Positions 1 through 64,000 of a DNA stretch of 64,000 bases are shown piece after piece. The notes beneath the pieces are model-generated. The model was not told the DNA's origin, did not search any database, and worked only from the letters and a program-made list of their open reading frames with translations. Made by a program: the position numbers and the translations under genes. The stretch comes from Trigonopsis variabilis (Eukaryota > Ascomycota > Trigonopsidomycetes > Trigonopsidales > Trigonopsidaceae), in NCBI GenBank assembly GCA_003707065.3, contig PPXM03000003.1, positions 1,054,001 to 1,118,000 on the forward strand. The letters are read 5' to 3'. Positions within the stretch are counted from its first letter, which is position 1. The number at the start of each line of letters is the position of its first letter.

Positions 1-1
1 G

Positions 2-2068
2 GAAGGTGAAACAATAACACTAGATACCGCTGGCCAGGCCACAAGCTCCTGTTCATCGTCTTATCGAGCTACTGGAGGGCTTTCTTTGAAGAAATTGGCG
101 GGGAATTTGCGCTCAAGGGCTATTGATGAGGATGCGATGAACGCAAAGGGTGATTATAAGCTCTACAAGTCTAAAAAGAGAGATAGATACAAACGGCGAA
201 TACCAGATATGAACGCGTTTGATGGGGAAAATAATTTGATATCTAGTTATGGCCAGGAATATGAACATAATACCATATCGAAGGTTGGCTCAAAGATACT
301 TACTGCTTTTAGGACCATGAAAGCTGCATTAAGGAGCAAGAGATTTCATCTCACATTGGATGATCCTGAAGAGTCAAAACTTCGTCCTTCATCAACCGAT
401 TGCGCGTTAAATATGCCGAGTTTCTTGGAGATCTACCAGCCAGGAGATCAAGAAGAGGAAGTTGGTGATTCTTTTGATGACAACGATATCCCTGCGACCC
501 CGTCTGTTAATTCAGACGTTGAACCCCATGATATCACCAGTCTATACCTGACTAATAAATTTAAGCACTGTAATGACTATGTATCTAAACGTGTGAAATA
601 TAAACAAAATCTTCAACCTAATCGTCCATTGGGCTTATGGGATTTGGCCACATGGCAAAATGGGGAACCTAATCTCCACCTGGATTTATCACTTGAAAGA
701 GCTTCAGGCGAGTCAAGAAAGGAGTTATGTACCTCTGAAGAAATGCGAGGGTGCGATGGATACAGTCTCGGCGATGTCCTCATGGACAGGGAGTTCTGCA
801 TACTTTATGATTTATTGAAGCAGTCGATGAATCGAGGGGACTTTAGGGTTGGAAAAAAGTTAGGAGGAGGAGGATTCGGGAGCGTTGTAGCCGTAATGAG
901 ACGAAAGGATCATAGGCCGCTTGCTTTGAAAGTTATAAACAGGCAACATGTTTCCGATATATCCCAGAAAGAGTCAATTGAAGCAGAAAAAGATATCCTG
1001 ATCCATCTGACTAACTCTAAGGCAAAATGGTCGGTAATCATGGACAGCTGGTGAGTGACCAGGCAATATGCTAGTTCCTGTGAGCTAATCACCAGGTTTC
1101 AGGATTCTACAAACTTGTACTTTGGAATATCGTTATTCTGCGGAGGGACCTTGATCGAATTGTCTCGATCATTGCATGCGAAGATGGCCATCACAGAGCC
1201 TCTTGTCCGGTATGCTGAGAAATGAAAAGAGCTCTAATATTGTAAGGTTTTATGCCATGGAGATGATTCTTGCAGTTGAGGAGCTCCATAACCTGGGTAA
1301 ATTGCACTGCGGTTCTTTGTCTGACTTGAAGGAATCATTCACAGAGATATCAAACCAGATAACTTTCTTATCGACTCCCTTGGACACATAAAGGTGACCG
1401 ATTTCGGCATTTCTTGCCGGGCAAATAAGAAGCGGCGGGGGAAACCCGAGTATCTCAGAGGCCGATGCGGGACTCCGGGTTACGAAAGTCCGGAAATAGT
1501 GTTCGGTTCTCCTTATGATGGAAGGACTGATTATTGGTCTCTGGGTATGGTTGTTTATGAACTATTCTATGACGTTAATCCGGTCATAGATTACCGGTTC
1601 CGAAAGGACAAAGACGAGGACAATGTGAATCAAGAAATTGAGGTTGGCACGAAGAAATTATGTGACGATCTTGTTCTTCCTGAACGTGACTATGATACCT
1701 TTGCGGCTAGGTCTTTTCTCTCAGGCATCCTTCGTCCTCAGCATGAGCGGCTGGGTGCTCGCGTTTATGTAGAAGCCAAGCGGGGAAAAAGAGTGTCTGC
1801 TCTAACAGCAAAGAATGACGCTGTGGATATAAAACGTCATGTGTGGTTTAGAGACGTCGACTGGAATAACCTGACCACCAAGATATCTCCGTTTATTCCT
1901 CTCCTGGACAAGCCTGATTGTATTGTGGACTATTTCCAAGAAGCATCAAACCTCGAGGAGCCTGGAGACGCTGCTGACCGTCTGTCCCATTGCGACGTCT
2001 TAATACATGGGTCCTCAGTGGAATGGAAGAATGCCGAAGAAGGTGTACCAACGATGATTTTTCTTTAA
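2..2068 (+). CDS. AGC-type serine/threonine protein kinase, 5' end outside window
   Basis: The reading frame is already open at the left edge, so the start lies outside. Reconstructed exons are 2-1050, 1096-1209, 1247-1296 and 1332-2068, giving 649 visible residues. Splicing at these sites joins three frames into one kinase domain: the glycine loop GGGGFG, ATP lysine in LALKVI, the AGC-like FQDSTNLYF strand, [11 protein letters not shown], and DYWSLG. The APE motif reads SPE (GTPGYESPE). A long region of about 280 residues without recognisable domains precedes the kinase. No clear C-terminal AGC hydrophobic motif is seen, so this is a divergent AGC member and I cannot name an orthologue. The three introns are 45, 37 and 35 bp; the second and third end in AAG. 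Apart from the missing 5' part the gene looks intact. Confidence 0.8.
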
Positions 2069-2316
2069 GGGATATTGTCATTTTCACCTCTTTCTACTGG
2101 CCTTGATCGGCATTTGATGGATGGCTGAAGAATATAGTATTAAAAAAAATGACTTTTAAAAACGCACAGAACCAACGACCATCGTAGACTCTGGAAGACT
2201 CTGTAGTAATTTCCTCAGTAGATCAGATCTGAGTAGATATTTCTCTACTGTTCTCGCATGCGTTACCGTCAGTCAGCTATTACCGGTGCCACCATTAACT
2301 GGAGCATTGGAAGGAA

Positions 2317-3190
2317 ATGAAAAGAATGGGCAACGGACCAGAGAGTGAAGCAAAAAAGATACGAGGGCAGGATATAGACTTCGAGGGAATGTTTGAAGGG
2401 TTCAAGCAGCAATTGGATACCTATCATACTGACCGAGAGTTCATCATCAAGGCTTCGCGAGATATCACTGCGGCCGCAAAGAAGATAATATTTGCTCTCC
2501 AGCGGTGAGAAGATAGACGATTCTGGTGCTGACTACAGGGTGAACGATTATGAACGACCATTACCGGCCAAGGTGAACAAAGACATTGAAGACAATGAAG
2601 CCAAGATCCGTGAGAAGCTGGACAGTGTGCGGCCTTATTTAGAAGGAAAAAACTTATGGAGGTTTGTTTATTTTTCCTATTGGCTCAGAAACTTAAATCT
2701 AGGTACAAAAAACAAATTACAGGAGGTCTGCAAGAATATGTAAGTGACGATGTGACCTGGATGATGAGCTAAGTGGAAGATTGAAGCATTATCATTTCGG
2801 AATTTTTTACAGAACAAAGAGTTGATCATTCTGGAACAAATCACAGCGATCATTGGTTACAGCGTCGCTGACTTGAATGACTATGTTTTGGGGATCATGG
2901 ACTGTACAGGAGAAATGATGCGATATGCAGTATCTCATCCATCTCAAGGCAACAACCAGATTGCGCCATTGACTTTTCAGATTTTGGTGTATATGCGTCT
3001 CATCAAACGAGGAGTGGATGATATTTCCACTGCAGGAGTTGGAGGTCTGATAAATAAAGAGTTTGAATTGAAACGACAAGCTTTGAATCAAAGTCTCGGA
3101 AAGGTTGAGAATGCCATTTATTCTGTCACTGTCAGAGGAAGTGAGAGGCCGGTTGGGTGGATACCTCAAGAACAAACTGCTAGGGAGTGA
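2317..3190 (+). CDS. Translin-associated factor X (TRAX) homologue
   Basis: TRAX pairs with translin in the C3PO endoribonuclease, which processes small RNAs and tRNA fragments. Exons 2317-2504, 2539-2661, 2703-2739 and 2813-3190 join into 241 residues. Family features are the helix with SRDIT followed by an IIFALQR-like segment (near residues 48-63), LQEY, LNDYVLGIMDCTGEMMR (the TRAX DxxLGxxDLTGELMR helix) and KVENAIYSVTVRGSE near the C-terminus. The acidic E/D positions in these helices are where the TRAX catalytic residues lie. The ATG at 2317 gives a normal N-terminus, and the length is slightly short for the family (about 240-300). Introns are 34, 41 and 73 bp; the second uses an unusual GTTTGT donor. 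No translin gene is in this window. The last about 12 codons after RGSERP are not conserved and could be affected by an unseen splice. Confidence 0.85.
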
Positions 3191-3488
3191 CCTAAGTGAA
3201 CTGAAGACGAAAGATTGGGGTGTATTTAAGTCAAGACGGATGAATAAATCCTTGAAGACCTACTTACGGTATGGACAAGACAGGACGGTTTCTGAAACGA
3301 GCTATATGATTTGATGAGTGAATTGGACTAATTACGAACAAGGGGAACATTGTCAGCACTTTGGCCTTTACTATCTATATATAAAGTCTATTTCTAGAAT
3401 ACAACCATGTAGCACTCATGAGCTCACTCCCTAGTCGAGCTACTAATCTGTTTATTCCCATTTATACTTTTAGTCTTTTTACTCACGT

Positions 3489-5003
3489 TCAACGACCTGT
3501 TAGCCGTTTCTCCAAAGGACGGGCGAGGATATGGCCAACAAAAGCAAAAGCAAAAGATAATTCAAAGCCGATATCGCCACCATCGGGTCCAACCATTTTA
3601 GCAATTGGACCGGTGAACCAGATCTGCCACATTCCAACCACAGCTCCAGCGACGCCGCAGGCAAAAGCAAAAATGGCGGCATAGCCTATAGGGTAAGCCA
3701 CCGAAGGCTTATCCCAGTCATGGACATTATAGGTGGATTGCTGGATCCTGCCCTTACGGAAGATCCAGTGCTCTGACAGAGCGATGGCCTGATAGATAGC
3801 TATCCAGTATCCAATGATATTCAAAAAGTCTTGGAGATATTCGGTGAAGGAGTAGTAAGCGGGGATCGCGACTCCAATGCTTACTCCGCTACCAATGATG
3901 ATCCAGACGGCTCTAGGAATGATTAAGAAGATAGGGTCAAAGGCTTGAGCTGACAGAGAGGCAGAATAGAAGGTGACAATAGTGTTAGCAATCAAGCCAA
4001 GAGCCAGGATGACAATGCAGAATTGACCAAAGCCATGGAGAGAGTCATGGACCATCAAAGCAAACAAAAGACCACCAAAAGAGTTTTGGGTATATTGCTG
4101 AGAATAATATGCTGAGTTCATGGCGCACATGCCCACAGCAACACCAATGATCTCGCCTAGAACCAGAGGGGCACCGACTCCAACAAAGACAGTAATGAAA
4201 ATCTTCCATGAAGGGGTTTTCGCGGGAAGGTAGACCGTATAATCAGACGAGAAAGCTGACCAGGTGGAGCTGAAACCATAGATGACTGCAGCAAAAGACA
4301 AGACCGACGCAGCTTCAACACTGCCTGATCCCATCGTGCCCACCGAAAAGGTGTGGCTTTTTGCCACACAGGCGATAATCACCATAAACATAGCCAACAC
4401 TGGCACCCAGGACCAGCGCTCGACGTGTAGAACGACGCGGTGGCCGAAAAAAGCAACGGCCATACTGACCAAGGAAACGATAAGGATGGCACCCCAGGGC
4501 GATAAGCCACCGTTATTCACAGTATGAAGCAATTGAGCAGCAGTAATGACATTGACTGCAGCAAATCCAAGCGCAGTCAAGACATTTAACAGCGAAAAGA
4601 TCTTGACCCCATGGACTCCACACCAATAACGGGAAAAAGCCATCTGCCGTAGCCCAAACTTGGGCCCAAAAATGGCAAAGTAGCCCACCGGAATAACACC
4701 AAGAATGTTAAACAATATAATCACGGCCACAGAATCCCAAAAGGCGAGCCCATACACTGTTGGAGCAAGAACACCAGTGGATACCGATGAGACAATAAAA
4801 TTGCTCGACGTCCATAACGTAAATAAATTCAACAAATTATCGGTTTGTTCATCTTCATAAACTCTTTCAACCCCACGGCTTTCTAATTGGGTCTTATCCG
4901 CAAAAGTTTGAAATTTCTCACGAAGCTGCCATCTTTTTTTGGAGTCCTCGGGATAAACCTTGATCGTAGGCCCATTAATATCGAGCTGCTTAAACATAGA
5001 CAT
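3489..5003 (-). CDS. NCS1 purine-cytosine permease (Fcy2/FcyB type)
   Basis: A single-exon gene of 504 residues, the usual size for fungal Fcy2-type transporters, which are proton symporters of cytosine, purines and related compounds at the plasma membrane. About twelve hydrophobic segments are visible. They start after a roughly 60-residue hydrophilic N-terminus with the family motif RGVERVYEDEQTDN just before the first membrane helix. The segment IPVGYFAIFGPKFGLRQM matches the conserved PxGPKxGLRQM signature region. The C-terminal tail is short and basic. Start codon is the ATG at 5003; a second in-frame ATG follows two codons later. It is the left-most member of a group with a C2H2 regulator, dipeptidase, SDR and GS-like ligase. 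A GATA-type motif lies about 260 bp upstream. Substrate cannot be fixed from sequence reading. Confidence 0.88.
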   Translation of the reverse strand: MSMFKQLDINGPTIKVYPEDSKKRWQLREKFQTFADKTQLESRGVERVYEDEQTDNLLNLFTLWTSSNFIVSSVSTGVLAPTVYGLAFWDSVAVIILFNILGVIPVGYFAIFGPKFGLRQMAFSRYWCGVHGVKIFSLLNVLTALGFAAVNVITAAQLLHTVNNGGLSPWGAILIVSLVSMAVAFFGHRVVLHVERWSWVPVLAMFMVIIACVAKSHTFSVGTMGSGSVEAASVLSFAAVIYGFSSTWSAFSSDYTVYLPAKTPSWKIFITVFVGVGAPLVLGEIIGVAVGMCAMNSAYYSQQYTQNSFGGLLFALMVHDSLHGFGQFCIVILALGLIANTIVTFYSASLSAQAFDPIFLIIPRAVWIIIGSGVSIGVAIPAYYSFTEYLQDFLNIIGYWIAIYQAIALSEHWIFRKGRIQQSTYNVHDWDKPSVAYPIGYAAIFAFACGVAGAVVGMWQIWFTGPIAKMVGPDGGDIGFELSFAFAFVGHILARPLEKRLTGR

Positions 5004-6423
5004 GGCGCCTGCCCTTTCTTATATTTTATATCGCCTGGAATGCGTTCTTTTCGGTCTTTAGGTGGTGACGAGTTGCGCAGTCGCAGTCACTTTGTCATTT
5101 TGGTCGTCCTAACTGAGAGGACAGAAAGGGCGCAGAGAACGGGTGACAAGAGCGCTACCAGACATGGAGATCTCATTGCAGGGATCCTAGACCATCAAGT
5201 AGCTCCAAAAGCTTAGGCTTGTATGAAGTTAAGGATCAATCTCTTCCATAAAATAGACTCTACTTATCTTACGACCTTTTTCCTCTAAGGTTCCTTGCCC
5301 GGATTTACTGGTCCGTAGCGCTATCATGAGCCACATCGCCCGGATAACGGCGGGCTGCTAACTATAGGCCCCAACCCTCCGATTCTAGTGTTACTCACCG
5401 GTCTCACGAGTGATGTCAACCGTCAATATTGAATGGGGGCCTTGCTAGTCTAGCAAACAAAGACAGTAGGTATATTGCATTGCCCTGTGTGTCTCTAAAT
5501 ATGGGAATGTACGCCCGCATTAAGTGTTTTGAAAGCGTATTTTCTCAGACTGGAAGCTCTATACACTCTATACAGAAAAGATCCAGGGCAACGGCACCGG
5601 TCTCTATCCGCTACACAGGATTCCGACATCGCCTACCGTCTAATCTTTTGTACAAGAGAGGATTAGATGTACTCGACACGTGGTTAATTACAAGTCTCAA
5701 TGCAGATTCTCTCAGCTGCAGCAGTGAGTTGAAACTGCTGATAAAGGGACGACTGAAGGTAGCAATAGTATCAGGAGCATTGTCGTAGTTATATCTTTCC
5801 GAGGCTAGGCGACGTTACAGATCCTATGTCAGATCCCCTATGTCATATTGATCTGTGAACTGACATCTTGTCTGAAGCCTTGACCCTCAAGGTAGTCAAT
5901 TCAGCCGTGTAATTTACAATGGCCCAAAAGAATAAACTGGTGACTCGTAATCAAGTGATAAATGTCGCCAAGACAAGACGGTCTGGTTCAGCAGAAATGC
6001 AAACAAGTATTTAACCCCAGCCACATTCCACATAGAATTCCAGCATTATAAGGACCCTTCTGTAGCTATAATCATAAAGCTCGATAGAATGGACCCTTCC
6101 AGGATAGTCTCAGATAATGACTCTACTATTCACCCTCTAGCACAGGCTTGACGTTACTTGCGCCGTACTTGGGGCGCAGTTAGGGTGATTTTGTCCTCAA
6201 GTCGAAAGAGACAGAAAATACCCTTACGAGAAAGAGGTCTTATGGAAGCACCTGTGGGAGGAAACAACTGTGCATCGACTGGTCAGACGATTACCGAGCG
6301 GATTTGCTCGGAACTGCAGGCCAATTGCATAGTTTCCATAGTATAACAAATGAGAACGATAGCGACTTGATCTCGCGAGTGCTCATCACTGAGAACGTTC
6401 ATAGCTGAGCGTGATCCCATCGA
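5004..6423. other. Intergenic 1.4 kb, permease promoter side
   Basis: Between the start of the permease (minus) and the 3' end of the C2H2 factor (minus). An open frame of 119 codons at 5429-5788 has no recognisable motif and no codon pattern like its neighbours. Nothing else was identified beyond the GATA-type motif at 5263-5270. Confidence 0.4.
5263..5270 (-). promoter_or_regulatory. GATA-type motif upstream of the permease
   Basis: CTTATCTT on the plus strand reads AAGATAAG towards the permease, matching the HGATAR consensus bound by AreA-type fungal GATA factors. It lies about 260 bp upstream of the start codon. Short motifs occur by chance; weight comes from the double sites upstream of two neighbouring genes. 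Confidence 0.35.
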
Positions 6424-8298
6424 CTATTCGGGCCAGTGAGCTAAAAGGCAACGACAGAGTCCCCAACATCCTCTCTGCTGGAGCAGACCTCTTTTTATCA
6501 ATTCCATTATCCCTTGGGCGGAATTATTCTCGTCGAATTCAATACTATTTTGCACCAAGAGCTCTCGTAAGTACTCTTTTGACCTGATGCAGACAAGAGT
6601 GCGAGAGTGGTCCATGGTCACAGCATAACAGTAAACGACAATCAGTATATAAAGAAGAGACAACTTTTCTGCAGGGCCTCTGAGATTTTGCGAAGGTTTC
6701 ACATGCGCGTGAATAACCCAAGATATGGTAGACGTGAGAGGACTTAGCTGGAACGGTTCAAGATGAGTCTTATCTTCGACATTGCCCACTTCTCCAGCCC
6801 TATTTAGGGTGAGCGATATACTTGATCTAATGTCAATTGGGCCACTGCTTCCTACCGCAACTAGATGTCGAATATGAGGGTCACTGACAGTATGGACCCG
6901 AACAACGGCCAAATGCCATAGAGACCAAGACAGATAATGTTTTGAATCAGTATATCTCGAGCAATTCCCAGCTGACTCAATATGACAAGCTAGATTTTCT
7001 AGCATCTGGCTAATCTCCTTACAGCGGTGTTTAATATCAACCTTAATCAGAGGAAATGCTTTATAGAGATTCAGAATCATTTCATGACAAGCGCAGACTG
7101 CAATTAAACACGTAAAAGGCTCTATTTCAGCAGAAGAACTCTTATTATCGAAATATGTGTGCACATTTTCACATTGAATCAAGTCATCCACACACAGACG
7201 GCCTTCAGCCCACGATGAGGTTGAACAAGGTAAGGGAGTCGTTATCTCGGCAATAGACAGCCACGGAGATGAGTAGTTGAATAGACTTGCTAGAATTCCA
7301 ATCACATACAGCGCCCACAAGACTCTTTTCTTGGTCTCCAGTTGAACTAATTCATGGTTGCTGGCTTCCCGTAGAGCTGAACGAGTCACCTGAATGCTTA
7401 TCCAGCCGTGGCTCCTCATGATGGCAGTTAGACATGGAAAATAAGGGTACAGTCGCTGGAGTATGTCTTTATCATTTATGAGCAGTCCTGTGAAAGAATA
7501 AATTGCCAATGCCTGAATTGTCCACAGTAGATCAAGGCGATTTGAATCAGCTTGGAGGTATAATTGTAAGATACTAAATCCAGAATGCCAAAATTCCTTT
7601 CCCATTGAAATATCCTTCTCATCTCCAGCATAAAAGCAGCCCGCTGAAGCGATCGCCCGAACTAAAGATGCGGGAGCCGTTTTTGGATCAAATGACTTAC
7701 GATGGATTAGTGGAAGAATTGCATCAAAAGAATAAAAGAATTCTTCAATAAAATGATCAAAAAATTCAGGAGGGAAGAAAGGGCGAACGGTAAAGTAGTG
7801 GTGAAGACGTGGATCGTATTGCCGAGGTAAATCCACAGTTTCAAAGGGCGGCAAGATAACTTCGCCACAGAAGTTTGTCTTTTCATTTCTATCAGACGGT
7901 AAGCTCTGAAATGGAGCTAAAGCGGGGATAATTTGTGATTGCGGTAGATCATTGATAGCCTCAGTCAAGTGGAGTGCCATCAAAATATTAGATGGGCGAT
8001 TGCATGGATATAATTTAGATCCGACATCAAAACCTCGTGCCATGGATATTCCATTCTGGTGAGAAGATGAACGTGAACTCCCCTTGGAGCGGTGCGTACG
8101 AACATTCTCTTGATGAAAACGGCGATTATGTCGGGTCAAATGGTCCGAGCGAGTAAAAGATCGCTTACAAATATCACACGAAAGAAGAATTTGCGTGTTC
8201 TGATGAGAACGTTGGTGTCTCTTCAGATTCTCATGGCGAGTGAATTGTTTCCCGCAAGTTGAACAGCTGTGGATAACGCGGCGAGCTGAGTCGTTCAT
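6424..8298 (-). CDS. C2H2 zinc-finger transcription factor with fungal MHR domain
   Basis: A single-exon gene of 624 residues. Two classical C2H2 fingers start at residue 11: C-x2-C with HENLKRHQRSH, then CDICKRSFTRSDHLTRHNRRFH. A basic/serine-rich linker follows, then a long region typical of the fungal-specific transcription factor (middle homology) domain, with FFDHFIEEFFYSFDAILPLIH and a helix-rich C-terminal half. Proteins with this layout bind DNA through the finger pair and often control catabolic genes beside them. Start is the ATG at 8298, only about 10 residues before the first finger cysteine. It sits between the permease and the dipeptidase in the same orientation, which suggests a pathway-specific regulator (inference). 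A tandem GATA motif lies about 40 bp upstream of the start. Confidence 0.85.
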   Translation of the reverse strand: MNDSARRVIHSCSTCGKQFTRHENLKRHQRSHQNTQILLSCDICKRSFTRSDHLTRHNRRFHQENVRTHRSKGSSRSSSHQNGISMARGFDVGSKLYPCNRPSNILMALHLTEAINDLPQSQIIPALAPFQSLPSDRNEKTNFCGEVILPPFETVDLPRQYDPRLHHYFTVRPFFPPEFFDHFIEEFFYSFDAILPLIHRKSFDPKTAPASLVRAIASAGCFYAGDEKDISMGKEFWHSGFSILQLYLQADSNRLDLLWTIQALAIYSFTGLLINDKDILQRLYPYFPCLTAIMRSHGWISIQVTRSALREASNHELVQLETKKRVLWALYVIGILASLFNYSSPWLSIAEITTPLPCSTSSWAEGRLCVDDLIQCENVHTYFDNKSSSAEIEPFTCLIAVCACHEMILNLYKAFPLIKVDIKHRCKEISQMLENLACHIESAGNCSRYTDSKHYLSWSLWHLAVVRVHTVSDPHIRHLVAVGSSGPIDIRSSISLTLNRAGEVGNVEDKTHLEPFQLSPLTSTISWVIHAHVKPSQNLRGPAEKLSLLYILIVVYCYAVTMDHSRTLVCIRSKEYLRELLVQNSIEFDENNSAQGIMELIKRGLLQQRGCWGLCRCLLAHWPE

Positions 8299-8954
8299 CT
8301 TATACTGCTCATTGAATCACCCGAAGTTCCCTCTATCTTATCTCATCAGCAAGGGTGATAACTCGAATGTGGATATCCCTGTAGAGATCAACTTCTCATT
8401 GATCCCCGTCGGGTCGTGCCTATGTTACCCGTAACGTCTCTCCATCTAGCAAGGACTGGCTTGGTTGATAGAATCACACGATGTCTATTCAATTCTTTCT
8501 GTACGAGTCTTGAACTTATTGTAGTTTCTCTCTTGTTGATTTTACTGAGTAATCATCTGGCTGGCGTATATAGTTTTACTATTCGAAGGTCGCTTTTTAC
8601 CAAGAGGCCGCCCAAATTACGACGTAGGATCCATTGTTTTCGAGTTCTGTCTCAGAAACTTTTGATTATCCAACCTAAAAGTTTAGTGTGTCGGAAAATC
8701 ATAAATGATAACACATGACAGGGACATGGGGCTTCTGCTCATAGCATCGAGACAGTCTCTCTCAAAATTTGGGTAATCGAAGGGAAGGATATGCGGATAT
8801 GACTCGCATATCCTCTATATTCAAGTTTACGACGCTACATCTGTAGATGGATCTTTTGCTGGTTGGTGGTATACATAATAATTCTCACAAAGGTTTCCTG
8901 TCTTGTTGTAGTGACTGCTTCAAATTGAGAGTCACTCTTGGGATACAGCAGTGA
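8299..8954. other. Intergenic region between dipeptidase 3' end and C2H2 factor promoter
   Basis: 656 bp. It holds the C2H2 factor promoter with the tandem GATA motif at 8334-8343. A 100-codon open frame at 8416-8718 has no recognisable domain. Nothing else is seen. Confidence 0.4.
8334..8343 (-). promoter_or_regulatory. Tandem GATA motif upstream of the C2H2 factor
   Basis: TATCTTATCT on the plus strand reads AGATAAGATA towards the gene: two overlapping GATA cores, 36-45 bp before the start codon. The same GATAAGATA arrangement occurs upstream of the dipeptidase. Confidence 0.45.
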
Positions 8955-10187
8955 TTACTTTTCCGATTTCTGTCCCATGCTCTTTTTCAAGGCATCGGAA
9001 GAACCAGGATATAATTCGGGCATTTTTTCAGTTCCTTCGAACCAGATGTTCCAATTGCGGCCTGGCCAATTGCTCTCAACGGGGAGAGAGTCTGGCAGAG
9101 CTTGAATCCCTTTAGCTACTTCTTCGACTTGTTTCCAAGCCCGTAGGAGGTTTCCGCCCATAAGGCATAGAATCTGTTCATCGGTGGCGTCACTTTGCGC
9201 CATGACAGCCTTGATAAGGTCGGGATACTTAGAAACGTCTTCGATGCCCACTGGCCCATGAGGAGTGCCATCAAAATCTCCACCAATACCGACATGGTCC
9301 CAACCAGCTACCTTAGCGACATGAAGTATATGTGCAACTGCATCATCTAGGTTGGCGCTTTCAGGATCAGCAGACCTGGAAATGAATCTTGGAACAAAGG
9401 TGACATGGACAACCCCACCATTCTCCTTGAGACGCAATAAGACGTCATCAGGAACATTTCGCAGATGTTTGGTAACGCTGTAAGCCGAAGAATGTGAAAA
9501 GATAACCGGTGCTTTAGTATGATCGAGGATCTGCCGCATGGTGTCGTGAGAAACATGAGAAAGATCCAACATCATGCCAAGACGGTTATATTCTTTCACT
9601 GCTTCCACTCCATACTCCGACAGTCCTTTGTCTGGCAAGCCCATGGCCACAGAAGAAGCAGCCGTAGCAAAAGGATTATCACAATTATGCGTGACTGTGA
9701 TATATCTGACTCCAAGATCATAAAACTGGCGAATACAGGCAATGGAAGAATCAACCTGGTGCAGTCCCTCAGCGCCAAACATGCTTGCTAGCTTTCCCTT
9801 CTTCCAAGCTTCCCGCGCCTGGTCCGAGGTATAACAGATTTCAAAAGTATCCGGGTAGGCTCTCAACATCCTTTGGCACACATCAATTTGCTCCAAGCTG
9901 TCTCGTACAGCCGTGTTTGGGCGATTAAAATCTTGGTAGTCTGCGTCGGGAAACTTGCATTCAATGAAGACTGACCAAAACTGCATTCCAACTCGCCCTT
10001 TTCGCAGTCGAGGAATATCAGTATGATTGGTGGTCCCTGTCTCTAAGTTGAACTTTTCGTCATGGTAAAATTCATTGTGAAGCTGCGATCGGAGCAGGTA
10101 AGGGATGTCATTGTGAGTATCAATGATAGGTCCCAGTTTGCAGAGTCGATCAAACCTCTCGTCAATACTATTATCTTGGACAGTCAT
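8955..10187 (-). CDS. Membrane-dipeptidase family (peptidase M19) zinc hydrolase
   Basis: A single-exon gene of 410 residues, the normal size. M19 enzymes are binuclear zinc TIM-barrel peptidases that cleave dipeptides and some N-acyl or D-amino-acid bonds. Visible signature: the HxD metal pair in IIDTHNDIPYLL (H25, D27), a bridging glutamate in MFGAEGLHQV, histidines in MLDLSHVSHDTM, IFSHSSAYSVTKH, and GIGGDFDG for substrate and metal binding. No signal peptide or GPI-type tail is visible, so it is probably cytosolic, unlike mammalian renal dipeptidase. Start is the ATG at 10187. It lies in line with the C2H2 factor and near the SDR and GS-like ligase; together these suggest cleavage of a glutamyl conjugate or dipeptide-like intermediate (inference). 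Confidence 0.9.
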   Translation of the reverse strand: MTVQDNSIDERFDRLCKLGPIIDTHNDIPYLLRSQLHNEFYHDEKFNLETGTTNHTDIPRLRKGRVGMQFWSVFIECKFPDADYQDFNRPNTAVRDSLEQIDVCQRMLRAYPDTFEICYTSDQAREAWKKGKLASMFGAEGLHQVDSSIACIRQFYDLGVRYITVTHNCDNPFATAASSVAMGLPDKGLSEYGVEAVKEYNRLGMMLDLSHVSHDTMRQILDHTKAPVIFSHSSAYSVTKHLRNVPDDVLLRLKENGGVVHVTFVPRFISRSADPESANLDDAVAHILHVAKVAGWDHVGIGGDFDGTPHGPVGIEDVSKYPDLIKAVMAQSDATDEQILCLMGGNLLRAWKQVEEVAKGIQALPDSLPVESNWPGRNWNIWFEGTEKMPELYPGSSDALKKSMGQKSEK

Positions 10188-10687
10188 TGAGGCTTTGTAT
10201 CTAAGGATTCCCCCTCATTCTTATATAGTAGCTCAACGGTTGCTTCGATAAGATAAATGAAGCTTACCTAAGATCCCAACCGCATGGAATACGGCCCTGG
10301 TTGCTCGGCTAAGTCGTCAGTCCATTGGTGGGCATTCCCAGTAGAACCAGCCGTTACAGTTGAGTACAATTCTTGTCACGTAATGATAGGGGAAAGCCTA
10401 TCATTATTGGGTGCAGCGGGATGTTTTAGTGTAAGACCGCATTGCCATTTTTCAGAACACCAATTGAGTCTTGGAAGCAAATTAGCTAGATCTAGAAGGA
10501 GTGAATGACCATGTATGGACTCGATAGTGTTGTTCCTAGATATTTTCAGCCAGTGCCAAATTGAGGAACGTGCCTCCATTTGTGGTTAAATTTGTAGTTA
10601 AAGAATCTATCTTGTGTACTCTAGTATTTAGGCGATAATAAGATCTTACGTAGTAATCAAGGCCTTCGAAGTAGTATTACTTATTGC
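10188..10687. other. Intergenic region, dipeptidase promoter
   Basis: 500 bp between the dipeptidase start and the SDR 3' end. It holds the tandem GATA motif at 10247-10256. No gene is seen. Confidence 0.4.
10247..10256 (+). promoter_or_regulatory. Tandem GATA motif upstream of the dipeptidase
   Basis: GATAAGATAA lies 60-69 bp upstream of the dipeptidase start. GATA factors can act in either orientation. The double core is the same as upstream of the C2H2 regulator gene. Confidence 0.45.
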
Positions 10688-11645
10688 TTATTTTCCAAAC
10701 GCAATATTCTCAGGGCCAGGAGCGGCAGGACCTTCAGCAGTGACATATGCTCTCGATAAGCCACCGTCAACGGTGAACTCGGTACCAATGACATAAGAAG
10801 ATTCATCTGAGGCCAAGAAGACGACAGCCTTTGCTTGTTCGATGGCCTCACCGAATCGACCAGTAGGAAGGTGGACCGTTCTTCTAAACCGCTTATGTTC
10901 ATCTGTTCCAAGGAAATCTTGCAACAATGGGGTGTTGAGAGGCCCAGGACATAAAGAGTTGAATCTAATGCCGTCTTTAGCGTGGAGGATAGCCAACTCT
11001 CTAGTCATGGTCAAAACAGCGCCTTTAGAAGCGGTATAGGCAACTTGCGGAGTAGCTGAACCGACAAGAGCAACCATCGAAGCGGTGTTTATGATTGAGC
11101 AATTGGTCTTCTTGTGTTCGAGAATACTCTTGACGGCGTATTTACAACCCCAGAAGACACCCTTGACATTGATGGCCATGGTCAAATCATAGACGCTCTC
11201 AGGAGTGTTAAGTAGGTTGTCATCTTGAGGATGCATGATTCCAGCGTTATTGAACATAACGTCAACTCCGCCCCATTTGTCGGCAGCAGCTACTAGAGCT
11301 TCAACCTGTTGTTCTTTGGTAACATCGGTAACTTTACCAATGACTTCGACGCCGGGAATAGCATGTTCTTTCACTATGGCAAGAGCCTTCTCAAGAGCAG
11401 CCTCATTCACATCGGCCATCACAACATTGGCACCTTCAATCACGAATTGAATTGAAGTTTCAAGACCAATTCCACTACAGGTTAGCCTTGGATTCAATTG
11501 ATTCGTTATCTACTGATAACTTGTCGCGCTATCTGTCTTCATCTCTCCCCGTCGAGTCGTATCAGGTCAGAGAGAGTCAAACCGATCTATTTACTTACCC
11601 TCCAGCACCAGTAATAATAGCATTCTTTCCTTGAAGACGGGGCAT
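10688..11645 (-). CDS. Classical short-chain dehydrogenase/reductase (SDR)
   Basis: Two exons, 11599-11645 and 10688-11474, split by a 124-bp intron, give 277 residues. Joining the exons restores the cofactor motif TGAGGGIG (residues 12-19), which the intron interrupts. Further classical SDR features are NNAG (about 91-94), the catalytic serine in NTAS (about 148) and YTASK (Y162, K166). The acidic residue in VVMADVN after the second strand favours NAD over NADP. The C-terminus VIGTEFTVDGGLSRAY is typical of bacterial-like 3-oxoacyl or alcohol dehydrogenases. The gene is divergent from the GS-like ligase, with 385 bp between starts, so the two may be co-regulated. The substrate is unknown; a role in oxidising a glutamylated alcohol or amine intermediate is inference. 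Confidence 0.9.
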
Positions 11646-12030
11646 TTTTATAGACACTTTATAAGTTTGCCTGGGGTAGACTGTTTTTATAAACTGTCGG
11701 AGGTAGATGTCCGAAGGTTTTGGAGGGACAAAGGTTTATGGAGCGACTGACCGAAACCAACGGTCAGCGACTCGCGATCAGTAGCCAAAAAAAGGGCAAA
11801 CCCAATCAGACTTCGAGTGACAGCTACATAGACTCAAGCATCTCTCCCACTAATAGCCAAGTCACTTGCAATTTTTAAAATTGGGTGTAGAATACGCGAG
11901 AAAGATCAACTTTTAATAGCGAGCTCTCAAACAAGCTCTGGGAAATAACTGTCCCGTATGTGTATATCGTATCACGGATGGCGGGTGGTCTCTTTATCGG
12001 GAAAGGCATCAGCAGAGTTGTTCCGACCTA
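11646..12030. promoter_or_regulatory. Divergent promoter between SDR and GS-like ligase
   Basis: 385 bp. A TATA-like TTTATAAG lies about 10-20 bp from the SDR start, and a second TTTATAAA lies slightly further upstream. The region holds the perfect inverted repeat at 11747-11767, described separately. Confidence 0.45.
11747..11767. promoter_or_regulatory. Inverted repeat CTGACCG-N7-CGGTCAG
   Basis: Two perfect 7-bp arms flank a 7-nt spacer, about 100 bp upstream of the SDR and 265 bp upstream of the GS-like gene. The CCG/CGG halves resemble sites of dimeric fungal regulators (for example Zn2Cys6 proteins). The binding protein is unknown. Confidence 0.4.
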
Positions 12031-13544
12031 ATGGAGTTCAGCAAAGAATATATTCTGGCAGTGGTGGATCAATCAGTAGGTGTGAAGCTTGCTGGTGTCG
12101 ATGCAGATGGTATTTTGAGAGGAAAGATGATTTCTGTCAAGAAATTCAGATCCGTTGTCGAAGGTGGTTTTGGATTTTGCAGGTTGGACTTGACTTGCGA
12201 TCAATTGATCTAATTTCAGTGTCCTTTTCGGATGGGATATGCATGATAAAAGCTACGAGCCCGAACTAGAGATTTCCAACAAAGACAATGGGTATCGAGA
12301 TCTGCTGGCCGTGATTGACTTATCGTCATACCGAACAATCCCTTGGGAAAACAATACTCCATTTTTCTTGGTGCGACTCCAGAATTGACGTGTTACTGAC
12401 TGGTAGGTTTATTTTCATGATCCTGCTACTGGGCAGCCTGTGGCGCCATGTCCGAGATCTTTGCTCAAAGGAATCACTGACAAGCTCGATCACTTAGGAT
12501 ATACGTCCACTGCAGGGCTGGAGTACGAGTTTTATACTTACAAAGAAACTCCTGGATCTCTTGCTGAGAAAAAAGGTCATGATCTGACTCCTTTGACTCC
12601 CGGGTATTTTGGTTACTCAGTGACCCGTCCAGCCCTCAACAAGGATTTCTACTATGATATCTGGAACACGTGCAATAATTTCGATGTTGAAATAGAAGGT
12701 TTTCATACCGAGACCGGTCCTGGTGTCTACGAGGCTGCCTTGGCTTACGGACCAGCCACCAAAATGGCTGACAAGGCTTCTTTATTTAAATTGACTGCCC
12801 GAGCAATAGGCCATAAATATGGAATTGTACCTTGTTTCATGGCTAAGCCTCATAATAACCTGCCAGGTAATTCTGGTCATATCCATGGTATGTGCCGGAT
12901 CGATATCGAGCTAACTTTCTTTAGTTTCTTTACTCCATAAGGACGGAACAAATGCTTTAGCTAGAGATGTCAAAGATGTGGACTCTGCTTGGCCTGATAT
13001 TGCCTATCTGTCTGACACAGGTCGCCATTTCCTTGCCGGAGTTCTTGCTGGACTGGCAGATATTATGCCTTTGTTGGCACCAAATATCAATTCCTATAAA
13101 CGCTTAGTGGAGAACTTTTGGGCTCCCGTCACCATTTCCTGGGGTCTTGAGCATCGAATTGCCTCGATCCGACTCATCGCTCCTCCCCATTGTCCTGCTA
13201 AGGCTACCCGCTTAGAGATTCGCACACCTGGAGCTGATGTACATTCTCATTATGCAATGTCTGCTATCTTTGCTTTGGGTCTATATGGAATGGAGAAGAA
13301 ATTGCCTCTAACGTTGCCTCCTATGGCTCAAGCAGTCTCGGACGGTGATGCAGATAAATTTGAACGTCTACCAAAATCTTTACGCGCTGCTACCGAACGC
13401 TTTATGGCTCCAGATAGCCTTGCCCGAGTCGTACTCGGTGATGCATTTGTGGAGCATTATGGCGGTACTCGGTTAGCCGAGTGCGCACTTTTCGAAAACG
13501 CTGTGACTGACTGGGAAGTGACTCGGTATATGGAAATCATTTAG
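12031..13544 (+). CDS. Glutamine-synthetase-like ligase (FluG C-terminal / gamma-glutamyl ligase type)
   Basis: Four exons, 12031-12182, 12220-12370, 12407-12887 and 12925-13544, give 467 residues; introns are 36-37 bp. Joining them restores a continuous GS fold: a beta-grasp N-terminus ending in PWENNTPFF, the metal-binding pair in GLEYEFY (about 138), TETGPGVYEAAL (about 203), GNSGHIHVSL (about 254-263, the conserved histidine) and KATRLEIRTPGADVHSHYA (about 353). The sequence is of the prokaryotic GSI/GlnA-like class that includes FluG C-terminal domains and gamma-glutamyl-polyamine or gamma-glutamyl-anilide ligases, not the eukaryotic GSII nitrogen-assimilation enzyme. No amidohydrolase domain is fused. 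Donors GTTGGA and GTGCGA are unusual but both restored frames are conserved. It probably ligates glutamate to an amine (family knowledge plus inference). Confidence 0.85.
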
Positions 13545-13716
13545 AGTTGTGGAAGCAGACCAAAAAAAATAGTAACGATGCACCCTTGTAACTTGAGCAT
13601 ACTGCTAGAAATCTGTATTATGGGTTTTCTATTGTCGTAGCGGACCTTGGGCATCATCTGTGTGACCCAGACGGCGAAGGACAAGAGATCGTAGTAACGC
13701 GAACGAGGACGGATGA

Positions 13717-14782
13717 ATGAAACTCAAAGGACAGCTGAGACGTCCTGATAGTTTGCGAGGTAAGCATAGCCTGAGATAGGTTTGACCTTAACGTGAAAGA
13801 TGTCGCATTCTCTTTGTCCATGCTCCGTCAGGAAGGTTTGGTGCGTTGGAGTCCAGAAGGAGTCCAGTTAGGAGTGGTACTGGATGCAAATCTAGCTCAA
13901 ACTTGGGGGTAAGCAATCGTATTAACATGCTCTAATACAAGATATATGAAGAGTTCATATCTGTTCATCAACTATTCGTGCCAAAGCGCAGCAGATGATA
14001 TAATTACGATGGAGCTGAACATGGGTCAGCTGAATCGGGCCCTGCGCTCTTGTCTATTAGCGGCGTTCGAGTCAGGATCATATGCCATTGAAAATAGCAC
14101 AGCGGACATGCTAATGTCGCAGACGATTGTTATGGTACGGTTGGTAAAGCGGCAAGGGATTCCCTATCTGCAATTGAGTGTGAATGGAGGATTAAGTCAC
14201 GGAGCGCTGACTAGTATTACTCAACAATTGCCTGTCCATATTGTCCAGCCAGATTCGGCCAATCATTTACAGGAACCGGAATATCCATCTCCCCAAGTTG
14301 CCATTAGTGTACCTGGGACAGGGCGAGGTAGACTATTTGGTACGAATCAGATGCTTATGGGTCCAAAAACAGGGACAAATACACAAAAATTTCAGCACTT
14401 GTTAAGAATTTCAGACCGGCTAAAGCAATTGTCTCCAAGGTTGATTGTATCGGCTAATAACGAAGGAAAATTGATTCTCGAGGTGGAAGAACAAGTCTAC
14501 AGGATATGCAACGAATGGGTTGGCCTGTACAATCCGAAATTACAACATACAGATGATCTTGACACTAGCGAGAGAGAGACTACTATGTATACCACTGTGA
14601 TTGATTCCAAAGATTGGCAGTCAATGCTGAAAGCGATAGGAACGGTCTTATCAAGTCATCCGAATGCAGCTGGCGTTGCTTGTCTCAACGCAAACAGAGT
14701 CATGGTGGTCTATTTCTATTTAAATGCAATCAATGATGTCGACAGAGGTGTTATCACCTTCTACCATCCCAGTCTGGAGTAA
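13717..14782 (+). CDS. hus1: Hus1, 9-1-1 checkpoint clamp subunit
   Basis: Exons 13717-13759, 13800-13908 and about 13942-14782 give about 330 residues. Hus1 forms the PCNA-like Rad9-Rad1-Hus1 ring loaded at DNA damage sites in the nucleus. The short MKLKGQLRRP N-terminus is followed by a PCNA-like strand pattern. The family segment is PYLQLSVNGG, then THxIPV-like QQLPVHIVQP, then a late strand LIVSANNEGKLILEVE, and it ends ITFYHPSLE, as in Hus1 C-termini (YFIPALS). Intron 1 is 40 bp and ends in AAAG. For intron 2 two acceptors keep frame (after 13941 or 13953), changing four residues. The 3' end faces the small membrane-protein gene on the minus strand. Confidence 0.75.
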
Positions 14783-14956
14783 GTCCAGGAGAGAACCTCA
14801 GCTTTATCCATTGCTCTGATTCAACATTGACTCCTTTGACGTCCTTAAGAATAATGTTGGCAAGTCTCGTGGTATATTTTGGGAGGACATGGAAGCCTGT
14901 GTCACTTGCTTCTACGATACAAGAAAAAAACCAGTTATATTCCCCTGAAATCCCAA

Positions 14957-15169
14957 TTAAACTTGTTCATGATCATCATCGTCATTTTCCGGTAAGTGGA
15001 CAGGATTCACTCTATCCAGTCGAATGCCTTGACGAGCTAAAAGGGGCTCTATTGCCCATTTGTACGTCTTGTAAATAGCAAAACAACAGACTAAAAGCAA
15101 AAGTGTGGACTAAAATTAGAATAGCCAAAAGTTTATACGTACGAAAGCACTTTTCAGAAAGTTCGACAT
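14957..15169 (-). CDS. Predicted 59-residue single-pass membrane protein, family not recognised
   Basis: Two exons, 15143-15169 and 14957-15109, are joined across a 33-bp intron with a GTACGT donor, CTAAT branch site and TTTTAG acceptor, in phase 0. The product has nine residues (MSNFLKSAF), a hydrophobic helix STLLLLVCCFAIYKTY, a basic turn KWAIEPLLARQGIRLDR and an acidic end ENDDDDHEQV. This is a tail arrangement typical of small mitochondrial or ER membrane proteins (N-terminal short side, positive residues after the helix). It lies convergent to Hus1 with 174 bp between stops. I do not recognise the family. Support is the clean splice, in-frame joining, good ATG and protein-like composition; it is short, so it needs transcript or homologue evidence. 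Confidence 0.55.
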
Positions 15170-15556
15170 AGAACCTACGGTCAGCACCAGTTAATGGAAA
15201 AGAGACGATCCCATGAAAGCAGCCATCGATACTTTCATGCTAATCCGAACTTACCTAACAGAAATGACTGGTCGCTGGGTACCAGGGAAAGCTTAGATTA
15301 TAGAGTGTGGTGAGAAACCGTTGTTACCCCTTAGATCAGTTGCCCTCCCACCTCCAAAAACAATCCCAGCCTCCACTAGGGGATATTCGAAGCCATACTG
15401 AGTTTGCCTGGGAGCATTTGCCTAGTGAAAGTAAGTAAACGGATCAAGCGGACAAAGAAACATAAGCGTTCTGAGGATCCTGGTGTCTAGGACAATTTAA
15501 TTGGCTAACCATCCAAGATCCTTGGGGGTTGACGGACAACAATCATTACTTTGCAA
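15170..15556. other. Promoter region between small membrane protein and formin genes
   Basis: 387 bp between two divergent start codons. No motif was singled out and no gene was seen. Confidence 0.4.
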
Positions 15557-18500
15557 ATGGCCACTAATGGCAAACCAAATAAGTCTTTACTTCTTCCAGA
15601 AGACTCTCATAAATCTTCTAGAGGGCATCGATCACGACAGTCTGCCGATAACAACAGCCTGACCTCTGCGGACTCTTCGACTGCAAAGTCCGCCAATTCT
15701 CAGTTGTCTAGAACGGGAACGTCGTCATCAATTTTCTCAGTCAAGAGGAAAAAAGCGGTTGCAAATGATCCTAATGACCATCAGAGGATTAGCGCGCCGG
15801 ATTCCCGTCATCATACCAACCTTGATCATCTAAAATCGCTTCCATACGAGAAGTCTTCTACTGGGAAGAGCCCTATATCGGTGGACCATCTTCCTCCTGG
15901 GACCAGATCCTCTTCCTCGTCATCATCTTATCGCCATACTCACCGTTCTTCTCAGTCAGATATCGACCTCAACCGAACTTCTTCTATATACTCTACTACT
16001 AATGATGGGAACTTTATAACTCCAATAGTATCCCGGTCCGGCGGTGCCAACTCAACCCTATCTACCCGAATTCCTACTCAGAAGAGTGTGGATGCTGCAT
16101 CAATCATGTCTATAAACAGTAATGATGACATTGGGCATCGGAAATCATTTCAATCGTCTCGCACCAGCCAGGAATTTTCTCTTGAACGGCCGAGAGATGA
16201 TCAAGTTGTCAATGAAATGTTTATCACTTTGATGAAGAAGAGAGATTTCAAGTCGTTGCCTGATAGCGCAAAGGCTCAAATGATGGCTTATGATACCAAC
16301 AAGAAATGGATGCTGATTTATCAAGACCGACTGGCTGAGTTTCATAACAGTAAGAAATTACTGGCTAAGTCAAAAGATGGAGGCGATAATAGTCCTAGTT
16401 GGTACGTTCGAAAAATTCTCGATCATAGTATCACTGCGCAACAGTTGGGTGATCTGTGGGTCTCTCTACGTACGGAGCCAATCGACTGGGTTAAAAAATT
16501 CATCGACTCGCAGGGTCCAGTGGCTTTAGCGACTATTCTCGGTCAGCTAACTCAGCGCCGACTGTCTTCAGAAGAAGATCTTGATAGAGAATATGACATA
16601 GTCAAATGCCTTCGTGCTATTTCTAACAGCAAGGTTCGTCATATGGGTTTGCTGGTACTAACTGTATAGATTGGAGCTGATGTCACTATATCCTCGAAAA
16701 AGGTCGTTCCTCCTGTCGTGACATGTCTTTTGTCAAAAAAAATGGCTACTCGCAAGTTAGTGACCGATATCCTGGTCTTTGTGGTTCATTATGAGCCTCC
16801 TATCGGGTTTGATCAATTCATGTCGGCTATGGAGCAACATCGAGTTCATTCAAATGTCTCTATTTTCGAAGAGTGGCTCAAAGTGTTTGAAGCCAGTATC
16901 GATGGTAGGGGGAGAATGGGCTCTTTGGTCGGCGCAAGCGATGAATTTCGTTCTGGCGGCGTGGAGACTGAAAGTCTGCTGGTGGAGTATGCAATGTCCA
17001 CCCTATTTCTCATCAATGCAATCATTTCGGCGGTTCCTTTATTACAGCAGCGCATTCATATACGATCCGAGTTCACTTCTGCAGGCTTATCCAGAATTTT
17101 TCACAAACTGGCTGATTTCAATTATGACTTATTAGATAGACAGCTGGATATATACAATGAGGGAGCTGCAATTGATATGGACGATTTTTCGGTCTCTGAT
17201 CAAATGAGAATGACCCATGATCTCAGTGATCCTTCTGAGATTGCTTCTAATATCTGGAGAAACATTCAAGGATCTGATGCTGAGAATTATTTTGTTTCCA
17301 CTCTTCAGCATTTACTGCTCATTCGGGGCATGAAACCGGATGATGAGGCCAAGATGTTCAAGCTTGTTGATGCTCTCTTAAGCCATGTTATAATGAACCG
17401 AGTCGATCCTGATGCAAATGCTAAACAGGCATATATGTTCTCTGTTCAGAATGTGCTTGACAGGCTCCAGACCGAAGACCAAGCTGCTCGAGCTATTCAA
17501 AATGCAGCTGAAGCGATCAAACTAATGGAGAAAGCTAAAGCGGAGCGGGATGAAATGGCTCAACAGGTTGCTTTAGGTGCAGAGGGTTTGGTTGCAAAAC
17601 TCAAGAACGAAACTTCTGAGCTAAACAGGATCATCCTTCAACAGCGACGGCGAAATGAAGAACTGAACCGACAAGTTGAAGAAATGAACAATAAGCATAT
17701 GTTAGAGATCCAGAATTCGGAGTTGGAAAATCGTGAGTTATATATGATTCTAAAGGAATACGAAGCCGCTGCAGCTGGTGCTGGTGGACAGTCTATTGAT
17801 CCTAATTCTGCATCAAAGAAGCCTCAATCTGGAGGAGAAATTATCGACAGAAGCAAGCTAATGGCGAGATTAGAGAGTAAACTCGAATCACAACTTGCAC
17901 AAAAGAAGACGATGTATAGACAGGCTACTCGGCTGGCTGGGAAACCTGTTGACCCATCTCCGCGATTGCGCGAGTTGCGCGATAGGATGGAAGTTCTTGA
18001 GAGCGAAGCTAAAGCTTTGGAAATGACCGATTTTGCAGCTGAACAGCCAAAACCGATGCTGCTTGGCAGCTCCAAAGCTAAATTACACTCTGGTGAACGG
18101 CGGCTTGCTATTGCCCAACGCGAGAAAGAAAACCTGCTGAAAAAGCTGGACGAAGCTAATAAGAAAATCAAGGAACTCGAGTTAGGGCCCAGTTCGTCAC
18201 CCGATAAGTCGGACGGAGACCAAGATGATTATGCTGTTCATGATGTTCTAGGAGCAGTTCAAGGTACGGCGCGTGTGGTAACCATTCCTAAGTCGGCTCC
18301 CTCTAAGGATCTTGCACGAGATAGTATCTTTGGAGAATTGAAGGCTCGGGTTGGCTCTGGAGGTGATGTTAGTTCTGCTACCCCAGATACTGATGATGAC
18401 AATAAGCAACCGCCTGCAGTTGATAGTAGCGGCATCCCTTCAGAGTCATCGCTCGGTCAGGGTGGACCTCCTCCTCCTGCTCCACCATTACCACCAGGAT

Positions 18501-20681
18501 CAGCGATAGGAGCACCACCTCCACCGCCACCACCACCACCTCCTCCTCCTCCTCCTCCTCCTCCTTTACCTGGATCTGCAGCGGTGCCTCCACCACCTCC
18601 ACCTCCTCCATTACCTGGTTCACAAAGTGCCGGAGTTCCTACTCCACCTCCACCTCCGCCATTGCCTACCTCGGCTAATCCGTCACCGGTCATTGGAAGT
18701 GGAGGATTCACGGACAAAGGCGAAGTGTCGGGTAATTCGTCACTGATGGCGACTCCAAATCTTTCCAAGAGCGTGACTGATTCTCCTAATCCAGATTCTC
18801 CCGGCAAAAGCACTAGTGCTCCTGAAGTTGATCAATTTGGATTCCCTGTTCGACCTCGACGGCGCTTAAAACAGATGCATTGGGAGAAAATCGATAATGA
18901 CAGTGTTGATACGACTTTATGGGCCGATGGAGGTGTCAGGACTATTTATACGTCATTGTATGAACGAGGAATCTTTGATGAAGTGGAGAAAATCTTTGCT
19001 GCCAAAGAGGCCAAGAAGCTATTTGTTCGAAAAGAAGTCACCGAGACAAAGAAAAGTTTCTTATCGAGGGACATGTCTCAGCAGTTTGAGATCAATCTTT
19101 ACGCGTTTTCTTCTTTGACTATCGATGAGCTTGTGATCAAGGTTCTTCACTGTGATAGCGATATCGTTAATAACAGTAATCTGGTTGAATTTTTCTCCAA
19201 GGAACAGATTACTAGAGTATCTGAGAATATTTTCCGAAATTACTACCCTTACAGTATTGACTGGGAACGAGGAGGCCCTGAAAAGGGACGAGACAAGGAT
19301 CCCGACGAGCTGGCGAGGGCAGATCAGATATATCTAAAGCTTTGCTTTGACTTGCAAAGCTATTGGCGAACACGAATGAACGCCATCCGGCTAGCCAAGA
19401 ATTTTGAGAAGGATTATCAGGACTTGGTGGCGAAGTTAATTTTGATTGATAACGCTTCTGATGCCCTGATGAACTCAGAGCATCTCAAAGACCTGCTGGA
19501 GATCATTCTGGCTATAGGCAACTACATGAACGATACCTCTAAGCGCGCAACGGGATTCAAAGTGGGGACTTTGCAGCGACTGGCTTTCACAAAGGATGAA
19601 CAAAATACGATGACCTTTTTACACTATGTCGAAAAGTTGATTCGAACGTCCTTTCCTGAGATTTACAAGTTCATGGATGACTTGAAGTGTGTTCATGATG
19701 CAGTAAGAGGTAAGCTCTAACTTGCTACGGGATTGCTAACAAATTATAGTTTCCGTCGACCAGCTGCAAAATGACTGTACGGCATATGTTCAGACAATCA
19801 AAAATATCCAGAATTCTGTGGATTTTGGAAAGTTGAGCGATCCGTCCAAGCTTCACCCTGAAGACCGGGTCCTACAGCTTGTGTTGCCAATCCTACCAAA
19901 AGCTCGTCAAAAGCAAGAATATCTGACTGATCAGATGAAGGCCACAATGGCTACGTTCGACAAAGCATTATCGTATTTCGGAGAAGATCCACAAGACTCT
20001 GGCGCACGTGAAGCATTCTTTGGCAAATTTATTTCGTTCATCAAGCAATTCCAAAAGGCCAACAAAGAGAACCTTGTCCGGGAAGAAGAGCTACGTGCTT
20101 ACGAAACTCGAAAGAATCTCATTATGAGTCAAAAGAAGAAAGATTCTGAGAACGAGGAAGCCAAGAACCAGGACAATAGCAATACCGAGGTAATTGATAA
20201 TCTTCTGGAGAAATTACGATCTGCCGGTGGAGGTCTAGGGTCGTCACGGACCGCCCGGCGCAGAGCAGCAGTTCGAAGGACGATGAGGTCGAATTCGACA
20301 ACATCTACCACTGAGACAGTCTTATCTTCGCGAGGGTCAAGCGACTCGCTCAGGTCGCAAGAGGTCAAGTCCCCTACCTCAGAGTCTTCAGGTGCTCATG
20401 CTGTTGTGGCAGATAATCCATCGCCAACGAGGGAGAGTCTGTCACATATGTCATCGATGGAGAGCATCAATATTAGTCACCGGGCCCAGAGTATGTTGAA
20501 AGAGTTGCGGGGAATGCGCGATTCGGACTCTCCTCGCAAAGGGCAGAACGGCAATCTCCTTCCCCGATCGCGATCATCTACGGCGGAATTGGCTAGGACA
20601 TTGCTGCAAGAGATTCGTCCTGAAACGTCGGTGTCGAGTCACAAAGACGCTGCCGATGACGAGGCGGAAAATAGCACTTAG
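15557..20681 (+). CDS. Diaphanous-type formin (Bni1/SepA/For3 family)
   Basis: Exons 15557-16633, 16670-19709 and 19750-20681 give 1682 residues. Formins nucleate and elongate unbranched actin at polar growth sites and septa under Rho control. Order: a Ser-rich N-terminus; Rho-binding domain starting near residue 219 (NEMFITLMKKRDFKSLP); FH3 dimerisation region to about 590; coiled coils around 620-710 and 760-870; proline-rich FH1 about 959-1027; FH2 from about 1082 (RRRLKQMHWEKID) to about 1480, including GNYMNDTSKRATGFK; and a C-terminal region with LARTLLQEIRPE resembling a DAD. The first intron (36 bp, donor GTTCGT) and second (40 bp) are needed to join conserved sequence. An upstream in-frame TTG is not needed; the ATG at 15557 is used. 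Confidence 0.93.
18466..18670 (+). repeat. Proline-codon repeat of formin FH1
   Basis: CCT/CCA/CCG tracts encode several profilin-binding polyproline runs, the longest about 16 prolines, separated by short GSA/LPGS spacers. The repeat is simple-sequence-like (CCTCCT and CCACCA blocks) and a likely site of length variation. Confidence 0.9.
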
Positions 20682-20870
20682 CAGTATGAAGAGACGCAGA
20701 CGTCTGATTATGTATTATATAGGTGTACATATGTATAGTGGGATTTAGCGACTAAAACTGCATCATATGTATTGCACATGGGACAAAGAGCCCCCCTCCC
20801 GTAGGCGTTACATCGCCGTGGGCTCGATTCACTCCCTCCGAGATAGCCTACCGACGGTGCTCTGATCTGA

Positions 20871-22127
20871 ATGGTTGACAATCTCGCGAGACGACTGTCA
20901 GGACGCAAGATTCCATGGAAAATAGGAGGTTCGGTGCCAGGCTCGCCGTCCTCGCAGCTGCCAAGCCCATCTTCTCCCTCGGCGACGAGTTTTAGGAACA
21001 GCTGTGACGGTAGTGACGAGGTCGACAAAATGGCAGAGAGCATTATAACTGGTTTGGGCATGGAAGACACTGAGAATGGTGATGAGAATGTGGAGAACGA
21101 CATTGTCAGCGAGGAGAAGCCCACGGACAAGTTCTGGATCTACCGGCCAGATCGAACTTTTCCGGCGGTAAAGCGACTGAACCCAAGTGAAAAGTTACGA
21201 ATACTAGTGACTGGCGGTGCAGGGTTTGTGGGGTCCCATTTGGTTGATTATCTCATGACACAAGGACACGAAGTGATTTGTTTGGACAACTTTTTGACGT
21301 CCACCAAAGAGAATGTCGAGCAATGGATTGGGCATCCCCATTTCGAGCTGATTCGGCATGATGTTGTGGACCCCATTCATGTAGAAGTGGATCAGATCTA
21401 TCACCTGGCATGTCCTGCGTCTCCAGTACACTATCAGGCTAATCCGGTCAAGACACTCAAGACGTCATTTTTGGGGACTTATAACATGCTTGGGTTGGCA
21501 AAACGAGTCCAGGCCAGGTTTCTATTAGCATCGACAAGCGAGATTTACGGTGATCCTCAGGTGCATCCTCAAGAGGAGTCCTACACGGGAGATGTGAATT
21601 GTATTGGTCCCCGCTCGTGTTATGATGAAGGCAAGCGAGTAGCAGAGTCGTTGACCTACTCATATTTCCGCACTGGACAAGTGGACGTGCGGGTGGCGCG
21701 GATATTCAACACGTTTGGGCCGCGTATGCATTGGAATGATGGGCGGGTGGTGAGCAATTTCATCATGCAAGCCTTTCAAGGCAAGGATCTCACCATCTAC
21801 GGTGATGGATCGGCAACGAGGTCATTCCAATATGTCGACGATTTGATTGATGGTTTGATCCGGCTCATGGCCAGCGATTTCACTCAGCCTGTCAATCTGG
21901 GGAACCCCGAGGAATACCAAATCGAAGAGCTTGGTCGCATGGTTTTATCATTGATTCCCGAGTCGTCTTCGAAAATCATCCACCTGGATCCATTGCCTGA
22001 TGACCCCAAGAGAAGACGTCCAGATACGACGCGAGCAAACAAAGTCCTGGGCTGGCATCCAACGTGGAAAGCCTACGATGGGTTACGAGAGACGGTTGAT
22101 TACTTTCGGGATGTATTTTACAGCTGA
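20871..22127 (+). CDS. uxs1: UDP-glucuronate decarboxylase (UDP-xylose synthase)
   Basis: A single-exon gene of 418 residues. The enzyme converts UDP-glucuronate to UDP-xylose, the donor for xylose in capsule, wall or exopolysaccharide. After a low-complexity N-terminus of about 105 residues comes an extended SDR Rossmann domain: GGAGFVGSH (about 115), [24 protein letters not shown], catalytic STSEIYGDP and YDEGKR (about 251), [19 protein letters not shown] and RRRPDTTRA. These match UXS rather than UDP-glucose epimerases, which lack the [10 protein letters not shown] and RRPDTT segments. No obvious membrane anchor is seen in the N-terminus, so it is probably cytosolic. Start ATG at 20871 lies 190 bp after the formin stop. 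Confidence 0.93.
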
Positions 22128-22707
22128 GACCCTCGCTGAGACTGTAATTTCCCTCGATCCTTTTCGAGAATGGCCGCCACCGTTTGTAGGCTAGGTAGTG
22201 ATTGTGTGTGTGATTGAATTGCACTGTCAGTACTGGTCTGGTTGACTCATATAGACTGTGAATCTCCTCAGAGCACAGCAGGACCTCTAGAGTGATGGAA
22301 GTATATCTAGACTAGGGCATGGAATAAACAAAATGGAGCTTTTTCTAATTCTGTAGTTCAACATCCACTGGTAACGAAGTATTCTAGACTTCATAGTCGC
22401 CCTGTCTCAGCCAAAATAGCATCCTAGGCATCCTAGTCGACTCGATGCACCCTGACAAGTCCCCCATGTTCATGCCTTTTACAGCCCTTCCAACCATCTT
22501 ACGTCGACAAGTTGACCAAGCCTTATGGCCTTTAGCTTTTACAAGCAATGATGGACCAAACAATACTAATTGATCGTCATGCACTTGTTGCACCCGACCG
22601 TGGATCGTCTCTAATGTCAGAGTGCGGTGGTTGTCCTTCAAGTCGCTGGTTGTCACTGGACCCACAGAGCATTTCCCGAGTGGCCTCCTTCCTACACCAT
22701 CGTCATC
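22128..22707. other. Intergenic 580 bp
   Basis: Between UDP-xylose synthase and the VAP gene, both plus. A 93-codon frame on the minus strand (22384-22665) has no recognised motif. Nothing was identified. Confidence 0.35.
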
Positions 22708-23815
22708 ATGGATATTACCCCGAAATTTCTGTTATTTAAATGTACGCTGATGGATGTATATGACTAATCTTAGCTCCATTGACCTCTCAGTCGGCGCAAT
22801 ATCTTTCGATCCACAATGGAAACTCATTTCCTGTTGCTTTTAAAGTAAAGACCACAGCTCCTAATCTGTACGTTGCGCATGAGGTGCATGAACAGAGATC
22901 CCGCATGTCGATTAATGCGTCGATCTTCTGACACCCTCAGGAGTCGAGAGAAGCTAACATGGCAGATACTCGGTCAAGCCCAATGCCTCGATCATTCCCC
23001 CCGGCCAAGGCACCAAAGTCACCATCATCCTTCAAGGGCTCGAAAGCCCTCCTCCTGCGGGCTTCCGCTGTAAAGACAAGTTCTTGATTGAAGCATTATC
23101 GCTCAAAGATTTGGATCCCAGCTTGTCGGCCCATGAGGCATTCGACTCTTATGGAAAAGTCTCCGAGTATAAGCTCAAAGACACAAAGATTAAAGTTCAT
23201 TATGATACTGAGGAAGGGTTCAACGATCAGTCATTGGCTGAAACTTCGACGTATTCCTCTCCAGCAAAAGAGCATCATGTGAGCGAAGAGAAATCTGTGG
23301 CCAGCCCTGACAGTCATGCAGCTGGTGCCCAATCCACGGTTACTGGTACTACAAGCCAAGAGGCGTCGTCGGTTCCTACTAAGGTGGCCGATTCAGTGGC
23401 GGCTGGTGCTGCTGCGATGGGCCTAAATGGAGTAGCTCGACATGTCAAGCCCGAAGGCTTGGCTGATAAAGGCCGAGAAGTTAAACCCCAAACCTCTTTT
23501 CCCCAGATATCGACAACGCCCGGAGCCTTTCCTTCATCCGAGTCTGCCAGCAAGGGCCACTCAAAACCTGAACTCGTTGATGAGTTGGCCGCTAAGCTGG
23601 CGGATGCCGAGGCTGAGATTGCATCTCTCAAGAAGCAATTGAGTGAAAGTCGAGAGAGTGGTCTGAGACAGCGTAAGGTTGCTTCAGAGGAGAAATCACA
23701 GACCTCGACCTCTACCTCGCCAACAGCCCTTCAAGCTACCCCAGCCGGAGTTCCCGTGCCCATCGTTGCCTTGATCTCTCTTTTTATTTTCCTCTTGACC
23801 TGGCTCTTTTTCTAG
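22708..23815 (+). CDS. scs2: VAP/Scs2-type ER membrane contact-site protein (MSP domain, tail anchor)
   Basis: Exons 22708-22741, 22774-22867 and 22966-23815 give 325 residues. VAPs sit in the ER and bind FFAT-motif proteins at membrane contact sites. The N-terminal MSP domain starts MDITPKFLLFKSPLT and contains SIHNGNSFPVAFKVKTTAPNLYSVKPN, carrying the conserved VAP K-T-T-A-P and Y-x-V-x-P-N features (FFAT-binding face), then IIPPGQGTKVTI and CKDKFLIEAL. A long Ser/Ala-rich linker follows, then a short coiled coil ending around residue 285, and a C-terminal hydrophobic anchor VPIVALISLFIFLLTWLFF. Introns are 32 and 98 bp; both interrupt the MSP domain and splicing restores it. Confidence 0.92.
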
Positions 23816-24035
23816 ATGGCCCAAATACTAGTTTGGACAAGGCGTGTGTGCGATGGAACCAGCGGCCAGCCTGTCGACCTTGGGCAGACAGAGATGAGCG
23901 CTTGATGGTGCCAGAGGCGACCTGGATCTACAATGTGCGACATTAATATCTCTCACATCTGAGAGCAGGTAGATTACAGGACACTTGAGTTCTCAATGAA
24001 TTTTGTAGACTGCGTTCTAGAAAACACGGGAGAAA

Positions 24036-25355
<1,320 letters not shown>

Positions 25356-25732
25356 TGATGAAGGATGAAATTTTCTTGGGGCCAGCTTCGGTAACGGTAG
25401 CGCCTGCTGTGGTCGCGAGCATTTGCAATCCACCACTCGCACGAGTGCAAGCACTCGTGCGCATGTGCCAACTTACGGGGAGCCATTTGCTACTCATAAA
25501 ACGTAGAAGGAAATTATAGCACTAGTTTTGGCTACAGATATGTTATGCTGCTCATATTACATCTTGGTGCTGCTACATGCGTGTATGACGGATCTATCGT
25601 ATGGAATTAGTGGAAATAGCAAACTCCATTTATCGTTCCCAGCTGTTTCCAAACTGGATACCTGCTGTGGATGGCCGAAGTGCTCGTCCTGTTCCCACGA
25701 TGTAATCTCGGTAGGGCGCTACCAGACCTGCC
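25356..25732. promoter_or_regulatory. Divergent promoter between MetAP2 and J-domain protein genes
   Basis: 377 bp between start codons. Near 25437-25462 a self-complementary stretch CGAGTGCAAGCACTCG precedes the MetAP2 start; it could form a hairpin or a palindromic binding site. No other element was identified. Confidence 0.4.
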
Positions 25733-26449
25733 ATGCCTCTATGGAGTCCAGCCAAGTCGTCCGTGCGCGCCTTTTCTACGAGCTCAATTCGCTTTGAAAC
25801 TCACTATGACGTTCTTGGCCTGCCTTTTACGGCCACCCAGCGTGACATCAAGCGTAAGTTCTATGATCTTTCAAAGGTGTTCCACCCCGATCGGACAAGG
25901 ACGCTGAGCGAGAACGAGCAGGAATCTGCTAACCGCCGATTCCTGGCTATTAAGGAAGCATATGAAACGCTCAGCCATTACCAGTCTAAGGCCAAGTACG
26001 ATGCCACTCTATCTAGAGCAGCCAAATCGCCTGCATCGACGGCAAGCACGACTCGAGGATCAGCCTATTACCGAGCCCGCCGACAAGCGTCTCATCATTA
26101 TTATGGACCTCCAAAAGGGTATGGTAATACAAAAACCCATGAGCCGCCGAAAGGCCCCAGTCCTGGTCAACGACCCGGTCCAGGGACCCCAGGCTGGGAT
26201 CCGAATGTAAATGCCATGCATCGCATGAATGGACGGCGAGACTACGCGCAAGACATTCCTCATTTTAACTGGAGACAACATTACGAGTCTCAATGTCGCG
26301 TGGAAAAGCGCCAGAGCCACAACCGCCCCCCTCATCAAGGCTACGCTGAACCGAGAGAAAGTGATGCAGGCTGGCGTATAGGAGGACCATTTCTTATCAT
26401 GGCAATTATTGGAGGAGTTGGGATGATTGGAGCCCACTATGGCTATTAG
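25733..26449 (+). CDS. Mitochondrial J-domain protein, DNAJC30-like
   Basis: A single-exon gene of 238 residues. The basic N-terminus, MPLWSPAKSSVRAFSTSS, looks like a mitochondrial presequence. The J domain covers about residues 22-92 with HYDVLGLPFTATQRDIKRKF, the HPD motif and FLAIKEAYETLSH. A glycine/proline-rich linker follows, then HFNWRQHYESQ, similar to the F-N-x-x-x-F/H-Y motif after the J domain of DNAJC30, and a C-terminal hydrophobic helix (GGPFLIMAIIGGVGMIGAHYGY). The J domain would stimulate an Hsp70 ATPase, and the helix suggests inner-membrane anchoring. The orthologue assignment is tentative. Confidence 0.85.
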   Translation: MPLWSPAKSSVRAFSTSSIRFETHYDVLGLPFTATQRDIKRKFYDLSKVFHPDRTRTLSENEQESANRRFLAIKEAYETLSHYQSKAKYDATLSRAAKSPASTASTTRGSAYYRARRQASHHYYGPPKGYGNTKTHEPPKGPSPGQRPGPGTPGWDPNVNAMHRMNGRRDYAQDIPHFNWRQHYESQCRVEKRQSHNRPPHQGYAEPRESDAGWRIGGPFLIMAIIGGVGMIGAHYGY

Positions 26450-26637
26450 GTCGAATTGGCCAACGATGGAATGATGCGACGAATTTATGAAGACAACGAC
26501 TAGGAAAAACATTGGCCACAGTGCCGTTGACTGTGGAACATGAATGGTGAATAGAGAGAATGTGAGCGTCTTTGACGCCAGTGACGAATAATCAAGTACT
26601 ACAATGGATACACTTTTCAGTTATTCTGTAGCAACGT

Positions 26638-27492
26638 TTACCCTTCAAAGGTAAGAGAAAGGCCAAACTTGTGGGCAGACTCATTCAATCGTTGAGTGTC
26701 GACTTGGACACCCAGGCCGAGACGGACGCCTGGACGGAGAGCTTGAGAGTACGACAAGGCAGCGATACCGGTGTTGTTGACCTTGGCCTTGGCAAAGGTG
26801 TCTGCATCGATCTTGTACTTGGAAGCAACCTCAAGAGCAACGCCAGGAGCAGTGGACTTGGAGTCCCAGGTAGCCTTGGCACCGGCCTCGACCAAGGGAT
26901 TGACCTTGTGGAAGTAAGCGGCCGAGAAAACGGAAAGAGAGTTAGTGGAGGTGACAGTAGCCGTGTATTCAGGAGCAGCGTATCCAACAGCAGCAGAGTA
27001 GCGGGTGATTCGTCCGTTGAGGACGTCGTAGCCGATCTCTCCTCCGGCAAGGAAACCATCATGTCCAACGGTCACATCGCCGACAAAGGAAGGACCTTTG
27101 AGCAGATCAAAGAAACCCCGAGCGAAGAAAGCAGGCTGGCTGAAGAAGAGACCCAACTTGGCGCCCTTGGCAGCAGTGTCGGGAGCATAGCTGGTGCTCA
27201 GATCAGCCTTAAGGCCAGGAGTAAAAGCATCAGCAAGCTCGACCTTGGAAGAGAGGATGTTCTTGGTAGACCATCCTTGAGTCACGGTCAAACCAGAAGC
27301 CTTGTCAGCAAACTTGGCTTCCAAGGTTCCATCAACCGCACCGGCCGGAGTCGATTTACCCTTGACAGTGAACGCGACGCCATTGGGGGCCTTGGTCTTG
27401 GTCTCGAGACTCACCAAGGACGTGTGATAGAAGTCCTTGGAAAGTAAATCATTGGAAGCCTTAGAAATATCAGAAAACGCGGTGACAGCCAT
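26638..27492 (-). CDS. por1: Mitochondrial outer-membrane porin (VDAC)
   Basis: A single-exon gene of 284 residues, the standard length. VDAC forms the 19-strand beta-barrel metabolite channel of the mitochondrial outer membrane. The N-terminal helix AFSDISKASNDLLSKDF is followed by alternating beta strands. Landmarks are VALEVASKYKIDADTFAKAKVNN and the C-terminal eukaryotic porin signature region ending HKFGLSLTFEG. Codon use is strongly biased (many GCC, ACC, AAG), as expected for a highly expressed protein. The GLK motif region is represented by GLKADLS. The start ATG is at 27492. The C-terminal third resembles basidiomycete or zygomycete porins more than typical Pezizomycotina (memory-based impression). 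Confidence 0.95.
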   Translation of the reverse strand: MAVTAFSDISKASNDLLSKDFYHTSLVSLETKTKAPNGVAFTVKGKSTPAGAVDGTLEAKFADKASGLTVTQGWSTKNILSSKVELADAFTPGLKADLSTSYAPDTAAKGAKLGLFFSQPAFFARGFFDLLKGPSFVGDVTVGHDGFLAGGEIGYDVLNGRITRYSAAVGYAAPEYTATVTSTNSLSVFSAAYFHKVNPLVEAGAKATWDSKSTAPGVALEVASKYKIDADTFAKAKVNNTGIAALSYSQALRPGVRLGLGVQVDTQRLNESAHKFGLSLTFEG

Positions 27493-28018
27493 TGTAGAAT
27501 GTTGCTAGATCCCAACTTCTGATTGGGGAATTGAGTTGCCGACAGGGTAACCGTCCTCCACGTGTATCGCGCGGGCAACAGGTGTAACATTTAAGCTAAA
27601 ACGGTTACCGGCAAATGTAATCACTAGAAAGCGTGTCCGATACTGCTGAGGGGCCCCTTTATAAGGTCTCACGAACGGATCAGATTATTTTAATACTCTG
27701 ATTCACGATAATGAGCTGAGCTGATTGTCGTGGAAGTAGTCTGGCTTCTTCCTCGGTAGTATCAAACTCAAGTGCTCGTAGAGATGGGATTCATTACGAC
27801 GGATTCGTAGCACGTAGGCAAGCCGAGTCCTGTACGAGGCGAGCGTGCCGATCGTGATTGGCTCTTGACAGTTGGTGGGATAAGATACGTGCTACAAGTA
27901 CAAGAGAGAAGCTACCTGAAACGTGGATGTCGTCTTTATGAAGGGGAATTATGGTACACTATTTAGACAGCGCGCAAGAATGTAGAGAGGGTAAGATTGC
28001 TTGTGAGTAATTGAACAG
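27493..28018. other. Porin upstream region
   Basis: 526 bp between the porin start (minus) and the Spt20 3' end (minus). No gene was seen. It should hold the porin promoter; no motif was singled out. Confidence 0.4.
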
Positions 28019-29614
28019 TCACCGCTTGCGCTTTCCAGTAACTTTTCTGTTCCCGGACTTTGGAGTAGAGGGGCCCGAAGGAGTAGAAGGACGGGAAAGG
28101 TTCATTCCAACTGGAGTCGTAGCTCTAGAACCAGCGTGCACGACGGCCTGATGAGGGATGGGTTGATTAGGGCGTACTTGTCCATTGGGCATGACCTGCT
28201 GGCCCATACCGGGCGAAGACCGGGAATTCCTCGACTTGTTTTGGTTCATCATCATCATCATCATTAGCTGCTGCTGCTGTTGAGGTGTCATGGTGTGTCC
28301 AGCTTGAGCAGTAGGGATTCGAGGCGATCCGTTGGCGGTCTGAGCAAAAGGATTAGAAGATTGGTTGTTTAACCTCGCTTGAACTTGCTGCTGCTGCTGT
28401 TGGAGCTGTTGCTGTTGAAGCTGGACCTTCTGAGCCAACAATCTTTGCTGCTGTTGCTGGTACTGGGCCATATTCTGCTTGTTTCCTGTTGCAGGGGTAG
28501 TGGGTTGATTTTGGTTGTGCTGACTCGCCAATTGCCGTAGCCGCTCTCGTTTCCTTCTCCATTGTTCGACAAAGCTTAGCCGGAGGAACTGTCCACTTGT
28601 ACTGGGCTGTTTATCAGCCATGATAAGCATATTTTCTTCGTAATCGGTTCCAGTGTGAGCAAGTGTATCTTCATGCAAAGGCCGCCGGCGTTGTTTGGAT
28701 GGGAGAATTGGAGGCAGATGCTGGAGGGGGTTGACAAGATCGTCTTGATTCAGATCGACCATAATTGAGGGAGACACTGAAGGAGTGGAGAGATCGACAT
28801 TTCGGATTGTAAGAGAGAGAATTTCAGACTCCATGGCCAAGGCCAGGTGATCAGGAAACCTACCTAAAGCCGGATCAGACGTACACATCATGTCGTACCA
28901 AAAACTCAACGGAGTGGGTCGAAGCAAGGTCCTATATTGGATGGGCTCTGGGGGTTTGTTGTCCGAAACAGCCTTATCAGGATCTGCCTGATCTCCTATT
29001 GAAGAGTTTTGACGATCGTTTGTATCTTTATTATAATTAAACCTCTCGCTTTTACTTCGTGGTCGATGGTCGTAGATTTGAAGAATAATACACCCATCGT
29101 AGAATCGTATATTCGAGTCGCGAAAAACCTCAATGGCCTCAGGCGGAATCTGCTCCAGCATCACATACTCTAAGAATTTCTTGATGGATGGATTGTTGGC
29201 GGGTATCACTCCATCTTGATTCCCAAACCGGAAATGAGTAGGATGAATGTGAAGGCGAACACTGGGTTCTTCGCTTTTGTATTTCTCGAGGATTTCGCTA
29301 CTAGATTCCACTATAGAATAGCATTAGCAGAGCAGGCTTGCCTCCCACTTACAGAACTTGGTCTTGGACTCTTGGCCTGGCTCCCCTTCTTCTTCATCTT
29401 CTTCATCGCTGCCTCGAACTACCCGCCGCCGAGATGATAAATGGCCGTGAGGATGCTCAGTCTTACCATTGGAATTAGATGAAAGATAAGAGTTGGCAAG
29501 ACTCGATGAACTCGCCTTGGCTCTCCTCGGTAATCCGTTGGTGGGCGAACTTACACCTGGACCTGGCGATGCCGACCGATGAGATGAAGCCCTTGAAATG
29601 GCTCCAGATGACAT
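28019..29614 (-). CDS. spt20: Spt20-like SAGA complex subunit
   Basis: Exons 29353-29614 and 28019-29310 give about 517 residues, with a 42-bp intron. Spt20 is a structural subunit of the SAGA histone-acetyltransferase coactivator. The Spt20/SEP domain begins just after the splice: EILEKYKSEEPSVRLHIHPT, HFRFGNQDG, FYDGCIILQIYDHR, with the LLRPTPLSFWYDMM segment later. The C-terminal half is glutamine-rich (28262-28480) and ends in a basic VTGKRKR tail, probably a nuclear localisation signal. The ATG at 29614 is my chosen start. The frame stays open further upstream without an ATG until a stop near 29749, so an upstream exon cannot be excluded. Confidence 0.82.
28262..28480 (-). repeat. Glutamine-codon repeats in Spt20
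   Basis: Several CAG/CAA runs encode polyQ blocks of 4-7, with a polymethionine run just downstream (ATG repeats near 28246-28262). This is simple-sequence DNA likely to vary between strains. Confidence 0.85.
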
Positions 29615-30102
29615 TTCAGACGGTATTTCCCGGTAGCTCAGTGTATCGGTGATGAGGTCCCGTCGTTGATGAGTGAGATCCAATGTCCTTCTCCTGGGAC
29701 TTTCGTTGTTCTCGCTCTGGTCACTCTGGCCAAGGCGCCGACTCTGTTACTGAGAGACGGCAGGGCAGCCCTTACTAGACAGCAGAATGTAAAAAGGACC
29801 CTCTACTTACATCCAGGAGAGCCACGTTCCATTCCTCGAAACGTAATTATTTCTTTTCTTACAAATGCAGCTCAGTCGCACTCTGTCTTTTCCCGTCCTC
29901 TAGTTTTTTACTTTAGTCTTACAGTGCTAGTGTCATTCATGAGTAGATTGCCCTTTTAAGTCCTGCTTTATACGTTATTCTTGAAAGTGGTACCAAAGCT
30001 CTTTTCCAATCCGGTTCTATATGCGGCTTGCCTCGGCGCTCGTGCTGCTACAAGCTTTCGCCTGTTCGGCTCATCACTCTCTCGATACGTCACTATCCCA
30101 CG
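29615..30102. promoter_or_regulatory. Divergent region between spt20 and fmp46
   Basis: 488 bp. It may include untranslated leader or a missed 5' exon of spt20: a donor-like GTAAGTAGAG follows an ATG-started short frame on the minus strand near 29810-29830, but no acceptor joined it in frame. No other feature is seen. Confidence 0.35.
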
Positions 30103-30637
30103 ATGTTCAGATCATTTTTAAGACCTCCTATGGTGACTTTGTTGTAAGTTAGCAAGCAATTCTGGTTCTTATTTTAGTCACAATCCTAAAGTTCTTGCTT
30201 CCGAGAAGATCCTGTCCTACTTGAAGAAAAACCAAGAAAGCCCCTCCCGTCCCGTCTATGATCTCGAGGTGACCGAGAAACCACCCACTGAGGAACAGCT
30301 CAAGACAATGGCTGAGTACGTCACGTTACCTGTCAGCGGAATTTCAAAGTTAGATCTAGATAAGCTCCAGGCCGCCTGGCAAGGTACCGGTGATGCTCCC
30401 AAAGATGCACCCAAGAAAGAGTCCAGCGCCGCGGCCAACGCCAGTGATGCTATCAAGACCTTGGTTCCAGGCGCCCATAACCTTACATCTGCGGAATCGA
30501 TCCTCAAGCTGAACCCCAGCAGTTTTCTAAGACCAATTGTAGTCTCATGGGACCAAGGCCGCATCATCTTGGGTGATAACCTCTCGGGAGTGGAGAAGCT
30601 GGTTAAAGACCTTAAGGAAAAAGCCAAGAAAGATTGA
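30103..30637 (+). CDS. fmp46: Fmp46-like mitochondrial thioredoxin-fold protein (DUF1687)
   Basis: Exons 30103-30143 and 30178-30637 give 166 residues; the intron is 34 bp. Fmp46 is a putative mitochondrial redox protein. Family landmarks are TLFHNPKV near the start, YDLEVTEKPPTEEQL (about 53-67), and the C-terminal SFLRPIVVSWDQGRIILGDN. The N-terminus MFRSFLRPPMV is basic and could be a mitochondrial presequence. Choosing the frame that reads HNPKVLASEKIL fixes the splice sites; the alternative ATG at about 30020, which gives a signal-peptide-like stretch, is in another frame and breaks this motif. The gene is convergent with the NIMA-type kinase. Confidence 0.82.
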
Positions 30638-30712
30638 AGCCTTTGCTACGAACTCTACAACCTATACGATTATGTACATGTTCCAATTATCATTTTTCTG
30701 ATCTCTACCTTA

Positions 30713-30770
30713 TTCATCCTCATCCTCATCCTCATCCTTATCCTCATCATTTATCGTCGTCATCGTCATC
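30713..30770. repeat. CATCCT-type microsatellite between convergent genes
   Basis: About five copies of CATCCT (one with a TTATCC change) are followed by CGT/CAT-rich sequence, between the stops of fmp46 and the NIMA-type kinase. This is a low-complexity simple repeat. Confidence 0.85.
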
Positions 30771-30775
30771 TCAAT

Positions 30776-32311
30776 CTATCGCTTCAGAAATGGACTGGGC
30801 ATATCTTCAGCTCCATCCCACGGTCGTATTACCTTGTCAATGCTAAATCTTGTAACGTTCTCACTGGTGAGTTTAATATTCGCCTTTCGTTGTTCCGGTT
30901 TGAGGACCGGGCTCCATAACGAATCCAAGGCTTCAAAAGCCCCTGGAGTTATTGCTCCAGATTTGTTTGGACCCTTGGCTTTCCTTAGCTGTATCGTTTT
31001 CTTCTTAGGTTCGTCCTTCTTGTCGGCGTCCGCAGTAACGACGTTCTTGAGCGTCGAAGGTACATAGCTCTTGCTTCTGTCAGGAGTCAATGTAGCTCTA
31101 TTAGCTGTGGTACTAGGGGAAGTTGCAGTCTTACTCCTGGGATTTGGACTCACTGGAAACAGTGGCTGGCGAACTGGGGGTGACACAGATATGCGAGGAC
31201 TCGACGCCATCACAACGTCAATTGGAGACTCCGCTTGGGCTGTGATCATAGTTTTAACTGGCGATTTGAAACTGTTCATAATCTGAGCCTGCGCCTGGAG
31301 CTGTTCTTGCCACGCTTGAAGTTCGACTTGGGTCTGAACCAGTTTTGCTTCATACTCAGCAAGTCGGTCTTTCTCTTGAGCCAGCTGTAACTCTTGTCGG
31401 CACAATCGAACAAGTGGGACGGCGATTAATTCTTGTATGCAAGGACGGTTCGCCGGCTCCAGCTGGAGACAAGCATCGATCACTTGACGAAGAATAGGGC
31501 TATAATCGCTGGGGATAGAGAGATACTTGCCGCGCTGAATGACATCGTAGAGTTGAGTAAAAGAAGAAGCTTGGAAAGGAGGGTTTAAAGAACAGAGCTC
31601 ATAGGCAAGGCACCCCAAGGCCCAGATATCACTTTTGCTCGTGAATGGCAAGCCTTGAATGGACTCGGGAGACATATAGAGCGGGGTGCCAACATAAGTA
31701 GAAGCCATCACATGAGACTGATCCAATTGCTTTGCCAGTCCAAAATCCCCCAGCTTGATGGTGCGGCCGTCCGTATGAAGGAAGACATTTTCTGGTTTGA
31801 TGTCTCGATGAATAATAAGCCTTTGGGGGTTATCAGTAATCCTCTCAGGCTCCATTAGCCAAGAAATCTTGCCGGGTTCAGGTACGACGGGAGAAGGGTC
31901 GTGGCCGACATGGCACCGGTGGATGGCGAGAAAGAGCTGCGTTAGAATCGACCAGATGAATTGCTCTGGTATCCTTTCATTGCTGTCTCGATAGTGCTTG
32001 ATCATCTCGCCAATGTCTCCTCCTCCACAGTACTCCATGTATAGGTTAACTTGATATTCGTCGGGGAGATGTTCGTGATGGAGATACTGAACGATATTCG
32101 GATGAGCCAGTCCACCCAATATACTGAACTCGGCGATCAGCTGTTCCTTTTCTTTATCGTTCATCTTCCGGTAGCAAATCTCCTTGCGAACAAGAATCTA
32201 TGGAACTCAGCAACAAGATAAAGATATACTCACTCTTCCAGTAGCCACCTCCCTAACCTTGTATATGTTTCCAAATGCCCCATGACCTATGCATCCCAAT
32301 GTTTCAAACAT
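30776..32311 (-). CDS. NIMA-related serine/threonine kinase (Nek/Kin3/Fin1 type)
   Basis: Exons 32234-32311 and 30776-32197 give 499 residues; the intron is 36 bp. The kinase domain starts almost at the ATG: IGHGAFGNIYKV glycine loop, then RKEICYRKM with the ATP lysine (NIMA-type V-x-K-E). It continues with LYMEYCGGGDIGEMI, HRDIKPENVFL, GDFGLAK, GTPLYMSPE and SDIWALGCLAYELCSL, all typical of the Nek family. An insertion of about 30 residues (HVGHDPSPVVPEPGKI...) before the HRD is common in fungal NIMA kinases. A coiled coil follows (about 292-337, QEKDRLAEYEAKL...), then a Ser/Pro-rich tail. Mitotic regulator by family knowledge. The splice is required to supply the glycine loop. Confidence 0.92.
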
Positions 32312-32732
32312 TCCACCCTATCTAGAAGCTCTACTGAACGTGGTAACGGCGATGGGAGTAAACATATGTTTGTCTCGGTTGCTCCAGCGACGAGCCAAGC
32401 ACATGGTTCAGTAACCGCTCTGCAAACGACGAATCCAAGACGGAGTACCATCCTGTCGTGAGATCTATTTTCTAGTCATAATCCTGGTAGTAGTTTGTGC
32501 CACTGCTGACGGCGTCCATTGAACCCAAGAGGCTGAAGTCCATTGTCACAGGCAGGCATCTGTATATATTGGACGCTCTTATTACATCTCATTATGCTCC
32601 ATTTATGTAGTAACGTAGTCAAGCTAATCGTTGAAACTGCGGTGTACTCGATAAGTAGGGAATTTACGTGGGTGGCTCTGAGTATCGCGTCGACTGCGAC
32701 TCTGGTCACTTGTCAACTTCACGGGACCTGAC
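32312..32732. promoter_or_regulatory. Divergent promoter between NIMA-type kinase and hsk3
   Basis: 421 bp between start codons, joining two mitotic genes. No motif was singled out. Confidence 0.4.
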
Positions 32733-33013
32733 ATGAATCGCCAATCTCAAGGATCCGTGTTGAAACAGCGCCAGATGAGTCAGCTTCATTTGCAGCTCGC
32801 GCATCTGCAGGCGAATTTGACAGATTTGGATAATCTGGTTCGAGTTGCAGCTGTCCAAGCCCAATATATGAAGCAGCTTGGCACCATCCATGGAGCTTTG
32901 TAAGTACACTTTTACGAGAAGCTGACATATGAAATAGGTTAATGGCTGGCCATCAAGTGTTTGAAGAGGAAGCAGCGAGAGTCCCCAGCGATGACAGCTT
33001 GACGGAAGTTTGA
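32733..33013 (+). CDS. hsk3: DASH/Dam1 kinetochore complex subunit Hsk3
   Basis: Exons 32733-32899 and 32938-33013 give 80 residues; the intron is 38 bp. Hsk3 is one of the smallest subunits of the fungus-specific DASH ring that couples kinetochores to microtubules. The typical helical pattern is visible: HLQLAHLQANLTDLDNLV, RVAAVQAQYMKQLGTIHGAL, then LMAGHQVFEEE. This matches the family consensus LxARLADLExLLxVTAVQAEYIRxLGxLHAxLFMA. The intron lies exactly between the GAL and LMAG parts, and splicing (TT+G) keeps both. Length and helix order fit the family. The gene starts divergently from the NIMA-type kinase. Confidence 0.88.
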
Positions 33014-33139
33014 TCTGTTGGTGGTGTCTTGTATGTACTAGGTAATGGTTGGTTACGGTTGGTAAATAAGATGCACGTACTGGCCATATCTACGATGTTT
33101 AGAACGCCTATGTTTTTTGTATACCTATTGTTGACAATC

Positions 33140-34141
33140 CTAGGATTTATATCCAGTGGCTTTGATGATTGATTCGATCGTGTCTTCGATCGAGGTCTCA
33201 AGGTCAGTGTACTTGATTCCAAGTTCCCTAACTGCTTTTGAGCCATCGCCAGTAAACAGTACCTCCTCGGGAGCGATGGTAGCGATTTTGCGTCCGGGAT
33301 AGAGATCGTGGAAAGCCTTCTTTAGACTCTCGGGCTCAAAGTTCGATGCAGCCAACAGATAACGCTCGTCCGTCTTTGCACCCAAAGCTGCCACATGAGC
33401 TCTAGCAACATCTCGAACATCGACCCATAATAAACGCTGAGTTCCAGGGAATGCGGGGTCAGCGGTGTAGATTTGCCAAAGGAGCTTGTTAGACGTATTC
33501 AAGTGATCCAATGACACCGGCCCAAGAATAGGGCCTAGAACTAACGTCGGGTTAATGACGGAAAGTCTCCATGATGGTTGATGTTTCTTGTATGTATCCC
33601 AAGCAGCTTTTTCCGCCAATGTCTTGGATAAGCAGTAAGCCAAAAGAGCACTGTCACCGACCTGCTCCTTGGTGAGGGGATCCCAATCTTTCTCGGTGAA
33701 CACCGTTCCTTTGGGAGCTGGCTTATCAAACGTTCCAATGGCCGCAAAGGACGACGTGACCACGACATGTTTTAGACTTTTCGAGATGGCCGGATCCACG
33801 GCAGCTTCCAAAAAATTGGACGTCCCCTCGACAGCTGGACGGTAAAGATCAGCCTCAAAGTCGGTGACGTCGTATCGGAAAGGACTGGCTGTATGAAGGA
33901 TGTGATCAAACTCATACTTGGATAATACCGTCTTCACCGCATCTCGATCCGCAATATCTTCCAATTGTTCGATTATCAACTGTCCTGGCTTGGCCTGGGA
34001 AAAGACTTTGAAGTGATCTGCCGTCTTCTCAGGATGGCGCACCGTAGCCACGACATTGTATCCATGATCAAGCAGATCTTGGATCACATGCATAGCAATA
34101 AAACCGTTTCCGCCACTAACTAAGACTCGTTCTCCAGACAT
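33140..34141 (-). CDS. Gre2-like NADPH-dependent aldehyde/ketone reductase, copy A
   Basis: A single-exon gene of 333 residues of the extended SDR (dihydroflavonol-4-reductase-like) family, which includes yeast Gre2 methylglyoxal/isovaleraldehyde reductase. Features: GGNGFIAMHVIQDLL cofactor motif, VVATVRHPEK with an arginine that favours NADP, HTASPF, VVTSSFAAI (catalytic Ser), and AYCLSKTLAE (catalytic YxxxK). It is about 75-80% identical to copy B, 1 kb away in the same orientation, by eye. A stretch of 73 bp (33791-33863) is identical to copy B while flanking sequence differs. Upstream it carries several TCGGA elements shared with copy B. Confidence 0.9.
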   Translation of the reverse strand: MSGERVLVSGGNGFIAMHVIQDLLDHGYNVVATVRHPEKTADHFKVFSQAKPGQLIIEQLEDIADRDAVKTVLSKYEFDHILHTASPFRYDVTDFEADLYRPAVEGTSNFLEAAVDPAISKSLKHVVVTSSFAAIGTFDKPAPKGTVFTEKDWDPLTKEQVGDSALLAYCLSKTLAEKAAWDTYKKHQPSWRLSVINPTLVLGPILGPVSLDHLNTSNKLLWQIYTADPAFPGTQRLLWVDVRDVARAHVAALGAKTDERYLLAASNFEPESLKKAFHDLYPGRKIATIAPEEVLFTGDGSKAVRELGIKYTDLETSIEDTIESIIKATGYKS

Positions 34142-35169
34142 GTTTCAATATTGATCCTGTTCTACTGGATTGTTCTTTTATAGTTTTCAGCTTGGCGCGG
34201 TCTGCGGGACGGTTTCGGAAGATGGACTCGGAATTATGAGTCTGCTCGGAATTAGAGATCTTACGTCATTGTAGACAAACTCTATCTATAAGATAATTAA
34301 ATACGCAATATCTTCATTTTATTAAAAATATTCATTATTGCTACGATTCCCTGCAGCTATTGCGTCCCATTTAGAGTTGTTCTGTAGTTTTCCAGCAGAT
34401 TTCCGAACTAGTACTTCCTCGCAACAGACAGACTCTCGGATTTACGCGATCTAAGGCCATCCCAAAAGGATATACCGTGGTTGCCATATATTTCTAATGA
34501 CCGTCGACCCCTCGCAGGACGAGTTTTGAACGGAGCTGCCGCTAATCTGTTTTCCGGACGGCACACTAATTTATCTACGTCTGTTCCCAGCTCGAGCATG
34601 TGAAGCACATGGGACATAATCCATTATTAGGCTGCAAGTACGGCGACTGAACACTGGTATACTGAATCTTTGTTTGAGCCTCGTATCAACGTGAATCGCC
34701 CAGGTTAACAAAAGGTTCAGGTATCTGCGAACTTGGAGAAATGAGAAGAAGCCTCTGTACCGTCGAAATATTCCATTGCCAAGTGTACAAAACTGAGCGT
34801 TTACGTTTGTTGGATAAAGTTAACTCCTCGGTCACGTTTATGTAACTATTGACAGAAACGTAGATAATGTGACCATCTGATACAAGTTATAGCATCTCCA
34901 AGGAAGAGATGGGACACCTATCGCTCACAAACAATCGGATGAGTTTACTTGGATTTAGAGACGTTCGAAAGTGTAAGAAGGTAGTGCGATCGATGCGTTG
35001 TTCGTGTGGTTGCCTGCTGGCAATTTGATTCGTGAACGATGCATGTTAGCTCATCGTCTAATGAAGCCATCAAGACAGCTGTTGAGGATCTAGTGCGCAT
35101 TCTTTCAGCTGTGACACTCGTGAAAACGTATCTTCTAAACTATTTACTGTGCATATATTATTGAGAACT
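34142..35169. other. Spacer between tandem reductase genes
   Basis: 1.0 kb. The part near copy A (to about 34450) resembles the upstream region of copy B: the block GAACTAGTACTT-CTCG followed by TCGGATTTAC is present at about 34406-34445 and again at about 36430-36470. The rest holds nothing recognised. Confidence 0.5.
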
Positions 35170-36180
35170 CTAGGAATTATATCCAGTGGCTTTGACAATT
35201 GATTCGATCGTGTCCTTGATCGAGGTCTCAAGGTCAATGTACTTGATTCCAAGTTCTCTAGCAGCTTTTGAGCCATCGGCAGTAAATACAGTCTCATCGG
35301 GCGGGAAGGTCGCTATTTTGCGTCCTGGGTAGAGATGGTCGAAGATCTTCTGTGCGCGCTCAGGAGAAAAAATTGAAGCTGCCACCAGATAGCGCTCGTT
35401 TGTCTTTGCATTCAATGCTGCGACGTGAGCCCTAGCAATGTCTCGAACATCAACCGCAATATAATTGTGGGTCCCGTCGAAGGTAGAGTCGGCTGTATAG
35501 ATCTGCCAAACGGCCTCGTTGGACAAATTCAAGTGATCCAACGAAACAGGGCCGAGAATCGGACCTATTACATAGGCAGGGTTGATGAAGGATATTCCCC
35601 AAGACGGTTTATGCTTATTGTACGTATCCCAAGCGGCTCTTTCCGCCATTGTCTTTGATAGAAGGTAAGCCAGCACACCGCTATTCCCGACTTCTTCTTT
35701 GGTTAAAGGATTCCAGTCTTTCTCGGTAAAGACGGTCCCTTTGGGAACCGCCTTATGGAAGGTCCCAATGGCTGCAAAAGATGAGGTAACAACCACATGC
35801 TTGATCGTGTTTGACATACTCGGATCCACGGCAGCTTCCAAAAAATTGGACGTCCCCTCGACAGCTGGACGGTAAAGATCAGCCTCAAAGTCGTCGACGG
35901 TGAACGTCAAAGGACTGGCGGTGTGAATGATGTAGTCGAACGCATACTTGGATAGCACCGCCCTTACCTGATCCCGGTCCGTAATATCTTTCAATTGCTC
36001 GATTATCAACTGTCCTGGCTTGGCCTTGGAAAAGACCTTGAAATTATCTGCCTTTTTTTCTGGATTGCGCACCGTAGCCACGACATTGTATCCGTGATCA
36101 AGCAGATCTTGGATCACATGCATAGCAATAAAACCATTTCCACCACTAATTAAGACTCGCTCTCCAGACATCTGTTTCAA
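35170..36180 (-). CDS. Gre2-like NADPH-dependent aldehyde/ketone reductase, copy B
   Basis: A single-exon gene of 336 residues. It has the same motifs as copy A: GGNGFIAMHVIQDLL, VRNPEK, HTASPL, VVTSSFAAI and AYLLSKTMAE. Differences cluster in the substrate-side regions (SPERAQKIFDHLYPG versus SLKKAFHDLYPG; INPAYVIGPILGP versus INPTLVLGPILGP), so substrate ranges may differ. The ATG used gives MSGERVLISGG; an upstream in-frame ATG (36180) adds MKQ. The 73-bp tract 35821-35893 is identical to copy A. A product of recent tandem duplication. Confidence 0.9.
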   Translation of the reverse strand: MKQMSGERVLISGGNGFIAMHVIQDLLDHGYNVVATVRNPEKKADNFKVFSKAKPGQLIIEQLKDITDRDQVRAVLSKYAFDYIIHTASPLTFTVDDFEADLYRPAVEGTSNFLEAAVDPSMSNTIKHVVVTSSFAAIGTFHKAVPKGTVFTEKDWNPLTKEEVGNSGVLAYLLSKTMAERAAWDTYNKHKPSWGISFINPAYVIGPILGPVSLDHLNLSNEAVWQIYTADSTFDGTHNYIAVDVRDIARAHVAALNAKTNERYLVAASIFSPERAQKIFDHLYPGRKIATFPPDETVFTADGSKAARELGIKYIDLETSIKDTIESIVKATGYNS

Positions 36181-37160
36181 TATTTGATTCTATTCTATTT
36201 GGCTTCATTCTCTTATACTTCTAGCCTAGCAATACTTGGCGTGATGGCTTCGGAGGAGATTTCGGAACTATCAAGCTGTCTCGGAAATAACACCGTGCGT
36301 AACCAGATTCTGTCACATTGGGTGCAATGCAAGCAAAGTTTTCAGACATATCGAGAAAACATTACCGAAACTGCATTCTATTGAAGGTTGTATCATGTTT
36401 ACTCGTTAATGGTATCCGACTGACTTCCTGAACTAGTACTTTCTCGATGGGGTAAAATCTTCGGATTTACTCATTGTCTCGGAGACTCCCTATCTCGGAG
36501 ATAACTCCAAAAGAAAGAATCTTGTTTCTCAACAACATTGATCATGATTGTGTTCATGTCTGTGCTCTTTTTTTTTCTTTGTGGTGTACGATTTATTTCA
36601 AAGTGCTACGAATTACTCGAAGGACTAATTCTAGCACCAGCGGGTTACTATATCTGCTTTTAGTTGATGTAAGAAAACGACAAACCAAACGTATTTGTGA
36701 GGAGCTGGATGCACGGGTTTCTCTCACCCTCATGTCCTTGACCTTTTTAGAATCGACATAAACGCAAAAAGCACTAATGTTAAAAGAATACATCGCTAGG
36801 CGCAAAGCAACCTTCCACAAGCACGGTCTCTGGAAAGGAGCACCTCTTGGCACTATTATTATCAGCAACTTTGATTCAGGTTTCCTGGATGTGAGATTTC
36901 ACGGTCTTGTTGGCTTTGTAGTAGGTGAATGAAAACTCCAATCCGTAACTGATCTATGTCGCGCAAACATGGATCAATATAACGAATTGAGGTGAATCAA
37001 CAGAATATACGAACCACTTATAGTTTCAAATCTATACAAGACAAACCACGCCGAAAACAAGATATTTGGAACACGGCTTTGGCTTTGGCGCGGTCGATAC
37101 AGTGGCTGTCATCAAGTCGTTACAACCGCAGCTCACCTTTGGGCAACAACTCTATTCAAG
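36181..37160. other. Copy B promoter and Wbp11 upstream region
   Basis: 980 bp. The first 300 bp carry the TCGGA elements and the duplicated promoter block shared with copy A. Several 60-95-codon frames have no recognisable features. Nothing else is seen. Confidence 0.45.
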
Positions 37161-38232
37161 ATGGTGAAGAACGACATGAACCCGGCGCAACTACAAAGTA
37201 AGACGATAGTCAGTCAATCTAACGACAGGGCGCAAGGAGAAGGCCAGAGCAGTCAAGAAAGCCAGGGCGGAAAAGGCAGCCCAACGACAGGAGCGTATCT
37301 CGAAGCAGAACCCCCACAAGATTATGCAGGAAATTGAGGAGATCAAGTCTCGAGGAAGAGGAGGAGGGGATAAGAATCGCCTAGCGAGGTTAGAGGCAGA
37401 TTTAGCTGCGATCACGAGATCAAGGGAGAAGGCAGGCCTTCCTCCTATCAGAGTGCCTCGGTATGGTCAAGGATATAAAGGAAGGACAACCGAATACATT
37501 GCTTCTATCCGTCGACCTCCTCCTGGGAAGGCTAGGGAGAGTATATTCTGGGACCCCCAGCTTAACCCCGCTGGAATTGCTCCTCCAGGCTACGAGTTTG
37601 TCGAATACCATCGACCTAAATTACGCGACATTGTGCCAGATGGTAAAGAGCTGGACATACCACTACCTTACGGCAAACCTCCAAAAGTCGTTGTTAAGGT
37701 ATCCCTTCCAGAGGTCGATGTTGCTACTGAGCAAGAATCGTTGGCTTCCATTGGACCCTCGATCCAAGACACTATTCCTACAAAAACAAGCTACGAATCT
37801 GCCCCGATCATACGAGATCTTGCCAAGGAAGCAGTCACGGCGTTCGTTCCTCCATCCCTTAGGCGAGCCAACAGGATAGGCATACACGACAACCACGAGT
37901 CCCAAAATGTACAAGATGAATACGAAAAAGAGCTTGAGCACCTTGAAGGAGAATTGAGCAAGACCTCAGATGGACATCAAGCTAATGATATCTTTGCTTG
38001 GGGCGAGGAAGCTCACAACGATGAACTGGTTTCAGTCAGCGATAGGGAGATCCCTATGAAGCAAGCGCAAGAAGTCAAGGAACATTCACCCCCATTGGCA
38101 GTCGAGACTGGTGCTCCCAAAGAGCCTCTTCAAGGCCCAACGGTCCCATCGAGCCAGGACCAGAATGACTCTTCAGGAGGGCAAAAGCGAAAGGCAGCAT
38201 TATTGGATTATGGATCAAGCGATGAGGAATAA
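37161..38232 (+). CDS. wbp11: Wbp11-domain splicing factor
   Basis: Exons 37161-37197 and 37229-38232 give 346 residues across a 31-bp intron, the shortest seen here. Wbp11/NpwBP proteins act in pre-mRNA splicing through proline-rich PGR motifs and a basic N-terminal domain. Visible: MVKNDMNPAQLQRRKEKARAVKKARAEK (the N-P-A-x-x-x-R-K-x-x-K-x-x-x-x-K-K pattern), NPHKIMQEIEEI, then LARLEADLAAITRSREKAGLP. Later come the proline segments RRPPPGKARESIFWDPQLNP and APPGYEF. The C-terminus is acidic and ends ALLDYGSSDEE. Splicing restores the RKEK start of the domain. Confidence 0.8.
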
Positions 38233-38338
38233 AATAGATATTTTGTATTATAGTCGACTGGGTATAGTCAAGTCTCTCTCCAGCTTACACTAGTATAGAA
38301 CCCACACGCATTCTCTAGTTCGTACAAATTAAAAGAGC

Positions 38339-38593
38339 CTAGTTGTTTCGGTTCTTCTTTCCTCCGACAGTGACGTTGACGAATTGTCGGTTATAGAGCT
38401 GTCTCTTGCGGGCTCGGCCCTTGGGAAGCTTGGGCTTGTCTTGTTTCTCGACTATCGTATTAGCATCGCAAATCGCGGATTCTGTGTCATACCTTTAGGA
38501 GTCATGGCGCGGACACGACCGGCTTGAGTAAGGGATCCGTGAACTTTACCCTAACACTGTTAGACCTTACATGATGCACTTTCGACTTACCAT
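38339..38593 (-). CDS. rps30: 40S ribosomal protein S30 (eS30)
   Basis: Exons 38591-38593 (ATG only), 38493-38550 and 38339-38451 give 57 residues; introns are 40 and 41 bp with CTAAC/CTAAT branch sites. The protein reads [14 protein letters not shown], then [31 protein letters not shown] and ends GGKKNRNN, clearly eS30 of the small ribosomal subunit near the decoding centre. There is no ubiquitin-like (FUBI) fusion, as expected for fungi. Having the first intron directly after the ATG is common in fungal ribosomal genes. Some core residues (NRQ for TRR; AMTPK for SQTPK) are divergent. Confidence 0.93.
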
Positions 38594-41500
38594 TTTCGAT
38601 GTAGGAAGAGGTTATGAGAAGCCGGCAGTGGCAAATGGTTTGCGTCGTAACAACAGATCACGTGCGGGGTCTAACAAGGGACTGCTGACTGGGTTCTTTG
38701 TCGTTACATCCCTAAGATCGCTTCCACAACTCGTGTAGCAACCGCAAGTGAGACGTACCCAGGGGACTCTAGACAGCAGTAGCAGCGTCTTCAATATAAA
38801 CTTACCACCTTAAGATCCATTCGAATGGCATTAGACACGATAGAATCCCGGAAGATCAGAAAGACCTGAATTTTAATGATACGTCTCCTATTCCTTAAAC
38901 GCAGGAGTGCTCTTACAATGAACGCTAACCTGGTCCGGTGGATCTTCGTTGATTACTCAGTGAATGATCTGATCAAGACTGCTAGCGCGAATTGACATGA
39001 CAACGTGCGAGCCATGTAGATCCCTTCACATTGATTGTCCCAAAATGCCAAGGGAGATGCTCGGCCAGCCAGCGACTCTCAATGTAAGATCAGATGAGCC
39101 ATGCACTGTCGCCAACAGATCAGAGAAAAAAATGAATACGGCGCTGCCAGAACTGTCTGGAGCTAGGATCGTCTATCACGAAAAATTAAAGATCGCACTC
39201 TGGTTTTATACTGCAATGTCATAGACTCTAAAATTGAATGAACATTATATCCAGCTACACTCATCCAGCTACAGCCGGAAAGATGATGATATGTGACGAG
39301 TGTGCCTGCCAAGAACGTCAGATCCGTACGTGTTCCATTCTAATGTCTCTACCATAGTCGAATATTGACTTTATTAGCATATTCAATTCTTGAATCCTGT
39401 CTTCAATCACATCTCGCTGCGGCATGTTTTGTGATCATAGCACTAAATTCGTTATAACACTAGGCTTGTTATGTCTCACTCAATACGAAATGATCAGCAA
39501 AGAGTTGATACTGCAGTGTGTACCAAAAGATCCCAAGGGATTGGCTAAATTATGTAATCGAAAATCTAATCTCCGAATGCGAGCGGGGAAAAGATAGTGG
39601 TTAAAACAAAGCAAAGTCCTAACATTTATTTACTCCAACTAAAATTTCGAGTCTGAGATTTTCATGACTGCCGGGTCTGGAATCTCAATACAGATAATCC
39701 TCGGCTCTAGGCTTCGGAAGCGTCCTTCGGCTGGGAGACAAGTCCGAAGCATGTGAACGAGATTCACTGCCGCACTTTCTGGTTTCGGAAATCTTTCCGG
39801 ACAAGATGATCCACGCTAAAAGAGAGACGTGGGGCTGGCACAAAAAAGAAAGCCAGAGAATTGGGTGATTAGTATAGCCGGCGAGAACCGCCAAAAAAGA
39901 ACGAGGCAGACAGAATAAGTTGTCTAAGACCCTCCTGAGAATGTATCAGAGCCAGAGGCGTCCCAAAAACATAGGATTTCTCTAGAAGGCTCGAGGTTAT
40001 GTCTATATTCAGCCTGTCTAAGTAAAAGATGAGCTATGATCGGCTATGTAACAGTAATGGCGCGCATAAGATAAATCGACTGCCATTTCTTGGCTTTTAA
40101 CGAGAAGCGAGTTCAAACGGTTTGAACAAAGGACTTTGTAATAAGATTCATTGTGGGCAAAGTTCTTGTACCTAGCGACGAGTTTCTTACATTTCATCTC
40201 GGTCGTCAAGTATGTTTCGATATCCACATGCGAGGCCTTTGAGCACCTAGCCGAAGGCTTACTCTTTTGGCTCTTCTAGTTCCGAAAGGAGAAATGTCCA
40301 CTCCGACGCCAAAAGGCTCCGAAGGCTGGCAGCAGATCGATCCCGTGTGACATATCTGAACACCGGTGAGAATGATACGTGGGGGGCAGACTCAAGTTGA
40401 ACTAAGACAAACCGACGACAGAAAGAGTAGAATAAAAGCCATGAGAAGAATTGGGACTGTGTCAATACTTTTTGCAAGAGTCCTGGTCAGCTGTGCGAAC
40501 TAGGCTCGGGAACAAAGGCAAGATGAGGCAATATCAATGGCTGGACGAATTAACGCAATATAATCGTAAAGAACATTCATCAGAAGCAAGCAAGAACGAT
40601 AAAGTCGATTGTATTACATTAAAAGGACTAAATCCTTAGCCAGTATCATTTGCCGCTCCAGTGGTAATGATCTGACATGCAAAGGCCGGCTCTTAAAGCC
40701 GGATCATACGATAGGAGCCGATGATCTACAATGATGAGCTTTTCCTACTATAAGATCAACGAAACAAATCTCAAAAATTGTAGACCCACCAACAATTAAT
40801 GCAACTAGGAGCTACGATTGAAGAAAAGTCAATAGGATTACTAGCTGACAAATCCTGGCATTCACGTTTGAATTCGGTTGAGCCGTGGAAATAACGGTCG
40901 GCGACTAAAGTTAGTTTGCCGCACAATCACCTGTCCGCGGAAACGCAATACTTTGCATCTTGTAGTGGGATACGGCAAAAAGGCTCCATGACAAAGGGTC
41001 AAAGCCAGTAGAGAACCTTTTGGCGAATACAATCAGATACTCAATTTCTATGTGTTTCTGCCTCTTTAGTCTTTCCACCCTAGGGGCGGTTTCCCGAGAC
41101 CCCGCCTTTGTTGGGAAGGTTCACTTTAAAGCCACACTATGCTTGTGCACCTGTCGATCTACCCATTTCGGAAATCAATTATGGTCGCTCACCTCGTGTA
41201 ACATCATCAACTGGTTTCAACAACTACGTTGGCTCTAAACTTTCTGCCTCCTCACTGTGCATCTCACTATTATTAACACAAGATAAGATAAGTTGTTGAA
41301 TACTTATCTCACCATTGTCTGTCCAAGCAGTGTCTCGTCCTTGCTGTCTTTCTGGTCTGCCCTCGCTAGCGAGCGTTGTATAGACTTGTGTCCTAAATGA
41401 GAGATGAATCGTAACATATTGACTACGCACTCCGGATTTGCACCGAGTACATTAGTGGAGATCAGGTCTCGTGAAAGTTATCCATTGGTTTGGAGCATGA

Positions 41501-42209
41501 TTCAGAACTGAAAGAAAAGATTAGTCTTGGTCTTTTATAACTAGTTTTTCTCGTATATTATTTCACTCTGATTTCCTGATAGTTGCTCCCCTACAGCCTT
41601 TTCCGATGCTTGTTATCGCCAGTTCGCATCATGACCCGACTTTTGTCATCCTGCCCACAAAGATTCCAGAATAAGTGATCGGCTTTAAGTAGCAATATTG
41701 CCTATTTTATACATCCCAGCAGACAATGGCACGATAGCCTATCACTAACTTTCTACGAGAGCTCGTCTAGAGAAACTCCAATAACAGAACACTTGTTATT
41801 ATCATTTGTCTTTGCGGAAAATAAGAGCTTGTCATTCGCTCCTTTAAGCATCTCGTTCAGCTAATGTCCACTTGTGGCCCGGTTGAATTAGATCATCCAG
41901 TCGCGCCTTCCTTTTCCGGAGTAGCCAGACTAAAGCCAAAGTTGGTAATGAATGCAAAGGGGCCATTTATAATAGCCCCTGTTCTCCAGGTTCTTTAACG
42001 CCTTCGTCTTCTTTCACAAGAACAACTAGTCTTTTCTTTCAACCGGAGAGTTATTGTTCTAATATCTACTCGCTCTCGATAGCTTTTGGTCTTTGCCGTG
42101 GATCTACATCTGAAAAAGCCACCTGCTGTTTGTCTTATTGTTCTGCAGCCCCGATCAAGTCATGCGCCCCTCTTGCCTGCTTCTCCAATCGTCTCTTTGT
42201 GAATGAAAA
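38594..42209. other. Gene-poor stretch of 3.6 kb
   Basis: The first part is the S30 promoter side and the last 400 bp is the leader of the small C2H2 factor. Frames of 60-75 codons on both strands have no recognised features. Between about 39710 and 40320 TCGGAA/TTCCGAA elements are frequent. No tRNA, rRNA or transposon was recognised. Confidence 0.45.
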
Positions 42210-42226
42210 ATGTGTATAGCCTCTAG
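42203..42226 (+). other. Upstream ORF overlapping the start of the C2H2 factor gene
   Basis: An 8-codon frame (MKNVYSL, stop) begins 7 nt before the main ATG at 42210 and ends 14 nt after it, in another frame. A ribosome starting here would miss the main start. It could lower translation, or indicate that the real start is a downstream ATG at 42369. Confidence 0.5.
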
Positions 42227-42863
42227 AACTCCTCAGCCTGTTCCCCTTGGACCTTGGGATTCTCAACCTCGTCAGCCAACGCTCCCGCCATGTTCTCTTC
42301 TACTCCGTCTGGCCGACAACTGTCCATCTGACTTTTCGAGCCATGGTATTGCCCCTCAATCTAACTTGATGGCGACAAGGCGGTCGTCTCTCTCGACATG
42401 CTCGTCAACGCGATCAGGCACCTATTCTCCTCCTCTAAGCCAGTCTAGGCTCTCATCTTTCTCCTCAGTGGCTTCTCCTCCTCCTTTCCCGGCGCCCAAG
42501 ACTGCTGGTCAGTCTTATGGAGCACCTCTGGCATCCAAAGTCTGTCAAACTCCGCAGCTTCTCAAGGTGGATAGACCCGACAGTCCTCAAGACCGGCCAA
42601 CTCTATCCGGAATTCTTGTTCCCATCAAACAAAAGCAAGCTGAAGTCAAAGAACAACCTTTGCCAAATAGCGACTACGACTCCCGCTACGTTTGCCCTAT
42701 ATGCCATCGTCATTTCTCTCGACCATCGAGCGTGAGAACGCATTTGTACTCCCATACTGGTGAGCGCCCTTTTGTATGCACTCGCCAAGGCTGCGGTAAA
42801 TCTTTCAACGTCCGCTCCAACCTTAAACGACATGAACGGACGTGCGGGTCTATGAGAAGTTAA
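42210..42863 (+). CDS. Small C2H2 zinc-finger transcription factor
   Basis: A single-exon gene of 217 residues. The first 155 residues are Ser/Pro-rich, typical of an activation or regulatory region. Two C2H2 fingers are at the C-terminus: YVCPICHRHFSRPSSVRTH then HTGERPFVC and CGKSFNVRSNLKRHERTC (about 162-212). The finger pair F-S-R-P-S-S-x-x-x-H and F-x-V-R-S-N-x-K-R-H resembles fungal FlbC-like and related developmental factors. The protein ends a few residues after the last finger. The upstream ORF at 42203 overlaps the start. The 5' leader appears long and pyrimidine-rich. Orthologue not assigned. Confidence 0.78.
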   Translation: MCIASRTPQPVPLGPWDSQPRQPTLPPCSLLLRLADNCPSDFSSHGIAPQSNLMATRRSSLSTCSSTRSGTYSPPLSQSRLSSFSSVASPPPFPAPKTAGQSYGAPLASKVCQTPQLLKVDRPDSPQDRPTLSGILVPIKQKQAEVKEQPLPNSDYDSRYVCPICHRHFSRPSSVRTHLYSHTGERPFVCTRQGCGKSFNVRSNLKRHERTCGSMRS

Positions 42864-44439
42864 TGAGCCGGCGTTCATCCAAAAAGCCTATTGATGTATC
42901 ATCATCATCTTCTGTACATTTATCTTTGGGAATGGTTACGTTAAAGCTATTTAAACTCCACGTAGATACTGATGCCTCATCATTGAATCCTTTTGCTGCG
43001 GTGGTGTGTCAAACTAGCCTCACAACACTATACCAGAGACTCGTGGGTTACTACTATCACTCAGTAGTGCGAAGATCTGCTCGGTTTTCGTGCTTGGCAG
43101 TCGCAACAGAATTGATGTCTTTTGCGCAGAGACCGATAAAAGGTCTGTCGGCTTTGCCGTCCTTTCTTTCCTCTTCGGGCTAGGTCTCACACCAGTTACT
43201 CATGTCGGGTCAATATCGTGGCTCTTTAGGTTAGGACTGCTAAGAGATATTGATTTGGATACAGCTAATCATCTCATCAATCAACTTTTACTTGATATTC
43301 TGGTGCAATACGTGGCGAATCTGCTTGAACATGTTTTCGTGCTGCGCCCGAGGACTGCACGCTATAATACCGCACTATTCAATTGGGTCATTGGAACCTC
43401 ATTAGTGGACTAATTTGCATTCTATTGAGCATTTCGCCTCCCTGGCGCCAGTACCCAGAAATGCAGTCTCACATGAAAGGAAAGGGGCTGGCTAGCCTTA
43501 GAGATCGTAACATTTTTCGACTTCAGGCTGCCGTCTATCAGCCGTGTGCCACTTTAAGTGTTAAACCATAGCAAAATAGTCCTGTGATCAAATACAGAAG
43601 TCGCGACCCACTCTGCTGGAGCTAAGTTTATCTCCAGTGGGATAAGATGATCGTCTCAGGCGCACATCATTCCACATCAGGCACGCACACCAATCTTCGT
43701 CTTTGGCACTTCAAATTTGACAAAATATCAGCAAAAGACCTTCGTATCCACAATAGCGAGCACTTGTCCTAGTGGCTTGAGAAATGGCCATCCCCGAGGC
43801 AACGTTGCATATTCCCAGTCATATCCTAACTCGGTTAGCGTGCCGCAACAACACTTTCCCTAAAAAGAGGTGTTGCTCGTTTATTCAAACTCATTCTAAT
43901 CCATGTGGATAACTTAGCGCCAAATTTGAAAAACTACGTTTGTGGGTCCCCTCCCTTTTCCAAACAAGTCTTTTGAAGCCTAAGATTTCTCCTTTTGGCT
44001 TCCGTCAACGTCCTTTTTCGTCATCGTTAAGCGCCAGCAAGGATTCAACTTTGAACGAATGCTTGCAGCAAGTTAGCTTCTAAGATGGCTCTCCGATCCC
44101 CTCAGAAGACACCGTTTGAAAAAGGCGGCCATTGCCTAGACTTAGTTCTAAGCCCAATTAAGAATGGTTCAAACATTGGAAAAGGTTCCGGTCTTTTTCC
44201 GAATTCGTCTACTTGACCAAACTAAGCGCCGAGAGGGGAGCAATTCTCATTCCCGAAGACGACGAACATGTTCCAGGCCGAGAGACGAGGACTAAATTAA
44301 TTAAGGTTCACGTTCCAACTGTTGCTCCAGTTGATAATGGTGCAGATCACATGGTTACTCAATGGACTTACGCAAAATTAGAGCCAAGACCTTCAGTCAG
44401 GACTTTTCAAACAGAGCGTACAAACAGATGAAAATATTT
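42864..44439. other. Intergenic 1.6 kb
   Basis: Between the C2H2 factor and the Nup53 3' end. A 107-codon frame at 43090-43413 and a 72-codon frame at 44213-44431 look protein-like in part but have no recognised family and no convincing start or splice. Not called as genes. Confidence 0.4.
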
Positions 44440-46695
44440 TTACAAATCATCCCAGCCAAACACTAGTTCACGTGCCCGCTTGACTCCCCAAGAAATCCAT
44501 CCTTCCTTCTTTTTGTCACCTAGCTTGGGTTCTTCAGGCGGCGGGATCTTGATGTCCCATTGGGTCTTGCCTTCTGCAGAGCCGGACGAGGGTTGCGACC
44601 GGCCACGGAAAAAGGAAGCGATGCCACGTCGCGGGGTCTCCTTGAAAATGCCTTTGCCAGAGCGCAGATGGATCGGTGTTCCATCAGCTTCATCTTCGGG
44701 GCTTGGGGGAGCAGGCATGGGGAGAATGGTTTGCCCGTCGCTCCCGGGAGTCAATGTCGTAGAAACTCCGATTATATAGCCACCGATATCGACTCGGTTT
44801 TCTTGCAGCGCTCGCTGGGCAGCGGTGGCGGTTGTATAGGTAAACTTGACCCAATTCTCACCTGCTTCGATCGGATGATGGACATAACTCTCGTCGTCGC
44901 CGTCGTCGTCGTCGTCGTCATTATTCAAGTCGATTGCCAAAGGCGCACGTCCGGTGGTCGGATCGTATCGCGGCATAAGGAACTTGGTAGGTTTTATTCC
45001 CGTGTAGTTGCCATCGCCGGCATCAAACTTCTCCATGATCACTCCAAACTTTGCGAAATAACTGATAACAAGAGTCGACAAGGATATGGGGAAACCGTAA
45101 ACGTAAACCGCGTAGCCATCTTTATTTTCTGTCTCTCGCGCCTGTTCGTCCTGACTATCGAGCTCTTCGGTGTCACCAGCGCTTTCGGCCCTGAATTGCC
45201 TCGGCGACTCTGACGCCGGATATCCCATCCAAGATGCCCTCTTGGTCAACTCGCGACCCGAGTTTGACCCCTTTCGTTGACGAAAACTTCTCTCATCGCC
45301 AATAGTTGAAAAAGAGCCTATAGTCTGCGAACGAGTCATTCCTTTTCTCGATGTTTGGGACTGAGGATAGAGTGATCGCGGGCTCTGCCTGGCAGAACCT
45401 TGGCTACCAGGACTATTACTCGAAGAGCTCCGCTTGGCATATTTCTGAGCCTTCTTAGCATCGGCGATAGCCATCGCCTCTGTGGTCATATCATAGATAC
45501 TTTCTATGGGAGGCATGCCCGCAGCTTCTAGTAGTTTATGCTGACGAGAGTAGTTCTTGGGTGTTCCAAACGACAAGCCCGAACCAGCGCGATTAGAGCG
45601 CTCAGCATTCGACCGTTCTTTAGTGCTGCCGTCGCGAGATGGACTGAATGAACTTTCACTTTTTGATAATCGACGGGAGGGTTGTTCCTCCTCTCTTTCT
45701 GCCGCGAACTTCTTCCTTGGAGTCAATAGATGGTGTGGAACAGTTACTCGCGGGTTGTTCCAGGCCGGGTTGCTCGACACTTCGACATATGTAGTCGTGG
45801 GACTAGCCTGCGCTTGGTAGGCTCCGAAACTTGAAATGGTATTTGACCGTGGAAAAGCTGAAGATCTCCCTAGAGGAGAATTCAACGCGGAGCTTCCAAA
45901 TGGCGATGCGGTGCTGCCCAGGGGGGTCGGAGGTGTCTGAGAGGTTCCAAATAGACTAGCCTGACTTTTACTCGACGGCAACAGCCCAGGAGCTGTGCCT
46001 AGGGGAGTGGACTGGCCAATGAAAGAAGGCTCTGGATGCGAACTACCAGCTGTGCTAGCTTGGGAGGTTGCTATGGATGGTGGACGTCTTGGACCAAAAG
46101 AAAACGATGTCGATGAGTTGGATGGCTTCTGTCCAAACAATGAATTTTGGGTCGGAGTCGACTGGCCCTGTCCAAAAGACAGGTTCGGGGTTGGAGCAGA
46201 TGGGATCTGGCCAAAAGAGGGAGGCTGAGAAGCGGGCTGGCTCTGACCAAATGAGAATTGTTGAGTTGGTTGGTTCTGGCCCGATGACAGCGGAGAAGGG
46301 TTGGATTGGGTCTGGCCAAAAGAGGAAGGTTGAGCAGCAGACTGGTTCTGACCAAAGGAGAAGGATTGAGAACCTGATTGGTTCTGGCCTAAGGAAAGGG
46401 GTTGAGGCTTAGTCTGGTTCTGGCCAAAGGATGGCAACTGAGAAGCAGGTTGGCTCTGGCCAAACGAAGGCGGTTGAGAAGCAGGTTGGCTCTGGCCAAA
46501 GGAGAATGGCTGAGAAGCAGGTTGGCTCTTGCCAAAGGAGAATGGTTGAGAAGCAGGTTGATTCACAGAGGTCGAAGAGGCATTGCCTGCTGTCTGAACG
46601 GGATTTGAAAATAAGGATTGGCCCTGAGACGGACTACCAGAGGAAGCCGGCGTCGAGCCAAAGCTGAAGTCTTGTCCATTTGGTTTGGAAAACAT
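44440..46695 (-). CDS. nup53: Nucleoporin Nup53/Nup59/Nup35 with FG repeats
   Basis: A single-exon gene of 751 residues. Nup35-family proteins link the inner ring of the nuclear pore to the membrane. The N-terminal about 210 residues carry about a dozen SFGQ repeats spaced by N/S-Q-P-rich linkers. A Ser-rich middle follows, with TPLG, NYSRQHKLLEAAGMPPIESIYD and other conserved segments. The atypical RRM (MPPN) domain spans about residues 526-645: YAVYVYGFP and YFAKFGVIMEKF, then an acidic insertion NNDDDDDDGDDE and WVKFTY. The C-terminal KEGWISWGVKRARELVFGWDDL is the amphipathic membrane-binding helix ending near a tryptophan. The start ATG at 46695 fits the first FG motif. Confidence 0.93.
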   Translation of the reverse strand: MFSKPNGQDFSFGSTPASSGSPSQGQSLFSNPVQTAGNASSTSVNQPASQPFSFGKSQPASQPFSFGQSQPASQPPSFGQSQPASQLPSFGQNQTKPQPLSLGQNQSGSQSFSFGQNQSAAQPSSFGQTQSNPSPLSSGQNQPTQQFSFGQSQPASQPPSFGQIPSAPTPNLSFGQGQSTPTQNSLFGQKPSNSSTSFSFGPRRPPSIATSQASTAGSSHPEPSFIGQSTPLGTAPGLLPSSKSQASLFGTSQTPPTPLGSTASPFGSSALNSPLGRSSAFPRSNTISSFGAYQAQASPTTTYVEVSSNPAWNNPRVTVPHHLLTPRKKFAAEREEEQPSRRLSKSESSFSPSRDGSTKERSNAERSNRAGSGLSFGTPKNYSRQHKLLEAAGMPPIESIYDMTTEAMAIADAKKAQKYAKRSSSSNSPGSQGSARQSPRSLYPQSQTSRKGMTRSQTIGSFSTIGDERSFRQRKGSNSGRELTKRASWMGYPASESPRQFRAESAGDTEELDSQDEQARETENKDGYAVYVYGFPISLSTLVISYFAKFGVIMEKFDAGDGNYTGIKPTKFLMPRYDPTTGRAPLAIDLNNDDDDDDGDDESYVHHPIEAGENWVKFTYTTATAAQRALQENRVDIGGYIIGVSTTLTPGSDGQTILPMPAPPSPEDEADGTPIHLRSGKGIFKETPRRGIASFFRGRSQPSSGSAEGKTQWDIKIPPPEEPKLGDKKKEGWISWGVKRARELVFGWDDL
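46060..46570 (-). repeat. FG-repeat-encoding tandem 36-bp-like repeat in Nup53
   Basis: Degenerate units of about 33-36 bp encode SQPASQPFSFGQ-like peptides. The last few units (46430-46560) are almost identical, which suggests recent unequal expansion. Confidence 0.85.
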
Positions 46696-48285
46696 TAGCG
46701 GCCTTGAAAAGGATTAACGGACCAACAACTGGGCTCTAGGACCAAGAAGAATTTTCGCTGCAGGCGCTGGATCGAAGATTTGTGTTTGTGTAGGTCGGTC
46801 GCCTAAACAACAGTGTAACGGCGGTAACTAAGCTGGAACGTTGGCATCTTGCAACACGCATGTTTGACTGAGTGACGATATCTGCAGAACAAAGAACCAC
46901 TCGAGGTTCTCTTTGTTTATACACCTGGTTCTCCCTTGATTGATTGTGCTTCATTTTTTCATTATATGCCTGAAATTTGACGGAATCTGATTGTGTTCGT
47001 CACTACCATTGTCGGCTCAAGACAAAGGAAGGGTCTTTATGGTAACGGCCATCTTATTAATGCTTGCACAGTGGTCGTGACATGGTGCTTTAATTAGTTA
47101 CTGGCGTTATTGACTATTTACCTTTTTCTACATGTCCAATCGCTAGCTCTTTGGTTCCGCCTGTGTTTATTCCTTTTACCAGACTGTGTCCCAGCAACAT
47201 CTACAGGCACCGTAGAATAGAAGTCCTTGGACTACCCTGCTTAGAATCGACGATAGCAAGAACCAAACCAATAACAACCGAGAGAGCGACCATTTCGTGA
47301 CACTTGATCATGGGAAGCTCTATTTCTTGGTCCATATGGTAGCTATGTGGCTGTAAATTCCTCTGGATTCACTCGAATGTGTATTGCATATTTCCGTCTG
47401 TAGGACTCAAGAGCCATTGTATAATGAATAAGCCGTACGCCACATTTTCTTGGCTGACTTTGTTGGCTGGTCGCTCCATCAGACCAGGCGTACTCAAGTA
47501 CTGGAATCTCTATTGAATATCTGCGAGTACGCAATCTGGAAACATCAGTGACTATGGTATATCCTCTCTATCGCAATGTAGATTACAACTTTTATTCTGC
47601 AGCGACTTATTGCTCTAATTCACACAGGTCTAGTCACCGCTAAGTTGTAAAACAACGCTGCTCGCCTGTTTCGTGAAACAGGACATATTGGTATGTACCT
47701 GCTCAGAATACATGGAGCAGTACGTGCCAACCTAAAGACGTAAGCCATGTGTTCAACAGAGCAGAATGGTGCTCTTTAAAATCACAGTGCTGCATTTAAC
47801 CGCACGCTGAATCCAGACCACACGTCAATTAATCAAAAATTATGTAAATTCTCTGCTCTTTTAGCTTTGGGAAAAAATTAATCGAAGCCAAGGAATTTAA
47901 GTACGACAGCCTCAATGCTAATACAAGGAGCAAATCCTCGGCGGATCTGATGCTCCATGCCTCACATGCTGCGGCTGAAAGCGGTGAGCACCGTGTCTGA
48001 AATGGGAGCCACGAAGAGTTACATAACTCTGAACCAAATTTAGGACGTTTTATCTAACACCCGAACTCAAATTGAGAAAGAATTCTTGTTCCATACTAGT
48101 GGATAGACTGTTGGTCAACTATAACTTGTGCTCTATTCGGTCACTACGCGGTGCCTTTTGCGACATCTGAACATCCAACTGACAAAATTACTTTATCTGC
48201 GACTGATTTCTGATCCCACCGTGACCAACGATTTTATCTGACCGGAATCCTTCTTAGGTCTTCTTTCTCTTCGCGTCTTTCTTTC
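46696..48285. other. Intergenic 1.6 kb, divergent promoter region
   Basis: Between the Nup53 start (minus) and the first Svl3-like gene (plus). A perfect 8-bp-arm hairpin CCTGTTTC-GT-GAAACAGG lies at 47665-47682. No gene was recognised. Confidence 0.4.
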
Positions 48286-50129
48286 ATGTCACCCTCGAAG
48301 GCGCCATCAAAATTGAAATTCCTTATAAGTGAGTGCTTTCATGAATTGTTGCTGATCCTATAGTTGGAAACACCCCTATACTGGCTTATTTGGCATGTAA
48401 AATTCCTATTTCAGATGTCGGCGAGACTCATCTAGTGTGGACGAGACCGAGTTCCTTGTCTTATGCGATCAAGAATGGATTCTCATTTAAGCTCTCGGAC
48501 CGTCACGAGGAAAAATTCACTCCATCCAAAGTGTATGCGAGCTTGGAGGAACTATTAGGTCACCTGGACTCGTCTTCCTCTTCTCAGCAGAACGGTGACA
48601 GATCCGACACTAGTCCTTCCATGGTGGAGTCGCCTCAGCTGCCTCTGGCTGGACGACTTGGAGCAGACGTGATAATGCTTGATATTGCCGACATAGATCC
48701 AGACGAGCCATATAGCCTGACGAACCTTGTCGGTCGGGTGATTACTCCTGGACGAACCTGTCTTCTCTTGAACACTACCAGCACGTGCGGATTGGACACA
48801 TCACCGGCCATTTGTGGATTCTACCAGGCCTTTCCTATTAACCCTGTCTTGTCATTTGTTTCTGATATTCCCATGTTCCAGTTGGACTATAACATGACCT
48901 GTTTTGGCCTTTTGGCTAGTCCGCTGGAATCTAAAAAGTCTAGCCATCCTACGTTATATTTCCTCGATACCATCGGCTTGATCAAATATAGGCTAGAAAA
49001 GAGCAGTGGTCGACGAAGATCCGATGAGGTTGGCAGAGCATATGGGAAGGACTCTACTGACTTTGAGCGGACCTTGGAGGGCGGAAACGAGAGTCTTGTG
49101 CAAGATATTTTTTCCGTTCTGAGAGAAGTGTTTGAATTGAGTGCAATCTCATGCGTATGGTCACAGGACCTGTTTCGTCTGCAATGGAAGTCGATCCTTA
49201 TCCCTAATTCAATCTACAGCGTCTCGTTTCTGACAGCTAGACCCGAGAGTGCGCAAGGCCTCGTTAGAGCTGCTCAAAAGTCATTGAGTAAACGGTCTTC
49301 GGGGTCACCAGAGCCATCTGAATCCGCCGGCCTTGCGCTATTTACGAGAGCCATTCATGAGCTTGTTAAGCTTGCTGAGGTAATGTCTCTGTATTCCACT
49401 GAAGGTCAGTTTCTCGAGGACACGCTCGAAGGTCTCGAAACGGCGAGCAACATTTTCAAGGGGATTGAGACTCGCTACGGTGACACATTCCGCGGGCGCT
49501 TCCCTGTGATAAGCGACAAGCCTGCACTTATTGCCGCTCTCAAAGGGCCTCTGCAGCTGGCTCGCGACTGTTCCTCGCCGGCACTCGAACTGCCAAATCT
49601 GCTGACTACAAGTCTCCTTCTATCCATGACTCCAGACCATGTGTCCCGTAGAGACATCCAGGACGCTCCGGGAAGGGGGGTGAAGACTAGAGATGTATTC
49701 CAGTCTCCAGGAAAGCCACGGGGTCCATACGTGAATGGTCATAATGTACCTTTGGCCAAGCACGAACGCCTGAGGGCTGGAGAAGGCCAGATGTCCGAGT
49801 CTTGGCAAGCGGGTCCAATGCCAGGACCGATGCCAGGCGCTCCAGTAAATCCTTATATCCCTGCACCCATGGCCGGCTATCCTGCAGTAGGTTATGTTCA
49901 TCCAGAGAGAGCCCCCAGGACTCGACCACCAGGGCCTCCAGGTTGGCGCATGAACCCACCATTGCGGCATGATCCGGAATTAGCACAAGATCCAAGGGGG
50001 TATATGACAGGCTATAATTCGCGGTTCGACTCATCAGAGCCAGTAAGCCGATCAGCTTCTGCGATGTCTTTTACTCCCATGCCTGGAAGAAACATGAGGG
50101 GCAGGCCCATTCCTGAGTATAGGTCCTAG
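48286..50129 (+). CDS. Svl3/Pam1/Mug72-like Rossmann-fold protein, copy 1
   Basis: Exons 48286-48328 and 48364-50129 give 602 residues; the intron is 35 bp. The N-terminus after splicing, LKFLIIGNTPILAYLACKI, is a ketopantoate-reductase-type nucleotide-binding strand. Family features include DVIMLDI, a middle helical segment WSQDLFRLQWKSILIPNSIYSVSFL like the PanE C-terminal domain, and a Pro-rich disordered tail. In S. cerevisiae Svl3/Pam1 locate to the bud and neck, and S. pombe Mug72 is the relative; true reductase activity is doubtful because the glycine motif is weak. It faces copy 2 tail to tail. The tail is shorter than copy 2 and lacks its basic end. Confidence 0.62.
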
Positions 50130-50907
50130 TTCTCACTCAAATGTATAGTAGCTTCTCTCCTAAGAGAAGTAGTTGGTCTGTTCTACATTTCCCCTTGGTC
50201 CTGACAACTCTGACGACTCGAAAAGATTGAAGTGTTTGTCAACAGTGGTTCCCTTTGCGTGCTTGGTTGAAGCCTATCAGCGGCGTCTAAAGCATTACAC
50301 TCGTCTGTTCTAGAGATGAGAAGAGTCAGTCGTGCATTCTCGGCACTAGACTGATCTAGCTGCTCACCACGACTGTGACTGATTCAATGGACTTGTCTTT
50401 TATTTATTGCTGCATCAGGCATGGAATACCATATGAGTGTGAAGACAGCCAAACGTTGTCTCGTCGTTGGGTTTTGGTTTGTAAGATAGAGATAAAAAAT
50501 AGCGTAATTGGGTGGAAAAAGCAAGCGAGCTACCTTTGTAATAGATATGACTTGTAGTAGCAGAAGGCATGCGAATGAGTAGTGACTAGCGTGCTGCCAC
50601 TCGCTTTGATACGAAGGGATGTTCCATGTAGCAAGAAACATCGAAACCAGAATATTTTCTAAACTCAGCTTCGATCCATGGTCAATTCTGTGTGGATTAA
50701 ATTATTTCTTGGAAAGATAGACTCAAAGGGTTCTACTCATCGTGGACCTGGTTCCACTGGTGTTACGCAGGAGTCAGCAGACATGGAACAGGCCAAGATG
50801 AGAGCGATCCAGCCGGTCACGATGGCGCAAACAACGGCTACGAGAAAAGTATAGTACAAATGTTTATTTTATACACGATTAAATAGGCAGGCAGTGCCCA
50901 CATGCAT
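50130..50907. other. Spacer between convergent Svl3-like genes
   Basis: 778 bp between two stops. No gene was seen; an 85-codon frame on minus (50384-50641) has no recognised feature. Confidence 0.4.
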
Positions 50908-53196
50908 CTACTTTTTCCCTCCGAAAAATCCCTTCATTCGTCCCAAACCCTTCTTCTTCTTGTCCTTGATGGCAAAGTCGTCATCGTCAGCAGACGATGC
51001 ATACGAGTCCTGTCGTTGATGGAACCCTGGCTGGAGCTGTGAAGGCGCCGCCAAGGGGGCCTGTTGAGGGTAAGTTCCGTAGTTTTCGCGTTGCTGAGGG
51101 GAAGACGGAGGATAGGACTGTTGTAGCTGGCTAGGCGAAGTCGAATATTGATCTTGCCTGGCTGGTGCTGGTTGAGAGCCTCCACCTTGAGGGCCCATGA
51201 TGCCGTACTGAGTAGCCTGACCCTGGGGAGCATTGGCGTACTGATTGGCCTGTCCTTGGCCGTATGTGGGCGAGGACCCGTACTGGCTGGCTGGAGGAGG
51301 CTGGTTAGACTGCGATGACGCAGTAGACGAGTACTGTCCTTGGCTTGCCTTTTCGCTTGAGTAAGACGTCTCGTTTTCGTCGACCCTTAGATCCTTCATC
51401 ATCCCATTAAGCTGTTCACCATTATTGCGTCTATATGTATCATATGTTCCCTCTTGGATGGCGCTTTCGCCACTGCGTATCTTTGAAGACTCGACGGTGC
51501 CGTAGCGACTGGAAGTGATGCCTTCGAATCCTCCGGCAACAAGCGAGCTTGGTGAGAGGTCCTGGCCTTCGATTGGTATGCCTGATCGAGATCCCCTAGA
51601 GTAGCCCCCGCTCGCTGAGCGCTGGCCAAGGAGCTTTTGGCGCAGCTCGTGTGACCCTGGGCCCATTGCCCGGCTTCTTCTCCGCTGGGTCATGGACATC
51701 ATGTCGATGCTCCCAGGAGCAGGGACGACCTCGTCGAGGGCGCCGAGATCACTGTGGCTCTGGGACCGGTACGGGCGAGGTGCAGGCATAGGAGGACCGT
51801 AGCCTCCAATGACAGACGACGCCGATCGGCGGGGAGGCGCCACGAACGAGCCAGGACGAGGAATGGGCCGGACGTACGAGTCAGGAATGCCAGACATTGC
51901 GCTATAAGGACGAGCAGGACGCTCGTAACCTTGGCGATCATAGGCTGAGCGCTCGTAACCACCCCGCTCGTAGACGGCGCGGTCGTAGCCGTAGGACTGA
52001 AAGTAGTCTTGACGAGGGGGGGTATATGCTCCACCAGGACCAACGGGAGGGGCAACAGGATAGCCTCCCGGCGCAGGCTGAGCCGGATGAGGAGCCAAAG
52101 GAAGAGTTTGAGACTGCTGGAGGGTTGGGGTCCCGGCAGCAACGGGAGCCTGGGGGGTTTGAACAAACGACTGTTTAAGAGAAACCATGAGCGTATAGAT
52201 GGCTTCGAGGGTTGGGGAGGGGAGACGGAGCTGACGAGCAGTGAAGATCGGGCCACGCAAACAGGCAGCCAGTTCCTGGGGACGAAACGCGATATAGTCC
52301 AGCTGGCCGGGACGACACGAATCCACAAAGGTGTCGATACAGGTGACGGCGAAGTCGCCAGGGAAGTCGACTCCAAATGTGTCGCCGATATAGATGATTT
52401 CGTCGATCAGGGCCTGGGTGAGTTTGCGGAGACTAAAGGGCTCATCGCTCCGTAACGCGGCCGCCATATCACCCAATCGTTCGACCAGAAACATCACCGA
52501 GTAAACAGCCGCTGGTGCAACCGCCACAGGCCACTGGTTGAACGAGATATCGGGGGCCCAGCCCAGTTCGGTCGCTCCTGCAGCAAACGTGTCTCGCAGA
52601 TCCTGGTAGGCGTCCTGGACAACCGCTTGGGTCTGGGGATCAACCGGGCCCAGGGTGAACGAGTAATCTGGAGAGATGAGCGTCAATTGCTCGGGGCGGT
52701 CCATCTCTGGAACCGCCACTCGAGCGTCGATATCAAGTAAACAAGCTGGCACATCCGTCATCGACCACAACGACTCTGCCCCAGCCCAGATCCCACAACT
52801 TAACGACGTGTCCACAATCAGCAGCGTTCCCGAAAGCAGTACGGGCCGTAGAGTATCACTTAAAGCCTTGGAATCATCTAAAGGCAGGTCTGCCGGGTGG
52901 ACCACCACCGCGTCATACGGTCGGTCCAAATCAGTCGTCACATCCGACAACGACCGGTACAAGGTCGTCGGGCGGAATCTGTCTGATCCCTGGCCAGTGC
53001 CAATGGAGATTCCGTACGATACCACCGCATCGTACGAGGTGGCTGACGGTGAGTTCCACACCACCGAGATATCGGCCGTCGCCGCAGAAAGACGCCAAGC
53101 AAACAAACAAAGCGCTGGATTCGTACCAACTGTCGGTCAGATCTTTTCCCGAGCGTCTGCCTTACCAATAAGAACGCGCAGCCGGCGGGCGGTCAT
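50908..53196 (-). CDS. Svl3/Pam1/Mug72-like Rossmann-fold protein, copy 2
   Basis: Exons 53166-53196 and 50908-53129 give 750 residues; the intron is 36 bp. The spliced N-terminus RRLRVLIVGTNPALCLFAWRLS aligns with copy 1, and the intron sits in the same codon position and phase. Shared features are DAVVVHPADL, TLLIVDTSLSCGIW, the PanE-like helical segment FNQWPVAVAPAAVYSVMFLV, and a tyrosine/proline-rich tail. The C-terminus is strongly basic (KKKKGLGRMKGFFGGKK), possibly a membrane-binding element. The tail has repeated YERGGYERSAYDRQGYERP sequence. The assignment to this family is from memory of sequence patterns and is moderate. Confidence 0.62.
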
Positions 53197-53609
53197 GACG
53201 CGTTGCTGAGTGGATGTGGGAGTGAGTGTAAGACTCTGAAGTAACATCTTGCTACCCTTCTCGGAGCTTACGCTTCGCCTTCGCCCGGCCTATATTATTC
53301 GCTATCGACCAGGTTTTTCTTCTTTGCTCTCCCATTCGCCACGTTTCTTTCTTCTTGCCGCCAACCAGGCCCTCTCGTCCCTAGAGCGGAGCTATATTTA
53401 GATCCCTACGTAGCTGCCTCCGTCGCACGGCTCAACCAACTCATCTTGAGCCCTGTCACAACCCCTAGCCACCCCAGCCAAGCCTGGTGAGATGGCAACG
53501 GCAGTCGACTAGACTGCAACGAATGATTCGACTTTGACTAGACTGCAATGCGTGATTTGACTATGACTAGAGACCTCCACTTGTATCATACATTCCCTGA
53601 CCTATTATT
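53197..53609. other. Spacer of 413 bp
   Basis: Between the start of Svl3-like copy 2 (minus) and the GATA factor 3' end (minus). A long open frame on the plus strand (53548-54666) is the complement of the GATA gene and is not coding. It contains the near-duplicate phrase TTTGACTAGACTGCAA around 53532-53548. Confidence 0.4.
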
Positions 53610-56395
53610 TTACAATGACATCGTCAACCAATCCCATTCGGCCCCGTTGGCAACTACTCCTCCATTAGACTTTGGTTTGTCCCCTCGATCGACGCCCCCC
53701 ATTAGATCATGCATTTCCGTATCCATATCAACTCCTTGGCCTGGAGATGTAAAAGATTCCGCCTGCATTCGTGCATATCCTGCCTCTGCAATGCCCGCCA
53801 GGTTGGTGCCCGACGAGGCAAGCGGTTCGTGCTGGACCGGCCGCGCGTACGACTTGGACGAAGCGGGCACAAACCCGGTGATGCCTCCGTTCTTGTTGGT
53901 CTCTTGCCTCAGTGGCGGCTGGCTGCTGGTCCCACTACTCGCTGGAGACGGGTTCTGGGGCGAAATCGACGATCGACCGCTCTTGGACTTTCTAGGTGAC
54001 ACGCTGTCAGAGCCAGTCCATCCCATTCCCGGCGAGGACTCGTTCGAATTGGGACCACCAGTCATCGACGACGACGGGTTTGTACCAGCGCTGTTGGAAA
54101 CGGCAGTGGCCTTTCGAGAACTGCGCTTGCTCCCGCTCCGGGTGGCAGTAGTGGGCCCCGTACCGCAGTTGGCGCCGTTGCGATTGCGCTTCTTGATCAC
54201 ATCCGTCTTGAGCGCAAGGGGGCGCACAACCCCGTGCAGCTTGAGGAAAAGACCACAGGCATTGCAAAGAGGCTGGCCTTCGGGATCCCGCCGCCACAGA
54301 GGAGTGGTCTGGGTATTACAGTTCGTGCATCGGGTGGGCGTGGCCCCTTCTTTTTCCTTCTCTTTGTCTTTGCCGACCCCCTTACCCGGCATGGCGTTGG
54401 GCGAAGGCACTTCACTCTTGATGGTCGAGTCGCTCGGCGAGGGCGTCGAGATCTTGCGGCTGTCTCCAAACCCAACTCCTCCCAGAATCCCAGAGCTCGG
54501 CGACCGCGCGCTATCAGGGACGCGCTTGCTGAGATTCTGCTGCAGCAACGAGGCTGTCGCCGCGTTGGTCCCTTGCAGCCCGTTCACCGTCCTGGCCACT
54601 TTCTGTTTCCGACCAAAGCCATCATTGTGCTCTTCGTTGACCGAGCTCGAGTTGCGTCGAGAGTGAACGTGGGTATGCTGGCTCTGGGGCCCAAAGTCCG
54701 ACGTTTGCCGTCCAAGAGGTCTCCGGGAAAAGCGGTTGACATTATTGCCCAACGATCGGCTATATCCCAAGTCGGACTCCTTATTCTCATCTATTCCAAT
54801 CCCTATGCCCGCTTCTGAAAAAATATTAGAAAAATCACTGGCAAAGTCCGACGATGATAGAGCTGACGCTCCCACTGAGCGACTCATATTATTGTAGTTT
54901 GACGAAGAGCCAGATGACCCTCCCAGGTGCTGGGGATCGATATGCTCGACCCGTAGATTGGACGGCGACCGCCCCTCGGCAGTAGAATGAAGCCCAGGCG
55001 TTGCCGACTCACTAGCAAACATCCGCTCAATAGAACCAATTCCGTACGAAGAAGGGAGCGATTGCCCGGGAGTAAAGCGCGAGCCCTGGCTTGGCTGGGT
55101 GGCATTGGCAGCTGGTGGCCGGTTGTCGAAGAAGATAGACTCTCGGGTTTCGGGAATAGGATGAGGGGTCGAGGTTGCTGATTTCAGGGCCGCCGGAGGA
55201 GTCGAATAAAATGAGCCAGGAGTAGAATAGAAGGAAGTGCCAGGAGCGTAGAGCGAGAATCCGGGAGTGGGTCCGGGAGAATTGACTGAAGGGGAGAACG
55301 CATGGGGAGTCTGAGAAAAGGAGGAGGAAAGAGAGCCATTGTTGTCACCCATTAACAGGCCCATTGAGCTGACGTCGATCGGGTGCGATGCTCCTTCATG
55401 GTACCGTACTTCTTCACCACTTGCACCGCCAAAGCCCACCAGCGACGCTGGCTGGCTGTTACCCGGCCCGCCCTGGGGTCCATGGGTCATGGCCTGCTGA
55501 GGGATGAAGATGTTACCCGGGCCGGCATTTGAGGGTTTGATTGGCCGAGCCGACCCGGTGGGTGCAGCATGGGGTTGGAGAGGGACGAAATCGGATGGAT
55601 CCATTGATTCATGGTCAAACTCTGTAAGGTGACGAAAGGCAGAATGATTAGCGGGAGATTGGTTCATGGGCTTGGCGGAGTCGGGGAGGACAGACGAGGC
55701 GAGGGACGTAGTAAGCGACGGGTCTTCGAAATGGGTGGGGGCCTGAGTAAGACAGAGATCAAAGTCTCCAAATTCGTTGGACGTAACAGAATGAAGGCCT
55801 TCAGGGGGCGACTGGACAAAGCCAAAAGGCGAGCCGACGATGGACGACGGTGTGAAGGAGAAGTCGTCAGGCAGGTCGGCCGAAGTATGAGAAACTTGAG
55901 GAAACAGCGTATTTGGATCTTCGCGCAGCGTCTGCCCTGAAGGAGAGCTTAGAATTAGTAATGGAAAAGCGCACTGAGCTCAGTTGGCTGATCTGAGCGC
56001 GCGTCAGGTCAAAGCCAGCGGTGAGGAAAAAACAGCAAGACAAATCCAGGAAGACCCAATAAAGAGTTGGAACCAACCTGGATCACTTTGAGGGCACCTA
56101 AGCCACTGAGCTCTGCGGGAGGCACCTACCTTTCTTCTTTCCGGCGTAGACTCATAGCCATCATCCTCCACGTCAAATTTTCCATTCGTTGTTGATTAGG
56201 CAGCGAGCTTTTAGTCTTTGCGTATAGTCTCCAGACTTGGGTCGCGAGCGGGTCAGCCTTGGCTAACTCCTCTGGGCTGGGGTCATCATTTGACAAGAGC
56301 GCGGGAGCATGTTCCAGAATCGACTGTTTTCTAGCAAAACTGTCATCGATATTAGGAGGCCCGTTTCCTGAAAGGTGGTGTGGCCCTGTGCTCAT
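53610..56395 (-). CDS. areA: AreA/Nit2/Gaf1-type GATA transcription factor
   Basis: Exons 56130-56395 and 53610-55947 give 867 residues; the intron is 182 bp and ends in CTAAG. AreA-type factors activate nitrogen-catabolite genes when good nitrogen is scarce. The first exon has the conserved N-terminal block [20 protein letters not shown] and [17 protein letters not shown] (about 48-87). The zinc finger (about 626-650) is [18 protein letters not shown] with [18 protein letters not shown] and a basic [10 protein letters not shown]. The protein ends [11 protein letters not shown], matching the AreA C-terminal tail that binds NmrA. The second exon was followed codon by codon and is open from the acceptor to the later methionine. 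The 5' leader is long, as in many areA genes. Confidence 0.93.
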
Positions 56396-58513
56396 AGTGA
56401 TTCAGCAAACAGGAAACGGCTAGTTTTGCAAACAAACCAGTGGAGGTGAAGGTGTTTTCAAACTGGTCTTGTGGCAAAGGATGAACAACGCTGTGGCTAG
56501 ACGGCTGCACCACGCCAAATCCACCTGTGGCTCAGCCAGTCGATACCCGAAAAGAGCCACGAGCTTGGTCTTTCGCGTTGGTACCTTCTACAGCAAGCAC
56601 AACCTCACCCTCGTCTGTCTGCCTGGCTTTGATTCTACGCCTGCTGGACCGTTTGGCCCTGCTTGTTCATGTAAAGCTCTAAACTCCGGTTGCTATCCAG
56701 TTGGAGGATTGTCCAGATTGGGCACGAGAAGACGCAGGTCAAAAGTTGGTGAGGTCTGAGGCCAAAACTGGAGTCTGGGTACGAAGTTGGCCAAAGCCAG
56801 CATCTCACGTACTATCGACTAGTTGCTCCATCGTCTGGTTTGAGAACCACCAATCTTTTATGGAGTCGACCACTGGATCTTTGGGGGGTTTTGGCGTCTG
56901 TTAGCTGGGTTCCTCAATAGGCAGGTGAATAGTTCTGTCGCGACAAAACCCTGGTTGGGACAAAGACTAAGGAGAACCACCGACAGGCAGGTACGAACGG
57001 TTTGACAGAACTAAGCTTGTCTTGGATTCGTCTGTCCGTATAGACAAGAATCTAGACATGGCTCGCTCCTCCACTCGTGGCTAGTTTATTGGTCCTCCCA
57101 TACTCTGATCCTTCTTCAGCAAGCTGTCGATCTCCTTTTGGGACCGATCCAACGAGGCCACAATCCATTGCCCCCCGCTAGGCCCTGAGCCTAATACACC
57201 CAGATCGCCCAAGACAAGTTTCTGTGCCAATAACAAGTCATTGAGGAAGAAACATGAGACGAGAATGAAGAAATCGGCAGATAAGTTAATTATATAAACC
57301 CTGGACCATTTGAATCGCACGTGCTGCCATCCATCATCCAGTCTCCCGCTGCACCGTAGCAACCCAGACAAAGGGCATTGGCTCATTAGTAATGTCCCAA
57401 CTCTCAGCCAGTCAAGTCATGTAACGATGGTACGACTTTCTATTCTTGTGTGAGACCTGCTACTCTTGTCTGGATCGTCCTGGTAATGTCTGGGGGCAGC
57501 CTGCCTGCTAGAAGATCGTCGTTTATTGCCCCTATTCACATGCTCGAGCTCGTGCCACTTTGCACCAGAAGGTCACCTGGCATGATGGAACCGTTACTAA
57601 TCTGCCTGCCCATTTGTGATCATCATCATGCCAATCGTCTTCTCCACCGTGTAAAACGTGCGTTGGATTATCGGCAGTGTTTTTCAAACGCTTTTCTCAG
57701 CCAATTATACGAGTCAAGGACCTCGTTTGCGTTACATATTTGTAAAGTCCGGTTTCACCGAGTCTGCCGGGGCACTGTGGAAATCGCACAGCTCATCGTT
57801 CTCCAACATTCACCTCATCTTGTCACTCAGATGTAACACAAACACATGACCAGTCGCTCCATCGTGCGATCTAATATGTTTCTCCTGCCCGTTTCCTCTC
57901 CTTCCTTTAAAACGTCCTCTTTCTCTCTTTGCACTCTTGTCTTTAACCCTCATCGTCTTGTGTCCAGACCTAGTCCCAAATCGGACTTGGTTCGGTCCAA
58001 ATGTCACAATGATCAGATGACTCAGCTACGGGCGCACTAACATCAAGACTACACAACAAATCCCCAAACCGCGTACAAGGCTGGTAAACAAAGTCGCTGT
58101 TCCTTGTGATAGTCACATAGCTTATTAGATAGTTACAAACCTAGTTTCTGGCACATGGCTACGCTCCAGCTGCCTTGACTCTCCCAACGTCAACGTGCTT
58201 ACCCGGCCCGTCCCCGGAAGACTTTCCGCAGCCGTCCCAACCGCCTAGACAACAAATACCTTGCACCTGTGCACCTGACGAAAAGTGACCCGAGGCTTTC
58301 CTTGGTTTTCAAAAAATACGCTTGTTTCTATCCCCTTAGTCCCTTCTTCGCGCCGTCTTGCCCTGCTTTCCTCTTTCCGGTCATTGATCCCGTCTCGTGA
58401 GTCCTTCCGGTAAGCCGTCCTCGCTTTCCTATCAAGTCGTTTGACTGACTGTAGCTGCAATTGTTCTCTCTCGCTAAGGCCAAACTATAAGCATTGATTT
58501 TTCCGTCGCTCTC
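56396..58513. promoter_or_regulatory. 2.1-kb divergent region between areA-type and YTH genes
   Basis: A large shared upstream region between two start codons. Frames of 96-128 codons (such as 57450-57836) have no recognised features. It is pyrimidine-rich near the YTH start (58320-58510), consistent with a leader. Nothing more can be supported. Confidence 0.45.
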
Positions 58514-60358
58514 ATGGCTTCTTTCCCGACACCGTCTCCTACTCATCCCGCCAGGTCGCAATCTTATGTCAACCCCGAGCGGACTTCAATTCCCCCGTCG
58601 CCTTACTATGGCTTTGTTCCTCAGTTCTTCACGCCATCCCCAAACCCCCCGCTAGGCCCTGCCTATGCCAGCCCATACTATGCTCAGCCCACCTCTCCCA
58701 ACTCCGGAACCCCCGGGGCTACCTTGTCTCCTCTCCCTGGCTCTCCTCAGACTTTATCGACTTTCCAGGCAAGCTCGGCTTCACCCTTGGCCGGTCCCCA
58801 AAGCCCATACTATTATTCGGATCCATACTCGTCCTTGCAGCCCCAGTACCCTCCTCATCTTGCATCCTCGATCCCAAACAAAGCATTCGACCCTCGGACA
58901 TTTTTCGTGCCTAGCTCTCTCCATTCCTATATACCTTACCAACAATCGCCTTCTGAAAGCTCGAGCCCAAGACCCAATAACCCCAAGCAGGACTCGTCTA
59001 GTCATTCTCGATCCCTGTCGGATACTCACATTGCATCTCCTCCTCTCGTTCCTCGAGGCCCTCCCCGCAAACCCCGACAAAGTGGCCATGCTCTCTGGGT
59101 CGGTAATCTGCCTCCATCTGCTTCTGTGCTCGATCTCCGCGACATGTTTGCCAGCCCGCACATTGAGAGCGTCTTTTTGATCGCCAAGTCAAACTGTGCC
59201 TTTGTCAATTATTCTACTGAGAGCGCAGTGAACGAGGCCTTGACTAACTTCCGCAAATCGGACGGGCTCCTTCACGGAGTGAAGCTCGTTGCTAGGATGC
59301 GTCGAGGGTCAATCTCTGAGCGTCCCGCCGTCGAAGAAGAAGAAGCCAAACATCGGGTAGCAAGACATCCCAGAAAGCACTCTTATTTCATTGTCAAGTC
59401 GTTGACTATCGAAGATCTGGAACTGAGTGTCAAGATGGGTATATGGGCCACTCAGACCCACAACGAGCAAGCACTAAACGACGCCTTTGATTCATCAGAG
59501 GCTGTCTATCTGATCTTCTCAGCTAATAAATCGGGCGAGTACTTTGGATATGCTCGAATGGCCAGTCGAATTGATCCTGAAGCTCAGCAGGAGCTCCGAG
59601 AAGCTTGGAAAGTGGGAGCTGCCGCCCGGGAACCAGGTCAAGAGCCAGCTCAGGAACCAGCTCAGGAACCAGGCCAAGAATCCAAGGTATCCTATGAGAA
59701 AGAGGATCATCACGAGCCGGTCGAAGAAGAACAGCCAGACGCACCTCGAGTGATCGTGACTGAAGCTACCGACATAGCACCTGCAGGACGGATCGTTGAT
59801 GACTCAGCTCGAGGGACCATTTTTTGGGAGATAACAGGACCTGAGCCAGGCGAGAGCGAAGGAGAAGAGGAATCCGGTGAAAAGAAAAGTTGGGGGAACT
59901 CATTTCGGGTCGAATGGATCGAAACGAACCGAGTGCCGTTCTATAGAACTCGGGGGCTTCGGAATCCATGGAACGCGAATAGGGAAGTCAAGATCGCTAG
60001 AGATGGAACGGAACTAGAACCAAACGTGGGAAGACAACTAATCAGCTTGTTCCACGAACCACCCGCCACCCGATTGAGTATGACTCTACCGTTGAACACG
60101 GTGAATCCAATGATGCCAGAGTATGGATCGAGTATGGTAGTTCCCGGGCTGAGGATGGCGATCCAGCCGTCCATGTATGGCCAGATGATTGGAATACCCA
60201 GTATGGTAGGCGTTCCAGGTATGATTGGAGTCTATCAAAACCCAAGCGAGGCCAACCCCAGCCTGGACGATGGAGAAAATAACGACAACGAAGTCATTTC
60301 CGTCCAAGAGAGACTCGAGGAATTGACGACGAATGATGACGAGCATTTTAGTTCTTGA
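58514..60358 (+). CDS. RRM and YTH domain RNA-binding protein
   Basis: A single-exon gene of 614 residues. YTH domains read N6-methyladenosine or meiotic RNA motifs (Mmi1 in fission yeast). Order: a Pro/Ser/Tyr-rich N-terminus (1-190); an RRM (about 192-265, HALWVGNLPPSASVLDLRD...CAFVNYSTE); and the YTH first half (about 289-354, SYFIVKSLTIEDLELSVKMG, IWATQTHNEQALNDAF, YLIFSANKSGEYFGYARM). An acidic insertion (about 355-430) with tandem EPGQEPAQEPAQEPGQE follows, then the YTH second half (about 434-520, GTIFWEI, FRVEWI, VPFYRTRGLRNPWN). Aromatic cage tryptophans are represented in GIWATQ and FRVEW. The start ATG is at 58514. Confidence 0.9.
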   Translation: MASFPTPSPTHPARSQSYVNPERTSIPPSPYYGFVPQFFTPSPNPPLGPAYASPYYAQPTSPNSGTPGATLSPLPGSPQTLSTFQASSASPLAGPQSPYYYSDPYSSLQPQYPPHLASSIPNKAFDPRTFFVPSSLHSYIPYQQSPSESSSPRPNNPKQDSSSHSRSLSDTHIASPPLVPRGPPRKPRQSGHALWVGNLPPSASVLDLRDMFASPHIESVFLIAKSNCAFVNYSTESAVNEALTNFRKSDGLLHGVKLVARMRRGSISERPAVEEEEAKHRVARHPRKHSYFIVKSLTIEDLELSVKMGIWATQTHNEQALNDAFDSSEAVYLIFSANKSGEYFGYARMASRIDPEAQQELREAWKVGAAAREPGQEPAQEPAQEPGQESKVSYEKEDHHEPVEEEQPDAPRVIVTEATDIAPAGRIVDDSARGTIFWEITGPEPGESEGEEESGEKKSWGNSFRVEWIETNRVPFYRTRGLRNPWNANREVKIARDGTELEPNVGRQLISLFHEPPATRLSMTLPLNTVNPMMPEYGSSMVVPGLRMAIQPSMYGQMIGIPSMVGVPGMIGVYQNPSEANPSLDDGENNDNEVISVQERLEELTTNDDEHFSS

Positions 60359-61184
60359 GCGTTTTGTGGTATTTGCATTGAGCATTTTTCCCTGGGTATA
60401 GCCACGATGTACTTATTTATCATCAATATAATTGCTGGCGATGCTCATTAGCCTTGTCTCTGGCTGTCCATGCTTAGTAGGCTCAATTCTGGATAACAGA
60501 ATGATCTCGCACAAATCTCGTATGGTAGAGTGTCCAATGGATATAAAGGGGATTACTTACAGACTATAAGGTAAAGCTAGTATCATTGATTACTGATGTA
60601 GGCATTCTTTACCATACCGCAATGCGACAACACAAGCAGTACTTCTCAAATAGAAGGCCGATTGTTCTGTCAACTGATGTCCGCACTTGAAAATCCATCG
60701 CTTGGTCGAGATATCAAGTCTCGATAAGCAGATCCAAGCTCCTTAAGTCAGAGACGTTAATAGAAAGAAAAAAGATCTCTGGGGACATTAGTAGGCTGTC
60801 TGTAGCAGGGGGTACGGTAGCGTTTGCTTGGCATAAGTCAGGCACACGATGCTCGAGTAATTAATTATCGGTACCAAGCTACGCTCAAGTTTGTTTTGCT
60901 ACGATCGAGTCTGTTTCTTTCATACTCTTTCACATTTAATAATTGGTCTTTATATACAAATAAAGGATGGCGATAACGATCTAGATTGCAGGTAACCTTA
61001 CTTGCCGATACAAAAAGTACAAAGACACCTCAGACAGGGCTATAGAAGAAAAGTTACACAAAGCGGATGATACATAATGTGAAGCAGCAAGATTCCGAAG
61101 AGTAGTGACTTTAAAAGCCTCGCCGACCAGTAGTTTCTTCATTCATGGCCCTCTCCAGCAGATCAAGATTCGCCTTTACATTTT
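60359..61184. other. Gene-poor 826 bp
   Basis: Downstream of the YTH gene. No gene, RNA or repeat was recognised. Confidence 0.4.
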
Positions 61185-61970
61185 TTAGTGCCTTGGTCTG
61201 GGCGCTCGATGTACCCTCGCATGGACTCGAGCCCAGTCATGAATCACTGATTCAAACCGACTGAACACTCTGGAAGGATAGGCGTATAATGTGTCGCGAG
61301 AATGCCACTCCCAGTGGTTGGCTAACATTTCTAGAAGTTTACTCTTCACCTTGGTTCCTTTGACCAATCGCGACAGCGCACTCTTTGTCGTCATGGACCG
61401 ATATGAGCTTGCCATCTCTTAGCTCATATCCAGAGACGAGCCAAAGAAAAGCAAATGCAAATGCTTCTAGATCTGAAAAGACAAATAGTCGTTCTGGTTT
61501 AGATGAGCGATGAATTACTAGTTCCATAGACTACGCGTGTAAGCGAGCCTCGGTGACCATCATAGTTCACGGCTATCGAAGTCCTGGATTCCTTTTGGGG
61601 TCTTACCAAACGTTCCAGAGACTGATATCCCTATGCAGAAACCCAATGCCAAAAAGATTTCTATGCCTTTTGGGTTGGAGTTTGGCTTGATTATATCCTG
61701 ACCTTTAACGGTGGTGCTCAATACCACCAGGAGTCCATCACTCCTCTGACAGATTCGATGACAGGCTCACCGGCGCATATCATTAAAACCTTTCTTTCAT
61801 CCATATTGAGGGAGGTCTTTGGTGCCATTACTGGCCCATCTTCCTCCGTGATGGATATTGCCAATCTCACATTACAGCACCTCAATTCATCGAGCGTGCT
61901 CTCCACCCACCTGGCCACACCAAATGAGGAACGTTTGCGGAAGGCCAACTCTTTTCTTGTCACTTCCCTA
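61185..61970 (-). pseudogene. FunK1-type fungal protein kinase, probably decayed or fragmented
   Basis: Pieces typical of fungal FunK1 kinases lie in order on the minus strand. First is ERKVLMICAGEPVIESV (near 61790). Then comes a segment reading KRHRNLFGIGFLHRDISLWN (about 61612-61671; FunK1 has A-H-R-S-L-Y...ILHRDIS-x-N). Then SMELVIHRSSKPERLFVFSD and LEAFAFAFLWLVSGYELRD (about 61420-61530; the FunK1 F-M-S-I-E...H-DLESFFYVLLW block), and a basic C-terminus ending near 61185. They sit in different frames. GTAAG/AG splice signals could join some, but the distal part (frame change near 61400) needs a frameshift or an odd splice, so I favour a pseudogene. N-lobe and other motifs were not found with confidence. 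Confidence 0.5.
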
Positions 61971-64000
61971 ACACCCTTGCTTTAAAGTAACGGTCACTCT
62001 AGACCCGACAATCTTTGGGGAATTTCGTATTGTTTTATTACTAAGTTGGTAGGCCAAAGCAGTCTTTAGGCACTTGTGTCCTTTTGATTTCCGCTTCCAG
62101 GGATTCAACTTTGCAGCAAGGCTCTAAAGACTAGTCCTCTCTGACTCCTAAGTTCCGAATCTCGCTCAGCTGGATGGCAGATAATGTCTTACCAGCTCCT
62201 CTCTGTTCTCTTGAATGTTGAATGCCGTGAGCATATATACCCGACCTATCTAGCATGAAGCATGAACCGTTGGTGCTTTTCAAACAAATGATGAAAATAA
62301 ACCTTGTCTTCTGTCGCTGTTGAAAATTTGGAGCTCCATCTCGGCCAAATGACCATCGTTGGAGTTCAAAGTCACCAGAGCACCCTCCACCTGCGAGGAA
62401 TCTGATAAAACGCTGTCAAAAGAAGCCATCATTAGCAAAAAACGATCGCACTGTCTTGGAAGAAAATGTATCGAAAATCAAGCTGCTAAATATCCCCACC
62501 GAGCCAGATGAAGCAATGCCAACTGAATATTAAGCCTCCCCCCCCTTCCCCTCCAGTTAGCTTTACTCGGCCTCGTACAATGTTGGAGTCTTTATCGCAA
62601 CTGATGCCCATGAATCTTCCGGTTTCTAACGGTTGCGAAAAAGACACGCCCGATACAACTTCGCCCAAGACAGTGCGATAGATTTTAGGAGTAAGTGAAT
62701 TTTCATGAGGATGCCATGTGACCGGAATTCAGCTAATTGCAGGTCTTGTAAACTTGACAGTGTTTGTATCCGCAAAGGAGGCCAGATTTGTATTTCGAAG
62801 AACATTCGTTGCTGCAGAAATGTCGTGGGCCTTTCTTTGCCCTATATAGAAGGCCTCCTGGCCTCGCGTAATACTGAACTACCTTTCAATATTTTCAGGT
62901 CAGCACGGGCTTTGACCGTCATGGACTGCGTCCGTGACTGGCAAAAGAGCTTGTGTATTTCGATAAGTGCAGACATCCAGAGCTGGAATTCTATGAGCAT
63001 CTAAAGGCTCTCTGACCTTTTCTGCTTAAAATGAAATCAATTAATCTTTCCCGAAAACTTCCACATATGCAAATTAATGACGGCATCCACCTCACTGGAT
63101 GAAGCGCTACAAAAAGCGCTCAGAATAGCTCTTTTAAGCATTGTTTCAGGCTGCAGCTCTTTACCAAAGAACACCCTATGAAGGGCAAGTTCTTGGTCTA
63201 TTGAGAGTTTGGGAAAAGCATTTTGAGAAGCTCCTATTCCTGTGCACATTAACCGTGAGAAATCTTGTTGTGATCTTAGCTATCTGTTCACTCCTAATTG
63301 GGTATTTTTCTTTAGGTCGTGCTTGGAATGGCTGCATTTTGAATATACTGAAGCTAGTCAGTCTTGTCTATCTTAACCCTCGGATAAGTCAGAAATTGGC
63401 CCCTTGCCATTAGTATGCATTAGTCAACACTATCGGCACTTTGACGCCATGCTCTTCTTAAGCCTGGATTAGCATTTTATTTATTAGGGCTTTTGTTTAA
63501 CCCCAGCTATTGATTAACTTGACGTGCCATTTTAGCAGCATTCCTGGCATCAATGACCAGCTATTTCACATCCACGACATGGTAGCGTCGCTTCTGTTGT
63601 TGACGCACACTAGGTTACCATTGCAGCAGTTATTCTTTCATCCCCGGCTGTTTCAGCCAAGGTTAAATAAGGCTGATTTTGGCTTATATGGCCAATGATA
63701 TGCTCATATGTTAGAGCTCTTGGAATATGATCTGAACAGAAGACCACCCTTCTGGAGATTGTATTTACATAATCTTGAGGAATAGTAACACTTGGTCGAT
63801 GTTATCAAAAATCTAGCTTATCATACTCGATATCGTAGACTAGAGTTTCAGTTTCAACCACAGCCCGTTGGGAGGAAGATTAAATTGTATTCTCAATTTG
63901 TCACGTACTCTATGAACGTGCATATAGCTCTTGCAGCTAGGCACCGTTTCGAAGGACCAAAAAAATCCACTCCCCAACGACTAAAATAACCAGCGGGATA
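61971..64000. other. Gene-poor right end of the window
   Basis: 2.0 kb. Short frames on both strands (for example 62486-62668 and 63037-63249 minus) could belong to the decayed kinase's 5' part but no motif supports that. A poly-G/poly-C tract (GGGGAAGGGGGGGGAGG on minus) lies near 62540. Nothing else was recognised. Confidence 0.4.

Follow-up and report, generated by a model that had tools for sequence, protein, structure and literature searches.

A glutamine synthetase-like ligase paired with an SDR in Trigonopsis variabilis: a possible fungal form of a bacterial gamma-glutamylation route

Within the 64,000 nucleotides of Trigonopsis variabilis DNA analysed here (the window), five genes lie between a Translin-family (TRAX-like) gene and Hus1, and they raise the question of whether all five form one nitrogen-compound catabolic cluster, as a preliminary description proposed, or whether a smaller unit among them carries the function. 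Pfam confirms the families that had been assigned to all five genes across this range, as well as the two bounding genes, through a Translin-family exon and Hus1 (Table 1). In protein comparisons, the genome matches ascomycete yeasts best.

Table 1. Genes, exons and flanks of the locus, with positions in the window
Feature	Position	Strand	Details
Translin-family (TRAX-like) exon, flank	2822..3187	+	Pfam E 3.1e-16
NCS1-family permease	3489..5003	-	504 aa; Pfam Transp_cyt_pur E 4e-44
C2H2 + Fungal_trans transcription factor	6424..8298	-	624 aa; Pfam zf-C2H2 (two stretches) + Fungal_trans, E 8.8e-10 and 1.5e-10
M19 membrane-dipeptidase family enzyme	8955..10187	-	410 aa; Pfam Peptidase_M19 E 2.4e-108
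SDR exon 2	10688..11474	-	Spliced model; Pfam adh_short_C2, SDR E 1.8e-55
SDR exon 1	11599..11645	-	Start codon and beginning of glycine-rich cofactor motif; GT..AG intron restores TGAGGGIG
SDR/GS-like intergenic region	11646..12030	.	385 bp, divergent genes; gene models
GS-like ligase exon 1	12031..12182	+	Spliced model
GS-like ligase exon 2	12220..12370	+	Spliced model
GS-like ligase exon 3	12407..12887	+	Metal ligands E140, E142, E203, E210, H259; spliced model, Pfam Gln-synt_C
GS-like ligase exon 4	12925..13544	+	R321, W327 (flap position), R339, R344, E359, R361; spliced model, Pfam Gln-synt_C
Hus1, flank	13946..14779	+	Pfam E 3.4e-35

The splice sites of the SDR gene and of the glutamine synthetase (GS)-like gene were inferred from the sequence, and yield a two-exon SDR of 277 amino acids and a four-exon ligase of 467 amino acids with introns of 36–37 bases. 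Gln-synt_C is matched in two exon ORFs of the latter (Pfam E 1.3e-25 and 1.2e-41), and the spliced protein can be aligned end to end with 15 relatives of 458–503 amino acids.

The ligase and the divergent SDR appear to form a linked pair that other fungi keep together. The best 120 homologues of each protein, taken from a search that accepted only proteins of 0.55–1.75 times the query length, were compared by eye in lists in which names were clipped and many rows were nameless, and linkage was read from matching longest contigs and locus tags rather than from gene maps. By these signs, GS and SDR are linked in 10 of the 11 species named in both lists, ranging from yeasts to moulds. The longest contig is of equal size in the GS and SDR rows of nine species (Nadsonia, Tortispora, Sarocladium, Pleurostoma, Trichoderma asperellum, Hirsutella minnesotensis, Madurella, Bombardia and Echria), two of which, Hirsutella (HIM_10053/10052) and Madurella (02705/02706), have consecutive tags as well. 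In Trichoderma cf. simile the two tags follow one another (009359/009360), and Yarrowia lipolytica, the eleventh shared species, is uninformative. The preliminary description had made its proposal depend on adjacency being conserved in relatives, and for GS and SDR the signs indicate that it is.

According to a residue map, the ligase keeps the metal, glutamate and ATP residues given for exons 3 and 4 in Table 1, apart from the flap position. There, the ammonia-flap glutamate E327 is replaced by W327, a position at which the bacterial rows have W or F and PuuA has Y; Y179 is replaced by F169, and the stretch around D50 aligns poorly. A six-frame search of the genome with Gln-synt_C returned the window gene and one weaker place on contig C12 (48.7 bits). 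Scored apart rather than spliced, the exon ORFs reached 53.3 and 105.3 bits against the NCBIfam GlnA equivalog, for which the cut-off is 429.15. The second-best solved relative of the ligase is 5dm3, which we take to be Chromohalobacter Csal_0679.

Among the best 80 of 592 bacterial matches, the nearest relatives of the fungal GS are of Bacteroidota type (40–46% identity), whereas identity to the GS of the actinobacterial clusters is just 32–35%. A tree was calculated with 29 hand-picked loci of these 80, omitting a long-branched Bradyrhizobium row (L067) and rows L106, L107, L113, L114 and L115, which duplicate included loci. The fungal GS clade (support 100/100) lies inside a 33-row clade (100/100) together with the Bacteroidota-type GS, and the fungal ligase does not fall, among these loci, in the separate clade of the actinobacterial cluster GS. 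When the GSI-type paralogues of three actinobacterial genomes were compared, with GlnII-type matches left out, the cluster GS was the top scorer with the fungal GS (217–231 bits versus at most 135).

The window SDR is, by best matches and tree placement, a predicted orthologue of the SDR of glnA4-like actinobacterial loci. Seven actinobacterial genomes were searched with the fungal SDR, and in all seven its best match was the SDR adjoining the GS-like gene (148–250 bits), with no other SDR above 125 bits. Conversely, the cluster SDR of Streptomyces populi found the window SDR as its best match in the Trigonopsis genome (217.7 bits; next 112.8), and a tree joins the fungal SDRs and those of the clusters in a single clade (support 98/97). 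These comparisons used actinobacterial loci with the same gene order as the S. coelicolor cluster, rather than the sequence of S. coelicolor itself.

Partner genes were counted within 7 kb of the GS-like gene, on either strand, at the best 80 of 592 bacterial matches, a sample picked by likeness to the fungal proteins. Among these, the 25 actinobacterial loci have an aldehyde dehydrogenase (ALDH) at 23, an SDR at 22, a C26 hydrolase at 21 (5 on the GS strand) and an amino-acid permease at 12; the 50 Bacteroidota-type loci have an iron alcohol dehydrogenase at 29, an ALDH at 26, and a C26 hydrolase and an amino-acid permease at 24 each. By these counts, where partners exist, an alcohol dehydrogenase ranks among the most frequent in both groups. 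Since the fungal GS resembles the Bacteroidota-type GS more closely, and the partner there is the iron enzyme, ligase and SDR need not share one donor, and any transfer of the GlnA4 substrate to the fungal ligase is indirect. Of the 50 Bacteroidota-type loci, 19 show no searched partner family, the three best-scoring ones (L060, L011 and L012) among them; counting just the 36 loci that have a full 7 kb to either side, 14 show none. This group of ligases may therefore have other jobs, which counts against the gamma-glutamylation reading of the pair given below.

The M19 enzyme is matched once in the genome (six-frame search). It belongs to the renal-dipeptidase family by a whole-domain match (positions 7–319 of the 319 in the Pfam profile) and by motifs, kept in the alignment to renal dipeptidase 1itq, that we take to be the metal site; GliJ (5lwz) is also among its best solved relatives. 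NCS1 matched five genes in the six-frame search, and the window member gave no BLAST match at 1e-5 to any of the other four, each represented by its longest ORF, and no match at 0.001 to solved structures. GATAAG occurs once upstream of each of the NCS1, regulator and M19 genes; between the SDR and GS genes there is no GATAAG and one GATAA site. As GATAAG has a frequency of 0.66 per kb over the whole window, we make no claim of nitrogen regulation.

A single co-regulated catabolic cluster of all five genes, with import by NCS1, a C2H2/Fungal_trans switch, conversion by ligase and SDR and release by M19, seems unlikely. Such a cluster would agree with the contiguity of five metabolic or regulatory genes between the Translin-family gene and Hus1, with the uniqueness of the M19 match, and with a genome that has no clear C26 hydrolase, a gap that M19 could fill. 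However, relatives of the window M19 and NCS1 occur at 0 of the 80 bacterial GS loci (best 80 of 592), and no linkage of M19 to GS or SDR was seen in the few comparable named fungi of the best-120 lists. The longest contigs of M19 and GS/SDR rows differ in Diaporthe amygdali, Clonostachys rhizophaga and a Coccidioides cluster, a weak indication as rows may mix assemblies, and many yeasts of the M19 list (such as Pichia, Debaryomyces and S. pombe) are not among the best 120 GS matches, which is no proof of absence. No 8-mer is common to at least three of the four promoters, compared with a mean of 1.2 when stretches of matching length were drawn 1000 times at random from the remaining window, coding regions among them; the NCS1 gene stands 1.4 kb away from the regulator gene. 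The bacterial loci, the linkage signs and the promoters thus speak against the five-gene unit of the preliminary description, and NCS1, the regulator and M19 may be bystanders near the pair.

We lean slightly towards reading the GS-like/SDR pair as a functional core, the fungal counterpart of the route by which bacteria gamma-glutamylate amino alcohols, with ethanolamine as the likeliest substrate. Judging from its relatives and residues, the ligase would use ATP to join ethanolamine to the gamma-carboxyl of glutamate, giving gamma-glutamylethanolamide, and the SDR would convert the alcohol to the aldehyde. An aldehyde dehydrogenase encoded elsewhere in the genome would then produce gamma-glutamylglycine, from which a hydrolase might, with less assurance, release glutamate and glycine; because the genome has no clear PuuD-type C26 hydrolase, the M19 dipeptidase or a gamma-glutamyl transpeptidase is the candidate for this step. 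NCS1 could act as importer and the C2H2/Fungal_trans protein could control the pathway, although neither role has support. The glutamylate-then-oxidise scheme of the preliminary description is strengthened by the ascomycete linkage signs and by the SDR orthology, and the bacterial parallels point to an amino alcohol instead of the nucleobase derivative that it also considered.

Several observations count against this reading. The five genes include no aldehyde dehydrogenase, the closest ones in the genome being about 40% identical and on other contigs, and no C26 hydrolase, of which the genome has a single partial match elsewhere (30.8 bits); besides C26, a formylglutamate amidohydrolase type would qualify as the gamma-glutamylglycine hydrolase of a GlnA4-type pathway. 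In the tree with 29 bacterial loci, the ligase lies outside the clade of the actinobacterial cluster GS. The genome also encodes three copper amine oxidases, another possible route for amine use, and their presence led us to reject the idea that it needs the GS-SDR route for want of such enzymes.

It is doubtful, though a serious alternative, that the pair handles a hydroxylated amine other than ethanolamine, such as alaninol, isopropanolamine or serinol. The grouping of the fungal GS with Bacteroidota-type ligases, not with the actinobacterial cluster GS, would suit another substrate, as would the isopropylamine route of Pseudomonas, in which a gamma-glutamylated amino alcohol is an intermediate. 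Ethanolamine, however, is an abundant natural amino alcohol. Moreover, the tested ligase of the same gene order, S. coelicolor GlnA4, made gamma-glutamylethanolamide in vitro, its mutant did not grow on ethanolamine, and a figure legend reports it as ethanolamine-specific (PMC6529630, in excerpts). A mainly regulatory or developmental role like that of FluG or FlrA, with the SDR an incidental neighbour, is very unlikely. Disruption of FlrA, a GS-only protein as is the window ligase, harms the quality of spores, their tolerance of stress and the infection of hosts in Beauveria bassiana (PMC9426541, in excerpts; likened by description), but the window ligase keeps its catalytic residues, its gene shows SDR linkage signs in 10 of 11 species, and the SDR appears orthologous to that of the bacterial loci.

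Ethanolamine forms the head group of a major membrane lipid, phosphatidylethanolamine, and serves microbes as a nitrogen source; an unrecognised version of the bacterial pathway for its use may exist in fungi. Among the open-licence PMC papers retrieved, no title or abstract opening describes a fungal gamma-glutamylethanolamide route or GS-SDR pair, which is no proof of absence. If the pair is the fungal form of this route, a family that bears the name 'glutamine synthetase' in many ascomycetes gains a function open to testing, and a metabolic reading may be due for some GS-only proteins that have been treated as regulators of development. We regard as improbable the wider proposition that ascomycetes, yeasts and moulds alike, gained a gamma-glutamylation pathway for ethanolamine from bacteria before the two diverged and kept it as the GS-SDR pair, M19 having been recruited here as terminal hydrolase and NCS1 as importer.

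In bacteria, a gamma-glutamylation route for ethanolamine has already been described (PMC6529630 and PMC10132767, both in excerpts). As in the S. coelicolor glnA4 cluster (SCO1610-SCO1615), the window has a GS-like gamma-glutamyl ligase beside an orthologous SDR, with metal, glutamate and ATP residues kept and an aromatic residue in place of the ammonia-flap glutamate. Compared by description, the gene families and order of that cluster match Streptomyces locus L065, which has a GntR-family regulator on the opposite strand, the GS-like gene, an ALDH, the SDR and a DUF2510 protein; in the excerpts of PMC6529630, the dehydrogenase and hydrolase steps of the Streptomyces pathway are predictions themselves. 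Unlike in the glnA4 cluster as given there, neither an ALDH nor a C26 hydrolase is adjacent in the fungus, the regulator is from another family, and an NCS1 protein replaces the ethanolamine/amino-acid permease; the low GS identity noted above is a further difference from glnA4-type loci. Bacteroidota-type loci (for example L014, L016 and L023) combine the GS-like gene with C26 and ALDH, frequently with an amino-acid permease as well, and have the iron alcohol dehydrogenase instead of an SDR. By annotation, the E. coli Puu putrescine pathway follows the same logic, with a GS-like ligase, an aldehyde dehydrogenase and a gamma-glutamyl hydrolase, but the oxidase PuuB takes the place of an alcohol dehydrogenase, and PuuA is 28% identical to the fungal GS. 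The label 'FluG-like' holds for the GSI-type catalytic domain, which the window ligase has in common with FluG and FlrA, and fails for the rest, since A. nidulans FluG has an amidohydrolase fused to GS (PMC9426541, in excerpts) and the window protein is a GS domain only. Compared by description, the ethanolamine gamma-glutamylase operon of Phaeobacter and Chromohalobacter has a TRAP transporter, an RpiR regulator, an aldehyde dehydrogenase and a hydrolase of its own, and resembles the fungal locus in uniting the ligase with a gamma-glutamylethanolamide dehydrogenase (PMC10132767, in excerpts).

Pfam matches confirmed the identity of all five genes of the preliminary description, which lie on contig C3 of an 11.35-Mb genome of 15 contigs. 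On the plus strand the order is a Translin-family gene, NCS1 permease (-), C2H2/Fungal_trans regulator (-), M19 dipeptidase (-), SDR (-), GS-like ligase (+) and Hus1 (+). The SDR and the GS-like ligase, the two intron-bearing genes, were both spliced into models and share a divergent intergenic region of 385 bp; the putative introns of the GS-like gene, at 36-37 bases, are very short. Among the matches listed, the best named ones come from ascomycete yeasts: the ligase matches Nadsonia, Trichomonascus and Tortispora, and the SDR matches Tortispora and Yarrowia, followed by moulds and Blastobotrys. Elsewhere in the window, two adjacent same-strand extended-SDR (Epimerase-family) genes have very similar Pfam matches.

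Positions of features in the window and on contigs of the genome (G000)
Feature	Sequence	Position	Strand
GS-like intron	window	12183-12219	
GS-like intron	window	12371-12406	
GS-like intron	window	12888-12924	
Extended SDR	window	33143-34141	-
Extended SDR	window	35173-36180	-
Copper amine oxidase	C1	871301-872542	
Copper amine oxidase	C7	174846-176054	
Copper amine oxidase	C5	554310-555506	
Classical SDR copy	C14	128965-129720	
Classical SDR copy	C4	137014-137769	
Classical SDR copy	C2	2906-3667	
Fourth similar SDR copy	C2	8887-9642	

Linkage in fungi was read from the longest contigs and locus tags attached to the homologue lists, compared by eye. The GS and SDR lists (best 120 each) have eleven named species in common, and in nine of them the longest contig given for the two proteins is identical in size to the base. 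Hirsutella minnesotensis and Madurella fahalii combine an identical contig with consecutive tags, and the tags are also consecutive in Trichoderma cf. simile. These signs point to GS-SDR linkage in Saccharomycotina as well as Pezizomycotina; they suggest direct neighbours only in the three species with consecutive tags, and less surely in Tortispora (tags 101386/101384). Yarrowia lipolytica is uninformative, its clusters mixing several strains. Applied to the M19 list, this approach covered two shared species plus a Coccidioides cluster and gave no sign of linkage to GS or SDR. A promoter comparison among the genes was negative. It is position alone that argues for NCS1, regulator and M19 as members of a unit. 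The permease differs from the genome's four other NCS1 genes and presumably resembles Fcy-type purine-cytosine permeases, so that it could simply be the usual nucleobase permease of this yeast. The earlier interpretation is partly right: a two-gene GS-SDR core stands, but the five-gene catabolic cluster is unproven.

Prokaryotic genomes scanned with the fungal GS alignment yielded at least 592 relatives, and the analysis used the best 80. Bacteroidota account for most of the nearest 50 (40-46% identity to fungal GS), and the actinobacterial relatives among the 80 reach 32-35%. At these best 80 of at least 592 loci, tblastn of the window proteins found the SDR beside actinobacterial GS, and M19 and NCS1 relatives at none. 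Partner genes were counted within 7 kb on either strand at 25 actinobacterial, 50 Bacteroidota-type and five other loci; the counts are lower bounds, because the full 7 kb on both sides was present in only 14 of the 25 and 36 of the 50. The actinobacterial loci hold ALDH (23), SDR (22), C26 hydrolase (21, five on the GS strand) and amino-acid permease (12); the Bacteroidota-type loci hold iron alcohol dehydrogenase (29), ALDH (26), C26 hydrolase (24) and amino-acid permease (24). SDR, ALDH and C26 hydrolase each occur in one of the other five, and two have nothing. The dehydrogenase type splits by lineage, with SDR in 0/50 Bacteroidota-type and the iron enzyme in 0/25 actinobacterial loci.

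Where partners exist, alcohol oxidation following ligation is the common theme. Four Bacteroidota-type loci (L014, L016, L023, L054) carry GS-like, iron alcohol dehydrogenase, C26 hydrolase and ALDH genes, with an amino-acid permease in L014 and L023; their pathway logic is the same, the iron enzyme replacing SDR. Counting against an amino-alcohol pathway, none of the searched partner families was found in 19 of the 50 Bacteroidota-type loci (14 of the 36 complete loci), among them the best-scoring L060, L011 and L012, and the GS subgroup of L011 and L060 may have another role. These two partner-free Mucilaginibacter loci hold the closest bacterial GS relatives among the best 80 of at least 592; in L011, GS is followed by a protein that has no Pfam match and by a HAD hydrolase; 15 of the 50 loci have a member of the first of these families and 14 a member of the second.

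SDRs form a large family, and proximity alone could therefore mislead. In all seven actinobacterial genomes searched, the fungal SDR matched the one at the GS locus best (148-250 bits); the next-best in any of them scored at most 125 bits, with 5 to 91 SDR matches per genome. In the reverse search, with the Streptomyces populi cluster SDR against this genome, the window SDR scored 217.7 bits and the runner-up 112.8. A tree was built from 35 SDRs: 13 fungal, 7 from the clusters, 9 next-best actinobacterial and 6 others of this genome. In it the fungal SDRs and those of the clusters group together as a single clade (support 98/97). The tree includes three very similar classical SDR copies, and the match to the S. 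populi protein gave a fourth; with two of the four less than 10 kb from a contig end, they are possibly a recently expanded subtelomeric family.

The residue map shows that the fungal ligase keeps the metal, glutamate and ATP residues. Flap position E327 is W327 (W or F in bacterial rows) and Y179 is F169, while the D50 position falls within a poorly aligned stretch. Sections of PMC6529630 interpret changes at these positions in GlnA4 and PauA7 as ammonium-site loss. In the GS tree (55 rows, including 29 of the 80 bacterial loci), the fungal clade (100/100) is nested in a clade of 33 rows (100/100) that it shares with Bacteroidota-type ligases, with no clear branching order inside; cluster GS from actinobacteria groups apart, with PuuA and the remaining GSI paralogues of actinobacteria at a greater distance. 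The fungal ligase is therefore a relative, not a member, of the actinobacterial cluster clade. An ancient transfer, possibly from bacteria, would fit this tree, but the sampled relatives were picked by fungal similarity.

By analogy with bacteria, the ligase would couple glutamate to ethanolamine or a different amino alcohol, and the SDR would oxidise the conjugate. The ALDH step would fall to an enzyme encoded elsewhere in the genome, which has six candidates (39-42% identity). For the last step, the genome search found no clear C26 hydrolase; candidates would be the cluster M19 enzyme or three gamma-glutamyl transpeptidase loci (an additional, weak match contains stops). Enzymes of this M19 type act on ordinary dipeptides, so that a gamma-glutamyl bond would be an unusual target. 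Three copper amine oxidases may offer an alternative route for amine use.

Among the open-licence papers searched, we found no published description of the fungal GS-SDR pair. This core probably represents, in conserved fungal form, some of the steps of a known bacterial pathway. The actinobacterial locus L065 and its kin were equated with the S. coelicolor glnA4 cluster by gene families and order, not by S. coelicolor sequence. According to sections of PMC6529630, GlnA4 forms gamma-glutamylethanolamide in vitro and growth on ethanolamine requires it, the SDR (SCO1611), ALDH (SCO1612) and hydrolase (SCO1615) steps being predictions. PMC10132767 describes a Phaeobacter operon whose enzymes have the same roles and which responds to phosphatidylethanolamine; it also cites related genes of Chromohalobacter and Agrobacterium as demonstrated.
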